NCBI RefSeq assembly: GCF_026248685.1 | Contig: NZ_CP111041.1 | Span: forward strand, 1 to 64,000 | Length of the DNA: 64,000 nt | Reading direction: 5' to 3' | DNA from: Haladaptatus caseinilyticus | GTDB taxonomy: Archaea; Halobacteriota; Halobacteria; Halobacteriales; Haladaptataceae | Part shown: positions 1 to 64,000 of the stretch, piece by piece | How the letters are laid out: each line of letters starts with the position of its first letter | Numbering within the stretch: the first letter of the stretch is position 1 | Program-made: the position numbers and the translations under genes | Notes under the pieces: model-generated | What the model was told of the DNA's origin: nothing | Database searches by the model: none | Seen by the model: the letters and a program-made list of their open reading frames with translations, nothing else

Positions 1-194
1 TTAGGGGCGACGGTGCTGTTCGATTAGTTTGTCGAATAACCACGTCTCTCGAAAACCTCCAAGTGTGCTTGTCTATTGCCTTGGAACGTTTCTGCGATCA
101 GCCTCCTGGCAACGGGGGGACTTTGAAGGGTTTGGCTTCTCCCTTTTCTCATTGTCTGACGTACCTTTTTGTATGTTGTATATGTATACGGCAA
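1..194. other. Upstream flank of parA, no supported gene
   Basis: I see no convincing coding sequence here. Open frames on both strands are antisense to, or extensions of, the parA frame and do not look like proteins. The last 30 bases carry short TGTATAC/GCATATG-type words that recur downstream of the parA partner gene and are listed separately. Confidence 0.4.
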
Positions 195-203
195 ATGCAT
201 ATG
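171..203. promoter_or_regulatory. parA promoter-proximal repeat words (candidate operator)
   Basis: The sequence just before the parA start contains TTGTATATGTATACG followed by AATGCATATGG. These words resemble the repeat units clustered at 1501-1815 downstream of the partner gene. In known partition loci the same protein often binds both the centromere and its own promoter, so autoregulation is a reasonable inference. No binding data can be read from sequence. Confidence 0.4.
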
Positions 204-1094
204 GTCACTGTATCGAGTAACCGGATACTGCGCGCTGCAACCTACGTAGAGAAAGGCGGAGTTGGAAAAACAACGACGTCTGCACACGTAGCTGTTGCAG
301 CTGCACGGGAGCACGACCTCGATGTGCTCCTTATCGACTTGGCCGGGAAACAAAACGATTTGTCGACCCACTTTGGGATGAACGACGAGGTCGAAGATAT
401 CGATGCTCCAATCTCTGCCATTTTCGGCGAAGATTGGGAATTCATTCGAGAGAACATACCGGACGTCGTAGATCGTATGGTGTACGATACTGGGGAGGGC
501 ATCGATCTCATCCCCGCGGATCCGGGACTCGGCGGTGCGGATAACAACCTTGCTAATGTTCCCGTAGAGGAACGGTTTTCAAAGCTAAATGAGTTCATTA
601 CTCAAGATTTGAGCGATCGGTACGACTTCGTGTTGCTCGATCTACCGGGTAAAGAGGACAACATCGCTTTGAACGGTCTGTTCGCCGCTCGGAACGTCAT
701 TGCGCCGCTCAAACCCGGCGCGTTCGAGCGTAATCAGTTAGATAATCTTCGTGACGATCTCGTTGACCTCCGCGAAGAGCACCCGATCGATCCGCAACTC
801 GTCATGGTCATTCCGACGATGGTGAAGAGTTCGACGAACTTGTCAAAGGAGTTCGTCGACGAACTCAAAGAGGCGTATCCAAATCAGGCGGCTCCAGTCC
901 CCGTTCCGAATTCTCAGGACATTTCGAAAAAACAAAACAAAGGCTGCACACTCTTCGCAGTCCCTGAAGATGAGCTGTACAACACGGGTCAGCGTGTACT
1001 AAATGCGTATCGAGAGAACACCACCGAACTCCTCAACCGACTTACAGAGACCAATGAGCCAAGACAAAGCAGAGAAGCTCCTCCAGAGCAGTAA
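201..1094 (+). CDS. parA: ParA/Soj-family partition ATPase
   Basis: A ParA/MinD-type P-loop ATPase that would segregate the replicon by moving a centromere-bound partner. The deviant Walker A motif KGGVGKTT lies at residues 18-25. The A' segment reads LLIDLAGKQND where most ParA proteins have an LIDLDPQ-type sequence, and the Walker B region reads VLLDLPGKED. The 297-residue length is normal for short ParA proteins without an N-terminal HTH. The frame is open upstream to about 63, but the text before 195 is not ParA-like; ATGs at 195 and 201 are both possible and I chose 201, next to the conserved start of the fold. The 3' end overlaps the next gene by 41 nt, which implies coupled expression. 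Confidence 0.85.
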   Translation: MVTVSSNRILRAATYVEKGGVGKTTTSAHVAVAAAREHDLDVLLIDLAGKQNDLSTHFGMNDEVEDIDAPISAIFGEDWEFIRENIPDVVDRMVYDTGEGIDLIPADPGLGGADNNLANVPVEERFSKLNEFITQDLSDRYDFVLLDLPGKEDNIALNGLFAARNVIAPLKPGAFERNQLDNLRDDLVDLREEHPIDPQLVMVIPTMVKSSTNLSKEFVDELKEAYPNQAAPVPVPNSQDISKKQNKGCTLFAVPEDELYNTGQRVLNAYRENTTELLNRLTETNEPRQSREAPPEQ

Positions 1095-1449
1095 GAACCA
1101 GAAGCGTTCAACGTCCGAACCGTCACCGAGTGACGAGGCAGTCGAACTCACGCAAACAATCCAGGAAGCCTACGAAGCAATTGACGACGGTGATGCCAGT
1201 TCGAACATCACTGTTCGAGATACGAATCTCGCAGCACTGTTTCACGGACTCGAGGAATCCGGTGACCTTGCAAACGTTGCGGCTGCCGCTCGCACGGAGT
1301 TAGACCGTGAAGACGACCCTACTGTGAATCGAAGCCAGACTATCGGGGATCTCATTCGAGTCGGATTGCAAGCGGTGGCTCCTGAGACGGTTGACCAAGC
1401 GATGGCGGCGAAAAAAGAGTATCTCTTGTCCAGGGAAAACGAATTCTGA
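1054..1449 (+). CDS. Small acidic partner of ParA (putative ParB-like adaptor)
   Basis: A 131-residue protein whose start overlaps the end of parA by 41 nt, so the two are almost certainly one operon. I do not recognise a named domain. The first 45 residues are polar and probably disordered; the C-terminal half (about residues 55-125) is predicted helical and could form a small DNA-binding fold. Position and size match the small centromere-binding proteins of type Ib-like partition loci, and a repeat cluster follows directly downstream. The functional assignment is inferred from context only. The frame is open to 1003, but the ATG at 1054 is the first plausible start. Confidence 0.6.
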   Translation: MSQDKAEKLLQSSKNQKRSTSEPSPSDEAVELTQTIQEAYEAIDDGDASSNITVRDTNLAALFHGLEESGDLANVAAAARTELDREDDPTVNRSQTIGDLIRVGLQAVAPETVDQAMAAKKEYLLSRENEF

Positions 1450-1496
1450 CTTCGTAATCTGATTCCCCTTCCCGATTGTACATTCTGCATCTATCT

Positions 1497-1815
1497 CCTG
1501 AATATGTATGCTGAATACGTATACGTGGTATGTCTGCTAGTTGCTGATGCTGGCTCACGAGCCGCGTTCAAAGGGTGTCTCGTTTGACCCCGATTTTACC
1601 GGTCTAATACTGCATCCGTATCTGGTATCTCTATGTTGTATACGTATCTAGTATCCATATGCTGACTCTATGTTGGATACCCTCCTCTGATTTCAGAATA
1701 CACTATCGCGTCTCCCCGGATGCAGATTCGAATCCTGAATACTTCTTCTATATCGAAATTCTGCTTATGAATATTGAATACGCATACTGCATATGTTTCT
1801 TGTATCTGAATACTC
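1497..1815. repeat. Cluster of short TGNATAC/GTATNC repeats (candidate centromere)
   Basis: Three sub-blocks (about 1497-1532, 1606-1680 and 1735-1815) are dense in related words such as TGAATACGTATACG, TGCATCCGTATC, TTGTATACGTATC, GTATCCATATGC, TTGGATACC, TTGAATACGCATAC, TGCATATG and TTGTATCTGAATAC. Related words precede parA. The arrangement directly 3' of the parA operon is what a parS-like or iteron-type centromere would look like. The copies are imperfect and the spacing irregular, so the exact unit is not certain. Confidence 0.55.
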
Positions 1816-2243
1816 ACTCAAAAGACGCGGGAGTTGGCCATCACTGCCGCCCTCCCGATGCTCACTACCCGCCGTCGCAACTCCGCATTTCGTGAGTGGC
1901 TGAGTGACATAAAAATACGTGAGGCGGTTATTCGAGACAGCGCATAGATACCGAGTTACCAAGTCTGCCTATGTATTTGGACTATTTTTGATCGTATTGT
2001 AGCGGCGGTCGAAGATCTCGGAGAATCTAGTTATTGTCGTATGGGGAATTCGATGGTATATACCTCATGCCGCTATATGGACTTCTTGGACCGGTGGTTA
2101 GGTGCGTCACAGCTCTTCCAGGGAGCAGGTGAGGGTGACTGTCGACCTGCGACTGGACAATTCGGAAACCGATGTCATCGCTACTGCGCTACCCCGTTGC
2201 GGTGGTACGATGGCCGAGGGACTCCCTCCCCCTCAGCTGTCCA
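1816..2243. other. Intergenic, nothing recognised
   Basis: About 430 bases between the repeat cluster and the convergent SDR gene. Short open frames here do not resemble proteins, and I see no RNA gene. It presumably holds the 3' end of the minus-strand operon transcript. Confidence 0.4.
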
Positions 2244-3044
2244 TCACTCGTTCCGCCGCTCTCGATAATCCGGGAGCATGTCGTCCTGCATTACCGCAGT
2301 TCGACCACCGTCCGCGAGGATGTTCGCGCCGGTGACGAACGCCGCGTCATCGCTCGCCAGAAACGCGACGACACCCGCGATATCCGCGGGCCTGCCGAGA
2401 CGACCCACCGGATGAATGGCTTCCAACTCGCGACGGCGCTCCGAAGACATCTCGTCGGTGGTTCTCTCGATGGCGACCCAGCCGGGGTTAACCGTATTGA
2501 CGCGAACCTGCGGTCCGAAGTCGAGCGCCATCCCGCGGGTCATTCCGTTGATTCCCGCCTTTACCGCATTGTACGGGAAGATGTCCGGCGTGGTTTGAAA
2601 CGCGTGATTCGAGGAAATGTTGACGATGGCTCCACGGTCCATGTGCGGGAGCGCGTGTTTCGCACAGAGCCAGTACGACCGAAAGTCGGTTTCGAGGACG
2701 AACGACCAGTCGTCGAGGGATGCATCGGCCGCGCTCGTTTCGGTTTCCACGCCAGCGTTGTTGACGAGGACGTCGACGCCGCCGAACGTCTCGTCTGTCA
2801 CTTCGAACAGGGCGGCGATATCATCGGGATCACGCATGTCCGCACGGACGAACTCGGCGACGCCGCCGTCCTCACGAATGTCGGCGACAGTTCCCTCGCC
2901 GGCGGCACGAGTCCGTCCCGTGACGACGACGTTCGCCCCTTCCGCAGCGAATCGCCGTGCCACACCTTCGCCGATGCCGCGTGTCGAACCGGTGATGACC
3001 ACGGTCTGGCCGTCGAACCGGCCGGAAATTGGTTGTCCGGTCAT
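2244..3044 (-). CDS. SDR-family oxidoreductase, last gene of galactonate operon
   Basis: A classical short-chain dehydrogenase/reductase of 266 residues. The nucleotide motif TGSTRGIG is at residues 18-25, NNAG at 95-98, the catalytic Ser in NISS near 144, and the Tyr/Lys pair in YNAVK at 158/162, so the active site looks intact. The ATG at 3044 lies 2 nt after the stop of the galactonate dehydratase gene; a GTG at 3053 would give three more residues and an overlap. Being the last gene of a sugar-acid operon, it could oxidise the free sugar to the lactone or act on a deoxy-keto acid. The substrate cannot be read from sequence. Confidence 0.88.
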   Translation of the reverse strand: MTGQPISGRFDGQTVVITGSTRGIGEGVARRFAAEGANVVVTGRTRAAGEGTVADIREDGGVAEFVRADMRDPDDIAALFEVTDETFGGVDVLVNNAGVETETSAADASLDDWSFVLETDFRSYWLCAKHALPHMDRGAIVNISSNHAFQTTPDIFPYNAVKAGINGMTRGMALDFGPQVRVNTVNPGWVAIERTTDEMSSERRRELEAIHPVGRLGRPADIAGVVAFLASDDAAFVTGANILADGGRTAVMQDDMLPDYRERRNE

Positions 3045-3046
3045 TA

Positions 3047-4198
3047 TTACCACTCCGCGACGGAACCGTCGTCTCGATGCCAGACCGGGTTGTGCCAGTC
3101 GACTTCGTGTTCGGCCCGCTCGTGAACCGTCTTCTCGTCGATACTGATCCCAAGACCGGGCGCTGTGGGGAGGTCGATGTACCCTTCATGATAGTCGAAC
3201 ACGTCGGGGTCGGCGAGATAATCTAGCACGTCGCTGGTCTCGTTGTAGTGGATATCGAGACTCTGTTCCTGAATAAGCGTGTTCGGTGAACAAGCGTCGA
3301 CCTGCACGCAGGAAGCGAGCGCGATCGGACCGAGCGGGCAGTGTGGTGCGACCGCTACGTCGTACGCCTCGGCCATCGCCGCGATCTTCTTCACCTCGGT
3401 GATGCCGCCCGCGTGGCTCAAGTCGGGTTGGATGATGTCCACGGTGCCGTCCTCGAACACCTCTTTGAAATCCCACCGAGAGTACATCCGCTCGCCCGTC
3501 GCGATGGGAGTCGTCGTGTGTTGTGCTATCTCGCCGAGTGCGTCGTTGTGTTCGGGTAAAACCGGCTCTTCGATGAAGAATGGGTCGTATGGCTCGAGCG
3601 CTTCGACCAACCGTTTGGCCATCGGCTTCGGGACGCGGCCGTGGAAATCGACCCCGATGTCGACGTCGCTTCCCACGGCGTCGCGAACCTGTGCGAGTCG
3701 TTCGACTGCGTCGTCGACCGCCGTCGGCGTGTCGACCAGTCGCATTTCGGACGTCGCGTTCATCTTCAGTGCGGTGAATCCGGCATCGACTTTCTCCGCC
3801 GCAGCTTGGCCGACGTCGGCCGGCCGGTCGCCGCCGATCCACTGGTAGACGCGGATACGGTTGCGCGCCCGTCCACCGAGCAGTTCGTACACCGGTGCGT
3901 CGTACTGCTTTCCCTTGATGTCCCAGAGCGCTTGATCGATACCGGCGATGGCACTCATGAGTATCGGCCCGCCACGGTAGAAACCGCCGCGGTACATCGT
4001 CTGCCAGTGGTTCTCGATGGGCAACGGGTCTTCGCCCAGTAGATAGTTATCCATCAGTTCCTCGACGGCGGCGCGAACCGTTTTCGCGCGCCCTTCGACG
4101 ACCGGTTCGCCCCAGCCGACGATACCGTTGCTCGTGGTGACTTTCAAAAAGAGCCACCGCGGTGGTACTTCGAACAGCTCGTAATCGACTATTCTCAT
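3047..4198 (-). CDS. dgoD: D-galactonate dehydratase (enolase superfamily)
   Basis: Enolase-superfamily enzyme that dehydrates D-galactonate to 2-keto-3-deoxygalactonate in the De Ley-Doudoroff route. Full-length similarity to bacterial DgoD is clear, including PPRW near the start, YRGGPILMSAIAGIDQALWD (about 74-93), QPDLSHAGGITE, APHCPLGP and the C-terminal NSVAEW-like end (here GSVAEW). Metal ligands D184, E210 and E236 and catalytic histidines H186 (VDFHGR) and H286 are in place. The 383-residue length is normal. The ATG overlaps the stop of the upstream GH2 gene by 4 nt (ATGA), so translation is coupled. This is the best-defined catalytic step of the operon. Confidence 0.92.
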   Translation of the reverse strand: MRIVDYELFEVPPRWLFLKVTTSNGIVGWGEPVVEGRAKTVRAAVEELMDNYLLGEDPLPIENHWQTMYRGGFYRGGPILMSAIAGIDQALWDIKGKQYDAPVYELLGGRARNRIRVYQWIGGDRPADVGQAAAEKVDAGFTALKMNATSEMRLVDTPTAVDDAVERLAQVRDAVGSDVDIGVDFHGRVPKPMAKRLVEALEPYDPFFIEEPVLPEHNDALGEIAQHTTTPIATGERMYSRWDFKEVFEDGTVDIIQPDLSHAGGITEVKKIAAMAEAYDVAVAPHCPLGPIALASCVQVDACSPNTLIQEQSLDIHYNETSDVLDYLADPDVFDYHEGYIDLPTAPGLGISIDEKTVHERAEHEVDWHNPVWHRDDGSVAEW

Positions 4199-6906
4199 TC
4201 GTTTGTAACCTTCTCGATGACGTTACTCATAAGTATCGTTGCCGTCGGATGGTTTCCATACGTCTCCGTGACCCTGAACGTGCACGCCGTGATGGTTCCC
4301 GCACCGAACTGACGGGTCAAAAGCGGACTTCCCTCGTTGACGAGCCAACCCTCAATGTAGCCGACGTGAACGTCGTCGGATTCCTCGATACCTGTCACGA
4401 CCGCGTACGGATAGAGGTCGTCAAACGCCCAGCCCAGTCGCCGATCAGTGACGATGTCACCCACTAGCTCGGAGTCGCTGTAAAACAACGAGGAGACGAG
4501 GTTCCAGCTCTCGGTGACGGGGAGTTCGCGGAACTCGAAGGGACTTTCGTCGGCCATTGTACCGTCCGAACCGGGGACGAGAAGAACGTTCCCTCCATCC
4601 TCGGCAAACGCGCGGACGGAATCGTTCACTTCCGTGACGATGGCGACGTCGATGTCCTCGTTCAGTTCGTGCTGCGTGGCGATACCGTTGTCCGCCGCCG
4701 CCACGTTGGGGCTTATCGCACCACGAACGAGCGCCGTTACGCCGTCGTTCGCGGCCGATGTCCTATCGAGAACCCAAAGTCGTTCCGTCGTCGTGACCGT
4801 CTCGATCGACGTTTTGAGGGTCGCGGTCACCTCGTCCGTGAAGTCACTCATGCCGAACGTGCTGACGGTGAAAGCGTCAGTAATACGTTCGATGCTTGCA
4901 CTATCGACGCTGGCAGTCATCGTTCCGGCAGCGTTGAACGCCTCCCACGAGATGTCAGCTTCGATAGGGTCGGCGGTATCGTTGACGACGACCACGTCGA
5001 TCGGTATCTCGTCGCCGCTCCATGCGGTTCTGGAATGGGGTTCGAGCCGGAGCATTATCGGGCCGTTCACCGATGCGAATTCGTCGCAGAATGCTTTCTC
5101 CTCGCGGTAGTAGTCGAGGAGTCCGTTGAACTCCCATTCGATGTCCGAGAACTCGGTGATGACGTAGCCGCCGATATCCTCTCGGGTGCGCATCTGTCCG
5201 ATAACGTCCGCTATCGAGACGAACTCGCGTTCCTGCCAAACGGCCGCGAGGTCTTCGTAGCCGTCGAACACGGACGAGAGAAACGAATTCTCGAACCGAC
5301 TGTCTATGCCAGCCGGCCGCTTGATTGGGTCGTCGAAGAAGTCGTGGTCGAACCACGACGGTTCGCTGCCGTATCGGTCGCGAAACGCGTCCACGTCGAA
5401 GAGACCCCACGTACCGAACTCCGAGATGACGATGGGTGACTCATCGGGGTCGGTCTCAGTGGCGCCGTAGTTGTCCGCGGGATGCGCGATGATGTGGTCG
5501 AGGTCGTCACCCCACGCGTCGGTGCGATCCGGACTGACGAAGTAGCGGTGGTAGTCATTGATGTCCGTGGCGACGTGCGCCCACCCCGAGTTGTCACAAA
5601 TAGGCCGCGTTGAGTCCCACTCGCGGACGGTCTCGTACAGTTCGGCTAGGTACTGCTGTTTTTCCTCGTCGGTCCATAGCGATTCTTCGCCTTCTTCGTA
5701 GTGACCGCCGATACCCCACTCTTCGTTGTAGAGGCTCCACGCCACGACGCTCGGGGAATTGTAGTCGCGTTCGATGAGTGCCCGTATTTGGTCACGAACC
5801 TCGCGCTTCGAGCGCTCGGTGTACACCGAGGGGTTCGCCGGTTCCTCCCAGACGAGGATACCGAGTCGGTCGGCCGCCTCGACGAAGTCGGGATGTGCGG
5901 GCTTGATGTGTTTTCGAAGCATGTTGAACCCGAGATCCTTCGCAATTCGAATCTCGCGCTCGAAGAGCCCCTCCTCGAAGGGGCGATACAGCGTTTCGGG
6001 GTAGTATCCCTGATCGAGCGCGCCGCGGAGCCGCAGCGGTTCGCCGTTGAGAAGGAACCGGTCATCGGTCACCTCGAAGCTTCGCATGCCGAAGTAGTCC
6101 TCGTAGCGATCGACGATTTCACCGTCCGCGCAGAGATATATCGTGAGGTCGTAGCAATGTGGTGATTCGGGTGTCCAGTAGCGTGGATTCTCGATATCGA
6201 GTTCGACCGTCGGGTCGCTATCACCGAGTTCGGTCGCTGTTTCCGCGACTGTTTCGCCGTCGGATGTGGCGGCAACCGCTGCCGACAGGTCGCGCGACTC
6301 GTCGGCCGTCTCGACCGTTAGTTCGACTTCCGCGGTGTCGGTGTCGAGATGTGGTGTGACGCGCGCGCTCGTCGTCCGCGTTTTCGGTCGAGTACGAATC
6401 TCCACGTCTCCCCACATACCGCTCACTCGCGTATACCACGGTTTTCCTTGCTTTCCGTGGGGGATCTCCTCGATGTCGTCGGGGTCGAAGACCCGAACGA
6501 CAACCCAGTTTTCGCCCGCGTGCGATTCGTCCGTTATATCGAACTCGAACGGGAGATACCCGTCACGGTGGCTCCCGATTTCCTCGCCGTTCACCCAGAC
6601 GGTCGCCTCGTAATCGACGGCCGCGAAGGAGAGCGCGGTTCGTTCGTCCGCGTCGGTCTCCGGTATCTCGATTCGGCGGCGATACCACGCGACCCCCGTG
6701 TAATCGAGATACGCTTCGCGCTCCTGCCACGCGTGGGGAACCTCGACCGTCGTCCGCTCCGGCCAATCGGCGTCGGAGACAAACCAGTCGTCGTCGAGAC
6801 CGTTGTCGTCCGGGTCGAGTGCGAACTCCCACGCGCCGTTCAGCGACCGTTTGGTTCGATACGTTTCTTCGATAGATTGCGTTCGTAAGTATTGTCGTTC
6901 GTTCAT
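4195..6906 (-). CDS. Glycoside hydrolase family 2 protein (beta-galactosidase/glucuronidase type)
   Basis: A 903-residue retaining beta-glycosidase with GH2 architecture: jelly-roll sugar-binding domain (about 20-170), immunoglobulin-like domain (about 175-280), TIM barrel (about 285-600) and a long C-terminal extension of beta-rich domains. The acid/base Glu is E395 in SLYNEE and the nucleophile E496 in ISEFGTWG. There is no signal peptide, so it acts in the cytoplasm on material brought in by the adjacent ABC importer. Next to galactonate dehydratase, a beta-galactosidase role is the natural guess, but GH2 also includes glucuronidases, mannosidases and arabinosidases. Confidence 0.9.
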   Translation of the reverse strand: MNERQYLRTQSIEETYRTKRSLNGAWEFALDPDDNGLDDDWFVSDADWPERTTVEVPHAWQEREAYLDYTGVAWYRRRIEIPETDADERTALSFAAVDYEATVWVNGEEIGSHRDGYLPFEFDITDESHAGENWVVVRVFDPDDIEEIPHGKQGKPWYTRVSGMWGDVEIRTRPKTRTTSARVTPHLDTDTAEVELTVETADESRDLSAAVAATSDGETVAETATELGDSDPTVELDIENPRYWTPESPHCYDLTIYLCADGEIVDRYEDYFGMRSFEVTDDRFLLNGEPLRLRGALDQGYYPETLYRPFEEGLFEREIRIAKDLGFNMLRKHIKPAHPDFVEAADRLGILVWEEPANPSVYTERSKREVRDQIRALIERDYNSPSVVAWSLYNEEWGIGGHYEEGEESLWTDEEKQQYLAELYETVREWDSTRPICDNSGWAHVATDINDYHRYFVSPDRTDAWGDDLDHIIAHPADNYGATETDPDESPIVISEFGTWGLFDVDAFRDRYGSEPSWFDHDFFDDPIKRPAGIDSRFENSFLSSVFDGYEDLAAVWQEREFVSIADVIGQMRTREDIGGYVITEFSDIEWEFNGLLDYYREEKAFCDEFASVNGPIMLRLEPHSRTAWSGDEIPIDVVVVNDTADPIEADISWEAFNAAGTMTASVDSASIERITDAFTVSTFGMSDFTDEVTATLKTSIETVTTTERLWVLDRTSAANDGVTALVRGAISPNVAAADNGIATQHELNEDIDVAIVTEVNDSVRAFAEDGGNVLLVPGSDGTMADESPFEFRELPVTESWNLVSSLFYSDSELVGDIVTDRRLGWAFDDLYPYAVVTGIEESDDVHVGYIEGWLVNEGSPLLTRQFGAGTITACTFRVTETYGNHPTATILMSNVIEKVTNE

Positions 6907-6915
6907 ACACTGTGT

Positions 6916-7596
6916 TTATATTTCGGTCGAAAAGCCATTCGAATTACGGAGTCGGTCGGTCGCTTCGTGGTCGGCCCTGCCGTCTTCCCGTTCGGCGTCG
7001 AAGACGAACTGGTGCAACGAGAAAGCGACTGCGGGGAACAATAGGGCAAAGCCGACGGTCAGCGCGGCCGTCGCGACGAAGACTACGAACGTCAGCAGTC
7101 CCGTCGTGAGAACGAGCGTCGGGTGCCCCGTGACCTGCGTGCGGCCAAAGTGGAGTGCCGCGGATACCGACGCGCCGTCGGAGAGCGACACGAACGCTGG
7201 GACGAGTACGAGTACCGCGTACAGGGCTGCGTAGGCACAGACGACCGAGAGCACCGTTGCGGTCGTCCCCGAATCGAGAGCGGCGGTTGCGTACAACCCC
7301 GCTCCTAGGGCGGGGAGTATCGGAAGCGCGCTCAGCAAGGTCGCGTGAATGCCATTCGTCCGTACCCGTTCGACGACGACACCACGGTCGATACACTCGA
7401 ACTGGCGGAGCGACCGAATCGCTGTGTACGCGCCGAGTGTCGCGGGGCCAACGGTGACGAGCGGTATCGAAGCGACGAACCATACGATGCTTATCCCGAC
7501 GAGCGCGGTGAGATGACGGTAGACGAATCGCCCGGTCTTGGTGAGGGCCGTCCGAAGTCGTTCGTCGTCGGCGTTATCGGGGTTCTCGCACATCAT
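6916..7596 (-). CDS. DUF624-family membrane protein
   Basis: A 226-residue integral membrane protein of the DUF624/YesL type. An N-terminal block with WFVASIPLVTVGPATLGAYTA (split around residue 38) is the family hallmark, and about five hydrophobic segments follow. YesL-type genes accompany carbohydrate ABC importers and glycosidases in many bacteria; their function is unknown. The ATG at 7596 overlaps the stop of the upstream permease by 4 nt. The frame is open further upstream, but that part is antisense-like and not hydrophobic. The GH2 gene starts 10 nt beyond its end. Confidence 0.8.
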   Translation of the reverse strand: MMCENPDNADDERLRTALTKTGRFVYRHLTALVGISIVWFVASIPLVTVGPATLGAYTAIRSLRQFECIDRGVVVERVRTNGIHATLLSALPILPALGAGLYATAALDSGTTATVLSVVCAYAALYAVLVLVPAFVSLSDGASVSAALHFGRTQVTGHPTLVLTTGLLTFVVFVATAALTVGFALLFPAVAFSLHQFVFDAEREDGRADHEATDRLRNSNGFSTEI

Positions 7597-8453
7597 CCCT
7601 TCGTCCCCTGGATCTGGATGGCGTTGATCAGGTAATCCTGTAGCAACAGGAAGACGACGAATAGGGGCAGTGACGCGATGAGCGTCGCCGCCATCATCAA
7701 CCCCGGCTGGAACACCTGACTGCTCGACAGCGTCACCAATCCGATGGGGAGCGTGTACGACCCCTCCGACTGGAGGACGATGAGCGGCCAGAGGAACTGA
7801 TTCCAACTGCTAACGAAGGTGAACAGCGCCAGCGCCGTCAGCGGTGATTTCATCATCGGCAACATCAGCCGCGAGTATATCCGGAACGTCGAAAAGCCGT
7901 CGAGGCGTGCTGCCTCCTCTAGTTCGTCAGGGAAATCCCGGAAGAACTGCACGAGCAGAAAGACGCCGAGCGGCCCCGCGGTCAGCGGGAGGATGACACC
8001 CGCGTAGCTACTGATGAGGCCGAGATCGGACACGAGCGTGTACAGCGGGACGATGTTCACGTACGCGGGTACCATGAAACTGGCGATGATGACGCTCAAC
8101 ACGAACTTCCGGCCGGGCCAGTCGAGGCGCGTCAGCGAAAACGCGATAAGCGAATCGAAGAGCAGCACCACGAGCGTCGTAATTCCGGCGATGAGGAGCG
8201 TATTCAGCGTCCACTGGAGGATGAGCGACTCCGAGAGGACGTACTGATACCACTGGAGCGTCGGTTCCGACGGAATCCAGTGTGGAACCCGCGAAAACAT
8301 CTCCGAGCGTGGTTTGAGCGAAAGCGAGATCATCCACGCGTACGGGACGAGGAACAACGCTGCCACTCCGTACAGGGCGGCGTACAACCCGACCGTTCGA
8401 ATGGACGTATCCTCGATTCGGCTCCGTAGCGCGTCGGTCGCTTGCGTGCTCAT
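7593..8453 (-). CDS. Carbohydrate ABC transporter permease (MalG/UgpE type)
   Basis: Inner-membrane permease of a CUT1 sugar importer, 286 residues and six predicted membrane segments. The cytoplasmic EAA loop reads EEAARLDGFSTFRIYSRLMLP, with the conserved EAA...G signature that contacts the ATPase. It pairs with the neighbouring MalF-type permease, whose stop overlaps its start by 4 nt. The C-terminal end (INAIQIQGTKG) resembles the usual GxxxGAVKG ending of this family. Confidence 0.93.
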   Translation of the reverse strand: MSTQATDALRSRIEDTSIRTVGLYAALYGVAALFLVPYAWMISLSLKPRSEMFSRVPHWIPSEPTLQWYQYVLSESLILQWTLNTLLIAGITTLVVLLFDSLIAFSLTRLDWPGRKFVLSVIIASFMVPAYVNIVPLYTLVSDLGLISSYAGVILPLTAGPLGVFLLVQFFRDFPDELEEAARLDGFSTFRIYSRLMLPMMKSPLTALALFTFVSSWNQFLWPLIVLQSEGSYTLPIGLVTLSSSQVFQPGLMMAATLIASLPLFVVFLLLQDYLINAIQIQGTKG

Positions 8454-9376
8454 GCGGAATCACCCGCCAGTTTGTAGTTCACCATCGAGACGGCGATGAG
8501 CACCACGAAGAGGAAGTATCCCACCGCGGCCGCGTAGCCGAACTCGTGCTGGTTGAACGCCGCTTTGTACAGATACATCACGAGGGTGTCCGTCGCGTTG
8601 CCCGGCCCGCCGCCGGTCATGATAAACACCTGACCGAATATCTGAAACGAGGCGATGAACTGGACGACGGTGACGAACACTAGCGCCGGCTTCATCTGTG
8701 GCAACGTGATGTCCCGAAACGCTCGCCATCCGTAGGCACCATCGAGTCGCGCAGCCTCGTACAGTCGCTCGGGAATCCCCTGCCGTGCCGACAGAAGGAT
8801 GACGAAGTTGAACCCGAGGGTCCACCAGATGGTCGCCAGCGCGACGGCGGGCATCCCGAACGTCGCCGAGTTCAACCAGTTCGGCGGTTCGATACCTATC
8901 TGCATGATGTAGTAGTTGAACACGCCGTAACTGGGTGCGTACAGTTCGATCCAGATGAGCGCGACGACGGCGACCGTCAGCACGTACGGACTGAAAAACA
9001 CCATCCGAAGGAATCGACGGCCTTTCAGCTGTCGGTTGACGCCGAGCGCGAGCGCCAGTCCGAGCATAACGAGTGGCGGGACGGTGAGTACGACGAAGTA
9101 TACGGTATTCCAGAGCGCGTTCCAGAACATCGGGTCGTTTATCATTCGGACATAGTTCTCGAGGAAGACGAACTCCGACTGCGAGGGATAAATCGCGTTC
9201 CAGTCGTGTAAACTCATGTACAGTCCCTTTAGCAGGGGGTACAGGAGGAAGACCGAAAACACCAGCAGGTAGGGGAGCGAGAACAGGATTCCTTCGAGCG
9301 TCTCCTGATTCCGTATCTCGGTGTTGTTCTCCCTCGCCGCCCGGAGGCGGCGAACGAGACGGGTTGGGACGGACAT
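8450..9376 (-). CDS. Carbohydrate ABC transporter permease (MalF/UgpA type)
   Basis: First permease of the CUT1 importer, 308 residues. The N-terminal membrane helix region LLYPLLKGLYMSLHDWN is typical of MalF/UgpA, and the EAA loop EAARLDGAYGWRAFRDITLPQ is intact. It starts 3 nt after the binding-protein stop and overlaps the second permease by 4 nt, so the importer genes are co-translated. Confidence 0.93.
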   Translation of the reverse strand: MSVPTRLVRRLRAARENNTEIRNQETLEGILFSLPYLLVFSVFLLYPLLKGLYMSLHDWNAIYPSQSEFVFLENYVRMINDPMFWNALWNTVYFVVLTVPPLVMLGLALALGVNRQLKGRRFLRMVFFSPYVLTVAVVALIWIELYAPSYGVFNYYIMQIGIEPPNWLNSATFGMPAVALATIWWTLGFNFVILLSARQGIPERLYEAARLDGAYGWRAFRDITLPQMKPALVFVTVVQFIASFQIFGQVFIMTGGGPGNATDTLVMYLYKAAFNQHEFGYAAAVGYFLFVVLIAVSMVNYKLAGDSA

Positions 9377-9379
9377 CGT

Positions 9380-10699
9380 TCACTTTTTCTTCAGCGCTTT
9401 GTTGACACCCTGTGCGGCCTGTTCAATGCCCTTCTTAGGCGAAACCTGTTGGCTGTATATCTGGGCGAGGTTGTCCGAGATACGCTCCTGATACGTATCC
9501 ACCGTCGATGTCCGCGGAACATACGCGAGGGCATCGTTGTTGGCCATCTCGGAGAACGTCGAGAGCGTCTTGTCCCACACGTTCGACTGTCGGAGTGTCT
9601 TGGACTCGAGAATGGACTTGCTCGCTGGGAGATGCCCTGCCTCGGTTCCCCAGACGTTCGTTTCCTGCGTAAGCCAACGTGCGGCCTCCGCGGCCGCCTT
9701 CTGTTTCGCGTCGCTACGCTTCGGATTCATCGGAATCGCGAGCGTGTGGCTGTCGGCCCAAGTGTACTGCTGTTTTCCGCCGGGATAGACGAACGGCTTG
9801 AACATACCGAACTCGAAGTCTTGATCCGCGGCGGGTCCGTAGAACCACGTCCCGTTTGCGATGATGGCGAGGTCACCCGCGTAGAACGCCTTTTCCCAAC
9901 GATTATCGGACATCTGGGGTTTGTCCCAGTTCCACTTTCCAGTCATGTTCGAGAAGTACTCCGCGACGGCGACGCCTTGCTCGTTGTTGAACGCGGCCTG
10001 CGTCTTGTCGTCGTTGAGCAGCTGGCCACCCGACTGGCGAAGGAACGCGAGGTAAACGCGGAGGAGTTCCCCGGGACCGTACGGCGTCGGGCTGAACGCC
10101 AACTTGTCGGTCTCACTGGCGATGGTGTTACAGGCCTCGGTGAAGGCTTTCGGCGACGTCGGCGGTTTTTCGGGGTCGAGACCCGCTTCCTCGAAGATCG
10201 ATTTGTTGTAGTAGAATCCGACGGGGTGTGTGTCGAGCGGAAGCGACAGTCGGTCACCGCCCAACTCTACCTGTTTCCAGATGGAGTTCACGTAGCCGGT
10301 GGCGGTCTCGTCGCTGACGATGTCTCCCAACGGCTGAAGTACGTCCCGATAGACTGCCAGTTGCGATGCGTGGACGACCGCCAAATCCGGCGCGTTTCCG
10401 CCGGTAAGCGCGGTGTATAGCTTGTCGTAGTATTGGTCCCAGGGCAGTCGTTGGCGCTTGATGGTGATCTTGTCGTGGCTCTCGTTGAACTTGTTGACCA
10501 TCTTTTCCATCGCCTTTCCGTCGCCGCCGCCGAACAGGGTCCAGTACTTGATGGTTTGTTTACCGTTGCCGCCACCGCCACTACCGCCGATTCCACCGAA
10601 TCCACTACAACCTGCTAATCCGGAGATTCCGGCTGCCCCGGCCGCGGTTACGAAGCTTCGCCTATCGATACGGGAAGTCCCGTTGGTATTGTCTAGCAT
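9380..10699 (-). CDS. Sugar ABC transporter substrate-binding lipoprotein (Tat-exported)
   Basis: Extracytoplasmic solute-binding protein of family 1, 439 residues. The N-terminus has a twin-arginine signal (DRRSF, residues 13-17) and a lipobox LAGC at about residue 31, followed by a glycine-rich linker, the usual haloarchaeal arrangement for an anchored folded lipoprotein. The mature part begins QTIKYWTLFGGGD and continues with the family 1 pattern (FNESHDKITIKR, DLAVVHASQLAVYRD). It is the first gene of the operon and has its own leaderless promoter. The ligand is probably an oligosaccharide or glycoside containing a galactose-type sugar, inferred from GH2 and DgoD downstream. Confidence 0.93.
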   Translation of the reverse strand: MLDNTNGTSRIDRRSFVTAAGAAGISGLAGCSGFGGIGGSGGGGNGKQTIKYWTLFGGGDGKAMEKMVNKFNESHDKITIKRQRLPWDQYYDKLYTALTGGNAPDLAVVHASQLAVYRDVLQPLGDIVSDETATGYVNSIWKQVELGGDRLSLPLDTHPVGFYYNKSIFEEAGLDPEKPPTSPKAFTEACNTIASETDKLAFSPTPYGPGELLRVYLAFLRQSGGQLLNDDKTQAAFNNEQGVAVAEYFSNMTGKWNWDKPQMSDNRWEKAFYAGDLAIIANGTWFYGPAADQDFEFGMFKPFVYPGGKQQYTWADSHTLAIPMNPKRSDAKQKAAAEAARWLTQETNVWGTEAGHLPASKSILESKTLRQSNVWDKTLSTFSEMANNDALAYVPRTSTVDTYQERISDNLAQIYSQQVSPKKGIEQAAQGVNKALKKK

Positions 10700-10723
10700 C
10701 CCATACCTACAGAAATAAGCCGA

Positions 10724-10733
10724 CTATATAAAT
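10724..10733 (-). promoter_or_regulatory. TATA box for the binding-protein operon
   Basis: On the minus strand the sequence ATTTATATAG is centred about 28 nt upstream of the ATG at 10699. That spacing predicts transcription starting at or next to the start codon, i.e. a leaderless mRNA typical of haloarchaea. Confidence 0.65.
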
Positions 10734-10889
10734 ATTCCTAATGATTCATGGGACAGAATATGCGCATAACAGTGCCGATACAAACCATCGCTGCAGTCCT
10801 TTTCTTCGCACTACGAGAAAGATGATTTTTAGTTGATGAATCCATAATGAGTACTGGTTATTATAATATCAGTAGAAAAATAACACATA

Positions 10890-10898
10890 CTTTTATAT
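10890..10898 (+). promoter_or_regulatory. TATA box for the divergent ABC ATPase
   Basis: CTTTTATAT about 30-38 nt upstream of the ATG at 10928. The 10700-10927 region is AT-rich and separates two divergent promoters, so coordinated control of importer core and ATPase is likely. Confidence 0.55.
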
Positions 10899-10927
10899 GC
10901 AACGGTCATCACGTGACATACACTCAC

Positions 10928-12049
10928 ATGAGTACCGTTAGCTTCAACGACGTGCGGAAAGAGTACAACGGCTCTATCGTGGCCATCGACGGAATCAGTC
11001 TGGATATCGAGGATGGGGAGTTCGTTTCCATCGTTGGCCCCTCGGGGTCGGGAAAATCAACGCTGCTTCGGATGCTCGCCGGATTGGAGGACATCTCCGA
11101 CGGAGAAATCTCCATTCAGGAGCGGGTGGTAAACGACGTTCCACCGCAGAATCGCGGGATTGCGATGGTGTTTCAGAATTACGCACTGTACCCGCACATG
11201 AGCGTTCGCAAGAACATGTCCTACGGGTTGAAACTCACGAGCGACCTCTCCGACGACGAAATCGACCGCCGTGTCGAATCGGCTGCCGAAATGATGGGAA
11301 TCGAGGAACTCCTCGACAAACGACCCGGGAACCTTTCCGGTGGACAACAACAGCGCGTTGCAACCGGTCGCGCCATCGTCCGCGACCCGGAGGCGTTCTT
11401 GATGGACGAACCGTTATCGAACCTCGACGCGAAACTGAAAGTCCACATGCGAACGGAGCTGCAGCGGATTCAGGAGGAACTGAACACGACGACGATATAC
11501 GTCACACATGACCAAGAGGAGGCCATGACGATGTCCGACCGTATCGTCGTTCTCGCGAACGGAAACTTGCAGCAGGTTGGAACGCCGGACGAGGTGTACC
11601 ACCAACCAGTAAACCGATTTGTGGCCGACTTTATTGGAAGCCCTTCGATGAATTTCTTCGATGTCGAACTCCGCGACGGACGGCTGGTCGGCTCCGAGTT
11701 CGAATATCCGCTCTCGGATACCTTCGTCCGAAATCTCGACGCCGCCGACGGCGATACGTTGGCACTCGGGGTTCGCCCCGAGTACATCACCCTCGACGAA
11801 CGGGGTACCGATAACGGCAATAGCATCCGTGCAACGGTCGATGTGGTCGAACCGGTCGGGAGCGACAACTACGTGTATCTCCACATCGGCGAAGCCGAGT
11901 GCATTCTCCGCACTCCGAGCGGGGTTCGCCCCTCCGCGGGTTCCTCAGTGAACGTCTCTTTCGAGGAATCCAGTCTTCATCTATTCGACGAAAAAACCGG
12001 AAAGAGCGCCTTCGAGCGTCGAGCCGAGTACCTCCCGACTTCCAACTAA
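10928..12049 (+). CDS. ABC transporter ATP-binding protein (MalK/UgpC/MsmX type)
   Basis: ATPase of a CUT1 sugar importer, 373 residues. Walker A GPSGSGKST at 37-45, Q-loop in VFQNYALYPHMSV, signature LSGGQ at 136-140, Walker B LMDEP at 158-162, D-loop SNLD, and H-loop VTHDQEEAMT. A C-terminal regulatory OB/TOBE region (about 235-373) is typical of MalK-like subunits. The ATG at 10928 fits both the conserved N-terminus and the TATA spacing; the frame stays open 81 nt further upstream but that part is AT-rich leader. It is transcribed away from the permease operon and presumably serves it. Confidence 0.93.
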   Translation: MSTVSFNDVRKEYNGSIVAIDGISLDIEDGEFVSIVGPSGSGKSTLLRMLAGLEDISDGEISIQERVVNDVPPQNRGIAMVFQNYALYPHMSVRKNMSYGLKLTSDLSDDEIDRRVESAAEMMGIEELLDKRPGNLSGGQQQRVATGRAIVRDPEAFLMDEPLSNLDAKLKVHMRTELQRIQEELNTTTIYVTHDQEEAMTMSDRIVVLANGNLQQVGTPDEVYHQPVNRFVADFIGSPSMNFFDVELRDGRLVGSEFEYPLSDTFVRNLDAADGDTLALGVRPEYITLDERGTDNGNSIRATVDVVEPVGSDNYVYLHIGEAECILRTPSGVRPSAGSSVNVSFEESSLHLFDEKTGKSAFERRAEYLPTSN

Positions 12050-12120
12050 AGGCTGCCTTCGCATTCTCCGTTCCTTCCTATTTTCGACCCTGCCCGATAC
12101 TCTTCGACATCGTCCTGTCG

Positions 12121-12137
12121 GTTTCCCAGACGGAAAC
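12121..12137. repeat. GTTTCC-N5-GGAAAC palindrome, copy 1
   Basis: The 17-mer GTTTCCCAGACGGAAAC, an inverted repeat with 6-bp arms. An identical 17-mer is found at 13068-13084, just past the iclR gene, and a variant lies in the iclR promoter. Candidate operator for the IclR protein encoded between the copies. Confidence 0.6.
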
Positions 12138-12277
12138 GCCCACATAAACGCTATCCGTACGTGTCGCAAAGGCGTATGGAGCTATCACGAACACCGCACG
12201 TAGCACGCGGCAGTCTCGCTATACAATGCGTCGAGCGCTGGGTACGTCTCTCGCAACGATTCTACCACCCAAACCGT

Positions 12278-12294
12278 GTTTCCAAATGGGAAAA
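12278..12294. promoter_or_regulatory. GTTTCC-N5-GGAAAA near-palindrome in iclR promoter, copy 2
   Basis: GTTTCCAAATGGGAAAA, 31-47 nt upstream of the iclR ATG at 12325, overlapping the place where the TATA element should be. It matches the arms of the exact 17-mers at 12121 and 13068. A repressor bound here would block its own promoter; autoregulation is common for IclR proteins. Confidence 0.55.
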
Positions 12295-12324
12295 CCTATG
12301 TGGTCCCTGCAACAGTAGAAAGTC

Positions 12325-13053
12325 ATGGATACACAGGATGAGTATCCCGTTCGAACGACGGCGAAAGCGTTCCGGGTGATCGAAGGATTGGCGGAGCTTC
12401 GTTCCGCGGGAGTCACCGAACTCGCGGCTCATTTGAACCTCTCGAAGAGTTCCGTTTACAAACATCTCGACACGCTTCGACGCCTCGACTACGTCACCAA
12501 ATCTGACGACACGTACCGGCTTGGTTTCCGATTTTTCGAATTGGGAAACGGGTTGCGGGAACGAAACGAACTCTACGAAATCGCGAAGTCGTACATGTAC
12601 AACCTCGCCAAGACGACCGGTGAGACGGTATCGCTGGCGATCGAAGAGTCGGACAATGTCGTTTACATCTACTCCATCCGCGCCGGGTCACCCGAGGACG
12701 GTAAGCAGGGTACTCGTGCTCCGCTCGCCGCGGACGTTGCGGGAAAAGCCATCCTCGCTTACAAGCCAGCGGCCGAGCGGGAGGCGCTCGCGAGGAGCGC
12801 CGAGTGGATGGACGAGGCGCTTCTCGCCGAGCTTCGTACGATCCGCGATCACCGTTTCGTCATCGAACGAAGCACCGCCGATGAGGGGCAAAACTGTGTC
12901 GCGGTACCCATTCGAGATACGCGAGATTACCCGCTCGGGGCACTCACCGTTTGTGGTTCTACGGCGAGCCTCTCAGGGAAACGGCTTGAAGAGGATATTA
13001 CCGGACTCGTCGTGAGCGCGGCGAAGAGCATCGAGGTGGCGTTGAGTTCCTGA
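12325..13053 (+). CDS. IclR-family transcriptional regulator 1
   Basis: A 242-residue regulator with an N-terminal winged HTH (about residues 10-70: VTELAAHLNLSKSSVYKHLDTL) and a C-terminal GAF-like effector domain (about 80-240). The ADVAGKAILA and CVAVPI segments are typical of the effector domain. It follows the ABC ATPase and is flanked by two identical 17-bp palindromes plus a third in its promoter, so it most likely senses a sugar or sugar acid and controls the galactonate/ABC operon or itself. Confidence 0.9.
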   Translation: MDTQDEYPVRTTAKAFRVIEGLAELRSAGVTELAAHLNLSKSSVYKHLDTLRRLDYVTKSDDTYRLGFRFFELGNGLRERNELYEIAKSYMYNLAKTTGETVSLAIEESDNVVYIYSIRAGSPEDGKQGTRAPLAADVAGKAILAYKPAAEREALARSAEWMDEALLAELRTIRDHRFVIERSTADEGQNCVAVPIRDTRDYPLGALTVCGSTASLSGKRLEEDITGLVVSAAKSIEVALSS

Positions 13054-13067
13054 TGCTGCTCCGACCA

Positions 13068-13084
13068 GTTTCCCAGACGGAAAC
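13068..13084. repeat. GTTTCC-N5-GGAAAC palindrome, copy 3
   Basis: An exact copy of the 17-mer at 12121-12137, starting 14 nt after the iclR stop codon. Confidence 0.6.
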
Positions 13085-13927
13085 GACGCGAAATTCCCTC
13101 CCGAGCGACTCGCACATGTTGCCTACCGATACGCGTTGATGCCGATGGGTGGGTCCGTCTCGGCATGGAATTTCAATCCACCAGAAGTATTGACATCGAT
13201 AGGAGCAACTCCGATTTGTCCCACACGATCCAGCACGGCGCTTTTGGTGAGAGTTCGACTACACGTTCAACGGGTGTAGAACAGAACTCGAACCATCCAT
13301 TACAGATGTAGTTATGTAATCTCACGCTCTCTATGGGGGCGTCCTCTGTCTAAGCGACGTTTACTACTCGTATTAATCTACGATCTGACCACTCTCCGTT
13401 CTGTATGATAGAACACGTTCTCGGGTAGCAACGAAAAATCGGTATTCGCTCGATACGGGAGACAGAGGAAAGAGGCGATATTCGACGCCAGACCGAGTGA
13501 AACATCGCTTCGTACGATTGTCGGAAAAGTACGTTTCGCCGATTAGAGGGTCAAAGGCCCCTCACTGTACTATTCGGTGCTCCACGAATACTAGACGTCG
13601 TGAATTCCCACGACGAATACGCCGATAGTTCTCTATACGAAAACGTGACCCACGTTGGTAGGAGTACTAATCGGAAAGGAGCACCCGTTGCTTCCAGTTC
13701 GTCGTTCGGAACGATGGCGAGAATAGTGTCTCATCGAGCCTTTGCGTCACCAGACAGGCACGACGCCTCGAAAACTATCCTTCCGAATAACCCTCGATCA
13801 CGGACACGTCGGTTGAGACGGGTGTACCGTGTTTTCCTTTCTCCGTTCTCTAAAATAGAATCCTGCCCAAAATTTGGCGTCGGATGTTCATGACGACGCC
13901 GAGAGTGCTGTCTCGCTATGCGCCCGA
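13085..13927. other. Long intergenic stretch without a supported gene
   Basis: About 840 bases. Open frames on either strand (for example 13600-13893) have no recognisable motifs and biased, low-complexity composition. One near-palindrome of the ATTACA-N10-TGTAAT type lies at 13299-13320 and is listed separately. The region may contain decayed DNA, but I could not identify a parent gene. Confidence 0.4.
13299..13320. promoter_or_regulatory. ATTACA-N10-TGTAAT palindrome, site A
   Basis: Both 6-bp arms match exactly. Related sites occur at 40687, 49748 and 50861, each 3' of an iclR gene. On the reverse strand the spacer contains AACTAC, similar to the CTA core in the spacers of the other sites. 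Confidence 0.5.
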
Positions 13928-15376
13928 TCAGTAACTGTCGTAGACTGTCTTCTCTATCGTATAGAAGTCCAGCCCCGAATCACCTTGCTCGCGCCACGTT
14001 TCACTGGAAGAGCGCTTGAAACCGCCGAACGGGACGTGAAGCTCGAGACCGGTCGTCTTGTCGTTGACCTTCACGACGCCGGCTTCCACCTCGTCGATGA
14101 AGCGATTAGCTTCCGTATGATCATCGGTGACGATGCTCGCTGAGAGGCCATATGGGACGTCGTTCGCCACCGCGACACCCTCCTCGAAGTCGCTCACTTT
14201 GATGACCGCAATAACTGGGCCGAAGACCTCCTCCTGGGCGATACGCATGTCGGAGTCGACATCGGTGAACACGGTCGGTTCCACGAAGTAGCCCGACTCG
14301 ACTTCCGAACCATCGGGGACGCCTCCACCTGCCGCGAGCGTTGCACCCTCTTCTTCGGCGATCTCGATGTAGTCGAGCGTCGATTCGAGTTCGTCAGCAC
14401 TGACCTGTGGTCCCATTTCGTGTTCCGACCCGGGACCGATGTCGATAGATTCTGCCCGGTCGACGAGTTCCGCGACGAACTCATCGTACTTGTCCTCGTG
14501 GACGATCGCACGGGAACACGCCGTACACGATTGACCGGTCGTTCCGAACCCACCATTCGCAACGATATCGGCGGCCTCTGCCACGTTCGCCGACTTCGAC
14601 ACGACCGTTGGGTTCTTGCCACCGAGTTCCGTCTGAACGCGCTTTCCGCTATCGGTCGCCTGGTCATACACCATCTGACCGACTTCGCTACTGCCGGTGA
14701 ACGAGACGGCGTCGACCGCATCGTGTCCGATGAACTCACTGCCAACCGTGCTTCCCGACCCCGTAACGACGTTCAATACTCCATCCGGGAGACCGGCTTC
14801 GTCGAGCGCTCGTGCGAGTTCGATCGCGACACCGGGTGCAGCCGAGGCCGGTTTGAGAACGACCGCATTGCCAGCGGCGAGGGCCGGTGCGAGTTTCCAC
14901 GCCGGAATGGCGATGGGGTAATTCCACGGCGTAATGAGTGAAGCGACGCCGACCGGTTCTTCGACGGTGTACAGGTTCTGATTGGCGGCGCTTGGCCCTT
15001 TCACCGTTCCGCCCAAGTCTGCAGCCTTACCGGAGAAGTAATGGAAGATATCGATCGCACGCTGTACCTCGCCGTTTGCTTCGGCGTACGCTTTGCCCTC
15101 CTCCGCGACGAGGAGATCGGTCAGCTCTTCTTTCCGTTCGGCAAGCAGAGTGCCGGCTTGGCGAAGGATCCGGCCGCGTTCCGGGCCAGGGGTCGCTGCC
15201 CAGTCGTCTGCCGCAGCAGCAGCGGCTTCGACGGCATCGGTCGCATCCTCCGTACTGGAACTCTGGTACTTCGCGACGACTTCATCGGGATTTGCAGGGT
15301 TTTCGACTTCGATAACCTCGTCGGTCGCCGATTGGACCCAGTTACCATTCACGTAGTTCTGGTTTATTTCCGACAT
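13928..15376 (-). CDS. xacF: 2-oxoglutarate semialdehyde (2,5-dioxopentanoate) dehydrogenase
   Basis: Aldehyde dehydrogenase of 482 residues that would oxidise 2-oxoglutarate semialdehyde to 2-oxoglutarate, the last step of oxidative pentose degradation. The NAD site region TPWNYP, catalytic E250 in ELGGKNP and nucleophile C284 in GQSCTA are present. The C-terminal FGGFKRSSSETWREQG segment is characteristic of ketoglutarate-semialdehyde dehydrogenases and of Haloferax XacF-like proteins. It is divergent from the xylonate dehydratase gene across a 228-bp gap, and its product would receive the semialdehyde made by the FAH-type dehydratase encoded further on. Confidence 0.85.
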   Translation of the reverse strand: MSEINQNYVNGNWVQSATDEVIEVENPANPDEVVAKYQSSSTEDATDAVEAAAAAADDWAATPGPERGRILRQAGTLLAERKEELTDLLVAEEGKAYAEANGEVQRAIDIFHYFSGKAADLGGTVKGPSAANQNLYTVEEPVGVASLITPWNYPIAIPAWKLAPALAAGNAVVLKPASAAPGVAIELARALDEAGLPDGVLNVVTGSGSTVGSEFIGHDAVDAVSFTGSSEVGQMVYDQATDSGKRVQTELGGKNPTVVSKSANVAEAADIVANGGFGTTGQSCTACSRAIVHEDKYDEFVAELVDRAESIDIGPGSEHEMGPQVSADELESTLDYIEIAEEEGATLAAGGGVPDGSEVESGYFVEPTVFTDVDSDMRIAQEEVFGPVIAVIKVSDFEEGVAVANDVPYGLSASIVTDDHTEANRFIDEVEAGVVKVNDKTTGLELHVPFGGFKRSSSETWREQGDSGLDFYTIEKTVYDSY

Positions 15377-15571
15377 CGTACGTTCGTTCTCAGCTCTCCC
15401 ATACGACTCTTACGGTACGTGGAGGGATTGACATTTCTCATATGGGTGTGAACGGTCTCCGGCCCGCGTCCCGAAGCACATGCTCCGTCCCTGAAGAGAC
15501 GGTATCTTTCTGGGAGGCGAAACCACGACCGTAAATCGAAGTGCGTTGGTTGAAATACAAATCCCGTAACG

Positions 15572-15580
15572 TTTACTATA
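15572..15580 (+). promoter_or_regulatory. TATA box for xylonate dehydratase
   Basis: TTTACTATA located 25-33 nt before the ATG at 15605, predicting a leaderless or near-leaderless transcript. It supports ATG 15605 over the in-frame GTG at 15596. Confidence 0.5.
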
Positions 15581-15604
15581 GCACATTCGAATCGTGTGGA
15601 CGCA

Positions 15605-16837
15605 ATGGTTGATTATGCGAAGCTCCGCGACCCGAACGCGGAGTATACGATGCGCGACCTCTCGGCCGAAACGATGGGCGTCTCCAACCGCCGTGGCGGT
15701 GTTCGCGATGCGGAAATCACCGACGTTCAAACGACGATGGTCGACGGAAACTATCCTTGGATTCTCGTACGCGTGTATACCGACGCCGGTGTCGTCGGAA
15801 CCGGTGAAGCGTATTGGGGCGGCGGCGACACGGCAATTATCGAGCGGATGAAACCCTTCCTAGTCGGCGAAAACCCACTCGATATCGACCGTCTGTACGA
15901 ACATCTCGTCCAGAAGATGTCCGGTGAAGGCTCTATCTCCGGCAAAACGATATCTGCGATTTCAGGTATCGAAATCGCACTTCACGACGTTGCCGGCAAG
16001 CTCCTCGAAGTCCCGGCCTATCAGCTCGTCGGCGGGAAATATCGTGACGAGATTCGAATTTACTGTGACTGCCACGCAGGCGACGAATCCGAACCCGAAT
16101 CAAATGCGGCGGAGGCCGAGCGAGTCGTCTCCGAACTTGGTTACGACGCGATCAAGTTCGACCTCGACGTTCCGTCGGGACACGAAAAGGATCGTGCGAA
16201 CCGCCATCTCCGGGGTCCCGAAATCGATCACAAGGTCGAAATCGTCAAGCAAGTCTGTGAAACGGTCGGTGACCGCGCGGATGTGGCCTTCGATTGCCAC
16301 TGGTCGTTTACTGCCGGCAGCGCGAAACGCCTCGCTCGCGAACTCGAAGAGTACGACGTGTGGTGGCTCGAAGACCCGATTCCGCCGGAAAACCACGATG
16401 TGCAGGAAGAGATCACGAAATCGACGACGACGCCGATCGGTGTCGGCGAGAACGTGTATCGAAAGTACGGCCAGCGAACGTTGCTCGAACCTCAGGCAGT
16501 CGACATCATCGCGCCGGATCTCCCTCGTGTCGGTGGCATGCGGGAAACACGAAAGATTGCCGACCTCGCGGACCTGTACTACGTTCCGGTCGCGATGCAC
16601 AACGTTTCCTCGCCGATCGGCACGATGGCTTCTGCGCAAGTCGCGGCCGCGATACCGAACAGTTTAGCGGTCGAATTCCACTCCTACCAACTCGGCTGGT
16701 GGGAGGACCTCGTCGAAGAGGATGATCTCATTCGGGAGGGTCGGATGGAAATCCCGGAAAAGCCTGGCCTCGGCCTGACGCTCGATCTTGACGCAGTCGA
16801 GCAACACATGGTCGACGGTGAGACGCTTTTCGACTAG
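15605..16837 (+). CDS. xacD: Xylonate/pentonate dehydratase (enolase superfamily)
   Basis: A 410-residue enolase-superfamily dehydratase that closely follows the haloarchaeal XacD pattern (N-terminal MVDYAKLRDPNAEYTMRDLS, then LDIDRLYEHLVQKMSGEGS). Metal ligands D230, E256 and E282 and a catalytic H332 (AMHN) are visible. Expected reaction: D-xylonate or L-arabinonate to 2-keto-3-deoxypentonate in the cytoplasm. Neighbouring xacE- and xacF-like genes complete the route to 2-oxoglutarate; the first two steps (sugar dehydrogenase, lactonase) are not encoded next to it. Confidence 0.87.
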   Translation: MVDYAKLRDPNAEYTMRDLSAETMGVSNRRGGVRDAEITDVQTTMVDGNYPWILVRVYTDAGVVGTGEAYWGGGDTAIIERMKPFLVGENPLDIDRLYEHLVQKMSGEGSISGKTISAISGIEIALHDVAGKLLEVPAYQLVGGKYRDEIRIYCDCHAGDESEPESNAAEAERVVSELGYDAIKFDLDVPSGHEKDRANRHLRGPEIDHKVEIVKQVCETVGDRADVAFDCHWSFTAGSAKRLARELEEYDVWWLEDPIPPENHDVQEEITKSTTTPIGVGENVYRKYGQRTLLEPQAVDIIAPDLPRVGGMRETRKIADLADLYYVPVAMHNVSSPIGTMASAQVAAAIPNSLAVEFHSYQLGWWEDLVEEDDLIREGRMEIPEKPGLGLTLDLDAVEQHMVDGETLFD

Positions 16838-16848
16838 TAGTTTATTGT

Positions 16849-16879
16849 ATATGATATTTAAATTATACTAATATCATAT
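16849..16879. promoter_or_regulatory. ATATGATATT inverted repeat upstream of xacE
   Basis: ATATGATATT at 16849-16858 and its exact complement AATATCATAT at 16870-16879, separated by 11 bp. It lies 40-70 nt before the xacE start and just upstream of a weak TATA element (about 16888-16897, TTTTTAACG). Either an activator/repressor operator or part of the xacD 3' end. Confidence 0.5.
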
Positions 16880-16918
16880 GGCGATACATTTTTAACGATA
16901 TCCACGAACTATTGTGTC

Positions 16919-17800
16919 ATGCGCTATTACCGACTCCCCGGTGGAGAGCGTTCAGCGACGGATACCCTCGTCGTCGAAGACGAGGACGGAACCGCATTCG
17001 ATCTGACGTCTGCATCACCTGACTTAGGTTCGTTCAAAGCGCTCGCGCGAGCGGCAAACGCGAACGACGAATCGATCGATACCGTTGCACGCAAACGTCT
17101 CGACGACGCTGATCGGTTAGATCTCGATACGGCCACTGAAGACCTTCTTCGACCCGTCATCGCCGACGAAGTCTGGGCGGCCGGTGTTACGTACCAGATC
17201 AGTGAAGAGGCACGCAAAGCGGAGAGTGGAAAGCCCGAAGTGTACATCGACGTTTACGATAATGAACGCCCCGAACTATTTCTCAAGGCGACACCGTCGC
17301 GGACGGTTGGTCCATCGGAGGATATCGGTGTGCGCGGTGACTCGGATTGGGACGTTCCGGAACCGGAACTCGGAATCGTTCTCCATCGAGGCAAACCCGT
17401 CGGGTACACCATCGGTAACGACGTATCCAGCCGGGACATCGAAGGAGAAAATCCGCTATATCTCCCACAGGCAAAAGTGTACGACCGCTGTTGTTCGATC
17501 GGTCCCTGTGTCGTTTCGGAGGAGTCGATCGAGGATCCCCACGATCTCGAAATGTCGTTGACCATCGAACGTGACGACGAAATCGTGTACGAGGAATCGA
17601 CTTCGACGAGCCAGATGGCGACGACGTGTGATGAACTCGTATCCTATCTGGATCGACACAACGTCCTTCCCGAAACGCTCGTCCTCCTCACCGGAACGGC
17701 ACTCGTCCCCCCGGAGTCGTTCACCCTCACGGAGGGCGACCGAGTAACGATCGACATCGACGATATCGGTCGGCTCGTGAACGGTACTGTTACCGTATAA
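16919..17800 (+). CDS. xacE: FAH-superfamily 2-keto-3-deoxypentonate dehydratase
   Basis: A 293-residue fumarylacetoacetate-hydrolase-fold protein. The metal-binding acidic residues are E148 and E150 in PEPELG and D168 in IGNDVSSRDIEGEN. The sequence pattern, length and position after xacD match haloarchaeal XacE, which converts 2-keto-3-deoxypentonate to 2-oxoglutarate semialdehyde. The assignment rests on context plus family; FAH proteins also include acylpyruvate hydrolases. It has its own promoter region with an inverted repeat rather than tight coupling to xacD. Confidence 0.8.
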   Translation: MRYYRLPGGERSATDTLVVEDEDGTAFDLTSASPDLGSFKALARAANANDESIDTVARKRLDDADRLDLDTATEDLLRPVIADEVWAAGVTYQISEEARKAESGKPEVYIDVYDNERPELFLKATPSRTVGPSEDIGVRGDSDWDVPEPELGIVLHRGKPVGYTIGNDVSSRDIEGENPLYLPQAKVYDRCCSIGPCVVSEESIEDPHDLEMSLTIERDDEIVYEESTSTSQMATTCDELVSYLDRHNVLPETLVLLTGTALVPPESFTLTEGDRVTIDIDDIGRLVNGTVTV

Positions 17801-17902
17801 CCGAACGAGTAGTTCGTGATCAAGGACGAACCGACGCGTAGACTAATCCCGATACACGTGGCCATCTTTGTCCACATTCTTTGCAAAATACGGTATAAAG
17901 AA

Positions 17903-17911
17903 AATATTTAT
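17903..17911 (+). promoter_or_regulatory. TATA box for the first HpcH/HpaI aldolase
   Basis: AATATTTAT, about 26-34 nt upstream of the ATG at 17937. Three in-frame ATGs (17925, 17931, 17937) lie close together; the spacing favours 17931 or 17937. Confidence 0.5.
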
Positions 17912-17936
17912 GGTGGATGGATAAATGTATATGTGT

Positions 17937-18710
17937 ATGTCCGAAAATTCGTTTCGAGACAGACTGCTCGATGGCGAAACCGCCGTTGGCACGTTTCAGT
18001 TGCTAGACTCGGCAATGGTTTCGGAGATGATCGGCGTTGCGGGCATGGATTTTGTAATCTATGATCAAGAACACGGTCCGCTGACCGCTGAAACCACGCT
18101 CAACCTGACTTCGTCCGCACAGAACAAGGAACTCGCACCGATCGTTCGCGTTCGTGAGAACCGGGAAGCTGAAATCCAACGTGCGCTCGACTTGGGCGCG
18201 GCAGGCGTACAGGTCCCCCAGATCGAAACGCAATCGGACGCCGAGGCGGCCGTCGAAGCGGCCCGTTTCGATCCGCTCGGAAGTCGTGGCCTCTCACAGT
18301 ACGTTCGTGCCGGTGAGTATACCGGAAGCGAGACCTACACGGAGGAGCAAAACGAAGAACGGTTACTGGTCATACAGGTCGAAGGAGAGCAGGGAGTCGA
18401 AAACATCGAAGAGATTCTCGACGTCGAAGGCATCGACGTCGTATTTCTTGGTCCGTATGACCTTTCCCAGTCCCTTGGAATCCCCGGAGAGGTGACCCAC
18501 GAACGCGTCGAAGAACTCATGGAGCGCGTCTGTGAGCGTGCTGTCGAAACGGACACGGTCGTGGGTGCGTTCGCGGACGATACCCGAATCGCGAACAAAT
18601 GGATCGATGCTGGCGTCCAATATCTGACGATCGGCGTCGAGGCTGCTCTGTTCACCGAACACCTCGAAGGCCTCGTCGATGATATCGATATCCCCTCAAC
18701 TACCAGCTGA
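17937..18710 (+). CDS. HpcH/HpaI-family aldolase 1 (2-keto-3-deoxy sugar acid aldolase)
   Basis: Class II metal-dependent pyruvate aldolase of about 257 residues. The base H46 is in QEHGP, the conserved Arg in IVRVRE, and the metal ligands E149 (QVEGEQG) and D175 (GPYDLSQ) are visible. Such enzymes split 2-keto-3-deoxy sugar acids or 4-hydroxy-2-oxo acids to pyruvate plus an aldehyde. It follows the pentonate genes on the same strand and could offer an alternative, glycolaldehyde- or lactaldehyde-forming branch. The substrate is not evident from sequence. Confidence 0.85.
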   Translation: MSENSFRDRLLDGETAVGTFQLLDSAMVSEMIGVAGMDFVIYDQEHGPLTAETTLNLTSSAQNKELAPIVRVRENREAEIQRALDLGAAGVQVPQIETQSDAEAAVEAARFDPLGSRGLSQYVRAGEYTGSETYTEEQNEERLLVIQVEGEQGVENIEEILDVEGIDVVFLGPYDLSQSLGIPGEVTHERVEELMERVCERAVETDTVVGAFADDTRIANKWIDAGVQYLTIGVEAALFTEHLEGLVDDIDIPSTTS

Positions 18711-18823
18711 GCAATCGACGATAGCATATCGAACCGTGTTGGAGCCATACCGGTGGCGACCACACCGGGTCGAATGGTTACACAGAACGTGTTTCAAAAA
18801 ACGATTGTGTCGGTGACAGTCGT

Positions 18824-20002
18824 TCAGTCGACCAACGAACGGGTTTCCCAGTCCTTCTCGAAGAGATTGATCGTGTGTACTTCGTCTTTTCCATCGGAGT
18901 ATGCGTGTTCTTCGACGACGTCGATGTCGAGTTCGACTCCGAGACCGGGACGCTGTGGAATCTCGATATATCCGTCCTCGACGACGATCGGATCAACGAG
19001 GAGGTCATTGACCCACTCTACGTCGTACGTTTGGAAGATTTCCTGAATCATGAAGTTTGGCACCGCAGCGTCCACGTGTGCTGAAATCGCTGTCGCGACC
19101 GGACCCTGTGGGTTGTGTGGGGCGAAACTGACGTGTTCGGCCTCGGCTTGTGCGGCGATCTTCTTCGCTTCGGTAATCCCGCCGGTGTTCATGATGTCGG
19201 GTTGGATGATATCGACGTCCGTGTTCGCCAGCAGATCGCGGAACTCGTACTTCGATACCAGTCGCTCGCCGGTTGCGATGGGGATCGGTGACTTGTCCGC
19301 GACTTTTCCGAGACTGTTGATCGAGTCCGGTGGGCAAGGCTCCTCGAACCACGTTGGATGGAACTCGGAGAGCGCATTCGAGACTTCGAGCGCTTGTCCG
19401 GCGGTAAATCGACCGTGTCCCTCGATGAGAAGGTCGACATCGGGACCCACGGCCTCTCGCACCGCACGAACGATATCGACCGAGTGATTGAATTTCTCGC
19501 GATCCATTCGTTGCCACGATTTCCCGAACGGATCGAACTTCATCGCGTCGTATCCATCGTCGACGACCTGCTTTGCCGCTTTCTGCCACGTTTCGGGGTC
19601 GTCTGTCGTTTCGGTATACCATCCGTTGGCATACGCGCGGATCTCGTCACCATGGACGTTTCCGCCGATCAGTTCGTACACTGGTCGGTCGAGCATTTTG
19701 CCCTTGATGTCCCAGCACGCCATGTCGATGGCCGAGATAACCGTCGTGTTGACGACGTTTTTCGAGAACCACTCGTCGCGGTACATCTCCAACCATAGAC
19801 GCTCGGTTTCGAATGGATCTTCTCCGATGAAGAAATCACTCATCTCCTCGATGGCGGCCGCAACCGTCTCCGGTTTGCTATGCGTCGTCGCCTCGGCGAG
19901 ACCTTGAATCCCCTTATTCGTGTTTACGTGAACGAATACCCAGGGTTTCCATGGATTGGCGACGATATACGTCTCTACGTCGGTAATACGCAAGTCCGAC
20001 AT
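18824..20002 (-). CDS. Enolase-superfamily sugar-acid dehydratase (MR/MLE family)
   Basis: A 392-residue mandelate racemase/muconate lactonizing enzyme relative. E220 (WFEEP) and E246 (ATGER) are standard metal ligands and H296 (APHNPQG) matches the dehydratase general base. The first metal position holds Glu (E194 in LLIEGHGR) where DgoD has Asp, with H196 after it. The YDAMKFDPFG segment lacks the KxK pair of racemases and so favours a dehydratase. It is the third of four members of this superfamily in the window. Its substrate may be a gluconate-, galactonate- or 6-deoxyhexonate-type acid. Confidence 0.82.
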   Translation of the reverse strand: MSDLRITDVETYIVANPWKPWVFVHVNTNKGIQGLAEATTHSKPETVAAAIEEMSDFFIGEDPFETERLWLEMYRDEWFSKNVVNTTVISAIDMACWDIKGKMLDRPVYELIGGNVHGDEIRAYANGWYTETTDDPETWQKAAKQVVDDGYDAMKFDPFGKSWQRMDREKFNHSVDIVRAVREAVGPDVDLLIEGHGRFTAGQALEVSNALSEFHPTWFEEPCPPDSINSLGKVADKSPIPIATGERLVSKYEFRDLLANTDVDIIQPDIMNTGGITEAKKIAAQAEAEHVSFAPHNPQGPVATAISAHVDAAVPNFMIQEIFQTYDVEWVNDLLVDPIVVEDGYIEIPQRPGLGVELDIDVVEEHAYSDGKDEVHTINLFEKDWETRSLVD

Positions 20003-20100
20003 AATTATGCATTTCGCAACGGATGTAATAATACTTCGTGTCGGGTCAAATGGTGTCTCGAACTCCGGTCAGCGTATCGGAGACCCTCCGTTGGTCCCGT

Positions 20101-21072
20101 TTACGACTGAACGACGTTCTCTAACTGGTCGATATCGCCACCGTCCATGAGTAGGGTAACGTTCCGTGTGACGATGTCGGCTAATCGATTCCAATGGTTC
20201 GGGCTATGACCCGCGTTGTGAGGGGTGATAACGACGTTCTCGATGCGCCAAAGGGGATGATCCTCTGGAAGCGGTTCGGGATCCGTGACATCGAGCGCGG
20301 CCCCATCGATTCGATTTCGTTGGACCGCAGAGACGAGCGCGTCGGTGTCGATTATCTTTCCTCGACCGACGTTGATCACCTTCGCATTCGGGGGCAGTGT
20401 CCGGAATTCGTCCTCGGAAATCAACCCCGTAGTCGTCTCGGAGAGGGGTGCCGCGATAACCAGATAGTCAGTTCGTGAGAGGGCATCGTGAAACGCTTCG
20501 GATTCGTATCCGATGACTTCGTCCGTTATCCCTCCTTTTTCCGGCGTATATCTGACGCCGATCGTATCGACTCCGAATCCGGAGAGTCGCTCGACGACGG
20601 CAGTGCCAATGGCACCGAGACCGACGATGGTTACGGTGCTCCCCTTCAGCTCCTCCGCCTGAAAATGGCGCCACTCGTGACGTTGTTGACGCTCCCATCC
20701 GGTCTTGAGTCGGCGCGAAAAGGTCAGCATATACCCAAGGACCTGCTCCGCGATATTTGGCGCATGGATTCCGGACGCGTTCGTCACGACGACGTCCATA
20801 TCGGCGAGGGTGTCGAGGGGAAGGTGATTGTATCCTGCCGCGACGCCCGCGAACAGTCGGAGGTTTTCTGCATACCCTAACAAGGTCTCGTCGATACGCA
20901 CGCTGGATACGACTTTTGCATCCCGTATGTATTCGCGCTCTTGTGATGGTGTGTTGGCGCATCGAACGCATCGGTTCGGGAGTTGGTCATCGAGGATGGC
21001 AGCATATTCGGCCGCCGGCAATCCATGTGTATCGCTGCGTAAGACGAGGACGTCAGTTCTATCGTCGTTCAT
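20101..21072 (-). CDS. D-isomer-specific 2-hydroxyacid dehydrogenase
   Basis: NAD(P)-dependent 2-hydroxyacid dehydrogenase of 323 residues (phosphoglycerate/glyoxylate reductase family). Rossmann motif GLGAIG at 151-156, catalytic R237 (VGRGK), E266 (DPEPLP) and H285 (TPHNAGHS). It lies upstream of the enolase-superfamily gene on the same strand with a 98-nt gap. In a sugar-acid cluster it could reduce a 2-keto acid such as hydroxypyruvate or glyoxylate, or work in reverse on an aldonate. Confidence 0.88.
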   Translation of the reverse strand: MNDDRTDVLVLRSDTHGLPAAEYAAILDDQLPNRCVRCANTPSQEREYIRDAKVVSSVRIDETLLGYAENLRLFAGVAAGYNHLPLDTLADMDVVVTNASGIHAPNIAEQVLGYMLTFSRRLKTGWERQQRHEWRHFQAEELKGSTVTIVGLGAIGTAVVERLSGFGVDTIGVRYTPEKGGITDEVIGYESEAFHDALSRTDYLVIAAPLSETTTGLISEDEFRTLPPNAKVINVGRGKIIDTDALVSAVQRNRIDGAALDVTDPEPLPEDHPLWRIENVVITPHNAGHSPNHWNRLADIVTRNVTLLMDGGDIDQLENVVQS

Positions 21073-21322
21073 TGTTATCCCGTCACTGGGTGAGCGTGTA
21101 CCCTCCCGTGACTACATCTACGAATTCGACGAAATCATATCATCCTTTTCCAATCTGATGGATGGTTGAAAATTACGTCATGTGGGCGTAAAACGGGCAA
21201 TCGAAGTACCTAGTATATCCATCGGTGGGATAGCACCCGATGATGATATTCGTTCCCGAATGGCTGAATTCAGGCGATCTGATCACCGAATTAATCAAGT
21301 GTATGGAGAGACGTCTAAGCAT

Positions 21323-22417
21323 ATGGTTTACAGGGCCGGAATTATCGGAACCGGTGGAATCGCTGGGCTGGGAATCCTCGGAATGCACGACGAAGCGGAT
21401 ATCGGTCGAAAGAAGTTCAAAGCCAGTCACGCGGGTGGCTATGAGGAGACCGAGGGAATCGAACTCGTTGCCATTGCGGATATCGACGAATCGAAACTCG
21501 AGCGATTCGGCGACGCGTGGGGGATTCCGGAGGAGTGTCGTTACGTGGGTCACGAAACGATGCTCGAATCGGAAGCCTTGGACGTCGTTTCCGTTTGTAC
21601 TCCGTCGTATCTCCATCGTGAGCACGTGGTATCGACGGCGCGCTCGGCGTCCGATCCCGCTGTCATTTGGTGTGAGAAACCGATCGCAGCGAGCGTCGGC
21701 GAGGCCGAAGAGATGAGCAACGTTTGTGCCGATACGGATACTGAACTCGTCGTCAATCACTCGTTCCGGTTCACCGAGAAAGTCCGACAGCTTCGACGCG
21801 CAGTCGATGACGGTATCATCGGTGAGCCGAAGTCGATCTCCGCCGACTTCCGGCGGGAGTTGATGCGTAACTCGACACATCTGCTCGACCTATTGGTGTA
21901 CCTGCTCGACGCCAAAGCCACGCGGGTCAGTGGCTATATCAACGAGGAGAACGACGCCGTCGATGCACTCGGTGGAACACGGGACGTAACTGACTCCGGC
22001 GGTGGTGGGCATGTTCTTCTCGACGATGGCACGTTTGCTACAATCGACTGCACCGTTGCCCGTGATATCTCTTCGATGTGTCTCCAATTCATCGGCACCG
22101 ATGGAAAACTGTATCTCAACAACGACGACGGCGAATGGCGATACTGGACGCTCGAAGACGGTGTCCACATCGAAGAACCGGTTCCGGGGGTGTCGGGCGC
22201 CTGGTCGTGGGACGTCGATTATCAACGGGCGTTTCCGAACGCCGCCAGCCACATCGTCGACCTGTTGAACGGTGTCGCGGAAAACCGTTCTCCAGGGGTT
22301 GAGGCGACTCGGTCCCTCGAAATCATCGTCAGCTTCTATCTCTCTCATTATACCGGTAGCCACGTCGACCTGCCACTCGAAACGCCACTCAAGGACGTCC
22401 GGATAACCTCGTGGTGA
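21323..22417 (+). CDS. Gfo/Idh/MocA-family oxidoreductase
   Basis: NAD(P)-dependent sugar or inositol oxidoreductase of 364 residues. The N-terminal nucleotide fold begins GIIGTGGIAGLG, the CEKPIA motif with its conserved Lys is present, and the C-terminal substrate domain includes HLLDLLVYLL. The frame is open 141 nt upstream of this start, but that part contains no fold element; the ATG at 21323 directly precedes the first beta strand. It is followed 106 nt later by a FAH hydrolase, so oxidation of a 2-keto-3-deoxy acid before hydrolysis is a possible role. Confidence 0.85.
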   Translation: MVYRAGIIGTGGIAGLGILGMHDEADIGRKKFKASHAGGYEETEGIELVAIADIDESKLERFGDAWGIPEECRYVGHETMLESEALDVVSVCTPSYLHREHVVSTARSASDPAVIWCEKPIAASVGEAEEMSNVCADTDTELVVNHSFRFTEKVRQLRRAVDDGIIGEPKSISADFRRELMRNSTHLLDLLVYLLDAKATRVSGYINEENDAVDALGGTRDVTDSGGGGHVLLDDGTFATIDCTVARDISSMCLQFIGTDGKLYLNNDDGEWRYWTLEDGVHIEEPVPGVSGAWSWDVDYQRAFPNAASHIVDLLNGVAENRSPGVEATRSLEIIVSFYLSHYTGSHVDLPLETPLKDVRITSW

Positions 22418-22523
22418 CGACGAAACGTCCCGTCCCTTTGACTGCCGGTGTTCGCAAGGCGGAGTGGTGCGCGACCCTGCCGCAACGGTAACAGTTTTTA
22501 GCGCTGCTCGGAATACTAAATAC

Positions 22524-23255
22524 ATGTCGCACGTACGATTTCGTGACCCTGCAGGCTATGTTCGCGACGGTCTGTGGACGGACGATGGCATCACCTTCGC
22601 CGACGACACGTATGATCCTACTGAGATAAACATCCTCCCACCGACTGATCCAACGAAGATCGTCTGTGTCGGACTCAACTATGCAGACCACGCGGAAGAG
22701 TCGGGAATGGAAATCCCAAGCCGTCCATTGTTGTTTTTGAAACCGCCGAACGCAGTGGCCGGACACGGTGATACGATTACGCTCCCTGCTGGCAAGGAAC
22801 GAGTCGAATTCGAGGCCGAACTCGGCGTTGTTATCGGCCAGCAGTGTCGAAACGTGGCTGCTGAGAACGCCGAAGCAGTCATCGAAGGGTACACGTGTGT
22901 CAACGATATCTCGAACCGCGACGACCAGATGGTCGAACAAAACTGGATTCGAGGGAAAGCGTTCGACGGATCCGCGCCCATCGGACCGGTCGTTGCCCCA
23001 CCGGAAGCGGTACCGGACGACGCGATGGTCGAACTGAGACTGAATGGGGAAATCAAGCAACGGTCTTCCCGCTCGGAGTTCATATTCTCCGTTCCGGAGA
23101 TCATCGAGGAGATCACGGCGTATCTCACGCTCGAACCGGGTGACGTCATCATCACGGGGACGCCTGCGGGTGTCGGTCCGCTCTCCGACGGCGATCGGGT
23201 CGAAGTCGAGATCGAAGGCGTCGGAACCCTCGAACACGACGTCAGTACGGAATAG
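22524..23255 (+). CDS. FAH-family hydrolase (acylpyruvate / 2,4-diketo-3-deoxy acid hydrolase type)
   Basis: A 243-residue compact FAH-fold enzyme. CVGLNYADHAEE (48-59), metal ligands E97 and E99 (EFEAELG) and D128 (CVNDIS), and the terminal IITGTPAGVGP are diagnostic. Members cleave acylpyruvates or 2,4-diketo-3-deoxy sugar acids; for 6-deoxyhexonates this yields pyruvate and lactate. Downstream LUD lactate-oxidation genes make that reading attractive, but it is an inference. Confidence 0.85.
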   Translation: MSHVRFRDPAGYVRDGLWTDDGITFADDTYDPTEINILPPTDPTKIVCVGLNYADHAEESGMEIPSRPLLFLKPPNAVAGHGDTITLPAGKERVEFEAELGVVIGQQCRNVAAENAEAVIEGYTCVNDISNRDDQMVEQNWIRGKAFDGSAPIGPVVAPPEAVPDDAMVELRLNGEIKQRSSRSEFIFSVPEIIEEITAYLTLEPGDVIITGTPAGVGPLSDGDRVEVEIEGVGTLEHDVSTE

Positions 23256-23420
23256 CCCCCCCGATATCGGCGTGCGTTCGATATACGCACCCGATTCAAC
23301 CGGTTCTCCTGATTTTGCGAAGTACATCGTCACCGGGCACTATTGGTGTTCCCGAGTCCTATTCGGAGGGCTCAGTTCGATCCGCCGAAATGCGACTGGC
23401 CGGTCCGCTCGAACGGAGAG

Positions 23421-24437
23421 TCAGTGTCCCCAGAGGGTATCGTCCGCACGATATCGAGCGTCCATGATTCGATTCCACTGTTCTTCGGACAAATTGACGT
23501 CGCACGCACCGACGTTCTCGTCCAACTGCTCGGTCGTTCGCGCGCCGATGATCGGGACGCACGTGAAATCGTCGTGATCCATCAGCCATCGAAGCGACAC
23601 TTGAGCGGGTGTCGCATCCACCTCGTCGGCCACATCGCGTATCGCATCGAGGACTTTCCATCCTCGCTCCGAAGCATAGTAATCGCCGAAGACGTCGTCG
23701 AAATTCCCACGGGCACCGTCGGGACCTTTCACGGCTTGCGGGTCGTCTGGGTCCGCACGCTCGTACTTTCCGGTCAGGAAACCACCTGCAAGCGGAGAGT
23801 ACGGGCAGACAGCGATGTTTTGATCGCTACAGACGTCGAGATAGTCCTTCACGTCCTCGTAGTAGCCAGCGTGGTGGAGGGGTTGTGTAACGTCGAACCG
23901 TTCCCACTGGTACGTGTCCGACTTCCAGAGCGCTTTCGTGAGTTCCCACGCGGCCATCGACGATGCGCCGAGGTAGTTCACTTTTCCTTCCTCGACGAGC
24001 CCGTTCAGTGTATCGAGCGTCTCTTCTATCGGCGTCTCCTCGTCCCAGCGGTGAATGTAATAGAGATCGAGGTAATCGGTTCCCAGTCTGTCCAAGGTCC
24101 CTCGAATCTGGTTTCGAATGTGTGTCCGTGAGAGTCCGGACCCGTTCGGATTCGATTCGTCGAACGGGAAGTAAACTTTCGAGGTCAGGACGAAGTCCTC
24201 ACGGTCGTGATCCGAAAGCCACTCGCCGATGTATTTTTCGCTCGTTCCGTTCGGATTTCCGTAGACGTTGGCGCTGTCGATGAAATTTATTCCGTGCTCC
24301 CATGCCGCATCGAGGAGGTCGTGTGCTTCCTCTCGATCCGTTTCGAGGACGCCGCCGGTTTCCTTCCCGAATCGCCACGTACCGAAACACAGTTCGGAAA
24401 CCTTCGTTCCTGTCGAGCCTAACTTTCGGTATTCCAT
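23421..24437 (-). CDS. Aldo/keto reductase
   Basis: NADP-dependent aldo/keto reductase of 338 residues, TIM-barrel fold. The catalytic tetrad is readable: D54 and Y59 in FIDSANVYGN, K87 in LTSKVYF and His in YYIHRWD. The C-terminal VPIIGARTTEQLDEN is the cofactor loop. The ATG at 24437 starts the conserved MEYRKLGSTG; an upstream in-frame start at 24503 adds unrelated residues. It is divergent from the transporter operon and may reduce an aldehyde released by one of the aldolases. Confidence 0.88.
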   Translation of the reverse strand: MEYRKLGSTGTKVSELCFGTWRFGKETGGVLETDREEAHDLLDAAWEHGINFIDSANVYGNPNGTSEKYIGEWLSDHDREDFVLTSKVYFPFDESNPNGSGLSRTHIRNQIRGTLDRLGTDYLDLYYIHRWDEETPIEETLDTLNGLVEEGKVNYLGASSMAAWELTKALWKSDTYQWERFDVTQPLHHAGYYEDVKDYLDVCSDQNIAVCPYSPLAGGFLTGKYERADPDDPQAVKGPDGARGNFDDVFGDYYASERGWKVLDAIRDVADEVDATPAQVSLRWLMDHDDFTCVPIIGARTTEQLDENVGACDVNLSEEQWNRIMDARYRADDTLWGH

Positions 24438-24527
24438 ACGCTCGACTGGTAGGGTGTGTAGTGATAAAATACCTCGGCACGTCGTATTCAGTACGCGATC
24501 CACACGTGTAATAATTATTAAATAAAA

Positions 24528-24537
24528 TTTATATATA
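24528..24537 (+). promoter_or_regulatory. TATA box for the tctCBA operon
   Basis: TTTATATATA located 23-32 nt before the ATG at 24560, at leaderless spacing. Confidence 0.6.
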
Positions 24538-24559
24538 CGTTAATTAATATAGAATCGAT

Positions 24560-25558
24560 ATGAGTGGAGAAAGAACTAGCCGCGTCACTAGACGGAAGTT
24601 CCTCAAAACAAATGGATTAGGTCTCCTCACGGCAGGATTAGCGGGCTGCACCCAATCCTGGGGAAACAGCGAGGAATTCCCAAGCGAGAAAATCGAAATG
24701 ATCGTCCCGTGGTCCGCTGGGGGTGGGACCGACCGTACCGGACGAAAGCTCGCGGAACTTGCGGGCAACGAGATGGACACGAGTTTTTACGTCACCAACA
24801 AAACTGGTGGTAGCGGCAGCGTCGGGTTCAACGCAATCGCCAATGCGAAACCGGACGGATACACCGTCGGCGTGACGACCGTCGAGATCTGTACCATCTC
24901 GCATCTCGGCATCGCGGACGTCTCACCGAACGGTCTGAAACCGGTAATGCAGTACAACTTCGACCCAGCGTCGCTCACGGTCCCGGAAAAAGCGCCGTAC
25001 GATTCCCTCGATGGGTTCGTCAAGTATGCCAAGAAGAATCCCGGAAAGATTCGAATTTCGAATTCGGGCACCGGTGCCATTTGGCACCTTTCTGCCGCCG
25101 GATTCGCACAACAGGCGGGTATCGACGTCAAACACGCCGGATACGACGGTGGTTCACCGGCGACGAAAGCAGTGCTGAACGGGGAAGTCGAGGCGACGAC
25201 GGCGAGTGCGGCCGAAGTAGCATCACAGGTCAAAGACGGGCCACTCAAAATATTGTCCGTGTTCGGCAACGAACGTGTCAGTATCTTCCCGAACGTACCG
25301 ACATTGAAGGAACAGGGGTACGATTTTACCATGGGTGCATGGCGGGGGCTGACCGTTCCGAACGAAACCCCCGACGATCGAATCAAACAGCTTCACGATA
25401 CGTATAAATCGGTCTACGACTCGAAGACGTTCGAATCGTTCATGAAACAGAACGGGTTCGGGCTAGTGTATCGTGATACGGAAACCTTCGGCTCGTTCAT
25501 GAACGAGGAGCACGAGCGATTCGGCAACATCATCGAGCGATTGAACCTCGGCAACTGA
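24560..25558 (+). CDS. tctC: Tripartite tricarboxylate transporter binding protein (TctC/Bug)
   Basis: Extracytoplasmic receptor of a TTT system, 332 residues. Twin-arginine signal TRRKFLK (about residues 10-16) and lipobox LAGC ending near residue 31. The mature protein begins with the Bug-family pattern EKIEMIVPWSAGGGTD and includes GSVGFNAIANAKPDGYT and GYDGGSPATKAVLNGE. Bug proteins bind carboxylates such as citrate, tartrate or aromatic acids. It leads an operon with tctB and tctA and has a leaderless promoter. Confidence 0.92.
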   Translation: MSGERTSRVTRRKFLKTNGLGLLTAGLAGCTQSWGNSEEFPSEKIEMIVPWSAGGGTDRTGRKLAELAGNEMDTSFYVTNKTGGSGSVGFNAIANAKPDGYTVGVTTVEICTISHLGIADVSPNGLKPVMQYNFDPASLTVPEKAPYDSLDGFVKYAKKNPGKIRISNSGTGAIWHLSAAGFAQQAGIDVKHAGYDGGSPATKAVLNGEVEATTASAAEVASQVKDGPLKILSVFGNERVSIFPNVPTLKEQGYDFTMGAWRGLTVPNETPDDRIKQLHDTYKSVYDSKTFESFMKQNGFGLVYRDTETFGSFMNEEHERFGNIIERLNLGN

Positions 25559-25594
25559 CTTGACTCGAACAATGATTGCGATACCACGATCCAT

Positions 25595-26101
25595 ATGAGT
25601 TTCAAAATCCGTCACGCAACGCACATCTCGTCGATATTACTCATCCTCCTCAGTGCTGGGGTTTTCTTCGTCAGCGGTACGTTTCCTGCCAGTCCGAACG
25701 CCTCCGCACCTGGTGCGGGATTTTTCCCCCGCGTTATCGCCGTCGGTATCGGAGGAATGGCGCTCGTTCAACTCATACGACCGAATGAACAACGAGTGTA
25801 CACCGTGACCAGGGACGATATCACGACGGTCGGTAGCGTCATCGGATTTCTCGTGGGATACATCGTCTTGATGCCAATCCTCGGCTTTTTCCTCGATACG
25901 GTCGTGTTTCTGTTCGCCTTCATGTGGTACTCCGGCGTACGACAACCGTCGCTTGCTGCGGCCATTTCGGTGGGACTCACGTTCGTCCTGTATTATACAT
26001 TCGTCGGATTTCTCACCGTCTCGCTCCCCGAAAGCGCCATCCTCCCCGTTACGGATCTGTTGCCGATTCAGCTCGGTATTCTCGAGGTGAGCACGAGATG
26101 A
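25595..26101 (+). CDS. tctB: Tripartite tricarboxylate transporter small membrane subunit (TctB)
   Basis: A 168-residue protein with four predicted membrane helices, the size and topology of TctB, the small partner of TctA. It starts 36 nt after tctC and its stop overlaps the tctA start by 4 nt (ATGA). Confidence 0.88.
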   Translation: MSFKIRHATHISSILLILLSAGVFFVSGTFPASPNASAPGAGFFPRVIAVGIGGMALVQLIRPNEQRVYTVTRDDITTVGSVIGFLVGYIVLMPILGFFLDTVVFLFAFMWYSGVRQPSLAAAISVGLTFVLYYTFVGFLTVSLPESAILPVTDLLPIQLGILEVSTR

Positions 26102-27588
26102 GCGTCGTCGGAAACCTCGTGCAAGGTATCGGACTGGTTTTTCAGCCGTTCGCCTTGCTACTGATCGTCCTGGGCGTATTGGTCGGGGTCGTTATGGGGT
26201 CGATTCCGGGAATGACAGCGACGATGACCGTAGCCGTCCTGGTCTCGTTCACGTTCGGCATGCAACCGACGGAGGGGATGATGCTGCTTCTCGGAATTTA
26301 CGGTGGTGCGCTGTACGCGGGTTCGATCCCCGCGATACTGATCCGAACACCCGGAACTCCCAGTGCCGCTGCGACCGTGTTCGACGGATTTCCCCTCGCG
26401 AAGAAAGGTGACGCCGGACGAGCGATCGGCATCGCCACCGTCGCCTCTTTCATCGGGGGAGCGATCAGCGTCGTCGTTCTTACCGTCTTTTCGCCACAGA
26501 TCGCTCAGGTCGCCCTCGAATTTGGCTCACCGGAGTATTTCGCGTTGGCCTTCTTCGGGTTGACCATCATCGCCAGCGTCAGCGGTGATTCACTGACGAA
26601 GGGATTGCTGTCCGGACTGCTGGGGATGCTCCTCGCGACGGTGGGACTGGATCCGATGCTCGGCTATCCACGGTTCGCGTTCGGAATGACGGCACTCAGC
26701 TCTGGCATTCAGTTCATCGCTGTCATGATCGGCCTCTTCGGTGTTGCCGAAGCGATTCAGCGATATCAACACGGACTCGAGAGTCAGGACGTCGAACAGC
26801 GAATCGACCGTCTCGTCCCTGCCACCCGTGACCTCAAGTCCATCGGGAACGTCTCCGTCGGATCGAGCCTTCTCGGTTCGATAATCGGGGCGATTCCGGG
26901 TGCGGGTGGCGATATCGCCTCGTTCGTTACGTACAACGAGGCGAAGCGGTGGTTCGATTCCGCGACCCCGTCGTTCGGACGTGGAAACATCAGAGGTATC
27001 GCCGCTGCCGAGTCCGGCAACAACGCAAGCACCGGCGGCGCGTTGATTCCGACGCTTACGCTCGGGATTCCCGGTGATTCAGTCACTGCGATCCTCATCG
27101 GGGCGCTGATGGTTCATGGAATCCGTCCCGGCCCCGGACTCTTCGAGAACGAGGCTCCACTCGTATACTCCATCTTTGTCGGGTTTTTCGTCGTCTATCT
27201 CGTCATTCTGGTCGTCGGCCTTCTCGCGGCGCCGCTGTGGGCACGTCTTATCGACTTACCACAGCGATACGTGTGGCCTGCGATCCTCGTTCTCTGCGTC
27301 GTCGGGACGTACGCCCTTCGTGGTAACGTCTTCGACGTCTGGGTGATGGTCGGTGCAGGCATACTTGGTTATCTGATGCGCCTCGAGGAGTATCCGCTTG
27401 CGCCGATGGTGTTGGGGCTGATTCTTGGACCGATCGCTGAGTCCAATCTGAGACGAGCCCTCACCATCTCCGGTGGTTCGCTTTCCATCTTCATCGATAG
27501 TCCACTCACCGTCGTGATTTTGCTCCTGTCTGTGTTTTCACTTCTCGCACCGATACTCCGTCCGTGGATAGCGAAGGTCAGGGCATGA
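26098..27588 (+). CDS. tctA: Tripartite tricarboxylate transporter large permease (TctA)
   Basis: A 496-residue permease with about 11-12 membrane helices. Family motifs include GSIPGMTATMTVA near the start, YGGALYAGSIPAILIRTPGTPSAA (about 63-86) and the second repeat PGAGGDIASFVTYNEAKRW with TLGIPGDSVTAILIGALMVHG. It moves the carboxylate by secondary transport with TctB. The frame extends upstream inside tctB, but the coupled ATG at 26098 is the natural start. Confidence 0.93.
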   Translation: MSVVGNLVQGIGLVFQPFALLLIVLGVLVGVVMGSIPGMTATMTVAVLVSFTFGMQPTEGMMLLLGIYGGALYAGSIPAILIRTPGTPSAAATVFDGFPLAKKGDAGRAIGIATVASFIGGAISVVVLTVFSPQIAQVALEFGSPEYFALAFFGLTIIASVSGDSLTKGLLSGLLGMLLATVGLDPMLGYPRFAFGMTALSSGIQFIAVMIGLFGVAEAIQRYQHGLESQDVEQRIDRLVPATRDLKSIGNVSVGSSLLGSIIGAIPGAGGDIASFVTYNEAKRWFDSATPSFGRGNIRGIAAAESGNNASTGGALIPTLTLGIPGDSVTAILIGALMVHGIRPGPGLFENEAPLVYSIFVGFFVVYLVILVVGLLAAPLWARLIDLPQRYVWPAILVLCVVGTYALRGNVFDVWVMVGAGILGYLMRLEEYPLAPMVLGLILGPIAESNLRRALTISGGSLSIFIDSPLTVVILLLSVFSLLAPILRPWIAKVRA

Positions 27589-27671
27589 ATTACGACGAAG
27601 ACGGTTTTGCTCACCGTACCCGAACTCAATATAATCGGCACCGATATTTACTACCGGGTCTAGTTTGATTC

Positions 27672-28451
27672 ATGGAGAACGTATTAAAAAACGCACAGAG
27701 CAGTGACGAACCGATTATCGGGAGTTGGTTGGCGATCGGCCATCCCGAAGTCGCCGAAATGATGGCACTACTCGACTACGAATTCATCGTCATCGACCGC
27801 GAGCATACCCCGATTTCGCTCGAAACGCTCGAAAACGTTCTGCGTGCGGTGGAGAACACCACATCGTCGACCGAATCGTTGGTTCGGGTACCGAGCAGCG
27901 ATCCCACTGACCTGAAACGAACTCTCGATCTCGGTCCGGCAGGAATCATGGTTCCGATGGTCGAAACCGCTTCGGAAGCTGAGTCGATCGTGGAGGCGAC
28001 CCGCTTCCCACCGAACGGTCGGCGAGGGATCGGAATCCATCGAGCAGCGAACTACAGCTTAGAACTCGATGCGTACGTCGAAACGGCCGGAGAGGAGGTT
28101 ACCCGATACGTTCAGATCGAAACGGAGCGCGGTCTTCGAAATGTCGATGCTATCGCCGCGGTCGATGGGATCGACGGCCTGTTCATCGGTCCTGCGGATC
28201 TGTCGGCCTCGCTCGGTGCGTTCGGGACCGTGAACGATTCGACGTTTACGGATGCGGTCGATCGAATCGTTCAGTCAGCGAGAAACGCCGACATCTCCGT
28301 CGGAACGCTCGCAATCAGCGAATCGGACCGGGAAACCAGACTAAATTGGGATATCGACTTCTTGGTTGCGGGGGTCGATTCGGTTCACCTATTGAACGGT
28401 TCGAAGGATGCGTTACGACAGTGTCGTTCAGTATCGAAGTCCGAGAAGTGA
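27672..28451 (+). CDS. HpcH/HpaI-family aldolase 2
   Basis: Metal-dependent pyruvate aldolase of 259 residues with base H45 (DREHTP), R72 (LVRVPS), and metal ligands E150 (QIETERG) and D176 (GPADLSAS). It resembles 2-keto-3-deoxy acid aldolases and 4-hydroxy-2-oxo-acid lyases. It follows the TTT transporter on the same strand after 83 nt, with a TATA-like ATATTTAC about 24 nt upstream of its ATG. It may split the keto-acid product derived from the imported carboxylate. Confidence 0.86.
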   Translation: MENVLKNAQSSDEPIIGSWLAIGHPEVAEMMALLDYEFIVIDREHTPISLETLENVLRAVENTTSSTESLVRVPSSDPTDLKRTLDLGPAGIMVPMVETASEAESIVEATRFPPNGRRGIGIHRAANYSLELDAYVETAGEEVTRYVQIETERGLRNVDAIAAVDGIDGLFIGPADLSASLGAFGTVNDSTFTDAVDRIVQSARNADISVGTLAISESDRETRLNWDIDFLVAGVDSVHLLNGSKDALRQCRSVSKSEK

Positions 28452-28561
28452 TCGGTTCGTTCAGCTTGTGATCCCTTTTTTGCCGTCCAGACGGTAGTGG
28501 TTCGAACATTTCACTTGTCCGATCAAAACACTAATTTGGTGTTCGGTGTGTGTATGTGTGT

Positions 28562-29044
28562 ATGTCTCACGCAAAATCGGATGGACGTAATTTTGAACTG
28601 CTCTGGGGATCGCTCGCTGTCGGTTCATTTTCGATCACCATTCTCGTATATCTTCGGCTTGGCTTCATCGAGAGTTTCCTGCCACTACTCGTCGGTATCT
28701 TCTTCATGCGGCGTTCCATGGCCGAGCGCGTAGCCGGTGGCGGGAAAAACCAGCAGCAAAGGGACCGATTGGCGGAAAAATACGGCATCCCACAGGACCG
28801 AGCAATCACGAAGAACGAACGAATCGAGATCCTTACCGAAATTCGCGCTTCGTTTCGGAAAAAACGAGCACTCTGGGGAGTGCTCGGTATCGTTTCGGTC
28901 GTCCTCGCGTGTGTGTTCATACCGATTACGGTACTCGTGACGGTTATCAGTCTGCTCGTCGGGTTGTACTGTTTCTCCCGGTTCTACAGGGCACACGAAA
29001 CACTTCGGTATCTCGACCGAGCGATTTCAGAGCTATCCACATAA
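28562..29044 (+). CDS. Unrecognised membrane protein
   Basis: A protein of about 160 residues. Two hydrophobic segments near the N-terminus (about 12-31 and 34-47) and two close ones near residues 97-140 predict a four-helix membrane protein with a basic cytoplasmic loop (about 50-95). I do not recognise a family. A second start 12 nt upstream (28550) is possible. It converges on the Nramp-like gene. Confidence 0.6.
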   Translation: MSHAKSDGRNFELLWGSLAVGSFSITILVYLRLGFIESFLPLLVGIFFMRRSMAERVAGGGKNQQQRDRLAEKYGIPQDRAITKNERIEILTEIRASFRKKRALWGVLGIVSVVLACVFIPITVLVTVISLLVGLYCFSRFYRAHETLRYLDRAISELST

Positions 29045-29071
29045 CAGCCCACAAAAACGGACGCAGGTCGC

Positions 29072-30604
29072 TTAGAACGACGCGAGGCCGAGATATTCGA
29101 CGATGGAGATAATTCCTGCACCGGTTAGGAACGCTCCTGCAATAATGAGTCCGACGGTGAGCTTCCACCCACCACGGAGTTCTTCCGGGAGTGCCGTTCG
29201 CTCGGCCCAAAGCATCGCCCAACACCAGAGTCCGCATCCAAACACACCGCCCAGTATGGATGCCGGAGTGACGATCGCGACGGCAGATAGATCCGACCAC
29301 ATCAGAACGAGTCCGAAGCCACCAGCATATGCGATCGTTAGTAAGCGCGCCGTTCCCATTCGTTTGCGCTCCAGACTACGCGCAGCTTTCGAGAAGGGTT
29401 TGACCGTTTCTAGCCACGTCCACGTGTATCCTTCCCACGTCGCGTAAAGCGTTCCGAACAGCGCAAAGAACACGCCGATCTTCCAAAGGATCGTCAGGCC
29501 GGGGTGTATGGCGGCGAACCACTGCGCTTGAAACGTGTAGAGGTCGAGGTCGGAGGGGATCAGCTGTGCCTCGTGAAGGCTCTGCGCGCCCAGCACCATC
29601 GCGGCGGCCGTGAAGAAGGTGATCGCTGTAAACGAAATCAGGACGTCGATCTGTGGAGCTTTCAACCACGACTTTGCTCGTTGCAGGTTGCTCTCGCTCA
29701 CGTCGAGTGGCACCTCCTTTCCGGGTGCAAGCTCACGGACGACGTCGGAGACGTCTTCGGAATCGGAACGTCGAAGGATGCCCCAGCGACGTTTTTTCGA
29801 ATAGCCGACGTAGCCGATGTAGTCGTAAATGCCACCGCCGACCGCACCCATGTACGTGACGACCTCGATCCAGACGGATCGACTCGCGACAGTCGGGTAT
29901 TTATCGTAAACGAACGGTGCGTAATCGGAAGGCATGGACGGAACCAAGCCACCGAGGACGCCGAACAGAGATGGCTGAGCGGCGATGGCGAGAACGGCTA
30001 TGGTCGCCGAGAGGAAGGCAACGATGATGATCTGTGCCCGCTCGACGTAATCGTACCCGCCCACGAAAACCAATCCGGCGGTTGCGACCATCAAGATGGT
30101 TCCGATCGTCGCAAACATGGTATCGTTCATCGGAAGTCCGAGCACCCAAGCCGTGATTTGCCCGAGCATCTTGGCTAGTCCACCGACCCACGATGGGAAG
30201 GCGACGATGGCGATCCCACCCATCAGGAGGGTGAACCATCCTCGTGGTCCCGGTAGTTTCGTCCAGCGGGACATCACGTGCTCACCTGTAAGGGTGTAAT
30301 ACCGAACACCTGAATACGTCATTATTCCTTTCACGAGGCCCGCCCAGACTAACGCCCAGATTATCGATAAGCCGAAGATAGCACCACCACGGGGAGCGAA
30401 CAGGGTTTCGCCTGACCCTAGCGTGACGGATGCGACGATCGCACCGGGGCCGAAATATGCGAGTAACTTCTTCCAGTTCCGAGACCCAGATTTGAGTTCC
30501 GCCGGTGGCTCCGGAAACGAAATCCCTTCCGTGCTCGGTAAGACTGTTTCTTCGACCGTGCTATGCTCTGTCCGTGGTGGTTCTTGTTCTACCTTCGCAC
30601 ACAT
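29072..30604 (-). CDS. Nramp-like transporter lacking the metal-binding motifs
   Basis: A 510-residue membrane protein with about 11 helices and overall Nramp/SLC11 organisation (LAYFGPGAIVAS in the first helix). Where metal transporters carry DPGN in helix 1 this protein has TLGSGET (61-67), and helix 6 shows TYMGAVGGGIYDYIGY instead of the MPH motif. The residues that bind Mn2+ or Fe2+ are therefore absent. A long soluble insertion (about 265-310, KKRRWGILRRSDSEDVSD) follows helix 6. Surrounded by sugar-acid genes, it probably carries something other than a divalent metal; the cargo is unknown. Confidence 0.75.
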   Translation of the reverse strand: MCAKVEQEPPRTEHSTVEETVLPSTEGISFPEPPAELKSGSRNWKKLLAYFGPGAIVASVTLGSGETLFAPRGGAIFGLSIIWALVWAGLVKGIMTYSGVRYYTLTGEHVMSRWTKLPGPRGWFTLLMGGIAIVAFPSWVGGLAKMLGQITAWVLGLPMNDTMFATIGTILMVATAGLVFVGGYDYVERAQIIIVAFLSATIAVLAIAAQPSLFGVLGGLVPSMPSDYAPFVYDKYPTVASRSVWIEVVTYMGAVGGGIYDYIGYVGYSKKRRWGILRRSDSEDVSDVVRELAPGKEVPLDVSESNLQRAKSWLKAPQIDVLISFTAITFFTAAAMVLGAQSLHEAQLIPSDLDLYTFQAQWFAAIHPGLTILWKIGVFFALFGTLYATWEGYTWTWLETVKPFSKAARSLERKRMGTARLLTIAYAGGFGLVLMWSDLSAVAIVTPASILGGVFGCGLWCWAMLWAERTALPEELRGGWKLTVGLIIAGAFLTGAGIISIVEYLGLASF

Positions 30605-30722
30605 ACTGTAACCTCTACTACCTTGTCAGATAAAGTCATACATGGTTAATAAACATTTCTGTTGTGTGCGTGATGCAAATGTTTCTGGCAATATGATTTA
30701 TACCGCATATATTATTTAACTT

Positions 30723-31955
30723 CTACACTTCCGTTGTCCCCCGTCGGAGTCCCTCCGAAACGATTGCGGCGATGACAGCAAGCATCGCGAGTACGACGAA
30801 GAGCCACGAAAAGCTCGCTCGCGTGAGGACGTATCCGGCGATAGTCGCACCCAACGCACCAACGCCAAAGACGCCGACATACGTGTATCCGTAACTCAGC
30901 CCACGAGTATCGGTAGACGAGTAATCCGCGACCGTAGCCTGCATGAGCGGCTGCTCACCGAAGAGAAACACGCCGAGAAGTATACTCAGCGGAACGAGAT
31001 TCCACATACTCGGGTTCGTGATCGCTGCGAACATGGCGGATACACCCGCCAATCCGAGAAAAACCACAACGAGTCCGCGGATGGGACTCACCCGATCGAC
31101 GAGCCACCCGCCGACGTACTGACCGAAGACACCGACGAGCAGCAATCCACTGTATAGGTATTGGGACGTCCCACGAAACAGGTCAGGTGTGATGGCGGAC
31201 TTCGACGTGATTACCGTGTCGAAGACGTCAGGGAGGAAGGTCAGAATCCCTCGGTAGAACAACCCTTCTAAAACCACCAATAGGAATATTACGGCGAACC
31301 CACGAGCGAAGAGCCGTTTCGATGACGAACCGAACTCGGCGATCGAGAACCCGTCCCGTGAATCGACAGCCACTCCACCGTTGCTCACGCGAGCCGGTTT
31401 CTCGATGGGAACGAGAAGCGTAACGATACCGACGAGGAGCGCCGGAACGACGAGGAGTGAAGCCGCGTATCGCCACGACAATTCCAAGAGAAGGACTGAA
31501 ACGAGGAGCGGGCCAACTGCAGTTCCCACGTTACCTGCCACACCGTGAAACGCGAGTCCTCGCCCACGTTCCGAGACGGTGCGGCTGATCAGTGAGAGTC
31601 CGGTTGGATGATACATACTCGCGGACCCACCCCAGACGATCAGACCGACCGTGAGGATGAAAATACTCGGTGCGAGACTTATGATGACGAATCCGACACC
31701 CATTCCCAGCACACTGATCGCGATGAGCATGCGTGTATCGTAGTTATCGGCGAGAATACCGCTCGGAAGCGCCCCGAGGCCGAACAGGACGTAGCCAACA
31801 GTGACGACGAATCCGATCATCGCCGTATCGACGGCGAACGTCGTCATCCAAATCGGAATGAGAAGCGGAATGGTGAGTTCGTACGTATGTACCAGTCCAT
31901 GTGCGAACGAAGCGACAGCGACGGTTCGTCGGTCGTTACTATTCACTGTAACCAC
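30723..31955 (-). CDS. Major facilitator superfamily transporter
   Basis: A 410-residue MFS permease with 12 predicted helices. The loop 2-3 motif appears as GALPSGILADNYDTRMLI and a related GQYVGGWLVDRVSPIRG follows helix 8. Likely imports or exports an organic acid or sugar; no substrate motif is evident. Transcribed in the same direction as the UxaA genes upstream, 84 nt away. Confidence 0.88.
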   Translation of the reverse strand: MVTVNSNDRRTVAVASFAHGLVHTYELTIPLLIPIWMTTFAVDTAMIGFVVTVGYVLFGLGALPSGILADNYDTRMLIAISVLGMGVGFVIISLAPSIFILTVGLIVWGGSASMYHPTGLSLISRTVSERGRGLAFHGVAGNVGTAVGPLLVSVLLLELSWRYAASLLVVPALLVGIVTLLVPIEKPARVSNGGVAVDSRDGFSIAEFGSSSKRLFARGFAVIFLLVVLEGLFYRGILTFLPDVFDTVITSKSAITPDLFRGTSQYLYSGLLLVGVFGQYVGGWLVDRVSPIRGLVVVFLGLAGVSAMFAAITNPSMWNLVPLSILLGVFLFGEQPLMQATVADYSSTDTRGLSYGYTYVGVFGVGALGATIAGYVLTRASFSWLFVVLAMLAVIAAIVSEGLRRGTTEV

Positions 31956-32039
31956 CGCTTATGACGACACCGGTACGATGCATCGGGGCTCAACTCGGGG
32001 CTGTCGATAGGGTGAAAGTGTACGGATTCCATCCGTTGA

Positions 32040-33134
32040 TCACATCGAGGGTCCGACACGCGTTATCGCAAACTCCGTCAGGCCATGCTTGTCCGCCGCA
32101 CAGGGATTCCCGTCCCCAACGGTTCGAATCCGCGTCAATAGGTCGCTTTTCGTATCCGCTGTTGCGTCGATATCGATATCATCGGCAAGCGCCGTGACTG
32201 TGGAGTGCTCTCCGGAGACCTTGATAACAGGGGCTATCGGATGCCCGGCGGGAATCCCATCCGCCGTGAGATGGATGAGTAGATTCGCGCCGGCGGCGAC
32301 CAGTCCAGTCGCTGCTTCTTCGAACCGTGACGGTGAATCGACGATTCCGATGCCGGAATCGAGAGATGCAGCGGACCCATACTCCAACACTTCGTTGATG
32401 TCACTCGATCCCCATTCGCGAGTTATCTCGTCGAAATCCCCCGCTGCAGCACGCATCCCGACCTGTGTCGCTCGTGGTGGCTCCTCTCGGTGTCGGGAAA
32501 ACAACGCCTCGAGGTCGGAATGCGCGTCTGGAACGGTTCGTTCGCGTGCGGCCGCCGGATGGACGACGAGACGTTCGTTTCCTGCGGTGACGATTCGAAC
32601 TCCCATCTCGGTTAATTCATCGATCACATCGCCGACGAGGGGTGCTGCAACCTCGCGTGTGCTCTCGCGGAGGTCACTTGCGATTACACCGACGGTCAAC
32701 TTCCGAAGCGGGACGGATTTCTCGCGGATGTCCGCTTTTTCCCACAGCTCCCGAGCTCGTTCGACACCCTGCTCGACGCACGCTTCAGTGCTCCCGATGT
32801 CTTGAATCGAGACCTCCCTGACGGGTACGCCACGTTCGGAGAGCGAGGCAGCTACTTCCGTACTCTGTACCTCTTCACAGCCGAGTCCGACCACGACGAC
32901 GCCTGCGACGTTCGGGTTGGTTCCGATGCCGACGAGTGTTCGCGCCGTTTGCTCGTTATCCGCCCCGAGCTGAGCGCATCCGTGGTCGTGTGGGGTCGCT
33001 CGAGCGTATGGAAGTCGTGCTGCGATTCGGTCGGCAACGTGGTGGGAACAGATCACCGATGGAACGACGAGAACGTGGTTGCGAATCCCGACTTCGCCGT
33101 TCGAACGTTCGTACCCTTGGAGCGACGCTTTCAT
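32040..33134 (-). CDS. UxaA-family large-subunit homologue B, degenerate in the C-terminal half
   Basis: A 364-residue relative of the altronate/galactarate dehydratase large domain. The N-terminal motifs are kept: GYERSNGEVGIRNH, HDHGCAQ (49-55) and GLGCEEVQ (83-90). The later family motifs are missing: no CGGSD..SGI..NPA segment, MDTPGYD is replaced by IVDSPSR, and TTGRGS by LTADGIP, although PIAPVIKVSG is conserved. It is the third gene of a trio with overlaps of 4 nt. The retained set is exactly what subunit A lacks, so the two probably work as a heteromer. Confidence 0.82.
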   Translation of the reverse strand: MKASLQGYERSNGEVGIRNHVLVVPSVICSHHVADRIAARLPYARATPHDHGCAQLGADNEQTARTLVGIGTNPNVAGVVVVGLGCEEVQSTEVAASLSERGVPVREVSIQDIGSTEACVEQGVERARELWEKADIREKSVPLRKLTVGVIASDLRESTREVAAPLVGDVIDELTEMGVRIVTAGNERLVVHPAAARERTVPDAHSDLEALFSRHREEPPRATQVGMRAAAGDFDEITREWGSSDINEVLEYGSAASLDSGIGIVDSPSRFEEAATGLVAAGANLLIHLTADGIPAGHPIAPVIKVSGEHSTVTALADDIDIDATADTKSDLLTRIRTVGDGNPCAADKHGLTEFAITRVGPSM

Positions 33135-33436
33135 CGTTCGGTCCCCTCCTGGTCGCCCCGACCACGAGTGCTTTCACAATTGTGTGTATGTACCCAGGTA
33201 CCAGCGGGAACGTCCGTCGTTGTACGGCCGATAACGGCACCGTATTTGTAAACCTCCTCTCCACTCTCCATCGGATCGAGTGCGAATTTATGCCCGAACG
33301 GAACCCGGTCGGCGAGTATGATTCTCTGCCCGTCAATTTCCAGTACGCGTCCGGACTCGAGGTCTTCGAGTGCGGTCGCAACTGAGTCCCGGCGATCCAT
33401 GAGCAGCGCCGCATCTTCGATTACGTCGCCTTTCAT
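33131..33436 (-). CDS. UxaA-family small subunit (SAF domain)
   Basis: A 101-residue SAF-fold protein equal to the N-terminal domain of altronate/galactarate dehydratases. GHKFALDPMESGEEVYKYG and IGRTTTDVPAGTWVHTHN are the family hallmarks; the final His is expected near the active site. It overlaps the genes on both sides by 4 nt, so stoichiometric synthesis with both large subunits is likely. Confidence 0.88.
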   Translation of the reverse strand: MKGDVIEDAALLMDRRDSVATALEDLESGRVLEIDGQRIILADRVPFGHKFALDPMESGEEVYKYGAVIGRTTTDVPAGTWVHTHNCESTRGRGDQEGTER

Positions 33437-34614
33437 GCTGTTCCCTCCAACTCCTTCGGCTGGATCTCGTTGATCGCAAACTCCTGAAGCTGTCGGCGTT
33501 CAGCTTCGGTTCGTTGTCCGTTTGCGACCGCTTTGATGGTCTTGTATACTCGTTGACCGACTGCCTCGATATCCTCTCCGTGGACGATCGTCGACGCGTT
33601 TACGTCCATATTACTCCGCATCTTTTTCCACGTACCCGGATTGCCCGTGACCTTGATGACTGGCGCTATCGGGTTCCCTGTCGTCGAACCTCGGCCGGTC
33701 GTAAAGGCGATAATCTGCGCTCCGCCAGCGACCTTTGCGACGACGCTCTCGACGTCGTATCCGGGCGTATCCATGAGGATGAGCCCACTGCCAGCCGGTA
33801 ATTTTTCCCCGTAATCGACGATGCCCCGTATCGGGGTCGTTCCACCCTTCGCAATCGCTCCGAGGCTCTTTTCTTCGATTGTCGTCAACCCTCCTTCCTG
33901 ATTGCCGGGTGTGGGTTGTGCGCCACGGAGGTCGACACCCATCAGTTTCGCTTGTCCCTCACGCGCTTCGACGCGTTCGAGAAGTCGCTCACGAGTTTTT
34001 TCGTCAGCACACCTTTCTGCCAGGATATGTTCTGCACCGATGAACTCCGGCGTCTCGCTAAAACAAGTCGTCCCACCCGCAGCAACGAGTCGGTCTGCGG
34101 CGTTTCCCACCGCGGGATTGGCCGCGATACCGCTCGTCGCGTCACTTCCTCCACATTCCGCGCCAAAAATCAGCTCCGATAGATCTGCATCCTCGCGTCG
34201 TGTCTGCGATATCCCTTCGTACAATTTCTCCATGAGATTCCGTCCGGCTTCGAGTGTCCGTTTCGTCCCTCCACAGTCACGAATCGAGAGCGTCTCGACC
34301 GGCGTACCACTCGTCGCAATTCGATCCGCGAGCGAATCGGCATCGATGTCTTCGGTACCGAGTTCGAGGACGACGGCGGCACCGACGTTCGGATTTCGAC
34401 CGACGCCAACCAAGACGCTCTCGGTTTGCCTCCGTGCCGGGTCGGGTTGTGTCGTCCCCATTTGATGGGGCGTTGCACGTGCCCACGCGCCGGATTCGGT
34501 CGCGATGTGACGGGCAACCGGACTGGCGGCTACCGACGTCGGGATGATGGCGACGTAATTGCGGACGCCGATCTGGCCATCGTCTCGGCGATACCCGCGA
34601 AATGTTCCACACAT
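33433..34614 (-). CDS. UxaA-family large subunit A (altronate/galactarate dehydratase type)
   Basis: A 393-residue dehydratase large domain, first gene of the trio. The C-terminal catalytic features are kept: ECGGSDATSGIAANPAVG (153-170), SETPEFIGAEHIL, GNQEGGLTTIEEKSLGA, MDTPGYD and TTGRGSTTGNPIAPVIKVTG. The two N-terminal Cys/His motifs usual in the family are lost: HQMGTTQ (50-56) instead of HxxGCG, and LELGTED (83-89) instead of GLGCE. Expected chemistry is dehydration of a hexonate or hexarate to a 2-keto-3-deoxy acid. Confidence 0.85.
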   Translation of the reverse strand: MCGTFRGYRRDDGQIGVRNYVAIIPTSVAASPVARHIATESGAWARATPHQMGTTQPDPARRQTESVLVGVGRNPNVGAAVVLELGTEDIDADSLADRIATSGTPVETLSIRDCGGTKRTLEAGRNLMEKLYEGISQTRREDADLSELIFGAECGGSDATSGIAANPAVGNAADRLVAAGGTTCFSETPEFIGAEHILAERCADEKTRERLLERVEAREGQAKLMGVDLRGAQPTPGNQEGGLTTIEEKSLGAIAKGGTTPIRGIVDYGEKLPAGSGLILMDTPGYDVESVVAKVAGGAQIIAFTTGRGSTTGNPIAPVIKVTGNPGTWKKMRSNMDVNASTIVHGEDIEAVGQRVYKTIKAVANGQRTEAERRQLQEFAINEIQPKELEGTA

Positions 34615-34789
34615 ACGCCTTCTTCATTCTCGGGGACGTGCTATAGGTTTTACTCCGTGAGAGAAGAAAGTACGGATAACACCCCTCTGTTCGAGCAGTA
34701 TCGTTGCGACGGTTTTCGATACGATATTTCGACGTTTTGTAACGCCTTTATCCACGTCAACCCCGGAAATGACTGGGAAAAGGCAGGCG

Positions 34790-36994
34790 TCAGCGCCCGT
34801 CGGGTGCGAGTATTTCGACTGGGTGTTTCACATCGCTACTCAGGAGATCAGTGAGTTGCTCGCTGCACGAGGTTCCGGAGGCGACGATCGTCCGGTCGGT
34901 TGCATCGGAGAACTGGTCGCCGAGGGTCGAACCCACGTCCATACTCAGTTCGTAATATTCCGATTTGTAGCCAAAGCTGCCTGCCATCCCACAACATTCG
35001 ACATCGGAGGTGATGACATCGTACCCGAGCCGTTCGAAGACAGCCTCGGTGTATGCATCGAGTCCTAACGTCCGTTGTTGGCAATGACTGTGGTAGGCGA
35101 GTCTCGAGTCGGCATTCGAGAGTGCGTCTGCCTCAGCACCGTTTTCCAAGAGCCCAAAGACGTATTCGAGAACCTCGTAGCTGTTTTCCGATAGCATATC
35201 GAACGCGCGAGCAGGGAGTAGTTTTTCGTAATCACGGCGGAACATAGCTAGGTCGCTCGGTTCGATGACGACGATGTCAGCACCCGCGTCGATATAACGT
35301 CGAAGCCGGTCTGTGACCTGTTTCGCCTTCGATTCGGCGGTGTCGATCATTCCCTGCGAGAGTGGTGCTCGTCCACTTCCGGGGACATCCGGAATGATAA
35401 CCTCGACTCCCAGCGATTCGAGAACGTTGACGGCAGCTTTCCCGCGCTCTACGAGGACGTAGTTCGTATAAACGTCCGGGTAGAGTACGGCAGTTCGGTC
35501 GGTACTACGAACCTTGTTCCCACCCCGAGCCGCGAACCAGTCGACGAGTGACTCCCGCCTGAACGATGGGAGTTCGCGACGCTGGTCGATTCCCATGAGT
35601 CGGTCCATACCATCCCTGATGGGGGACGAATCGAGTATCCAATTCGAAACGGGCGCCGTTTTGCTCCCTACCTTGGCCATCGTTTCGAAGTTACCAAACG
35701 CTCGTTTTTGGAGGTCCAGCCTCGCTGGCTCCTCATCGGGAGTCAATCCTTCGACCAGAAAATCGAACTCGGAGCTGTCGTGGTCGTGATTGAGTCGGTC
35801 GCGAACGACCGTGTTGATCCACGGAATATCGATCTTCACCGGACAGGCGGTCACACAGCGCGAACATCCCGTACAGAGATCGTTGAACTCGTCCGCACTC
35901 TCGATACCGTTGACCCCCGTCTCCCAACCGGTGGCGATACCGCCGGTGTAGGTTTCCCCGCCGAAAGCATGGCCGCCAACGTGCTGGAAGTTCGCGCAGG
36001 AGTTTGCGCAGGCACCACACCGAATGCAGTACAACGTCTCCCGCAGCTGCTCGTCCTCCCGCATCGCCAACCGGCCGTTATCGATGAGGACGAGGTGGAA
36101 CGAGCGGTCACCATCCGTTTCGAACGCCGGTGCTTCGGGATCCTCGAAATCAAGCGTGGGGGAATTGGTTGGCGGGCTGAACAGCGATACGTACTGTGAA
36201 ATATCCTGCCCAGTGGCCGACCGTGCGATGAGTTCGATAAACGGTCCGAGGTCCGAAAGCGACGGGAGTATCTTCTCGACGCCGGTAACCGCGATATGGG
36301 TGTCAGGGGTCACCGCACATTTTCGTGCATTCCCCTCGTTGGTAACGAGCGTAATCGTCCCCGAATCCGCGAGCACGAAGTTTGCCCCAGTCATCCCGAC
36401 ATCGGCGGCCCGAATCCGGTCACCGAGATAATCGCGCGCGAATTCCGTGAGCTGTTCCGCCGTTTCGAACGGTTCGTCGGGATCGAAATATCGGTTGAAG
36501 AGGTCGGCGACATCGTCCGTCGTCCGATGTAGCGATGGCCCGACGAGGTGGGAGGGGGCTTCGTCTGCAACCTGCAGAACGAACTCGCCGAGATCCGTTT
36601 CCCAGACATCGACGTCGTTCGCTTCCAACGCCTCGTTCACCTCGATTTCCTCCGTCGTCATCGATTTGCTCTTCACGACGGTGTCTCCACCGGCTTCATC
36701 GACGACGTCTCCGATATAGGCGTTGGCATCCGCGGCGTCGTCAGCGATGTAGAGGGTGCCACCGTTTTCTTCGACGGAATCACGAAGCGTTTCCACGAGT
36801 TCGGGAAGCCGCTCGATAGCGTCCTCCTTGATCGCACGTGCTTCGGCACGAACGGCTTCGTAGTCGTCGAACTCTTCGACGGCATCGTATCGCTCTTCGT
36901 TGAAGTGAGTCGTGTTCTCGTGAACGCTCTCGCCTTCGGTCTCCAGCAGATGGCGGATTTTGGCAGCCTTCCGACGACGGGTATCGCTGCTCAT
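34790..36994 (-). CDS. LutB-LutA fusion: LUD / 4Fe-4S / CCG-domain lactate oxidation protein
   Basis: A 734-residue fusion. Residues 1-300 are a LUD domain (GANFVLADSGTITLVTNEGN), 320-390 hold two ferredoxin-type clusters (C323, C326, C329, C333 and C374, C377, C380, C384) and 500-734 form a GlpC/LutA-like cysteine-rich domain (LAYHSHCQQR, DVECCGMAGSFG). In Bacillus LutA and LutB are separate subunits of the L-lactate dehydrogenase complex LutABC; here they are one chain. The adjacent LUD gene supplies LutC. The likely role is cytoplasmic oxidation of lactate or a related 2-hydroxyacid to the keto acid. Confidence 0.88.
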   Translation of the reverse strand: MSSDTRRRKAAKIRHLLETEGESVHENTTHFNEERYDAVEEFDDYEAVRAEARAIKEDAIERLPELVETLRDSVEENGGTLYIADDAADANAYIGDVVDEAGGDTVVKSKSMTTEEIEVNEALEANDVDVWETDLGEFVLQVADEAPSHLVGPSLHRTTDDVADLFNRYFDPDEPFETAEQLTEFARDYLGDRIRAADVGMTGANFVLADSGTITLVTNEGNARKCAVTPDTHIAVTGVEKILPSLSDLGPFIELIARSATGQDISQYVSLFSPPTNSPTLDFEDPEAPAFETDGDRSFHLVLIDNGRLAMREDEQLRETLYCIRCGACANSCANFQHVGGHAFGGETYTGGIATGWETGVNGIESADEFNDLCTGCSRCVTACPVKIDIPWINTVVRDRLNHDHDSSEFDFLVEGLTPDEEPARLDLQKRAFGNFETMAKVGSKTAPVSNWILDSSPIRDGMDRLMGIDQRRELPSFRRESLVDWFAARGGNKVRSTDRTAVLYPDVYTNYVLVERGKAAVNVLESLGVEVIIPDVPGSGRAPLSQGMIDTAESKAKQVTDRLRRYIDAGADIVVIEPSDLAMFRRDYEKLLPARAFDMLSENSYEVLEYVFGLLENGAEADALSNADSRLAYHSHCQQRTLGLDAYTEAVFERLGYDVITSDVECCGMAGSFGYKSEYYELSMDVGSTLGDQFSDATDRTIVASGTSCSEQLTDLLSSDVKHPVEILAPDGR

Positions 36995-37537
36995 CTATCG
37001 ATCCTCCACGATGATAACACGCACATCGGCTGGCCCGTGAACCCCTTCGACGAGCGCGCCCATATCACCGGTCGCGCTGACGCCAGTCGCAAAGACGGCG
37101 GAGCGTCGACCGTCGGTGAATTCGCCATCCAACCATTCGAGCGCGTCGCGAACATCCGGAACGATGTCCCCTTCACGAACCACGGCGACGTGACGGGGTG
37201 GATAGAGGCTGACCGGTTCGGTACCGGTGGGGGAGGACTGTAACAGTAGACTTCCGTGTGCTGCAACACCAAGTGCAGCGGGAGTAATGCCGGTTTTCGC
37301 ATCTACGAGTTGCTGCGATGATGGAGAAAGCGTTGCGTCCGTTTCTTCGAGCGAAATACCTTCGATGCCTAATGGAACGCCCACGGCAGGCAGTTCGATA
37401 TACTCAGTGAGCGCTTCGATAAATCCGTCCGGGGTCGTACTCATACATGGAACATCGAGAGTCCCTAACGACGACTCGAATGCCGCGACCACGTTTGTTG
37501 CCATAGATTCACACAGTGAACGGAACGTGATAATCAT
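36995..37537 (-). CDS. LUD-domain protein (LutC type)
   Basis: A 180-residue LUD-domain subunit. The segments VGVPLGIEGISL, GITPAALGVAAHGSLLL, VSLYPPRHVAVVREGDIVPDVRDAL and VHGPADVRVIIVEDR match the LutC pattern. It ends next to the start of the LutB-LutA fusion. The ATG at 37537 overlaps the upstream stop by 4 nt and implies coupling; an internal ATG at 37504 fits the family N-terminus equally well. Confidence 0.85.
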   Translation of the reverse strand: MIITFRSLCESMATNVVAAFESSLGTLDVPCMSTTPDGFIEALTEYIELPAVGVPLGIEGISLEETDATLSPSSQQLVDAKTGITPAALGVAAHGSLLLQSSPTGTEPVSLYPPRHVAVVREGDIVPDVRDALEWLDGEFTDGRRSAVFATGVSATGDMGALVEGVHGPADVRVIIVEDR

Positions 37538-38121
37538 TTCTTGTCGTATTGAGAGATGTTCACATCGTTTATATCATCAAATGTACCGTTCGTGAAGGAG
37601 ATGGATACGGGATCCTGGCCCACGCGCAGATCGTCTCGGGTACGGGCGGCTTCGACGAGCGGTTCGGAGACCGAGAGATAGCGAAGGTGGCTCGTGTCTT
37701 TCGCTCGAATCACACGCGCTTGCTCGGGAGGGGTGACACCGGTCGTCGAGAGACAGGCAAGTAGCCCCGCGGCGTCGTTTTCGACGGCCGCGGGTATTCG
37801 CATCGAACGTGGAGATGTCGCAGTGAGCATGTTGATACACGTCTTTCCGGAATCGATGGCTGCCAAGACATCAGCGTGGATGAAATCGGCGGATCCGACA
37901 CTGACGGCGACGGTTCCACCTCGAGGCACCGAGGACAGGTCGAGCGTCTCCACCGCAGCAATCGAGTGATCCCGAACGTCAGTATCGGGAATCGGCGACG
38001 TATTCCAGCACTGCTCGATGACTCCCATTTTCGGAAACGACTGGTCAGTACATGCATCACGAACCGTCGTCTCCGAGATAACCATGTCATTCGTGGACTC
38101 ACGGACTATACCATACCCCAT
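37534..38121 (-). pseudogene. LarA-like (lactate racemase domain) protein with large internal deletion
   Basis: A 195-residue open frame that joins the two ends of a LarA/DUF2088-type protein. Residues about 32-77 (IEQCW...TVAVSVGS) match the family N-terminus, and residues about 78-185 (ADFIHADVLAAID, NMLTATSPRSMRIPAAVEND, PEQARVIRAKDTSHL, VSEPLVEAAR) match its C-terminus. The roughly 200-250 residues between them, which hold the pincer-cofactor and substrate site including the family IKPHTDF-type segment, are absent. The junction is near 37890 and is in frame, so the stub may be translated, but it cannot be a normal racemase. It sits first in the lactate-oxidation operon. My family assignment is from memory of the family pattern. 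Confidence 0.6.
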
Positions 38122-38253
38122 TTCGATCGGTTACTCAAATGTAGGGGGTCGGACTCCGATTCAAACCATGATACGGGAACAATTTCACCGACAGCACTAC
38201 TACGAAAACCCCAAAGCGTGCCTCCGTGTGCCAGATAACGGTTCGACGGGATA

Positions 38254-39429
38254 TTACTCGTAGATGTGGACGCTTCCGGTCGTATTTGACTCGATATAGT
38301 CCCAATCGTACTCGACACCGAGACCCGGTTCGTTCGGTACCGGAACCGTCCCGTCGCTATCGATTGCGTCGATCATATCCGAGTAGCCTCCTACATAGAC
38401 AGGAGGTTGCGTGTTTTGACATTTCGGGTGGACCAACGCGAGTTCGTAGTAGTTCGAATTCCGTGTCGCCGCGATACAGTGCCGTTGAGCGGGTCCGGGT
38501 GCGTGAAATTCGACGTCGAGCCCAAACCCTTCCGCCACCCTTGCACGTTTCATTGCGCCCGTAATACCGCCGTCGTACTCGGGGTCTGCACGCACGAAAT
38601 CGGTTGCTTCGTTCGCGACGAAGTCAGTGGCCATTTCGAGACCACGGACGTGTTCGGTTTGCAGGATCGGGGTGTCAAGCGACTGTCGAAGCTTTCGATG
38701 TGCATGTTGGGAGATCCCGCCATCGCGGAACGGATCTTCGTACCAGAAGAAGCCTTCTTCGTCGAGTGCACGTCCTAATTTGAGCGCGTCGCCGAAGGTT
38801 TCCAGCTCACAGGCCGGATCGTGCATCAGGTCCATCTCATCCCCGACGCGCTCTCCGACTGCGTGCACGGCCGCGATTTCGCGGTCGAGGTCCCGGGCGG
38901 TATCGCCTCCTCCCCACCCATGGATCTTGTATCCGGGGAACCCTCGCTCACGGCACTCTTCGGCGAAATCAGCGAATGCTGCCGGCGAATCGAGTCCACC
39001 ATTCTCGTCACCGTGATATGTGGATGCGTACGATGGTATCCGCTCCCGGTACGTTCCGAGCAGTTCGTGAATCGGTGCGTCGTGATATTTACCTGCAAAA
39101 TCCCACAGCGCGATGTCGAGCGGACCGATTCCCATTCGATCGTATTTTCTGAGCGCACGCTTGACCTCGCTCCAATGTTTCTCGCGTTTCAGCGGATTCT
39201 TACCGACGAGATAATCGGCGACGGTGTTGTACTGGGCCGCTCCCGGAGAGTTACCTCCCACATACTCCCCAGTGATTCCGGTATCGGTGTGAACCTTGAT
39301 CGCGAACAACTTTCGTTCGGTCGTCGCTCCCGGTTCGTAAACGAGGTTGAAACCGTGCGTATCGGTGCCAACATCCTCCAACGGGTACGTGAATTCCGTA
39401 CTCTCTATTTTCGTTATTTCTGGTGCCAC
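38254..39429 (-). CDS. Enolase-superfamily protein (MR/MLE family), fourth copy
   Basis: A 391-residue enolase-superfamily enzyme distinct from the other three here. Candidate metal ligands are D204 (LMHDPACELE), E231 (WYEDPF) and E259 (QTEHVRG), with K168 (YKIHGWG) and H309 (EFHAPGPAQRHC) as acid/base candidates. The N-terminal capping domain includes a proline- and glycine-rich segment (GGNSPGAAQY). The last residues, GSVHIYE, are atypical. It is divergent from iclR 2 and probably dehydrates or epimerises a sugar acid. Confidence 0.8.
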   Translation of the reverse strand: MAPEITKIESTEFTYPLEDVGTDTHGFNLVYEPGATTERKLFAIKVHTDTGITGEYVGGNSPGAAQYNTVADYLVGKNPLKREKHWSEVKRALRKYDRMGIGPLDIALWDFAGKYHDAPIHELLGTYRERIPSYASTYHGDENGGLDSPAAFADFAEECRERGFPGYKIHGWGGGDTARDLDREIAAVHAVGERVGDEMDLMHDPACELETFGDALKLGRALDEEGFFWYEDPFRDGGISQHAHRKLRQSLDTPILQTEHVRGLEMATDFVANEATDFVRADPEYDGGITGAMKRARVAEGFGLDVEFHAPGPAQRHCIAATRNSNYYELALVHPKCQNTQPPVYVGGYSDMIDAIDSDGTVPVPNEPGLGVEYDWDYIESNTTGSVHIYE

Positions 39430-39488
39430 AGTAATGAATTCCGATGGGACGGTATAAATTTTTCCGGATGTGATTACTCCCGATTATG

Positions 39489-39518
39489 ATCGAAATACGA
39501 TCAACGTGGGATTTCGAT
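39489..39518. promoter_or_regulatory. ATCGAAAT-N14-ATTTCGAT inverted repeat
   Basis: Perfect 8-bp arms at 39489-39496 and 39511-39518 in the 250-bp divergent region between the enolase-superfamily gene and iclR 2. Candidate operator for control of either gene. Confidence 0.45.
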
Positions 39519-39603
39519 ACGGAAATTTCATCGAGCGCTGATCACGACGATAGGATGGTAAAAATATCGTCACTTCTACCGGCAGTGTTTCATACAACTG
39601 ATT

Positions 39604-39623
39604 GGTAGCCATCGTTTGCTACC
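39604..39623. promoter_or_regulatory. GGTAGC-N8-GCTACC inverted repeat upstream of iclR 2
   Basis: Perfect 6-bp arms at 39604-39609 and 39618-39623, about 57-76 nt before the iclR start at 39680. The size and position suit an IclR dimer site. Confidence 0.45.
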
Positions 39624-39679
39624 TAACTTGTTCTCTATATCAGAATAAAACTTTAGTACCTGCCGTTGGTGGTAAAATC

Positions 39680-40444
39680 ATGGAAAAGGTAGCGAAACAC
39701 CCGGTCCAAACGACCGAAAAAACGCTCCGACTAGTCGAAGCGCTCAAAAACAACGGGAGCTGTGGGATCACCGAATTGGCGGATCGGTTGAAGATGGGAA
39801 AAAGCGCAGTTCACAATCATCTGGCGACGCTCGAACAACACGGGTACGTGGTCAGCGAGGATGGGAACTATCGATTGGGACTGAAATTCTTGGATATCGG
39901 TGGCTACACCCGTAGTCAGATGGACTTATACGAGACCGCAGAATCGGAAGTAAAGCAGCTCGCAATGGAGACGGGCGAACGGGCGAACTTATTGACTGAG
40001 GAGCATGGTATGGGAATCTACCTCTATCGTGCGAATGGAAACCAGGCCGTTGATTTGGACACGTACACCGGTGTTCGTACCTACCTTCACACCAGTGCGC
40101 TCGGAAAGGCCATCCTCGCAACAATGCCCGAAGAGCGTACCGAAGCGATTCTCGATCGGCACGGACTGCCGGCGACGACACCAGGGTGTGTAACCGATCG
40201 CAACGAATTATATGACGAACTAGAAACGATTCGCGAGGACGGGTTCGCGGTCGATGACGAGGAACGGATGGAGGGTCTCCGCTGTATTGCGATGCCCATC
40301 ACCTCGACAGAGGGGAACTCGTTAGGGGCTATCAGCATTTCAGCTCCGTCCAGCCGCATGAAAGGGACCCGGTTTCACGAAACAATCCCGGAATTGTTGA
40401 GCGGTGCCGTGAATGTGATCGAGCTCAACCTCAACTATTCCTAA
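39680..40444 (+). CDS. IclR-family transcriptional regulator 2
   Basis: A 254-residue regulator. The winged HTH spans about residues 10-70 ([24 protein letters not shown]) and the effector domain covers the rest ([33 protein letters not shown]). The ATG at 39680 starts the conserved domain; the upstream open frame is AT-rich leader. Divergent from an enolase-superfamily gene, it likely controls the minus-strand sugar-acid and lactate genes. Confidence 0.9.
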
Positions 40445-40676
40445 CCGATCGTTCTCTATTTAACTTGAAATAATTCCGTCGTTTTAGACATCGAGTGTCC
40501 ATTTTTGCTGCGGATGGTAATATATTCGTTTGCGATATCCGTTCTTTATTTCACAGCCTCACATGATCCGCCTTCGGCACCCCGATCGACCGGTTTCGCG
40601 CGAAATCGATCGATACATGAGAGTCATGGACACTCGATCATCCGCTACGATGATTCTATTCGAGAAGAACCACCAC

Positions 40677-40684
40677 TTTTATAC
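40677..40684 (+). promoter_or_regulatory. TATA box for the rdfA transcript
   Basis: TTTTATAC centred about 27 nt before position 40707. It predicts transcription starting at the ATG of a 15-codon open frame rather than at rdfA itself. Confidence 0.5.
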
Positions 40685-40686
40685 TA

Positions 40687-40708
40687 ATTACAGACCTACA
40701 GCCGTAAT
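40687..40708. promoter_or_regulatory. ATTACA-N10-CGTAAT near-palindrome over the rdfA start site, site B
   Basis: 11 of 12 arm positions match the ATTACA-N10-TGTAAT pattern seen at 13299, 49748 and 50861. It lies between the predicted TATA box and the predicted transcription start, a classic repressor position. Confidence 0.5.
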
Positions 40709-40754
40709 GGACATCGTCCAATCGACAGATAAATGCGGGCTAACGACCGAGTAA
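40707..40754 (+). CDS. Possible 15-codon leader peptide before rdfA
   Basis: The open frame MDIVQSTDKCGLTTE begins at the predicted transcription start (TATA 27 nt upstream) and stops 12 nt before the rdfA ATG. If translated it would be a leaderless leader peptide coupled to rdfA. There is no homology support, so this is speculative. Confidence 0.3.
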   Translation: MDIVQSTDKCGLTTE

Positions 40755-40766
40755 AAGTGATACGAT

Positions 40767-41387
40767 ATGTCTAAAAATGATTCACGAAAGAAAACGAGCA
40801 AAGTCGAGCGAGTGATTCGGACGTACGAGCTAAACGACATGGGTGAGACGCTCGAAGCGTACTGGACCGGAGAGGCCGAAGAGCAGTACAGTCTTCGTGA
40901 CCTCGCCGACTTTTTCAACCAGGAAGTACTGGCCGCCGAATTAGACCGAAATAATGCCTCCCCACTGGAGGGGGAAGTCGAAAACACCTACCGACTCCTC
41001 ACCGATGAAACGGTTAGTAGCGGGGTCAAAACGGAAACTGAAAATTCGCTCGCTCGTAACGGAATCGATGTGGAAAATCTCAGGAAGGATTTCGTATCTC
41101 ACCAGGCTATTTATACGTATCTCACCAAGTATCGAGACGTCTCACACGAACCGAAGGAGGACGATCCCCAGACACAGATCGAAAAGGGGGCCGATACCGT
41201 TCGACGTCTTCAAAACCGGACGGTCGCAGTCGCAGAAACGACGCTCACCAATCTTCGGGATACGGATCGAATCGAGTTGGCGGACTTCGATGTGATCAAC
41301 GACGTCCGCGTTGTGTGTAATGAATGTGGGCAATCATACTCGGTAGACGACCTCCTCGAAATGGGTGGTTGTGACTGCATGACGTAA
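40767..41387 (+). CDS. rdfA: Rod-determining factor RdfA homologue
   Basis: A 206-residue haloarchaeal protein matching the RdfA family. It has an N-terminal HTH-like region (KVERVIRTYELNDMGETLEAYWTG, then YSLRDLADFFNQEVL), a helical middle and a C-terminal Cys set (C184, C187, C202, C204) that could bind zinc. RdfA was identified in Haloferax volcanii as needed for rod cell shape. It is followed 184 nt later by an SMC-like Sph gene, the usual partner. Finding the pair among catabolic genes suggests an accessory copy. Confidence 0.82.
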   Translation: MSKNDSRKKTSKVERVIRTYELNDMGETLEAYWTGEAEEQYSLRDLADFFNQEVLAAELDRNNASPLEGEVENTYRLLTDETVSSGVKTETENSLARNGIDVENLRKDFVSHQAIYTYLTKYRDVSHEPKEDDPQTQIEKGADTVRRLQNRTVAVAETTLTNLRDTDRIELADFDVINDVRVVCNECGQSYSVDDLLEMGGCDCMT

Positions 41388-41542
41388 TTTAAAAATGACC
41401 TACCCGGACTCGATGACCGATGTAGTGTAGTTGGATTCGATGTTTACATTCTATTGATGTAGTATTTAATACCTTACTTATGTTTGTCTGGTCGATTGTT
41501 GCGGTAAAGCCCTTATAATCGAGTGCATAGTAAAGGGTTTGA

Positions 41543-41550
41543 TTTATAAG
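41543..41550 (+). promoter_or_regulatory. TATA box for the sph gene
   Basis: TTTATAAG, 22-29 nt before the ATG at 41572. The spacing predicts a leaderless mRNA and selects ATG 41572 over the upstream in-frame start at 41539. Confidence 0.55.
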
Positions 41551-41571
41551 CTCCAAGTCAAAAGGGACTGT

Positions 41572-43530
41572 ATGGAATCTGCTCAACGGAATCGACTCCC
41601 AGTCGAGCTATCGGTAAATAACATCGGTGGAATCGATCGAACGGACGTGTCATTCTCCCCGGGTGTAACGGTTCTCACCGGTCGAAACGCGACCAACCGA
41701 ACCTCGTTTCTCCAGGCTATCATGGCCGCACTCGGCAGCGAACGGGCTTCGCTCAAAGGTGATGCCGACGAGGGTTCGGTCGAACTCACCATCGGTGACG
41801 AGACCTATACACGAACCCTTTCCAGGCAAAACGGAACCGTCGTGACGAGCGGTGAGCCATATCTCGACGATCCCGAGATTGCCGATCTCTTCGCATTCCT
41901 GCTCGAATCGAATGAAGCACGACGTGCAGTCGCTCGCGGAGACGATCTTCGGGATCTGATCATGCGTCCCGTCGATACCGATGCGATTCAGGCGGACATC
42001 GAGCAACTCACTACTGAAAAACGCCAGATCGATAGCGAGTTAGAGGAACTCGAATCTCTCGGCAAACAGCTCCCCGAACTCGAAGAAAAGCGAACCCGTC
42101 TGGAAGGGGAAATAGAGGAAAAACGAGCAGCGCTGGAGACGAAGGAAACTGAACTCGAAGATGCTGATTCCGATGTCAGTGAAACCCGAAAGGAGAAACA
42201 AGAGCTCAATGAAAAGTTAGAAGAGCTGCGGGAGACCCGATCACATCTCGAGAATATTCGGTTCAAGATCGAAACTGAAGAGGATAGTATCGAAGCCTTA
42301 GAGGGCGAACTCGACGAACTCGAAAGTGAGCAGGCGAACCTTCCGGATGTTTCGACTGACCCAGCCACTGACTTCGAACAGCGGTTTCAGACCCTGCGTG
42401 AGCGGAAGCGACAACTCGATTCGACCGTAAGCGAACTCCAAACGATCGTCCAGTTCAACGAAGAGATGCTCGAGGGCACCAGCCCTGATATTCGCGCAGC
42501 GCTCCAATCGACGGCGGAATCGGGATCGGATGGGTCGCTCACGGATCAACTCGTCGCCGATGCGGAAACGGTCGTTTGCTGGACGTGCGGAACCGAAGTC
42601 GAGAAGCAGAAAATCGAATCGACGCTCGAACAGCTTCGATCCCTTCGGCAAGACAAGCTCGACGAACGGAGCGAGCTCAATGCCGAGATGAAGGAACTCG
42701 AAGAAGAGAAGTCCGAACTCGAAGCCAAGCGAGAGGAACGTCAGCGTGTCGAACGCCGTCTTCAGCAACTCGAAACGGAACTTGACGATCGAAGCGCGAA
42801 ACTCGATGACCTTCGTGATGAACGTGCGGCAGTAACCGACGACATCGACTCCCTCGAACAGGAAGTAGAGGAACTCGAACAGGAAGACTACAGCGAGGTG
42901 CTCGATCTCCACCGCGAAGCGAATCAACTCGAGTTCGAGTTGGAACGGCTCGAAACCGATCTCGACGACGTCAACACCAAAATCTCGAACATCGAAGACA
43001 AACTGGTCGAACAAGAACAACTCGAAGAGCAACGAGCTGAGATTCAAAGTGAACTGACCGACCTCCGGACTCGGATCGACCAAATCGAGGCCAACGCAGT
43101 CGATCAGTTCAACGACCACATGGCGAGTATGCTGGAGTTGCTTGATTATGCGAACCTCGATCGAATCTGGATCGAGCGCACGGAACAGCAGGTTCGGGAA
43201 GGACGGCGCAAAGTTTCGAAAAGTGTGTTCAACCTCCATGTGATTCGTACGACCGACTCGGAGTCGACGTACGAGGATACGATCGACCACCTCAGCGAGA
43301 GCGAGCGAGAAGTCACTGGACTCGTGTTCGCACTCGCAGGCTATCTCGTTCACGACGTCTACGATCGTGTGCCGTTTATCCTCTTGGACTCGCTCGAAGC
43401 GATCGATTCGGATCGGATTGCGACGCTCGTTGACTACTTTAGCGAGTACGCGGGCTACCTCGTCGCTGCCCTGCTGCCCGAGGACGCGGCGGCGCTGGAC
43501 AGCGAGTACGAACGTGTGACCGAAATCTAA
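41572..43530 (+). CDS. sph: Archaeal SMC-like coiled-coil ATPase Sph
   Basis: A 652-residue SMC/Rad50-like protein: N-terminal ATPase half (about 10-130), long coiled coils (about 140-290 and 340-540) around a CWTC zinc-hook-like motif (336-339), and a C-terminal ATPase half with the signature LSESEREVTGL and Walker B FILLD (602-606). The P-loop reads GRNATNRTS (37-45) with no canonical lysine; I recall this variant from haloarchaeal Sph proteins, but nucleotide binding is then uncertain. Together with RdfA it probably acts in cell-shape control rather than chromosome condensation. Confidence 0.85.
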   Translation: MESAQRNRLPVELSVNNIGGIDRTDVSFSPGVTVLTGRNATNRTSFLQAIMAALGSERASLKGDADEGSVELTIGDETYTRTLSRQNGTVVTSGEPYLDDPEIADLFAFLLESNEARRAVARGDDLRDLIMRPVDTDAIQADIEQLTTEKRQIDSELEELESLGKQLPELEEKRTRLEGEIEEKRAALETKETELEDADSDVSETRKEKQELNEKLEELRETRSHLENIRFKIETEEDSIEALEGELDELESEQANLPDVSTDPATDFEQRFQTLRERKRQLDSTVSELQTIVQFNEEMLEGTSPDIRAALQSTAESGSDGSLTDQLVADAETVVCWTCGTEVEKQKIESTLEQLRSLRQDKLDERSELNAEMKELEEEKSELEAKREERQRVERRLQQLETELDDRSAKLDDLRDERAAVTDDIDSLEQEVEELEQEDYSEVLDLHREANQLEFELERLETDLDDVNTKISNIEDKLVEQEQLEEQRAEIQSELTDLRTRIDQIEANAVDQFNDHMASMLELLDYANLDRIWIERTEQQVREGRRKVSKSVFNLHVIRTTDSESTYEDTIDHLSESEREVTGLVFALAGYLVHDVYDRVPFILLDSLEAIDSDRIATLVDYFSEYAGYLVAALLPEDAAALDSEYERVTEI

Positions 43531-44288
43531 TTCCTCCTCATTCGCCATTCCGGAATTGATTTCATGGTATGAACTCGATCTAATCGGGGGTTGGATACCG
43601 TCATAGCTGTTATTTTGCGGAACTAAGCAACCCGGGCTTCATGCGATACTGGCTCACCCCTGTTTTAACCTACAAATGTGACATTGTATTCGTCGTTTGA
43701 TAACGAGTTTTCTTGTCTTCGAAACTCGTAAAACTGGTCTTATTAATGGTTTTCGCTGCGATCGGTTCTTTCGCGAGGGTCCTATTTTGAACAGCGCGTT
43801 CCAATCTGTGGCGTCATTGGGGATCTTTTTCGCCTGAGCCTTGGCAACGAGTCCATCGTTCGTAGCCTCCTCAGCACGATTGATGTCCGTAGCGCCTGTT
43901 CGAGTGGCTTCTGCTTGTACGACACGTCACACACGAAAGTCCTGTTCATTATGTGTAACTACAGCGTTTCACCGTCCTGCTTTTGGAATTCATCAGAACG
44001 AATATTGGCTGCAAATCGGAGTGTTCGAGTTTGATCTTTCCGCCATTAGCGTCGCACCTTTTAGCATACAATTTCTCCTGCTTGGATATTGTAGTGTTGG
44101 TTAATTCATCGGGCCGTAATCCCCTATCCAGAACGAGTTCCAATCGTCCGCTGTTAGAGTTTTGTTCCCTTCAAAATCGTTGGATTGTCGTCGAGATGGC
44201 ATGGGTTTGATACCGTGGCAGATACCAAATAGTGGTGATCCTACGGTCGAAAAACCCGGAAAAGATTGTGGAGCAATTCGGCCGCTAA
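43531..44288. other. Long intergenic stretch, probably decayed DNA
   Basis: About 760 bases without a supported gene. Short minus-strand frames here (for example 43949-44143) have protein-like stretches broken by stops and frame changes, as in decayed coding DNA, but I could not name a parent family. Confidence 0.4.
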
Positions 44289-45617
44289 TTATCGGGTACC
44301 CACCGTTTCGACCGTTTCTATGAGGACATCGACGGCGATTTGAATCGACGTTTCGTCGATATCAAAATACGGCGTGTGATGTCCATCCGGATGGTCGCTT
44401 CCGATTCCAATGTATGTCGCCTTTCCACCCTGCTCCTGAACACGTTTGATGAGATACGATGCATCTTCGCTTGCACCGAACTGTTCGCGTGTCGAGACAG
44501 CTGTCACTCCATCGACCATCGCTGCAGAATCGGATACGGAAGCCACCATTTCTTCGTCGGATTCGAAGGTCGTTGTCTTTCCGTATGTCTCGATATCATA
44601 GCTCACTCCGTGCATTTCTGCTGAGTGAGTTACGATTCGATTCGATTTTTCCATCATGTATTCGTTGATCTCGGTCGTCTCACCACGAACTTCGATCATC
44701 ATCTCGGCGTGGTCGGAAATGACGTTCTGTCCGTTTGGGGATGAAACCTTTCCGACGTTTACCCGAGACGCTCCGGCGCTGTGTCGAGGAATGGCATAGA
44801 GGTTTTGAATAGCGGTTGTCGCCGCTTGCAATGCGTTTGCTCCTGTTTGCGGTGCATTCCCGGCGTGTGCGGATTGACCGGTAAATCGAACGAGGAATTT
44901 GCAGTTGCAAAGCGGGCGGTCGTATCCGGCAATCACTTTCCCGGTTTCATTGCCGAGACCGAGATGTAACGCGGCGAAATAGTCGACACCGTCCACGTGG
45001 CCGCTCCTGCTCATCGGAATCGCACCACGACCGCCTTCCTCCGCAGGTTGGAAGAAAAGCTTGAGGGTTCCATCGAAATCAGACGCATCTAACTGACGCG
45101 CGAGGCCGATACCAATGGCTGTGTGGCCGTCGTGCCCGCACGCGTGCATCTCCTCTGGATGGCGACTGACGAATCCATCCCGGAACGGTTTATGGGACTC
45201 ATCGCGTGCTTCCACTCGTTCGAGCGCATCCATGTCGATACGGATGCCTACCACCGGTCCGGTGCCGTCTCCGTAGGTTCGCTCTGCGACAAGTCCAGTA
45301 ACGTCGCCCATTCGCTTCAACAGCCCTTCGGGGACCCCTTCTTTGTACGCACGGTGGCGTGCGGCTGTGATCGCACGGTCATCCGGAACGCCGAGTCGTT
45401 CGTCCACTGCAACCGCTGCATCACCGAGGTGTATGGTGAAACCCTGGCGATCGAGTTCCGTCGCGGCGAGTGCGGTCGTTCGGAACTCTTTCCATCCCGC
45501 TTCCGGATGTGCGTGTAGATCTCGCCGAATCTCGACGAGCGATGCCGACCCGTTCCATATCGATTCGTTACGTTCTACCTTCGTATCCTCGTGAACGTTT
45601 TCGTCGTAATCGGTCAT
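44289..45617 (-). CDS. M20D amidohydrolase (AbgA/carboxypeptidase type)
   Basis: A 442-residue zinc amidohydrolase. HPEAGWKE near residue 38, the metal-site motif HACGHDGHTA, FFQPAEEGGRGA and the dimerisation segment GQSAHAGNAPQTGANAL are all present, and the final metal His is in HHTPYFDID. Members hydrolyse N-acyl amino acids, aminobenzoyl-glutamate or indole-acetyl conjugates. Its ATG overlaps the stop of the sodium symporter gene by 1 nt (TGATG on the coding strand), so substrate uptake and hydrolysis are co-expressed. Confidence 0.9.
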   Translation of the reverse strand: MTDYDENVHEDTKVERNESIWNGSASLVEIRRDLHAHPEAGWKEFRTTALAATELDRQGFTIHLGDAAVAVDERLGVPDDRAITAARHRAYKEGVPEGLLKRMGDVTGLVAERTYGDGTGPVVGIRIDMDALERVEARDESHKPFRDGFVSRHPEEMHACGHDGHTAIGIGLARQLDASDFDGTLKLFFQPAEEGGRGAIPMSRSGHVDGVDYFAALHLGLGNETGKVIAGYDRPLCNCKFLVRFTGQSAHAGNAPQTGANALQAATTAIQNLYAIPRHSAGASRVNVGKVSSPNGQNVISDHAEMMIEVRGETTEINEYMMEKSNRIVTHSAEMHGVSYDIETYGKTTTFESDEEMVASVSDSAAMVDGVTAVSTREQFGASEDASYLIKRVQEQGGKATYIGIGSDHPDGHHTPYFDIDETSIQIAVDVLIETVETVGTR

Positions 45618-47197
45618 CAGTCTGAATCCGAGACTACACCGTCATTCGACGGCCGTTCGTTCATTGCCTGTTGGGTCTTCTTCTTCAAGTCGTCGAGGTT
45701 GTGCTTCTCCGCAGCTGCCAACACTCTGTCGTACTCGGGCTCCTGCATGAGCGAAATCCCGAAGAACAGGGCGATTGACAGTGGGAGTCCCACGAAGATT
45801 GGATGTAACCCCATGAACTCGGCAGTGTCCGAAAACCATCCTGCCCACCACCATGCGACGGTGAGGCCAGCACCGAGGGCGATGCTCCAGAAGGCGGCGT
45901 CGGACGTCCCACGTGGCCAGTAAAACGCGGCGAGCCAGGGGACGAGAACACCGCCGGTCAGTGCGACCGCACCGAAGACGATGAGGTCGATGATTCCAGG
46001 GACGACGAGTGCAAGCGCGAGCGAGAAGACCATCAATCCGAGGACGGCAACCCGCGACGCTTGTTGCTGCTTTTCGCTGTCAGCCTCCGGGTTCATATAT
46101 CGAATATAGATATCCTCGACGAAGTTCGATGCACCCGAGAGCAGGAAGCTATCACCACTGCTCATGACTGCAGCCGCGAGTGCCGCAAGGAGAACGCCAG
46201 CGAGCCACGTCGGCAGGATATCGACAGCCATCGTCGGCATCAAGAGTTGTGAGTCCGCAATCGAGGGGTACATCACGATACCCATTGCACCGACGATCAG
46301 TGGAACTGGTATGTAAGCGAATCCGATGATACCGTTGAGTGTCGTACCAATGAACCCGTCTCGAGGGCTGCGAGCTGACATCACTCGTTGGAGATATCCC
46401 TGTCGGACGAGCATACTCGGAACGAGCGTTACAACGTATCCTGCGATGAGCGTCCATTTCATCGCGAAGAGGTCGAATGCCTGTGGTGCACGTTGGGTCA
46501 CTTCGGAAGTCATAGCCGAGACACCACCAAACTCGAAGATACCGAGTATCGCCAGCACCCACAGCCCGACGAAGAGAATGATTCCCTGAACGAAGTCGGT
46601 CCACATGACGGCGGCCATTCCACCGAGGATGGTGTACGCAGTGATGACGATCGCGCCAAGGATGGCTGCCTGCTCGATAGTGATGATATCACCGAGGAGG
46701 AAGCTGATGATAGTTCCTGCCGCCAACCACTGTGCTCCAAGCGTACTTACGAACCGGAGGATATAGAACGGTAACGCGATGAACCGCGTCTTTCCGTCGT
46801 AGCGATCCTCCAGCATCGCAGGAATCGTAATATTCGACGTCTTTGGGAGTTTATGTCCGAGGAGGGCCGCCACGACGAAGAAACTCGCAAGTGAAATGCC
46901 AAAACTCCAGAACGCCGTGATACTCTGCCCGTCATATGTCGATGCCGACAATCCGATAGTTCCGCCCGCACCGATCGCAGTTGCGAAGAACGACAACGCA
47001 ACCAGATACCATGGTGCGCCCTTCCCCGCGAGGAAGAAATCTTCGAGGTCTTGCATCCCTTTCTTGTGGAAGTATATGCCGATGCCTAACATCACGATGA
47101 TGTATGCAACGACAATACCTGCTATGTATGACCGTAGCATTCCTACAGACACGGTTTCACCATCACTATTTATACTTTTCTTTCCACCCAACAGCAT
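45617..47197 (-). CDS. Sodium:solute symporter (SSS family)
   Basis: A 526-residue carrier with about 13 membrane helices and SSS/SLC5 features (FFLAGKGAPWYLVALSFFATAIG, MSSGDSFLLSGASNFVEDIY containing the Na2-site serines). A soluble tail of about 45 residues follows the last helix. The ATG at 47197 is preferred to a GTG at 47206. It probably imports the N-substituted amino acid cleaved by the neighbouring M20 enzymes. Confidence 0.92.
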   Translation of the reverse strand: MLLGGKKSINSDGETVSVGMLRSYIAGIVVAYIIVMLGIGIYFHKKGMQDLEDFFLAGKGAPWYLVALSFFATAIGAGGTIGLSASTYDGQSITAFWSFGISLASFFVVAALLGHKLPKTSNITIPAMLEDRYDGKTRFIALPFYILRFVSTLGAQWLAAGTIISFLLGDIITIEQAAILGAIVITAYTILGGMAAVMWTDFVQGIILFVGLWVLAILGIFEFGGVSAMTSEVTQRAPQAFDLFAMKWTLIAGYVVTLVPSMLVRQGYLQRVMSARSPRDGFIGTTLNGIIGFAYIPVPLIVGAMGIVMYPSIADSQLLMPTMAVDILPTWLAGVLLAALAAAVMSSGDSFLLSGASNFVEDIYIRYMNPEADSEKQQQASRVAVLGLMVFSLALALVVPGIIDLIVFGAVALTGGVLVPWLAAFYWPRGTSDAAFWSIALGAGLTVAWWWAGWFSDTAEFMGLHPIFVGLPLSIALFFGISLMQEPEYDRVLAAAEKHNLDDLKKKTQQAMNERPSNDGVVSDSD

Positions 47198-47325
47198 GAA
47201 AATCACCCAACAATAGTAAACGATCTATTGTCTGCTTTAAAATTCCAATTATTCAATATATACTAAACCGACCTATCCGAGCGACATGGGAAAGACACAA
47301 ATACACACCCTTTGTCGCTCGGACT

Positions 47326-48576
47326 ATGCAGATCGATGCAGAACGCCTCCAGCGTGACCTGGAGACGAACGCACAGTTCGGATCGGTTGATGTCGATGAC
47401 GGACATGCACGAACAGTGTTGACGGGTACTGAAGCAGACAAACGTGCTCGGGAATATTTCGTACGCCGACTTCGTGAGGCGGAGATGGACGTTCGTATCG
47501 ACGGAGTGGGAAATATCGTCGGTCGATGGGTCCCAGAAACCGCGAATCCCGATTCGAAAGCCGTCGCCACCGGTAGCCACCTCGACTCCGTTCCTGAAGG
47601 TGGTATCTTCGATGGCCCCTTAGGTGTGTATGCCGGTCTCGAGGCGGTTCGGACGATGCAGGATGCAAACCTTGCCGTCCGTCGTCCGATGGAAGTGGTT
47701 TGTTTCACCGAAGAAGAAGGGCAACGCTTTGGTGTCGGTGCATTGGGATCAGCCGTCGCGGCAGAGTCGCTCTCTATCGAAGATGCACACACACTGACTG
47801 ACGACCAGGGAACGACGCTCGAAACCGCACTCGATTCCATCGGATTTCTCGGTGAGGGTCGAATTCATCCGGAAGAGTGGGACTCATGGCTGGAACTTCA
47901 CATTGAGCAGGATACGCGACTCGAAGCCGAGAACACCTCTGTCGGGGTCGTAACGGCGATTACGGGTATCGCGCGCTGTACCGTTAGTGTTACCGGAGAG
48001 GCAAACCACGCAGGCACGACGCTGATGACCGACCGAACCGATGCACTTGCAGCAGCGAGTACCGTCGTCAACGAGATAGAGACCGCGGCAATTCAACTCA
48101 ACGAGCAAGACGCACCAACGGCCGTCGCGACGGTTGGATCGTTCGAGGTATCGCCAGGTGCACCGAACGTCGTCCCCGGACGAGTCGATTTTACTGTGGA
48201 CGTCAGGGACATCTCTCATAAGACGATGCTAGATCTGATAGATCGCGTCCAGGCTAGTCTAGAAACCGTGGAAGCGGAACGTGGCGTCGAAACGTCGTTT
48301 TCATTGCCTCGACATCGGAAACCGAGAGAGATGAGTCAACGGTGCCGTCGAGCGGTTCACGAGACCGCAACTGAAGCCGATATTTCTGCAACCGACCTCC
48401 ATTCCGGCGCGGCTCACGACACGATGCGGTTAGAGCCGTTCACTGACGTTGGGTTACTGTTCGCACCTTCCACGGACGGAATCTCGCATAATCCACTCGA
48501 ATGGACGGATTGGGAAGATTGTGCCAACTGTACCGAAGTACTCGCAAACTCCCTCTTCTACCTCTCGGACGAATAG
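47326..48576 (+). CDS. Zn-dependent M20 amidase (N-carbamoyl-L-amino acid / allantoate amidohydrolase type)
   Basis: A 416-residue hydantoinase/carbamoylase-family enzyme. Metal ligands H85 and D96 (ATGSHLDSVPEGGIFDGPLGV) and E130/E131 (CFTEEEGQRF) are visible, as are ELHIEQ and the terminal SHNPLEWTDWED. It would release ammonia and CO2 from N-carbamoyl amino acids or process ureido compounds. It is divergent from the symporter/M20D operon and followed by iclR 3, giving a uptake-and-hydrolysis module for N-substituted amino acids. Confidence 0.9.
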   Translation: MQIDAERLQRDLETNAQFGSVDVDDGHARTVLTGTEADKRAREYFVRRLREAEMDVRIDGVGNIVGRWVPETANPDSKAVATGSHLDSVPEGGIFDGPLGVYAGLEAVRTMQDANLAVRRPMEVVCFTEEEGQRFGVGALGSAVAAESLSIEDAHTLTDDQGTTLETALDSIGFLGEGRIHPEEWDSWLELHIEQDTRLEAENTSVGVVTAITGIARCTVSVTGEANHAGTTLMTDRTDALAAASTVVNEIETAAIQLNEQDAPTAVATVGSFEVSPGAPNVVPGRVDFTVDVRDISHKTMLDLIDRVQASLETVEAERGVETSFSLPRHRKPREMSQRCRRAVHETATEADISATDLHSGAAHDTMRLEPFTDVGLLFAPSTDGISHNPLEWTDWEDCANCTEVLANSLFYLSDE

Positions 48577-48887
48577 TACCCCCTCAGTATCCGGTGTCTC
48601 TCGTTATACTATCTCCCCAGTACCTGCGTCAGTAACCGGTTTTGTATTATCCACCTCGAAAACGGCTAACACGCTTACTTACACCGAAACTTCGTAGATA
48701 TCGCTCACGAACTCGCGATCGATGTGATTCCGGTATTCTATGTATGGGAAACAACTCGAATTATATCATCTTATCGCTGTAGAGTCTCGTTATCGGCCAA
48801 TTCGATCACACAATGGTAATAATGTGGATCTATTTTGCCACATGAGGGCCCAACAGTACCTATTTTGAATTTAGTGAATTCCATGGT
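48577..48887. other. Intergenic region upstream of iclR 3
   Basis: 310 bases with no supported gene. The only structure I see is the ATGTGG inverted repeat at 48822-48843, listed separately, and AT-rich promoter sequence close to the iclR start. Confidence 0.4.
48822..48843. promoter_or_regulatory. ATGTGG-N10-CCACAT inverted repeat upstream of iclR 3
   Basis: Perfect 6-bp arms at 48822-48827 and 48838-48843, 45-66 nt before the ATG at 48888. A dimer-sized candidate operator for autoregulation. Confidence 0.45.
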
Positions 48888-49742
48888 ATGGAAACAACTA
48901 TGCATTCAGCGAATCTGGATGCGTGTATGACGCACCAACCCGACGACAACCGATCGACACAAAGCCTCAAGACGGTAACGACGACACTCGATGTAATCGA
49001 TGCACTCGAAACTCTCGGCGGTGCGGGTGTCACGGAATTGGCAGACCATCTCGATATTTCCAAGAGTGCGGTCTATAAGCATCTCTATACGCTGAAGGAA
49101 CGAAAATACGTCGTGAAAGACGGTAACGAATATCGACTCAGTCTTCAATTTCTCCTGTTGGGGGAACATGTTCGAAACCAAAGTCCTCTCTTTCGAATCG
49201 GTAAGCCGGAAATCGAGAAGTTGGCGGACGAGACAGGAGAGTACGCACATCTGACGACGGAACAACACGGTCTCGGGATCAATCTCTGTAAGATCCGTGG
49301 TGAACATGCTGTCGGAACCGACTACCAAATCGCGAAAAAGCAACGTGCAAACTACCTTCACTCGATGGCAACAGGGAAGGCTATTCTTGCGTCGCTTCCA
49401 AAAGAGCGAGTGGAATGGGTCGTCGACCGATATGGACTTCCTGAGATGACCGATTCGACGCTCACTGATCGAGAAACATTGTTCGAGTCACTCGACAAGA
49501 TTCGAGAGCGGGGGTACGCAGTTAATAACGGAGAGGAGGTCGAGGGCCTTCGTGCCGTCGGAGCACCAATCCACGATCGGAATGGGTCTGTTCTTGGTGC
49601 GCTGAGCGTATCGGCACCGGAAACACGACTAAGTGGCGACCAATTTCACAAACACATTCCCGAACTGGTGACGCGGACAGCGAACGTTATCGAAGTGAAC
49701 CTAAATATGGTCGAACGTTCCTCCGGTACTGGTCCGTTCTAA
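48888..49742 (+). CDS. IclR-family transcriptional regulator 3
   Basis: An IclR regulator of 284 residues from this ATG, or 271 from the ATG at 48927. The winged HTH is at about residues 40-95 (VTELADHLDISKSAVYKHLYTLKE), followed by the effector domain (LHSMATGKAILA, LRAVGAPI, GALSVSAPETRLSG). It lies at the end of the amidohydrolase module and before the CoA pathway genes, so it could regulate either. Confidence 0.9.
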   Translation: METTMHSANLDACMTHQPDDNRSTQSLKTVTTTLDVIDALETLGGAGVTELADHLDISKSAVYKHLYTLKERKYVVKDGNEYRLSLQFLLLGEHVRNQSPLFRIGKPEIEKLADETGEYAHLTTEQHGLGINLCKIRGEHAVGTDYQIAKKQRANYLHSMATGKAILASLPKERVEWVVDRYGLPEMTDSTLTDRETLFESLDKIRERGYAVNNGEEVEGLRAVGAPIHDRNGSVLGALSVSAPETRLSGDQFHKHIPELVTRTANVIEVNLNMVERSSGTGPF

Positions 49743-49747
49743 CTGGA

Positions 49748-49769
49748 ATTACAATACTACAGTTGTAAT
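49748..49769. promoter_or_regulatory. ATTACA-N10-TGTAAT palindrome, site C
   Basis: Exact arms, extending to AATTACAA / TTGTAATT (49747-49754 and 49763-49770). It begins 6 nt after the iclR 3 stop, so a terminator-like hairpin is an alternative to an operator. Confidence 0.5.
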
Positions 49770-49770
49770 T

Positions 49771-50067
49771 AGTCCCCATGCGTTTCTCGGTTATTCGCTT
49801 CAGGAAAATTTGACGGTTGCTTGTGCCGTGCGGTTCTGTCGCCTCCATGCTGATCTGAATACCGGCTTTTGAGTAGCAAGATGGGGAAGTAACATTCCCC
49901 GCTTTACTCCGGTCCCCGAAACGAGCACCCTGATAAGCGAAGGTGGTGCATGTACTCGCGACTGCAGTTTTATCGACATCGGCGGCATGGACCAATCGGT
50001 TACTCGTCGAATTTCGTTCGAACATACGAAACATTAAATGCGATTGAGTTGGATGGTAGTAATAGGC
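49771..50067. other. Intergenic region upstream of iclR 4
   Basis: About 300 bases between the palindrome at 49748 and iclR 4. I see no gene, RNA or further repeat in it. Confidence 0.4.
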
Positions 50068-50838
50068 ATGCAAACCGGAGACACACCGACCGATCCAGTT
50101 TCTACGGTGAATACGGCGTTCGAAATACTCGAAGTTCTGCACGAGCGGGAGGGAGCATCGTTGACGACGCTCGCCGACGAACTCGACTTGGCAAAGAGTA
50201 CCGTTCACCGTCACCTTCAGACGCTTCACCATCGGAAATACGTCGTCTGTGAAAAGAACCGGTATCACCTGAGTCTTCGATTTCTCGAGTTCGGAGAACA
50301 TGGTCAAACCCGTAAGAAAGGGTATTCCATGGCCGAAGAGAAAGTAAGGGAGTTGGCAGAGAAGACGGGTGAACGCGCCCAGTTTCTGGTCGAAGAACAC
50401 GGCGAGACGGTGTACGTCCATCGCGAGACGGGAAGCAACGCCGTACTGACGGATCCTGGAATCGGAAAGCGTATTCCGCTACACATGACTTCGGCCGGTA
50501 AAGCGATCCTTGCACATCTGCCGAAAGAGCGGGTAGAGCGAATCTTCGATCGATACGGATTGGTGTCCGCGACGGAGTACACGGAAACCGATCCGGAGGT
50601 ACTGTTCGAGGAGTTCGAACGTATTCGGGAACGAGGATACAGCATCAATAGACAGGAGAACGTGAAAGGACTTCACGCCCTCGGAACGGTCATCAGGGAC
50701 GGAAACGGTACCATTCTGGGTGCGATCAGCGTTTCCGGTCCGGGGAACCGTTTGAAAGGACCATTTTTCGAAGAGGAACTCCCGAACCTGTTACTCGGAA
50801 CCGCGAACGAACTCGAACTCAACATCGCTCACGCGTAA
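50068..50838 (+). CDS. IclR-family transcriptional regulator 4
   Basis: A 256-residue IclR protein starting at the ATG of MQTGDTPTD. Winged HTH at about 15-70 (LTTLADELDLAKSTVHRHLQTLHH) and effector domain with HMTSAGKAILA, LHALGTVI and GAISVSGPGNRLKG. It resembles regulator 3 more than regulators 1 and 2. It is upstream of, and co-oriented with, the MmgE/PrpD to TRAP cluster, its likely target. Confidence 0.9.
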   Translation: MQTGDTPTDPVSTVNTAFEILEVLHEREGASLTTLADELDLAKSTVHRHLQTLHHRKYVVCEKNRYHLSLRFLEFGEHGQTRKKGYSMAEEKVRELAEKTGERAQFLVEEHGETVYVHRETGSNAVLTDPGIGKRIPLHMTSAGKAILAHLPKERVERIFDRYGLVSATEYTETDPEVLFEEFERIRERGYSINRQENVKGLHALGTVIRDGNGTILGAISVSGPGNRLKGPFFEEELPNLLLGTANELELNIAHA

Positions 50839-51182
50839 TCCCCGTCTTTCCTCCTTTGACATTACAGAACTATCGCTGTAACGTGAATCGTGGAACGATG
50901 GACTCGAGAGGACACGGAGCGAAACGCGACGGATTCGAATAGTTCGAATACTGCTCTTCGAACCAGTTTCGAAATGCTCTTCATCGGCCGTTCAAGACGA
51001 CGTGAATCCGATGTTCGAGTATTCCGAACATCACCGCGATTTTATCGTCGAACGTGACCGGAGTATCGTGGAAGAACGTATCGAATGGGTCGGGTACGGA
51101 ACGGCAGGTCATCAGTTGGGACGACTGACGATCGACTTTCGACTGCCAAACGTTTATAGGATGATGACGGACAGTAGTTACC
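50839..51182. other. Intergenic region upstream of the MmgE/PrpD gene
   Basis: About 340 bases. It contains the near-palindrome at 50861-50882 and a TATA-like CGTTTATAGG about 22-31 nt before the ATG at 51183; short open frames here are not protein-like. Confidence 0.4.
50861..50882. promoter_or_regulatory. ATTACA-N10-TGTAAC near-palindrome, site D
   Basis: 11 of 12 arm positions match; the inner part TTACAG-N8-CTGTAA is a perfect inverted repeat. It starts 23 nt after the iclR 4 stop and about 300 nt before the MmgE/PrpD gene. Confidence 0.5.
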
Positions 51183-52523
51183 ATGCAATCGGTGTTAGCG
51201 GAGACGTGTCTCGGTGAATTCATCGCAGGATTGTCGTACGACGATATTCCGCAGGAGAGTATCGCAACGATTACGCGAGCGTTCATCGACACGATCGGTG
51301 TGACGCTGGCAGGGTCGGCCGAAGGTGCCGGGAAGGTGACGACTGAGGCTGCCGGAATCGATCCGGCGAACGCCGACGCGGCGACATTGCTCGGCATCGA
51401 ATCGGACGCTTCCCCTGATTCCGTGGCCTTGCGTGTCGGAACGGCTAGTCATGCACTCGACTACGATGATCTCTCATGGTCGATGAGCGGGCATCCGAGC
51501 GTAACGCTCGTTCCCGCCCTGCTTGCGCTCGCTGATGAAACCGACGCGAGCGGACGTGACCTCGTTACGGCGTACGCAGCCGGCTTCGAAGCAGAGTGTG
51601 CCATTGCTCAACCAATTTCCCCCGACCATTATGAGGCTGGCTGGCACGCGACGGCTACGTTCGGCACGTTCGGCGCGGCCGCCGCGACGGCCAATTTGCT
51701 CGACCTGGACGAACCGGAAGTCGAACACGCGCTCAATATCGCCGCCTCGATGCCGTCGGGGCTCAAACGGAACTTCGGATCCATGACCAAGCCACTTCAT
51801 GCCGGCCACTGTTCACGGTCGGGAATCACTGCGAGTCGTCTCGCTTCAAACGGACTCACCGCCGACGAAGCGGCGATAAGCGGTGAACGGGGGTTCTGGG
51901 ATCTGTATAGCTCGGCGGACTGGAATCGGTTCTCGGTCGGCGATCGCTGGGCGCTACGGTCGGAAGGGATTCACATCAAGGCATACCCTTGCTGTTATTT
52001 TACGCACACCTCCATTGCGGCGGCACAGACGCTTCTTGACGGCGGAATCGACCCTGCCACCGTCGAACACGTAACCGTTTCAGCATCGGCGGGTGCTGGC
52101 GACGCGCTCCATCACGCGGACCCTGACACCGGTCTCGAAGCGAAGTTCTCGATGGAGTACGCGGTCGCGAGCGCCATCGTTCGGGATAGCATCGACCTAA
52201 CAACGTTCCGGGACGACGCTCTCGATGACTCGCGCGTGCAGCAAATGCGTGAACGGGTCGAATTCGTCGTTGACGAGGATCTAGCGTACGATTCCCACGA
52301 GGCAACTGTGCGTATCGCTACCGCCAACGATACGTATGAACGAACCCGGGAGAATCCACCGGGAGTCCACGACGATCCCTTGACCGATGACGAACTTCGA
52401 GCCAAGTTCGAGGAGTGTGCCGGAACGATCATCTCGGACGCGGAAACCGAACGATTGTACGACGTCCTCTCGTCGCTCCCCACACGAACGGATGTCGCGT
52501 CGACGATCGCCAGGGACAGCTGA
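51183..52523 (+). CDS. MmgE/PrpD-family protein
   Basis: A 446-residue member of the MmgE/PrpD family, which includes 2-methylcitrate dehydratase, cis-aconitate decarboxylase and iminodisuccinate epimerase. Family segments include FIDTIGVTLAGS, SHALDYDDLSWSMSGHPSVTLVPALLALAD (split near residue 105), GWHATATFGTFGAAAA, KPLHAGHCSRSGITAS and KAYPCCYFTHTSIAAA. It is the first gene of a co-oriented series ending in a TRAP transporter. The reaction is probably hydration, dehydration or isomerisation of a di- or tricarboxylate. Confidence 0.88.
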   Translation: MQSVLAETCLGEFIAGLSYDDIPQESIATITRAFIDTIGVTLAGSAEGAGKVTTEAAGIDPANADAATLLGIESDASPDSVALRVGTASHALDYDDLSWSMSGHPSVTLVPALLALADETDASGRDLVTAYAAGFEAECAIAQPISPDHYEAGWHATATFGTFGAAAATANLLDLDEPEVEHALNIAASMPSGLKRNFGSMTKPLHAGHCSRSGITASRLASNGLTADEAAISGERGFWDLYSSADWNRFSVGDRWALRSEGIHIKAYPCCYFTHTSIAAAQTLLDGGIDPATVEHVTVSASAGAGDALHHADPDTGLEAKFSMEYAVASAIVRDSIDLTTFRDDALDDSRVQQMRERVEFVVDEDLAYDSHEATVRIATANDTYERTRENPPGVHDDPLTDDELRAKFEECAGTIISDAETERLYDVLSSLPTRTDVASTIARDS

Positions 52524-52755
52524 ATCGTGCTGAAAACGCGCATCCGATAGGCAGATCACACAGCAACCCCGCGTCGGTTTTATAGTTCCTCGAACGTTCT
52601 CCGTGTCTACAACCGATACTTACTCGCACTGCATGAAATGTCGCACTGATCAGCCATGGTGCCGAGCGTTGCTCTGCACGCAATGATCCAACGGATTATC
52701 CGGTAATCATTGCGTGGCTCCAATACGTTTAATGCACTCATCCAATACACCATAA

Positions 52756-53964
52756 ATGATGGCAGATCCTATCGATAGCGGGTTAGCGCTATCTCCGACA
52801 CAGGAAGCCGTTTGTGACGCGATACGGACGGTGTGTCGCGAGTTCGATGACACGTACTGGCGCGACCGAGACGCGGAGGGGGAGTATCCCCACGAATTTG
52901 TCAACGCCCTTGCCGAGGAAGGGTGGCTCGGAATCCTCCTCCCTGAAGCGTATGGAGGGAAGGGGTACGGAACCGAGGAAGCGGTAGCGATGATGTACGA
53001 AATCGCCAGAAGCGGGGCAGGATTTAGCGGCGCACAGACGGTTCACGCCGCTATCTATAACTCGACGCCACTCGTAAAATACGGGAGCGAGAAGCTCAAA
53101 GACGGGCTCCTTTCGCGGGTGGCGAGCGGTGATGCGTGGATCCAGTGTTTTAGCCTCACCGAACCGAAGGCGGGATCGGAGTCGACCGCGATCACCACTC
53201 GCGCTGATCGCGACGGTGACGAGTACGTAGTTAACGGCGAGAAGCTTTGGACCTCCCGCATCGACGTCAGTGACTATCTCGTATTGGCCGCGCGAACAAC
53301 GCCATACGAGGAAGCGGGAAAGAAAACTGAAGGCGTCTCGCTGTTTCTCGTCGATATCGAGCGTGGAATCGAGGATGGGAGTATCGAATTGGAGGAGATC
53401 GAAAAAACTGTGAGCGGGGCGGTGAGCTCCTTCCGCGTAACGTACGACGATCTCCGAATTCCCGCCGACCAGCTGATCGGTGTCGAGGACGAGGGGTTCT
53501 ATCAGGTGCTCGATGGCCTCAACGAGGAGCGATTGGTAATCGCCGCCGAGACGGTGGGTCTCGGGGAACTCGCAATCGAAACGGCTGTCGAGTACGCGAA
53601 CGAGCGAGAAGTGTTCGGTCGTTCTATCGGAAAGAACCAGGCCATTCAACATCCATTGGCTGCGGCGTTTGCTCGCGTCCAAGCTGCAAAGCAGTTCACG
53701 TTCGACGCGGCAACACGGACGAAAGACGCGGATCGAAAAACGATCGGCTCACGGGCAAACACCGCGAAGTATCTCTCCGCCGAAGCTGCCTTCGAGGCGG
53801 CGGACGCCGCCGTTCAAGCTCACGGCGGACGAGGTGTGGCCCGCGAATACGACGTTGAACGGTACTTTCGCGAGGCGCGACTCACCCGTCTCGTCCCTCT
53901 TACACAGGAACTGGCACTCAACTACGTAGGGGAGAACGTACTCGGACTCCCTCGATCGTACTGA
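52756..53964 (+). CDS. Acyl-CoA dehydrogenase family protein with atypical active-site segment
   Basis: A 402-residue FAD-dependent acyl-CoA dehydrogenase. LPEAYGGKGYG, CFSLTEPKAGSES, NGEKLWTS, NEERLVIAAETVGLG and AVQAHGGRGVAREYDVERYFREARL all match the family. At the position of the usual catalytic Glu (YEGT in MCAD-like enzymes) the sequence reads VPLTQE, so the base must lie elsewhere, for example on another helix as in isovaleryl- or long-chain-type enzymes. In context the substrate may be a methylsuccinyl-CoA-like thioester. Confidence 0.88.
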   Translation: MMADPIDSGLALSPTQEAVCDAIRTVCREFDDTYWRDRDAEGEYPHEFVNALAEEGWLGILLPEAYGGKGYGTEEAVAMMYEIARSGAGFSGAQTVHAAIYNSTPLVKYGSEKLKDGLLSRVASGDAWIQCFSLTEPKAGSESTAITTRADRDGDEYVVNGEKLWTSRIDVSDYLVLAARTTPYEEAGKKTEGVSLFLVDIERGIEDGSIELEEIEKTVSGAVSSFRVTYDDLRIPADQLIGVEDEGFYQVLDGLNEERLVIAAETVGLGELAIETAVEYANEREVFGRSIGKNQAIQHPLAAAFARVQAAKQFTFDAATRTKDADRKTIGSRANTAKYLSAEAAFEAADAAVQAHGGRGVAREYDVERYFREARLTRLVPLTQELALNYVGENVLGLPRSY

Positions 53965-54003
53965 CGAATCACGTGTAATAGAGATCCAAAGAGACGCAAT
54001 ATC

Positions 54004-54588
54004 ATGAACGACAACAACACGACGGACGAGACGACGGAGAATCGATTGGTCGAAGGATGGCAGGGCCGCTACTACGAGGACTTCACGATCGGTGACGTGT
54101 ACAAACATCCGTTCGGGCGGACCGTCACCGAGACGGATAACGTTTGGATGACGAACGTAACGATGAACCTCAACCCGATGCACTTCAATGAGGCCTACGC
54201 GTCCGAAACGGAATTCGGTGAGCGCCTCGTCGACGGAACGTTTGTCATCGCACTGGCGGTCGGGATGAGTGTCATCGATGTCTCGGTCAACGCCACCGCG
54301 AACCTCGGGTACGACGACGTCCGTCACCATGCACCCGTTTTCCACGGCGACACCATCCTTGCCGAGAGTGAAGTGCTCTCTAAACGGGAGAGCGATAGTC
54401 GCGATCACGTCGGCATCGTCGAAACGGAGTTACGAGCGTACAATCAAGACAACGAGAAAGTCCTTTCGTTGAAGCGGACCCCGATGGTGTTGAAACGAGA
54501 GTACGCCCAGCCAAGCGCCGCACAGCCACCGGGATGGCCCGAGGGGATCGGTACACAACCAGGCGATACCGAGGCTACCGATGAGTAA
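54004..54588 (+). CDS. MaoC-family hydratase (mesaconyl/itaconyl-CoA hydratase type)
   Basis: A 194-residue hot-dog fold hydratase. FGRTVTETDNVWMTNVTMNLNPMHFNEAYA contains the conserved Asp/His pair region, followed by ANLGYDDVRHHAPVFHGDTI and LRAYNQDNEKVLSLKR. This pattern is close to mesaconyl-CoA hydratases and beta-methylmalyl-CoA dehydratases, known in haloarchaea from the methylaspartate cycle. It overlaps the CoA-transferase gene by 8 nt. Confidence 0.85.
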   Translation: MNDNNTTDETTENRLVEGWQGRYYEDFTIGDVYKHPFGRTVTETDNVWMTNVTMNLNPMHFNEAYASETEFGERLVDGTFVIALAVGMSVIDVSVNATANLGYDDVRHHAPVFHGDTILAESEVLSKRESDSRDHVGIVETELRAYNQDNEKVLSLKRTPMVLKREYAQPSAAQPPGWPEGIGTQPGDTEATDE

Positions 54589-56023
54589 CTCGACCGACCG
54601 CATTCAGGATGGCCTCACCGCCACCGATGCGGCGACGGCCGCTGACACCGTTGATCCCACCGACGTCGTCCTCAGTAGCGGGTTCGGTGGCGTTGGATAT
54701 CCGAAACGGGTACCCCAGGCGCTGGCCGACGACGATCGCGACATGTCGCTCACCGTCGTCTCCGGTGGGGGCGTCGGCGGCGAAATCGATGACGCACTGG
54801 TTGCGGCAGGCCAGATGGCTCGCCGGTTTCCGTTTCAGACTCGCGAACGTTCCCGTACTGCGATCAATGACGGTGAAATAGCTTTCCACGATCGCCACAT
54901 CTCGCGGTTCGGCGATGAGGTTCGGCTTGGCGATGTCGGTGATCCTGGCGTCGCAATCGTCGAAGCCGTCGCCGTCGGTGAGAACTGGTTGATTCCCACG
55001 ACTTCGATCGGACACACGCCGTCGTTCGTCGCTGCTGCCGACCGCCTCATCGTGGAGGTAAATCACGAGCAACCGCGTGAACTAGAACACATCCACGACG
55101 TCTACCAGCGTGATCTTCCTCCGAACCGCGATCCAATTCCTATCACCGAACCGATCGAACGAATCGGTTCCGCAGCGATATCGTTCGATGCCGAGAAGCT
55201 CGTCGCTGTCGTCGAAACGGATCGTTTCGACGACCCGTATTCATTCAGGGAACCGACTGACGTCGACGGCGTCATCGCGGACAACCTCCGGTCATTTTTG
55301 GAGGCGGAACTGGAGCGAAATCCGACGCTACGGGACCGCATCAATCTCCAGTTCGGGGTCGGGAGCCTCGGAAACGCGCTTATGGGTGCACTCTCCGAGA
55401 TCGACTTCGGCGACCGCGAGGTGGTGTACTTCGGCGAAGTGTTCCAAGACGGTCTCCTGGACGCCATCGACGAAGGGTTGCTGGCAGGGGCGAGTGCGAC
55501 GTCTCTCGCGCTCTCGGTCGGAGGTCAGCAACGACTGTTCGAGGATATCGAGCGATACGCCGAGGACGTCGTCCTTCGTCCCGCCGACGTGTCGAACAAT
55601 CCCGCTCTCATCGACCAATTCGGGGTCGTGGGTGTCAACAGCGCCGTCGATATCGATCTCTACGGTAACGCGAACGCGACCCATATCGGCGGGACGAACG
55701 TCATCAACGGCATCGGTGGTGGCGGTGATTTCAATCGTAACTGCCGCCTTGGGATCATCGCGCTGCCGTCGACCGCTGGAGACGGGTCCATCTCGCGGAT
55801 CGTCCCCAGCGTCGCACATGTCGACCATACCGAACACGATCACTCCGTCGTCGTTACGGAACACGGCGTCGCCGACCTTCGTGGGTTGAGTCCCACGGAA
55901 CGCATGGAACGGATCGTGGACCTTGCACACCCCGATTTTCGTGCCGACCTCCGAAAGTACAGGGATCAGGCCCTTGATGAGGGTGGCCATATCCCGATGT
56001 GCACGGACTTCGAGTTCCGGTAG
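54581..56023 (+). CDS. Acetyl-CoA hydrolase/CoA-transferase family protein
   Basis: A 480-residue class I type CoA-transferase (acetyl-CoA hydrolase / 4-hydroxybutyrate CoA-transferase family). The probable catalytic Glu lies in VVYFGEVFQDGLLDAI, the glycine-rich NGIGGGGDFNRN loop and VVVTEHGVADLRGLSPTER are conserved. It would load CoA onto the imported carboxylate using acetyl-CoA or succinyl-CoA as donor, preparing the substrate of the acyl-CoA dehydrogenase and MaoC hydratase. The start overlaps the hydratase gene. Confidence 0.86.
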   Translation: MSNSTDRIQDGLTATDAATAADTVDPTDVVLSSGFGGVGYPKRVPQALADDDRDMSLTVVSGGGVGGEIDDALVAAGQMARRFPFQTRERSRTAINDGEIAFHDRHISRFGDEVRLGDVGDPGVAIVEAVAVGENWLIPTTSIGHTPSFVAAADRLIVEVNHEQPRELEHIHDVYQRDLPPNRDPIPITEPIERIGSAAISFDAEKLVAVVETDRFDDPYSFREPTDVDGVIADNLRSFLEAELERNPTLRDRINLQFGVGSLGNALMGALSEIDFGDREVVYFGEVFQDGLLDAIDEGLLAGASATSLALSVGGQQRLFEDIERYAEDVVLRPADVSNNPALIDQFGVVGVNSAVDIDLYGNANATHIGGTNVINGIGGGGDFNRNCRLGIIALPSTAGDGSISRIVPSVAHVDHTEHDHSVVVTEHGVADLRGLSPTERMERIVDLAHPDFRADLRKYRDQALDEGGHIPMCTDFEFR

Positions 56024-56137
56024 CCCGAGCGATCGACCACTTCGGTTCCCTCGAGTATCATTATAGACGCTCATATTACTGTAAATTTTGTGAACGACGA
56101 TAATTTTATTAATAACAGTGATAATTGTGGTCTGTAT

Positions 56138-57208
56138 ATGTCTGACGACAGTGTATCGCGCCGGAACATACTGAAAGGCGCGACGACGATGGGAGCGATC
56201 AGCTTAGCCGGTTGTACCGACGGCCTCAGCGGCGGAAGCGGCGGTGAGGGCAATTATCAAATGACCATCGCTGGCACTAGTTCCGGGTCGTCGACCCAAC
56301 AGGCAGCACAGGCACTCGCACGGGCCGCACAACAACACAGTGATTCCGTTTCGATCTCCGTCCAGGTTACGGATGGCTGGACGGCCAACCTCTACGAGTT
56401 CGACAACGGTAACTTTAGCTCGATCGGCGTCGACAACAACTCCCTCTCGAAGGCGATGAACGACGAGGGACCGTTTGCGGACAAATCGATCGATTCCCTC
56501 CCGATGCAGGGATTCGTCTTTACGAATCTCGAGATTCACTGGGTTGCGATGGAAGGTTCGGGCATCAAGTCGACCGCGGACCTCCGGGATGGCGGCCACA
56601 CCATCTATCCCATTCAACCCGGGTTCGGTACGCGATTACTCACTGAGGAAGTGATCAAGGAGGCAGGACTCTGGAAACAAAACGATATCCTCAACGTCGA
56701 CACCAGCGATATTCCCGGCGCCGTGGAGGAGAAACGTGCCGATGCGCTCTGCATTTACGGAGCGAACGGGGTTAACCTATCGAGCTGGGTACAGGAGGTC
56801 GACGTCCGCAGCAACGGCGGCCTCTACCTGATGGAAGTCGACGACGAATTCCGTCAGGCCATCAAGAACGTGCCAGGTGCGATCGTGAACGAGTTCGACG
56901 ACTATCCATACGAGTGGGAACAGGACGTGACCAAGGTCACGGATACGACCACCGCATGGGTTCTCTCCGGTCAGTGGGCGTTCGGTCCCGACGTCCCCGC
57001 CGATGCGGCAAAAGAGGTCGCTCGTCTTTCCACAGAACACCACGACACCATTCGCGAGGCTGATCCCACGGCGCTCGACCACTCCGGCATGAACTCGATG
57101 ACTACCGCCGTCATCCCTGACCTGGAGATTCATCCGGGCGTTGCCGAATACTGGCGGAACAACGATGTCTGGAACGATGATTGGAAAGAAGGCTCGACGA
57201 ACGAATAG
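56138..57208 (+). CDS. TAXI-family TRAP transporter binding lipoprotein
   Basis: Extracytoplasmic receptor of a TRAP transporter, 356 residues. Twin-arginine signal SRRNILKGATT (residues 7-17) and lipobox LAGC near residue 26, then a Ser/Gly linker and the TAXI-family pattern (YQMTIAGTSSGSSTQQAAQALARA). A TATA-like TTATTAATAA sits about 25-32 nt before the ATG at 56138. TAXI proteins bind carboxylates such as glutamate or C4/C5 diacids. Confidence 0.9.
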   Translation: MSDDSVSRRNILKGATTMGAISLAGCTDGLSGGSGGEGNYQMTIAGTSSGSSTQQAAQALARAAQQHSDSVSISVQVTDGWTANLYEFDNGNFSSIGVDNNSLSKAMNDEGPFADKSIDSLPMQGFVFTNLEIHWVAMEGSGIKSTADLRDGGHTIYPIQPGFGTRLLTEEVIKEAGLWKQNDILNVDTSDIPGAVEEKRADALCIYGANGVNLSSWVQEVDVRSNGGLYLMEVDDEFRQAIKNVPGAIVNEFDDYPYEWEQDVTKVTDTTTAWVLSGQWAFGPDVPADAAKEVARLSTEHHDTIREADPTALDHSGMNSMTTAVIPDLEIHPGVAEYWRNNDVWNDDWKEGSTNE

Positions 57209-57274
57209 ACTGTTCCCGACCGTACGATTCAGCAACTGAACGTCAATCAGAGCACCCAAACCCTGACACAACTC

Positions 57275-57334
57275 ATGCACGAAAAATCGACAAACGATAC
57301 TGAACTACCGATTGACCGGGGTGACCGGTCGTGA
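57275..57334 (+). CDS. Possible 19-residue mini-ORF coupled to the TRAP permease
   Basis: An ATG-started frame (MHEKSTNDTELPIDRGDRS) whose TGA stop overlaps the GTG start of the permease as GTGA. It could provide translational coupling or be fortuitous. No homology support. Confidence 0.25.
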   Translation: MHEKSTNDTELPIDRGDRS

Positions 57335-59445
57335 CCGAGGCAACGGCGGATGACTTGGACCCCGGAGATGGTCAGAAGTTCGAGACCGAGCGCCCGGGAG
57401 ATGCCGAACTGTTGTCCATGCGAAACGTACTGATCGGCATCTCGGTCCTCTTCTGGGTGTTCGTCATCTGGTACGCCTGGGATCAGACCATCCCCCGTGC
57501 GCAGTACGGCGTCATCTTCTTCGGAATCATCCTCGAACTGTTCGTCCTCACCGAACTGATGGAGCTTGCAGGCGGTGGTCGGGGTTATCTTCCCACCGAC
57601 GTCAAACGAGCCTATGGTCCCGGTAACAGGATCGAAGCGTTGTTGTTGACGTTCTCCGCAATCGACGTGGCAATCACGTGTCTGTACGTCGCGACGCAGT
57701 TCCAAGCGTTGTACGTCACCAGACAAGGCAGGGCACTCCAGTACGAAATCTACATGGCGGCGGTATTCACGCTCGTCGTGATCTATCTGACTTGGCGGTC
57801 GTTCGGCCCGACCTTCCTGTCTATCATCCTTCTGGGGATCGCTTACGGCCGCTGGGGGATGTTCGCACCCGGCCCGCTCTCACACGGCGGTATCGGTTGG
57901 GACAGGCTCATGCGTGTTCTCGTCCTCAGCGTCGGGGGATTTTTTGGCTTCCTGACACAGTTGGTTGCGGCGTGGATTGCACTGTTTTTGCTCTACGCCG
58001 GGTTCCTGAAGGCGTTTGGCGCGTTCGACCTTATCATGCGCCTGGCGTTCCGTTCGGCTAGGTACATCGATTCGGGAATCGCACAGACCGCCGTGCTGTC
58101 CTCGGCCGTCGTAGGATCGGTCAACGGCAGTCAAACAGCAAACGCCGGGATGACTGGCTCGTTCACCATCCCACTTATGAAGCGGAACGGTATGAAACCC
58201 GAAACTGCGGGTGCGATCGAGGCCGTCGCCTCAACTTCCGGTCAAGTGCTCCCGCCAGTGATGGGGGCTGCCGCATTCATCATGGCATCACTGATAACCG
58301 GCATCACATACGCGGACGTCATCGTCGCCGGCTTGATCCCCGCAGCAGTGTTGGTGGTGACGATCTTCATCGCGGTACACTACGTTTCCGTGCCACAACT
58401 CAACGACACCGACCCCGAAGCTCTCATCGAGGATCCGATGGATCGGTCGGAGTTCGTCATCGAGAGTCTGAAGTACGGCATTCCGCTGGCGATCTTGATC
58501 TACAAGCTGGGGATCGAACAGGTGACGGTGATGACCGCCGCGCTGTGGACGGCAACGGCGATGCTCGCTACCGGCACGCTGGTTCCCTTGATTCAGGCCG
58601 CGATCGGAACGAGCGGGGAGTCCGTCGGAACGTCCGCCCATCGAAGCATCTGGGAGACGCTTGACGGCGCACGCGAAGGAGTGGTCGTCCTCGCGCCGGT
58701 TGCGATCATCCTTGGTGCGATAAACGGCGTCGTGGACATCCTTACTGCGACAGGGGTTCCGACATCGATTTCGCTCACTCTGATGGATCTCTCGGGCGGC
58801 GTACTGTGGATTGCAGCCATCCTCGCGATGATCATCTGTATTATCCTCGGATTAGGGATGCCCACGACGGCGTCGTACACGATCGTCGCGCTACTCATCG
58901 CGCCGACGCTCATCAATCAGTTCTTCCTACCGGAACTCGCGGGGCACTTCTTCGTATTCTATGCGGCGATTCTCGCGGGACTCACGCCGCCGATCGCGAC
59001 CTGCGTCGCTGTGGCCTCCGGGATCGCCGGTGCTGACTTCTGGAAGAGTTGTTGGGAGGCGATCAAAATATCCGCACCGCTGTTCATCCTTCCCTTCGCG
59101 TTCGTCTACCATCCCGAAATCGTCTCCGCTCAACTAAACGGGCAGGTGCTCACGTCCGGTGCGTTCGCGATGATCGGGGCGATCACGATTATTCACGGGA
59201 TCAACTACCCGTTCTCGTTCGAAACGTCGATCACGCTTCCGGCTCGGTTCGCCTTCATCGTGATGGGTATCGTCATTATGCTCTATCCGTCATCGACGGT
59301 GCAGGTGATTGCATTCGCCCTCGTCGTCGCGATGTACATCGTTCAGGCGTTCGTCGGGCGGCCAGACCCAACTGGCGTTTTCCGCAGCAAAATTGGCACT
59401 TCCAGTGGACGACAACCCCGACCGAGTGAATCGAAGCGCGAGTAG
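57331..59445 (+). CDS. TRAP transporter fused permease (4TM-12TM, DctQM fusion)
   Basis: A 704-residue TRAP permease of the TAXI-associated type, with small and large membrane subunits fused. About 16 or more helices. Large-subunit motifs include GSVNGSQTANAGMTGSFTIPLMKRNG, AVASTSGQVLPPVMGAAAFIMA and the second repeat LGLGMPTTASYTIVALLIAPTL and YAAILAGLTPPIATCVAVASGIAGADFWK. It uses a GTG start. It imports the carboxylate for the CoA pathway upstream, driven by an ion gradient. Confidence 0.92.
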   Translation: MTEATADDLDPGDGQKFETERPGDAELLSMRNVLIGISVLFWVFVIWYAWDQTIPRAQYGVIFFGIILELFVLTELMELAGGGRGYLPTDVKRAYGPGNRIEALLLTFSAIDVAITCLYVATQFQALYVTRQGRALQYEIYMAAVFTLVVIYLTWRSFGPTFLSIILLGIAYGRWGMFAPGPLSHGGIGWDRLMRVLVLSVGGFFGFLTQLVAAWIALFLLYAGFLKAFGAFDLIMRLAFRSARYIDSGIAQTAVLSSAVVGSVNGSQTANAGMTGSFTIPLMKRNGMKPETAGAIEAVASTSGQVLPPVMGAAAFIMASLITGITYADVIVAGLIPAAVLVVTIFIAVHYVSVPQLNDTDPEALIEDPMDRSEFVIESLKYGIPLAILIYKLGIEQVTVMTAALWTATAMLATGTLVPLIQAAIGTSGESVGTSAHRSIWETLDGAREGVVVLAPVAIILGAINGVVDILTATGVPTSISLTLMDLSGGVLWIAAILAMIICIILGLGMPTTASYTIVALLIAPTLINQFFLPELAGHFFVFYAAILAGLTPPIATCVAVASGIAGADFWKSCWEAIKISAPLFILPFAFVYHPEIVSAQLNGQVLTSGAFAMIGAITIIHGINYPFSFETSITLPARFAFIVMGIVIMLYPSSTVQVIAFALVVAMYIVQAFVGRPDPTGVFRSKIGTSSGRQPRPSESKRE

Positions 59446-59806
59446 CTTCCCAGTTCCATCCGCGCTTGTCGTCGCTTTTTCCGGAATCAATTTTGTTGGT
59501 CGCTCTGACGTTTGAGTCTCAATCATGGGCGTCTACACGATGGGGAGATCCTTGGGACGGAATGGAGTTACGAGCACCAGGGGACAACTATTCAAGTCCG
59601 GGCAGGCCGTCGAGCGTTGAATGTGAAGGTGGACTCCGCTCGCGTTGTCAGAATGGTTGTCTAGTGACTTCGAAGGTGTAGCCTCGCGTTCCATCCTTGG
59701 ACCCGCGAATTCGGCGACGCGATAGCTGACACCGTTTCGACCGAATATACCCTAGCGGAGTGATCCAGCGTTATACTGTCTACCATCCGTGATTCTCGCC
59801 AGACAC
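59446..59806. other. Intergenic, nothing recognised
   Basis: About 360 bases between the TRAP permease and a convergent SDR gene. No gene, repeat or RNA that I can support. Confidence 0.4.
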
Positions 59807-60556
59807 CTAATCCATTAAGGCACCACAGGAAATGTTGACCTCGGTGGCAGTCATTGAGCGAGCCCGGTCTGAGGCCACGAAGGAGGCGACATCACCCACG
59901 TCGGCTAGCGTTGCAGCCCGTTTCAACAAGGTTTCGTCTTCGATTTCCGAGGCGATCTCTTCCATACCTGAGACCGACTCGGGGATGGACTCGGGGATAC
60001 CGCCGGTTTTCAACGTGACGACGCGGATACCATGCCTCCCGAGCTCGACGGCCCACTGCCGGCGGAGTCCTTCGATAGCGTCGAGTGCGGTTTTGAAGCC
60101 ACCCAACCCGGGAAACGTCTGCGGGCCATCCCCCCCGAAAAATAAGATTACTCCCGACTCCTGTTCGATCATGTGTCGAGCGGCCGCCCTCGTGGTCAGG
60201 AACTGTGTTCGCATCGCGGTCGTTATCGGCTGCAGGAAATCGTCCACGGTGATCTCTAGCAATGGTTCCTGAACGTCTCCGTACCCGATGAGATTGAACG
60301 AGATATCGACGTGCCCGGCCTCCTCGACAACTATATCGACGTACTCGTCGACGGCCTGCTCGTCAGTTGCGTCGACGACAGCGGTGTCAACGTCGCCATC
60401 GTTCGAACGAATGTCATCGGCGACCTCGTCGAGATTCGCCTGAGTGCGACCGGCGAGGAAGACCCGCGCTCCCTCGCGGGCGAACGCTCGGGCCACCGCA
60501 CTGCCGATGTGACCCCCCGCCCCATAGATCACGGCGACTTTGCTATCGAGTATCAT
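59807..60556 (-). CDS. Degenerate SDR-family protein
   Basis: A 249-residue Rossmann-fold SDR. The nucleotide motif YGAGGHIGSA is near normal, but NNAG is NLIG (88-91), the catalytic Ser position lies in FFGGDG, and the Tyr-x-x-x-Lys motif reads FKTAL (154-158), so Tyr and Lys are both missing. It is unlikely to be a normal dehydrogenase; it may bind NAD(P) for another purpose or be under relaxed selection. Tail VNISCGALMD resembles the usual VDGG end only loosely. Confidence 0.75.
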   Translation of the reverse strand: MILDSKVAVIYGAGGHIGSAVARAFAREGARVFLAGRTQANLDEVADDIRSNDGDVDTAVVDATDEQAVDEYVDIVVEEAGHVDISFNLIGYGDVQEPLLEITVDDFLQPITTAMRTQFLTTRAAARHMIEQESGVILFFGGDGPQTFPGLGGFKTALDAIEGLRRQWAVELGRHGIRVVTLKTGGIPESIPESVSGMEEIASEIEDETLLKRAATLADVGDVASFVASDRARSMTATEVNISCGALMD

Positions 60557-60760
60557 GGGGGTCTACCTTCGCTGGCTATGGTATTAATCGATTCTGCCGG
60601 ACGAGGCTGCATTTTCTGAGGGGGAGCTTCGAAGTACGCGAAATTCGTGCCATTCAGATGACCGGCCCAATCAGCATCGATCGGACTGGTTTTCTCGACA
60701 TCGGGCGGTTATCGCCGTGATCCCCGAATTCATTCATCTAGCGTTTCCAATTCATCCGAA

Positions 60761-61303
60761 TCAGCGTTTGATGTCACGAGCAACACTGGATAGATCGTTG
60801 TCGAACTGATGACCGCGTCCGTCGAATTCGCGAACCGTCGCCTGCGGGAGGAGTTCTCGGTACACCTCGAGGTGAGAGAATGGTACCCATTCGTCATCGC
60901 GGCTGTGGTACAGGAACACGGGTAGTCCGCTCGCAAGCTCCGATGCAACGTCGCGATGTAGTTCGAGCTCGCTGGATTGCCAATCCTCCACACCCCAGTA
61001 GGGGGCTGCGATGAGGTAAACACCAACGATGGTCGATCTCACCCCCTCTTCGGAGAGGTATTTCAACAGGACCGAACCCCCTAACGAGTGCCCGACGAGA
61101 ACCACCTCGCCAGTTACCGCAGCGAGTTCCTCGTCGATCTGGTGTTTCCACTCCGTATACGTAGGACGAGCTTCGTTCGGCATCCTCGGAAACCGAACGT
61201 CGTATGCAGCCCCCAGCTTGTCCTGTAGGCTCACCGCCAATTTTTCGTCTTCCTCGTATGCCCCCTCTCCGGCACCGTGGATGAACAGCACGTGTTTTTT
61301 CAT
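60761..61303 (-). CDS. Small alpha/beta hydrolase
   Basis: A 180-residue alpha/beta-hydrolase (RBBP9/YdeN-like size). It starts KKHVLFIHGAGEG, has the nucleophile elbow GHSLGG, an Asp in HSRDDEWVPF and the catalytic His in GRGHQFD. The ATG at 61303 directly precedes the first strand; the frame open upstream to 61438 lacks fold elements. Probably a serine esterase; substrate unknown. Confidence 0.82.
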   Translation of the reverse strand: MKKHVLFIHGAGEGAYEEDEKLAVSLQDKLGAAYDVRFPRMPNEARPTYTEWKHQIDEELAAVTGEVVLVGHSLGGSVLLKYLSEEGVRSTIVGVYLIAAPYWGVEDWQSSELELHRDVASELASGLPVFLYHSRDDEWVPFSHLEVYRELLPQATVREFDGRGHQFDNDLSSVARDIKR

Positions 61304-61434
61304 CGATCTTGTCTCATCATCCTGATCCCTCGGCAACTCGCCTGCATTCCCAGATTCATTGACGGTCGTCTTTCGCGAACCGGATAGAGGAGAGATCGGA
61401 AATCGAACACCTATTCTGCCTCTACGGTTCAGCC

Positions 61435-62019
61435 TCATCTGTCGACTCGATACCTGAGGATCACGACGCCCGTTCCGGTCGTTTTCGTGTCGAGGAGTTC
61501 CAAATCGATTCGCTCGTCCCCCTGCCTGAAGAGTCGCTTCCCGCTCCCCAGGATCAACGGATGGATCATGAGTTGGTACTCATCGACGAGATCGTGCTCC
61601 ATCAGCGTCTGGACGAATTCGCCGCTGCCGAAGACCCGGAGGTCTCCGCCGGGCTGTCGTTTCAACTCGGCGACTGCCTCTGCCGCGTCGCCCTCAAGTA
61701 GTGTCGAATTCTCCCACTCCACCTCTTCCAGGGTTCGCGAGGCGACGTACTTGTCGATGTCGTTCATCAGGTCGGCAAATTCCCCATCGTTCGTCGCTGT
61801 CGGCCAATACGCGGCGAAGATCTCGTAGGTCTTTCGTCCGAGCAGGAAAGCGTCCGACGTGGCGATCCCTTCGGAGACGGACTCTTCAAAGACCTCGTCG
61901 ATGTACGGCATCTGCCAACCTCCGTGTTCGAACCCACCTTCGGCGTCCTCGTCAGGACCGCCCGGTGCCTGCATCACCCCATCGAGCGTTAGAAACTCGC
62001 CAACGATTACGTTTCTCAT
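61435..62019 (-). CDS. Dihydrofolate reductase-like protein (RibD C-terminal family)
   Basis: A 194-residue RibD-C/DHFR-like reductase. MRNVIVGEFLTLDGVMQAPGG, LLGRKTYEIFAAYWP, GSGEFVQTLMEHDLVDEYQLMIHPLILGSGKRLF are the family pattern. Such small stand-alone members are widespread and mostly uncharacterised NADPH-dependent reductases. It precedes the hydrolase gene in the same direction. Confidence 0.88.
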   Translation of the reverse strand: MRNVIVGEFLTLDGVMQAPGGPDEDAEGGFEHGGWQMPYIDEVFEESVSEGIATSDAFLLGRKTYEIFAAYWPTATNDGEFADLMNDIDKYVASRTLEEVEWENSTLLEGDAAEAVAELKRQPGGDLRVFGSGEFVQTLMEHDLVDEYQLMIHPLILGSGKRLFRQGDERIDLELLDTKTTGTGVVILRYRVDR

Positions 62020-62131
62020 GTTTTGTTTTCCTCCTATTTCTGAAGGTAGTACGTTACGATGTGCAACCGAAGATGTGTTACCTTGAGGACGTCTGCCCCT
62101 CCTCGTTATCTTCGGTTCGACCGTTCCGTCC

Positions 62132-62151
62132 CACCCGTCCTAAGACGGGTG
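62132..62151. repeat. Perfect hairpin CACCCGTC-CTAA-GACGGGTG
   Basis: Eight-base-pair stem with a 4-nt loop. GACGGGTC words recur nearby (about 62170 and 62314). It could be a terminator or the end hairpin of an IS200/IS605-like element, given the transposase debris just downstream. Confidence 0.45.
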
Positions 62152-62368
62152 CAACCGACGTACGCTCCCTAGTGGCTTAACCATATAGACGGGTCTTGAC
62201 GGTAAGATATACCGCCCCCACACGCTCACGAGGCGGGTTCGCATACCAAATGGATTTTTAGACGTGCCGTCGACGAATGATGGGGAACTCCCGTCTTCGT
62301 GACGAATCTCCAAGACGGGTCGAAAGGCCGTGACGTTCTGTGGACGCTAACGTCGGTGCTAGCACATC

Positions 62369-62571
62369 GTGAACGAGTACAAGCACATCAAGTGCGATTT
62401 CCCATCGAAGACGTCCTCGAAAGGCTACCACGTACGGTCGTTCTACTTTGTATTCGCCGTGTTGCTGAACAATACCTGCTCACCGACTTCTTGCTGAAAG
62501 CGGTAATAATGGTCCGCCTGCGGGTTGATGTGTCAGAGATCATTGTCTCTCCAATGATCCTTCCTGACTGA
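62369..62571 (+). pseudogene. C-terminal remnant of an IS4-superfamily (ISH3/ISH8-like) transposase, frameshifted
   Basis: From 62369 the frame reads VNEYKHIKCDF, SKTSSKGYHVR and FYFVFAVLLNN, which matches the IENEYKSIK...KTSSKDYRVRLFYFVFAVLLYN end of haloarchaeal IS4-type transposases. It stops at 62497; the rest of the match (YLLTDFLLKA) continues in another frame to the stop at 62571. The N-terminal catalytic part is gone. A dead fragment marking past insertion. Confidence 0.75.
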
Positions 62572-62743
62572 GCGCTTGAACCTTGCTGGGACCGCCCCTG
62601 GGAGTTGTAACGGTGGTCCGCTTCCGGGGGTTCGATATCGGCGCTTGATCGCCGAGGGGAACCACGACCCACCGAGATTCGACCCAAGACTATCGTAGTG
62701 ACTATTTCTATCCTGGCGCAGATTTGATATCGCACTATACAAT
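62572..62743. other. Spacer between two pseudogenes
   Basis: About 170 bases following the transposase remnant. No feature seen; a TTCGA-containing stretch near 62626-62645 does not fold as a tRNA arm. Confidence 0.35.
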
Positions 62744-63241
62744 TTATATTTTCTTAACAGACTGAATTCTACTGGTAGAGTCGTTGTAAACCGCGTTTAC
62801 GCTGACGGTGGTGTTTCGCCTTTCACTTCCGCATATTTCACTAAGCGGAAGTGGAAATGGGTGGATTGCCGCCCTCGGTGAAGCAGATTTCATCGCTTCA
62901 AACGGTTTGGCGTCTCTATTAGTAGCGATGGGACCGATAGTAAATCTCGATCGAATAGGGAATCGTTTCGTACGCCGATTGATTCTACACGTCCAGATCG
63001 ACTCTGTCTCGCTCAGATACATGGCGAAATCCTCCGATGTTAGGACGGCCTCTCTGTTGACAACCTCTCCATCGACGAGAAGCGATCACAGCTCAGTGAT
63101 CGAAATCGTAGCGTCAGCTGAAGCGGAGGGTATGCCTCCTGTATTAGTTGATCGAAGCCATAACGACAGATCTAGCCACGTTCGTGTGCCTATTTTTCAT
63201 TTAAATCCGTCTTCACTCACGGCTTCCGGTACCTCAACGTC
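62744..63241 (-). pseudogene. Unidentified gene relic with two in-frame TGA codons
   Basis: One minus-strand frame reads as protein over about 165 codons (TRTWLDLSLWLRS, VDGEVVNREAVLTSEDFAMYL, FTIGPIATNRDAKPFEAMK, RAAIHPFPLPLSEI) but is broken by two TGA codons (near 63197-63199 and 63092-63094). The last uninterrupted part is 62744-63022. I do not recognise the family. The pattern suggests recent inactivation rather than random sequence. Confidence 0.5.
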
Positions 63242-63557
63242 ATAAATACTAAGCGCATGGGATTCCTACATATCTGTTGTAAGTTTATCTGCCTTATTTC
63301 CTCTTCAGAAATATATATCGACTGCAAATCAGAATATTTGACTTGATTGTTATTGGTTTCTATGCCGTGGTTTTAACCAACAAATACAACCCAATATACG
63401 ATGATTTGTTGGTCAAATAATTCCGACAGTACGTTTCTATGTGGTCTAATATTGATGTGAGTTCTGCTAATCAGTATCGTACATAAGTCATCTATCATTC
63501 GTGGGGATTAGTGCGGAAGAAATTAAGTGGTAAGCGATCGTAACTGCTGCATAGATC
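63242..63557. other. AT-rich intergenic region upstream of the PPC protein
   Basis: About 315 bases, markedly AT-rich. It holds the inverted repeat at 63373-63416 and TATA-like sequences but no supported gene. Confidence 0.4.
63373..63416. repeat. TTAACCAACAAAT / ATTTGTTGGTCAA inverted repeat
   Basis: Arms of 13 bp at 63373-63385 and 63404-63416, matching at 12 of 13 positions, separated by 18 bp. It is about 140 nt before the PPC gene. Either an operator, a hairpin, or an insertion-element end. Confidence 0.5.
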
Positions 63558-63965
63558 ATGGAGTATGTAGACGAAGCGAACCAATTCATTGTTCGACTCG
63601 ATCCTGGTGACCAAGTCCTTGATTCCCTCAGCCAACTCAGAGAAACTGAATCAATCGAGAGTGCGTTTTTTACGGGAATTGGGGCCGTCGACGAAGTAAC
63701 ACTCGGACATTACGACGTTGAGCGGCAGCAGTACCACGAAGAGACGTTCAAGGGCGAGTTCGAGGTAACCAACTTCACTGGAAATATCGGTCCGGACAAA
63801 ATTCATTCCCACATTCAATTAGGGAAGCGTAATTTCGAATCAATTGGTGGTCACTGTAGTGGTGCTCGCGTTTCAGGTACCTTCGAACTCATTGTTCAGA
63901 AAGGCGAAACACCGTTACGTCATCAACTTGATGAACGAACTGGACTCAACGTATTTGAACTCTAA
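63558..63965 (+). CDS. PPC/DUF296 domain protein
   Basis: A 135-residue protein consisting of a single PPC (DUF296) domain. FFTGIGAVDEVTLGHYD, NIGPDKIHSHIQLGKRNFESIGGHC and the beta-rich C-terminus are typical; the HSHIQLG histidines are a probable metal site. In plants the domain joins AT-hook DNA-binding proteins; stand-alone archaeal and bacterial forms are trimeric and of unknown role. Complete within the window. Confidence 0.85.
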   Translation: MEYVDEANQFIVRLDPGDQVLDSLSQLRETESIESAFFTGIGAVDEVTLGHYDVERQQYHEETFKGEFEVTNFTGNIGPDKIHSHIQLGKRNFESIGGHCSGARVSGTFELIVQKGETPLRHQLDERTGLNVFEL

Positions 63966-64000
63966 TTCTCTCATCAACTGTTCTATATGGATTTTATCCC

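Follow-up and report, generated by a model that had tools for sequence, protein, structure and literature searches.

Two paralogous UxaA/GarD-type chains encoded beside a SAF protein in Haladaptatus caseinilyticus divide between them the conserved residues of their single-chain relatives

Do two large chains of the UxaA/GarD family that are encoded together with one small SAF protein make up one enzyme or two, or can one of the chains be spared? Haladaptatus caseinilyticus raises this question in a 64,000-nucleotide stretch of DNA (assembly GCF_026248685.1, contig NZ_CP111041.1, positions 1 to 64,000; hereafter the window), in which three genes lie on the minus strand and are transcribed in the order A, SAF, B. 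Subunit A (393 aa, 33433..34614) and subunit B (364 aa, 32040..33134) are UxaA/GarD-type large chains, and the SAF subunit between them (101 aa, 33131..33436) shares 4 nt with each; lengths, coordinates and overlaps are as a first-pass annotation of this DNA had given them. Both large chains match the Pfam domains GD_AH_second and GD_AH_C (105.2 and 314.1 bits for A, 134.8 and 70.6 bits for B, with cut-offs of 27.3 and 26.8), and the small protein is a separate SAF domain (PF08666, 36.2 bits, cut-off 21). When sequences were compared with the PDB, GarD (6u7l) was the sole convincing match for A and likewise for B, and all three proteins fall far below the 730.85-bit cut-off of the galactarate dehydratase equivalog TIGR03248 (A 207.9, B 62.3 and SAF 37.2 bits). 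Judged by sequence, the A-SAF-B genes encode an enzyme of the UxaA/GarD family. We know of no activity for any such triad, and the plasmid records consulted annotate triad proteins only as 'UxaA family hydrolase'. A search of the open-access literature (titles and abstract openings) found no description of a three-gene UxaA-type enzyme, and the accessible parts of PMC11775122 and PMC12632266 contain no mention of a split one. Scanning for promoters and terminators, with a consensus that is bacterial and not apt for archaea, gave nothing above chance.

We compared the two chains with a reference set of 32 single-chain proteins, numbered after E. coli UxaA (from NC_000913), from which three SuyB-type chains (L034, L130 and L152, all without the three second-domain cysteines described below) had been removed before counting. 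Twenty-three of the 32 came from a search with two peptide patterns, one of which contains a cysteine, so that the loci found in this way are partly preselected for cysteine. In the alignment, four cysteines (UxaA C132, C166, C199 and C264) are invariant in 32/32, and positions conserved to at least 95% number 16 in the second domain and 42 in the C-terminal domain. Among the 16, A falls below 90% only at C132, C166 and C199 (0/57, 0/60 and 0/60), whereas B has all three cysteines in 59/59 and falls below 90% at four other positions (G110, G116, N122 and L180). The C-terminal domain shows the converse, with at least 90% retention at 41/42 positions in A and at 14/42 in B; 27 of the 42 are retained by A and below 90% in B, and E297, E300, K358 and K365, invariant in the single chains, are kept in at most 2% of B. 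These counts of 57-60 rows leave out one divergent pair (L033) and the bacterial triads, which were read separately. A Fisher test that sets domain against chain returns p 0.0058, a value to which we give no weight because alignment positions are not independent.

The window's own proteins follow this partition residue by residue. B has C29 (UxaA C132, codon 33048..33050, minus strand), C53 (C166 in the motif HDHGC, 32976..32978, minus strand) and C86 (C199 in GLGCE, 32877..32879, minus strand), is without most of the C-terminal catalytic set and shows its own conserved replacements at G185, R188 and F271. A has A29, T54 and T87 where the three cysteines would stand, and retains the catalytic set C154, S157, D158, E187, E190, E195, N238, K249, K256, D287, R308 and K321, the first of these being UxaA C264 in the motif ECGGSD (codon 34153..34155, minus strand). 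The motif differences that the first-pass annotation had claimed are thus as it described them, and a third cysteine, which it had overlooked, follows the same split, with TSVAASP in A and PSVICS in B. It had also held that its proposal would fall if A and B retained the same catalytic residues; they do not, the two sets being complementary, and the four cysteines that single chains hold together are distributed three to B and one to A. From the residues that each has kept, neither A nor B looks able to work alone.

In a profile search of 391 Halobacteria genomes, the window's included and with no preselection by motif, the 58 genomes with an A-type match were exactly those with a B-type match, and in each the two matches are adjacent on a single contig and strand. 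The A-type matches reached at least 490 bits, with a next best of 373. The gap between the matched stretches of A and B is SAF-sized (304-520 nt, median 364). Throughout this profile-found set the three cysteines are present in B (58/58) and absent from readable A (0/56, 0/58 and 0/58), and A retains C264 and eleven other tested residues of the catalytic set in 58/58, including D287 and R308 (UxaA D395 and R416). B has glycine for E297 in 57/58 and arginine for E300 in 56/58, and because these replacements are themselves conserved its C-terminal domain seems to have been remodeled and not simply to be in decay. Some observations count against an obligate complex of the two chains: a cysteine stands in the C264 column in one of the 58 B chains, N347 is retained in 15 of 57 that are readable there, and one gene lies in two assembly pieces in 4/58 (A in G085; B in G283, G224 and G163). 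The divergent pair L033 also counts against it, with further losses and only one of the three cysteines in its B; no SAF was found at that locus.

The junctions are close and the genes are constrained. At the SAF junction the end of A reads ATGA, GTGA or TTGA in 80 of 81 loci (partly duplicates of each other, two of them bacterial), which fits a 4-nt overlap, and the end of SAF at the B junction does so in 53 of the 81. The nearest named relatives are species of Haladaptatus, with B identities of 90% in H. litoreus and 83% in H. pallidirubidus; over the three nearest relatives A is 90, 87 and 82% identical and B 90, 83 and 73%. Comparison of the window with Haladaptatus gave dN/dS values of 0.09-0.16 for A, 0.09-0.23 for SAF and 0.105-0.134 for B, some with dS near saturation, and the three genes are under purifying selection. 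The neighboring enolase-type gene, at 0.02-0.04, is more constrained than any of them, a point on the other side. Chance or a pseudogene as the source of the pattern is ruled out by the 58/58 cysteine pattern together with dN/dS values of 0.09-0.23.

The explanation we favor, with a probability of about two in three, is that A, SAF and B form one obligate dehydratase complex in which iron or iron-sulfur cysteines of B act in trans. Such a complex would most likely be a sugar-acid dehydratase, in which A would carry the substrate- and base-handling C-terminal site and B would supply in trans the three cysteines that may hold an iron or iron-sulfur cofactor; a dehydratase-type site would need this three-cysteine module, either in cis or from B in trans. 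B would pair with A, probably via the second domain common to both. GarD reportedly dimerizes through its second domain, so A and B could pair there. The AlphaFold2 model of B (mean pLDDT 76.8) superposes on GarD 6u7l with Z 34.1 over 322 residues at an rmsd of 3.0, and B is thus predicted to have the GarD fold; the model of A is poor (pLDDT 50.6). Complementary loss after duplication, leading to an obligate A-B-SAF heteromer, was also what the first-pass annotation had proposed, and it gains support at the level of sequence only, from the exact partition, the occurrence in the same 58 of 391 genomes, the conserved gene order, the close junctions and the purifying selection on both chains.

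Haloarchaeal relatives outside the triads bear on what the three cysteines do. We read 19 of 22 non-triad haloarchaeal matches, and these comprise 18 loci with SAF and one large chain and a truncated A-like fragment (L202). In all 18, which are SuyB-type, the three cysteines are absent (with the C132 column gapped in two), C264 and the acidic and lysine set are retained, and UxaA D395 and R416 are both replaced; in four-cysteine chains both of the latter are kept in 14/17 of one group and 10/10 of another. One of the loci (L155) has SAF on the strand opposite the large chain. The comparison of SuyB-type chains with triads indicates that the three cysteines are present or absent together, while C264 goes with the C-terminal site. 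Because SuyB-type chains retain C264 together with the acidic and lysine residues while lacking the three, we infer that the three cysteines may be a separate cofactor module and not part of a four-cysteine site with C154 of A, and the same observation argues against C264 as a simple fourth ligand of a four-cysteine iron site. Hydro-lyases in which three cysteines hold a [4Fe-4S] cluster provide a comparison for a cofactor module of this kind.

This differs from the published suggestion. In the accessible part of their paper, Watanabe and co-workers describe four cysteines as conserved throughout the superfamily with the exception of sulfolactate sulfo-lyase, propose that these four bind iron, suggest a rubredoxin-like four-cysteine iron, report iron-type EPR signals for a family member and call for further analysis of the UxaA/GarD metal site and mechanism (PMC6336799). 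Going by their spacing, the four cysteines would be UxaA C132, C166, C199 and C264. We entertain only tentatively the more specific proposal that the triad's active site is built from two diverged paralogues, with a three-cysteine iron-sulfur module wholly on the sister subunit. If it is true, UxaA/GarD enzymes rely on a three-cysteine cluster like that of aconitase, which can be separated from the acid-base site: SuyB-type enzymes do without it and triads outsource it. This would run contrary to the rubredoxin-like iron. The metal site and mechanism of these dehydratases look unsettled.

Where the two chains come from is best explained by paralogy: A and B are probably paralogues of single-chain enzymes that carry everything. 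Trees of 50, 44 and 34 rows, picked from roughly 160 collected, place both chains, with GarD as outgroup, within the SAF-plus-chain part of the family and apart from UxaA. Haloarchaeal and bacterial B group together (100/97) on long branches, and holding haloarchaeal and bacterial A together fits as well (p 0.616). Bacterial A and B as one clade are marginally rejected (p 0.043), and haloarchaeal A and B as one clade are not (p 0.356). The trees do not place A firmly beside four-cysteine chains; in one of them A groups with SuyB (95/90), and this grouping is not rejected on the C-terminal domain (p 0.098), both of which count against the obligate complex.

The grouping with SuyB leads to the most serious rival, which we consider unlikely at roughly the level of one chance in a handful: that A and SAF are the whole enzyme, as in SuyAB, with B a regulatory or scaffolding paralogue whose cysteines serve, for example, redox sensing or iron delivery. 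Since SuyB-type enzymes, which stand beside SAF and are without the same three cysteines, have no B, A and SAF could in principle work alone. Yet A retains D287 and R308, which are replaced in the SuyB-type chains read and kept in most four-cysteine chains, and for this reason we do not favor the view that A is simply SuyB; nor does an A-type match ever occur without a B-type match in the 391 genomes, where a genome with no B-type match (G270) has a truncated A-like fragment. 

Two independent enzymes, A-SAF and B-SAF, which share the operon and the SAF protein and act on different substrates, could account for the GD_AH_second domain that both chains keep and for the conservation of both, but B lacks the single-chain invariants E297, E300, K358 and K365 and A and B co-occur one to one, which makes this arrangement improbable. 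Least credible of all, and largely contradicted, is decay of B (or A) as a functionless duplicate. B does diverge faster than A, the C-terminal site is absent from it and it lies in two pieces in 3/58 assemblies; against decay, the dN/dS of B resembles that of A, its three cysteines are kept in 58/58 and it has conserved residues of its own.

Triads also occur outside the haloarchaea. Two overlapping searches of 348 genomes each, at a strict threshold of 1e-30 at which triads may be missed, found B-type chains with the three cysteines in three Bacillota-type genomes: L092, a Sulfobacillus MAG; L085, a MAG labelled Actinomycetes that was grouped in the same phylum sample; and G579 (L143), where B sits at a contig start. 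The order A, SAF, B recurs in L085 and L092. The A chain of L085 is without the three cysteines and has C264, and that of L092, truncated at the contig end, has C264 but not C199. In both loci a fumarylacetoacetate-hydrolase-family protein carries SAF as a C-terminal fusion (PF01557 plus PF08666); enzymes of this class frequently catalyze later steps of sugar-acid pathways. A deltaproteobacterial MAG (L150) has neighboring genes of the family that were considered as a further A/B pair and rejected, as they are not complementary; one of the three chains there, all outside the reference set of 32, is in two frames and has serine at C166.

Genes around the triad suggest a pathway of sugar-acid catabolism. 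Directly downstream of B in the window lies an MFS transporter (30723..31955, minus strand), and upstream of A are a LudB-like protein with LUD, 4Fe-4S and CCG domains, of the quinone L-lactate dehydrogenase type (34790..36994, minus strand; below NCBIfam equivalog cut-offs), a LudC-like LUD-domain protein (36995..37537, minus strand), an enolase-superfamily (MR/MLE) sugar-acid dehydratase-like protein (38254..39429, minus strand; below equivalog cut-offs) and a divergent IclR-family regulator (39602..40444, plus strand); a truncated nickel-pincer isomerase is also among the neighbors. A survey of 44 haloarchaeal triad loci, from which four duplicates had been dropped, found enolase-type genes at 30, fumarylacetoacetate-hydrolase-family genes at 21, IclR at 21, Gfo/Idh at 20, SDR at 17, LudB at 16, LarA-type at 15, mannonate-dehydratase-type at 15 and LudC at 14, counts that are descriptive and stand without a background, as some loci are related and some short. 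Next to one triad stands a gene that carries the annotation 2,4-diketo-3-deoxy-L-rhamnonate hydrolase, although it scores below the NCBIfam equivalog cut-off. In Haloferax volcanii, deletion of LudBC, a proposed L-lactate dehydrogenase, impairs growth on rhamnose (PMC8305020). Because of these two links, a 6-deoxy sugar acid is a fair first guess at the substrate of some triads. One substrate for all is unlikely, since an arabinofuranosidase-type gene or a family-28 glycoside hydrolase is found at other loci.

As a case of complementary loss between paralogues the triad is a clean one, and it has become fixed in many haloarchaea. Because the catalytic residues and the putative cofactor cysteines sit on separate polypeptides, the two halves can be purified and mutated individually and then recombined.

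Among known systems, Aconitase X and archaeal phosphomevalonate dehydratase are hydro-lyases with a large and a small swivel-type subunit, of a family different from UxaA/GarD, and to our knowledge neither has a second large paralogue. SuyAB (sulfolactate sulfo-lyase) and the SuyB-type loci resemble the triad in their separate SAF and in a large chain that, like A, retains the C264 set but not the three cysteines; they differ in that they have no B and have D395 and R416 replaced, a mark of SuyB that we noted in the present comparison, whereas a B-type match lies beside A in 58/58 triad genomes and A keeps both residues. One SuyB-type chain, in Paracoccus, adjoins a putative sulfate exporter, and with this neighbor its locus is probably SuyAB. 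PMC6336799 mentions, on the basis of gene context, a UxaA-family L-fuconate dehydratase in Paraburkholderia mimosarum that is by this description heteromeric like the triad, but two genes are named for it and not three. Closer are the systems of SAF plus one four-cysteine chain (Desulfosporosinus, Gracilibacter, an Escherichia albertii plasmid and others), which have a separate SAF gene like the triad and a large chain about 42-52% identical to A and 30-36% to B; unlike the triad they hold all four cysteines and the catalytic set in one chain, and B was not seen in the loci examined. The first-pass annotation had taken the family norm to be all motifs in one chain behind the SAF domain, of which the single chain with all four cysteines stands and the fusion does not hold universally, as SAF is a gene of its own beside one such large chain in many bacterial relatives. 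In E. coli UxaA and GarD (altronate and galactarate dehydratase, COG2721; 6u7l) SAF is fused to the large chain, and in the triad it is encoded apart. These enzymes and the triad have the SAF, GD_AH_second and GD_AH_C domains in common, and the conserved catalytic positions of the single chain are all present across the triad, but split over two paralogous chains.

In the window, comparison with a 478-aa homologue in another collected locus (L024:14560–15996), which is itself above the NCBIfam group 22 cut-off, indicated that 37534–38121 (minus strand) encodes a 195-aa remnant of a nickel-pincer (LarA-type) isomerase; the remnant matches both ends of the homologue and lacks its middle. Outside the window, the same genome carries a short second-domain fragment of the UxaA/GarD family (G000:C6:72074–72232; about 8032–8235 of locus L036) that is interrupted by an in-frame stop codon and is apparently also a remnant. 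A truncated A-like fragment with 60% identity to A lies in a second haloarchaeal genome (L202, G270:C5:71001–74000), which has no B-type match.

Motif reading of a divergent A/B pair from a haloarchaeal genome (L033:15243–17631) revealed extra motif losses, with only one of the three cysteines (UxaA C132, C166 and C199) left in its B, and no SAF was found at that locus. In the bacterial triads of an Actinomycetes-labelled MAG (L085) and a Sulfobacillus MAG (L092), the gene between A and B encodes, as judged by domain content, a fumarylacetoacetate-hydrolase-family protein with a C-terminal SAF domain (L085:7802–9004; L092:957–2183). An Escherichia albertii plasmid encodes SAF together with a four-cysteine chain that is ~46% identical to A (L124:5675–7164), adjoined by a 2-keto-3-deoxygluconate permease gene.

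Follow-up and report, generated by a model that had tools for sequence, protein, structure and literature searches.

In Pseudomonas aeruginosa and Cupriavidus necator, a gene cluster encodes a CoA-transferase, a hydratase, an acyl-CoA dehydrogenase, an MmgE/PrpD-family protein and a lyase, whose functions have been assigned experimentally, and a TRAP transporter is present in P. aeruginosa (PMC12290011, PMC9875883, PMC12599236). The bacterial methylsuccinate pathway was characterised in 2025, and its isomerase (Msi) is found almost only in Pseudomonadota according to the survey of that year (PMC12290011). Bacterial five-gene clusters handle both itaconate and methylsuccinate, while three-gene itaconate clusters lack the dehydrogenase and MmgE, neither of which is required for itaconate use. 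For haloarchaea, a role of methylsuccinate in any pathway was regarded as doubtful by Borjian et al. (2017; PMC5592240), and no earlier haloarchaeal work on such a pathway was found in the open-licence literature. Could methylsuccinate be degraded in haloarchaea as well?

Here, we describe an operon in a 64,000-nucleotide stretch of Haladaptatus caseinilyticus DNA (contig NZ_CP111041.1, positions 1 to 64,000; hereafter the window). Judged from its sequence, the operon probably serves to take up and break down methylsuccinate, or another 2-substituted succinate much like it. The pathway would be a known one in a new variant, which is apparently unreported in archaea. The first-pass annotation could name no pathway that combines precisely these genes, a view that is not supported, since the same enzyme kinds occur in the Pseudomonas and Cupriavidus itaconate/methylsuccinate clusters (PMC12290011, PMC9875883).

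Gene organization of the operon

Six genes on the + strand, with confirmed positions 51183-59445, constitute the operon, and their families were assigned by Pfam and NCBIfam profile searches (Table 1). They had been described previously as five co-oriented enzymes and transporter genes; the co-orientation and the location stand, but the enzymes number four, followed by two transporter genes. The CoA-transferase gene start overlaps the end of maoC by 8 bp. Two IclR-family genes lie upstream. Homologues of the nearer one (53-58% identity) adjoin the module in several haloarchaea (L058, L059, L060 and others), and it is likely the local regulator, while the farther one is a possible controller of the operon by its position.

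Table 1. Coordinates, family evidence and proposed roles of the operon genes and the upstream regulators.
Feature	Position	Strand	Family evidence	Proposed role
IclR-family regulator	48888..49742	+	Pfam IclR_C, 117 bits; upstream of operon	
IclR-family regulator	50038..50838	+	Pfam IclR_C, 118 bits	
MmgE/PrpD-family protein	51183..52523	+	Pfam, NCBIfam	(S)-(R)-methylsuccinate (2-substituted succinate) isomerase
Acyl-CoA dehydrogenase (ACAD)	52756..53964	+	Pfam, NCBIfam	methylsuccinyl-C4-CoA dehydrogenase
MaoC-fold hydratase	54004..54588	+	Pfam, NCBIfam	mesaconyl-C4-CoA (itaconyl-CoA) hydratase
Acetyl-CoA hydrolase/transferase-family CoA-transferase, Cat1/ScpC-like class I	54581..56023	+	Pfam, NCBIfam	succinyl-CoA (or acetyl-CoA):methylsuccinate CoA-transferase
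TAXI-family TRAP solute-binding lipoprotein	56090..57208	+	Pfam NMT1_3, TIGR02122	
TRAP transporter fused permease	57331..59445	+	TIGR02123	

The fused permease scores 390.9 bits with TIGR02123, over the cut-off of 320.65. The TAXI protein scores 66.9 bits with TIGR02122, under the cut-off of 84.35, and 46.2 bits with Pfam NMT1_3, over the cut-off of 27; a sequence comparison with solved structures returned no relative of it at E 0.001. An alternative ATG at 56138 gives a Tat leader (SRRNILKG) and a lipobox (LAGC), and is probably the true start instead of 56090.

Dehydrogenase, hydratase, CoA-transferase and lyase

At the catalytic positions, the ACAD agrees with methylsuccinyl-CoA dehydrogenase (Mcd): the Glu lies in helix G (LDGLNEERL, compared with LDGLNAERT of Mcd), and the MCAD-type Glu position is lost. 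In the tree, it forms its own clade beside the Mcd clade with moderate support (94/74). The proposed substrate is methylsuccinyl-C4-CoA. For the MaoC protein, the NCBIfam RipB/Ich family (NF038241) gives 176 bits, which is under the curated cut-off of 340 yet makes it the top family by a wide margin. Pfam MC_hydratase gives 84.5 bits, and identity to Paraburkholderia RipB, a RipB/Ich-annotated itaconyl-CoA hydratase, is about 50%. The proposed function is that of a mesaconyl-C4-CoA (itaconyl-CoA) hydratase.

The CoA-transferase scores 480.8 bits with the NCBIfam ScpC family (NF053853, succinyl-CoA:acetate CoA-transferase), under the curated cut-off of 500, and its Glu286 aligns with the catalytic Glu in succinyl-CoA:acetate CoA-transferase structures. 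We propose that the window enzyme would use methylsuccinate as acceptor and succinyl-CoA, or acetyl-CoA, as donor. Against this, enzymes of the Cat1 type are known mainly for CoA exchange between short acyl-CoAs and acetate, and a class I enzyme from a different transferase family performed poorly with methylsuccinate when the donor was acetyl-CoA (PMC9768450).

No lyase gene was found in the operon. Two HpcH genes within the window (at 17.9 and 27.7 kb) were considered as the missing lyase and rejected, as they encode GarL/HpaI-type aldolases and not CitE-type enzymes. CitE/RipC-like lyase genes are present elsewhere in the genome, among them a RipC/Ccl-like one on contig C1, which is near-universal in haloarchaea (a match in 263/292 genomes) and therefore not specific to the module.

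The MmgE/PrpD protein

The first-pass annotation left the MmgE/PrpD protein without a role. Both of its MmgE_PrpD domains score above the gathering score (Pfam, N 197.2 and C 105.6 bits), and its structure model confirms the MmgE/PrpD fold, with iminodisuccinate epimerase as the best match (Z 51) and PrpD folds ranking lower (Z 32-39). The epimerase was also the closest fold for PA0881 (de Witt et al.). The residues H90, D93, H104, Y150, H155, K203 and K266 match the catalytic set of the P. aeruginosa isomerase (His88, Glu91, His102, Tyr148, His152, Lys202, Lys266) with one change from Glu to Asp, and Asp is likewise found in iminodisuccinate epimerase. The epimerase Tyr is retained as Tyr150, whereas human cis-aconitate decarboxylase lacks that Tyr. 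However, the Glu91/Gln92, Phe151 and Arg272 of the bacterial isomerase are absent, and the active-site signature (D-[FY], W, Y272) is nearer to iminodisuccinate epimerase than to Msi.

On the basis of the bacterial precedent and the active site, the protein is proposed to be an (S)-(R)-methylsuccinate isomerase. As an orthologue of Msi it was rejected: the signature residues differ, and monophyly of the window type with Msi is rejected at a p-AU of about 2.5e-66, where Msi is represented, as in the trees, by proxies picked by synteny and residue numbering rather than by assayed proteins. The tree likewise puts the protein outside the clade of the bacterial methylsuccinate isomerase.

Conservation across haloarchaea and beyond

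We surveyed 292 haloarchaeal genomes, with neighbour genes called by a codon-score caller and tblastn. An ACAD orthologue lies within 12 kb of the window-type MmgE in 33 of the 40 loci, and MaoC does so in 28/40. The ACAD is present in 37 of the 39 genomes that have window-type MmgE (Fisher p ~1e-26, phylogeny ignored). The linkage of MmgE, ACAD and MaoC exceeds chance.

In about 20 other haloarchaea, the same ACAD is adjoined by a different MmgE/PrpD type, all 13 fetched proteins of which form the sister group of the bacterial isomerase in the tree. Co-occurrence is almost nil, with both types together in only 1/52 such ACAD loci, which would best be read as non-orthologous replacement between the two haloarchaeal MmgE types. 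It is conceivable, with the balance tipping slightly against it, that methylsuccinate isomerase activity evolved a second time, independently, in the window type, which then took the place of the Msi-sister in an otherwise very similar operon, giving haloarchaea their own dedicated methylsuccinate pathway.

At some other haloarchaeal loci, a class III CoA-transferase takes the place of the Cat1 type. Outside haloarchaea, the genes of a lyase, MmgE, CaiB, MaoC and ACAD are adjacent on an actinobacterial plasmid, and a contig search with the Rhodococcus MmgE as query returned many SAR11 homologues in unrelated gene context.

Proposed pathway and alternative explanations

The TAXI-TRAP pair would import the diacid, and MmgE/PrpD may then convert one enantiomer into the other, with His104 and Tyr150 as the two bases that exchange the proton at C2, as suggested by its residues, its position and the precedent. 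The Cat1-type transferase would put CoA on C4, with succinyl-CoA or acetyl-CoA as donor, and the ACAD, in view of its active-site layout, would yield mesaconyl-C4-CoA, which the MaoC hydratase, like its RipB/Ich relatives, would convert to citramalyl-CoA. A CitE/RipC-like lyase encoded outside the operon would finally give acetyl-CoA and pyruvate. The earlier outline (import of a branched diacid, CoA loading, dehydrogenation and hydration) is retained as the best inference for a C5 diacid, and so is the HpcH-type lyase placed elsewhere, for which the HpcH/CitE-type, RipC/Ccl-like gene on contig C1 is the candidate.

The same chemistry might act on another 2-substituted succinate, be it a longer alkylsuccinate or a compound resembling iminodisuccinate, and MmgE would then be its epimerase. 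The signature and the fold ranking of MmgE are indeed nearer to iminodisuccinate epimerase than to Msi, and the Msi pocket could fit larger substrates (PMC12290011). However, the closest relatives of MaoC are the C5-specific hydratases of itaconyl-CoA and mesaconyl-CoA, the module has no recurring C-N lyase, and methylsuccinate is indicated by the loci at which the same ACAD stands with an Msi-sister isomerase, so that we consider this explanation unlikely. The presence of a dehydrogenase suggests that the substrate which defines the operon is methylsuccinate and not itaconate or mesaconate. An operon mainly for itaconate or mesaconate, in which the dehydrogenase and MmgE are accessory, appears quite unlikely: these two are the steadiest linked pair (33/40), and they are dispensable for itaconate and absent from the three-gene itaconate clusters. 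In its favour, the itaconate cluster of the Y. pestis type likewise pairs a RipB/Ich-like hydratase with a CoA-transferase of class I, and both substrates are served by the bacterial five-gene clusters.

The catalytic Glu of isovaleryl-CoA dehydrogenase also lies in helix G. This feature, common to the window ACAD, and the related ACADs in other catabolic clusters (L093) would suit ordinary degradation of branched-chain fatty acyl-CoA or amino acids, with an isovaleryl-CoA-like ACAD. Such a role is very improbable, since MmgE/PrpD enzymes of known function use 1,4-dicarboxylates, and the operon combines a dicarboxylyl-CoA-type hydratase with a TAXI-TRAP importer and has no thiolase or carboxylase. 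There is hardly any chance, finally, that MmgE acts as a cis-aconitate decarboxylase, supplying itaconate metabolism, or as a 2-methylcitrate dehydratase in the service of propionate metabolism; it shares the superfamily with them, but it keeps the Tyr that is absent in the human decarboxylase, its PrpD profile scores are very low, PrpD folds rank below the epimerase in the structure comparison, and no prpB or prpC was seen among the neighbours.

If methylsuccinate is the substrate, a conserved haloarchaeal operon would mark it as a nutrient in hypersaline settings, and would be a source of salt-active enzymes for C5-diacid chemistry as well as a test case for how isomerases that are distantly related within a family replace one another. 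For the TAXI-TRAP transporters of archaea, it also suggests a specific ligand.

Comparison with known systems

C5-dicarboxylyl-CoA chemistry likewise occurs in haloarchaea in the methylaspartate cycle (Mct, Mch), but with C1-CoA esters and different proteins. Mct is active on methylsuccinate in vitro (PMC5592240). A search of the genome for the haloarchaeal mesaconyl-CoA hydratase and mesaconate CoA-transferase (Mch/Mct; NF041625, NF041294) gave nothing above cut-off, and the cycle was rejected as the home of the module, as key enzymes are missing from the genome. Iminodisuccinate epimerase (2HP0), the nearest solved structure to MmgE, has the His/Tyr/Lys set in common, but identity is about 29% and it serves a different pathway.

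The Y. pestis-type rip operon for itaconate (RipA/RipB/RipC) has a similar hydratase (~50% identity to the RipB/Ich-annotated protein) and a CoA-transferase of the same family, although of another subfamily (~32% identity to the RipA-like protein compared); the haloarchaeal operon adds the dehydrogenase and MmgE and lacks the lyase. In the uncharacterised cluster of Rhodococcus rhodochrous pGD02.2.1 (L090), an IclR regulator, MmgE, MaoC, ACAD and a CoA-transferase are adjacent, as they are here, but that cluster includes a lyase and a CaiB-type transferase, and its MmgE and ACAD are 39% and 43% identical, respectively.

With P. aeruginosa (PA0878-PA0883, transporter PA0884-PA0886) and C. necator, five enzyme kinds are in common, including the CitE-type lyase, and with P. 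aeruginosa also a TRAP importer. The haloarchaeal MmgE, however, is from another clade, the MaoC is of the small RipB type, and the lyase lies outside the operon. Compared with P. aeruginosa, moreover, the CoA-transferase is a class I Cat1-type rather than a class III (CaiB-type) enzyme, and the transporter is TAXI rather than DctP-type. The operon is probably the haloarchaeal equivalent of that bacterial cluster for itaconate and methylsuccinate; its putative isomerase is not an orthologue of the bacterial one, and its CoA-transferase belongs to a different class.

Operon organization and conservation

The window is the first stretch of a 557-kb contig in a haloarchaeal genome of 4.82 Mb, and an archaeal SMC-related protein and a haloarchaeal 2,5-dioxovalerate dehydrogenase were identified in it above cut-off. 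After two IclR regulators, the genes for an MmgE/PrpD protein (MmgE), an acyl-CoA dehydrogenase (ACAD), a MaoC protein, a class I CoA-transferase, a TAXI binding protein and a fused TRAP permease follow in this order, all co-oriented, and the CoA-transferase gene overlaps maoC by 8 bp. The first-pass annotation had located this gene set correctly; the set comprises four enzymes and two transporter genes.

Coordinates of the operon and of related or neighboring features (L, fetched locus with its own coordinates; C, contig of the source genome G000)
Feature	Location	Remarks
Operon	Window 51183-59445	
Sugar-acid catabolism genes	Window 12325-39429	Enolase-superfamily dehydratases, galactarate/altronate dehydratase C-terminal protein, two GarL/HpaI-type aldolases, dioxovalerate dehydrogenase, TctC/TctA transporter pair
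Second MmgE/PrpD on the operon's contig	G000:C6:247649-248833 (L057)	Distant, ~27-29% identity, without ACAD or MaoC neighbors
Second ACAD, 3-sulfinopropanoyl-CoA desulfinase-like	L041:6810-7952	266.6 bits (cut-off 600); relatives in L040, L048, L049 and L067; near the module in five loci altogether
CitE/RipC-like gene, C1	L078:5642-6793	~4 kb from the second MaoC
Second MaoC, C1	~L078:10211-10730	43-46% identical to the operon's MaoC
CitE-like lyase and CaiB-type (class III) CoA-transferase, C5	L081:3216-11247	Inside a peptide/nickel-type ABC transporter cluster

Conservation was counted in 292 haloarchaeal genomes sampled evenly across the class, with identity cut-offs (at least 47% for window-type MmgE, 54% for ACAD and 74% for MaoC orthologues) chosen after gaps were seen in the hit lists, such as the drop from 74 to 51% for MaoC. 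Window-type MmgE was found at 40 loci, spread over 39 genomes; ACAD lies within 12 kb at 33 of these loci and MaoC at 28. ACAD orthologues are present in 65 genomes, MaoC orthologues in 89 and both in 62. The co-occurrence of MmgE and ACAD by genome gives a Fisher p of ~1e-26, uncorrected for shared ancestry. Haloprofundus sp. MHR1 carries the module with identical gene content, and further carriers are Natrinema zhouii and Halobaculum and Halorussus species. The CoA-transferase is Cat1-type at many loci and class III in one group of others.

Two types of putative isomerase

In the window MmgE, H90, H104, Y150, H155, K203 and K266 agree with the residues listed for the Pseudomonas aeruginosa methylsuccinate isomerase (Msi). 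The Glu91 of Msi is replaced by D93, and iminodisuccinate epimerase likewise carries an Asp there. No Tyr corresponding to Y150 is present in human cis-aconitate decarboxylase. The predicted structure (mean pLDDT 94.8) has iminodisuccinate epimerase as its nearest structural neighbor, with Z 51.3 and an rmsd of 1.9 A over 429 residues; cis-aconitate decarboxylases follow (Z 47-49), and 2-methylcitrate dehydratases rank lower (Z 32-39). A fold shared between a model and solved relatives is not a demonstration of function.

As proxies for bacterial Msi, we used MmgE genes that neighbor ACADs of the methylsuccinyl-CoA dehydrogenase (Mcd) type in bacteria related to Bordetella petrii. In one of these proxies, L220, the residue numbering agrees exactly with that reported for P. 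aeruginosa Msi. In the trees, where other uncharacterised MmgE families are unevenly sampled, the window clade lies apart from these proxies. Its monophyly with Msi (p-AU 2.5e-66) or with the other haloarchaeal type (AU test, 7e-47) was rejected, values that are somewhat optimistic because the groups were partly named after the first tree was seen.

This other type, 30-37% identical to the window's, lies within 12 kb of the ACAD in ~20 other haloarchaea; the 52 ACAD loci with any MmgE at that distance comprise 33 of window type and 20 divergent, with one overlap. All 13 fetched alternative-type proteins group with the Msi proxies, both in the full tree and in the reduced one (support 99/97 in the latter), and have Phe151 and Arg272 in common with these proxies. 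The orthologous ACAD is kept at 13/13 of these loci, and MaoC, Cat1 transferase and TAXI-TRAP at 10/13; TAXI-TRAP genes also lie near the module at six further window-type loci. The simplest reading is that one putative isomerase has taken the place of another whose task is identical or its mirror image.

On a plasmid of the actinobacterium Rubrobacter indicoceani, MaoC, an MmgE of the Msi-type clade and an Mcd-type ACAD are adjacent, probably a methylsuccinate module outside Pseudomonadota.

Probable substrate and candidate lyase

Helix G of the operon's ACAD holds the catalytic Glu (LDGLNEERL, compared with LDGLNAERT in Mcd-type enzymes), and a Glu at the MCAD-type position is absent; we take both positions to be catalytic from known ACAD structures. 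The haloarchaeal ACAD clade (support 100/100) is placed next to the Mcd clade with moderate support (94/74). Methylsuccinate is favored as the probable substrate, since linkage within the module is tightest for the dehydrogenase and the putative isomerase, two enzymes that itaconate degradation can do without. Membership in the methylaspartate cycle was ruled out, because neither the hydratase nor the CoA-transferase of that cycle was found above cut-off in the genome.

Seven HpcH/HpaI-family genes occur genome-wide, two of them RipC/CitE-like, on C1 (207.6 bits against RipC/Ccl, cut-off 375) and C5 (144.2 bits). The former is matched in 263/292 genomes, mostly at ~60-79% identity, and is therefore a general haloarchaeal gene that could at best serve a methylsuccinate-type pathway. 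A CitE/RipC-like gene and a MaoC gene are paired within ~2 kb in at least 12 other haloarchaeal genomes. The C5 cluster is possibly another hydroxyacyl-CoA degradation system.

Comparison with known systems

A 2017 paper termed methylsuccinate metabolism in haloarchaea doubtful (PMC5592240), and our search of open-access papers found none on a methylsuccinate-type module in haloarchaea. The first-pass annotation knew of no named pathway with this exact gene set; a named bacterial counterpart does exist, the itaconate/methylsuccinate cluster of P. aeruginosa and C. necator. Archaeal TRAP binding proteins are reported to be TAXI only (PMC11574862), which would account for TAXI here rather than the DctP-type transporter of P. 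aeruginosa.
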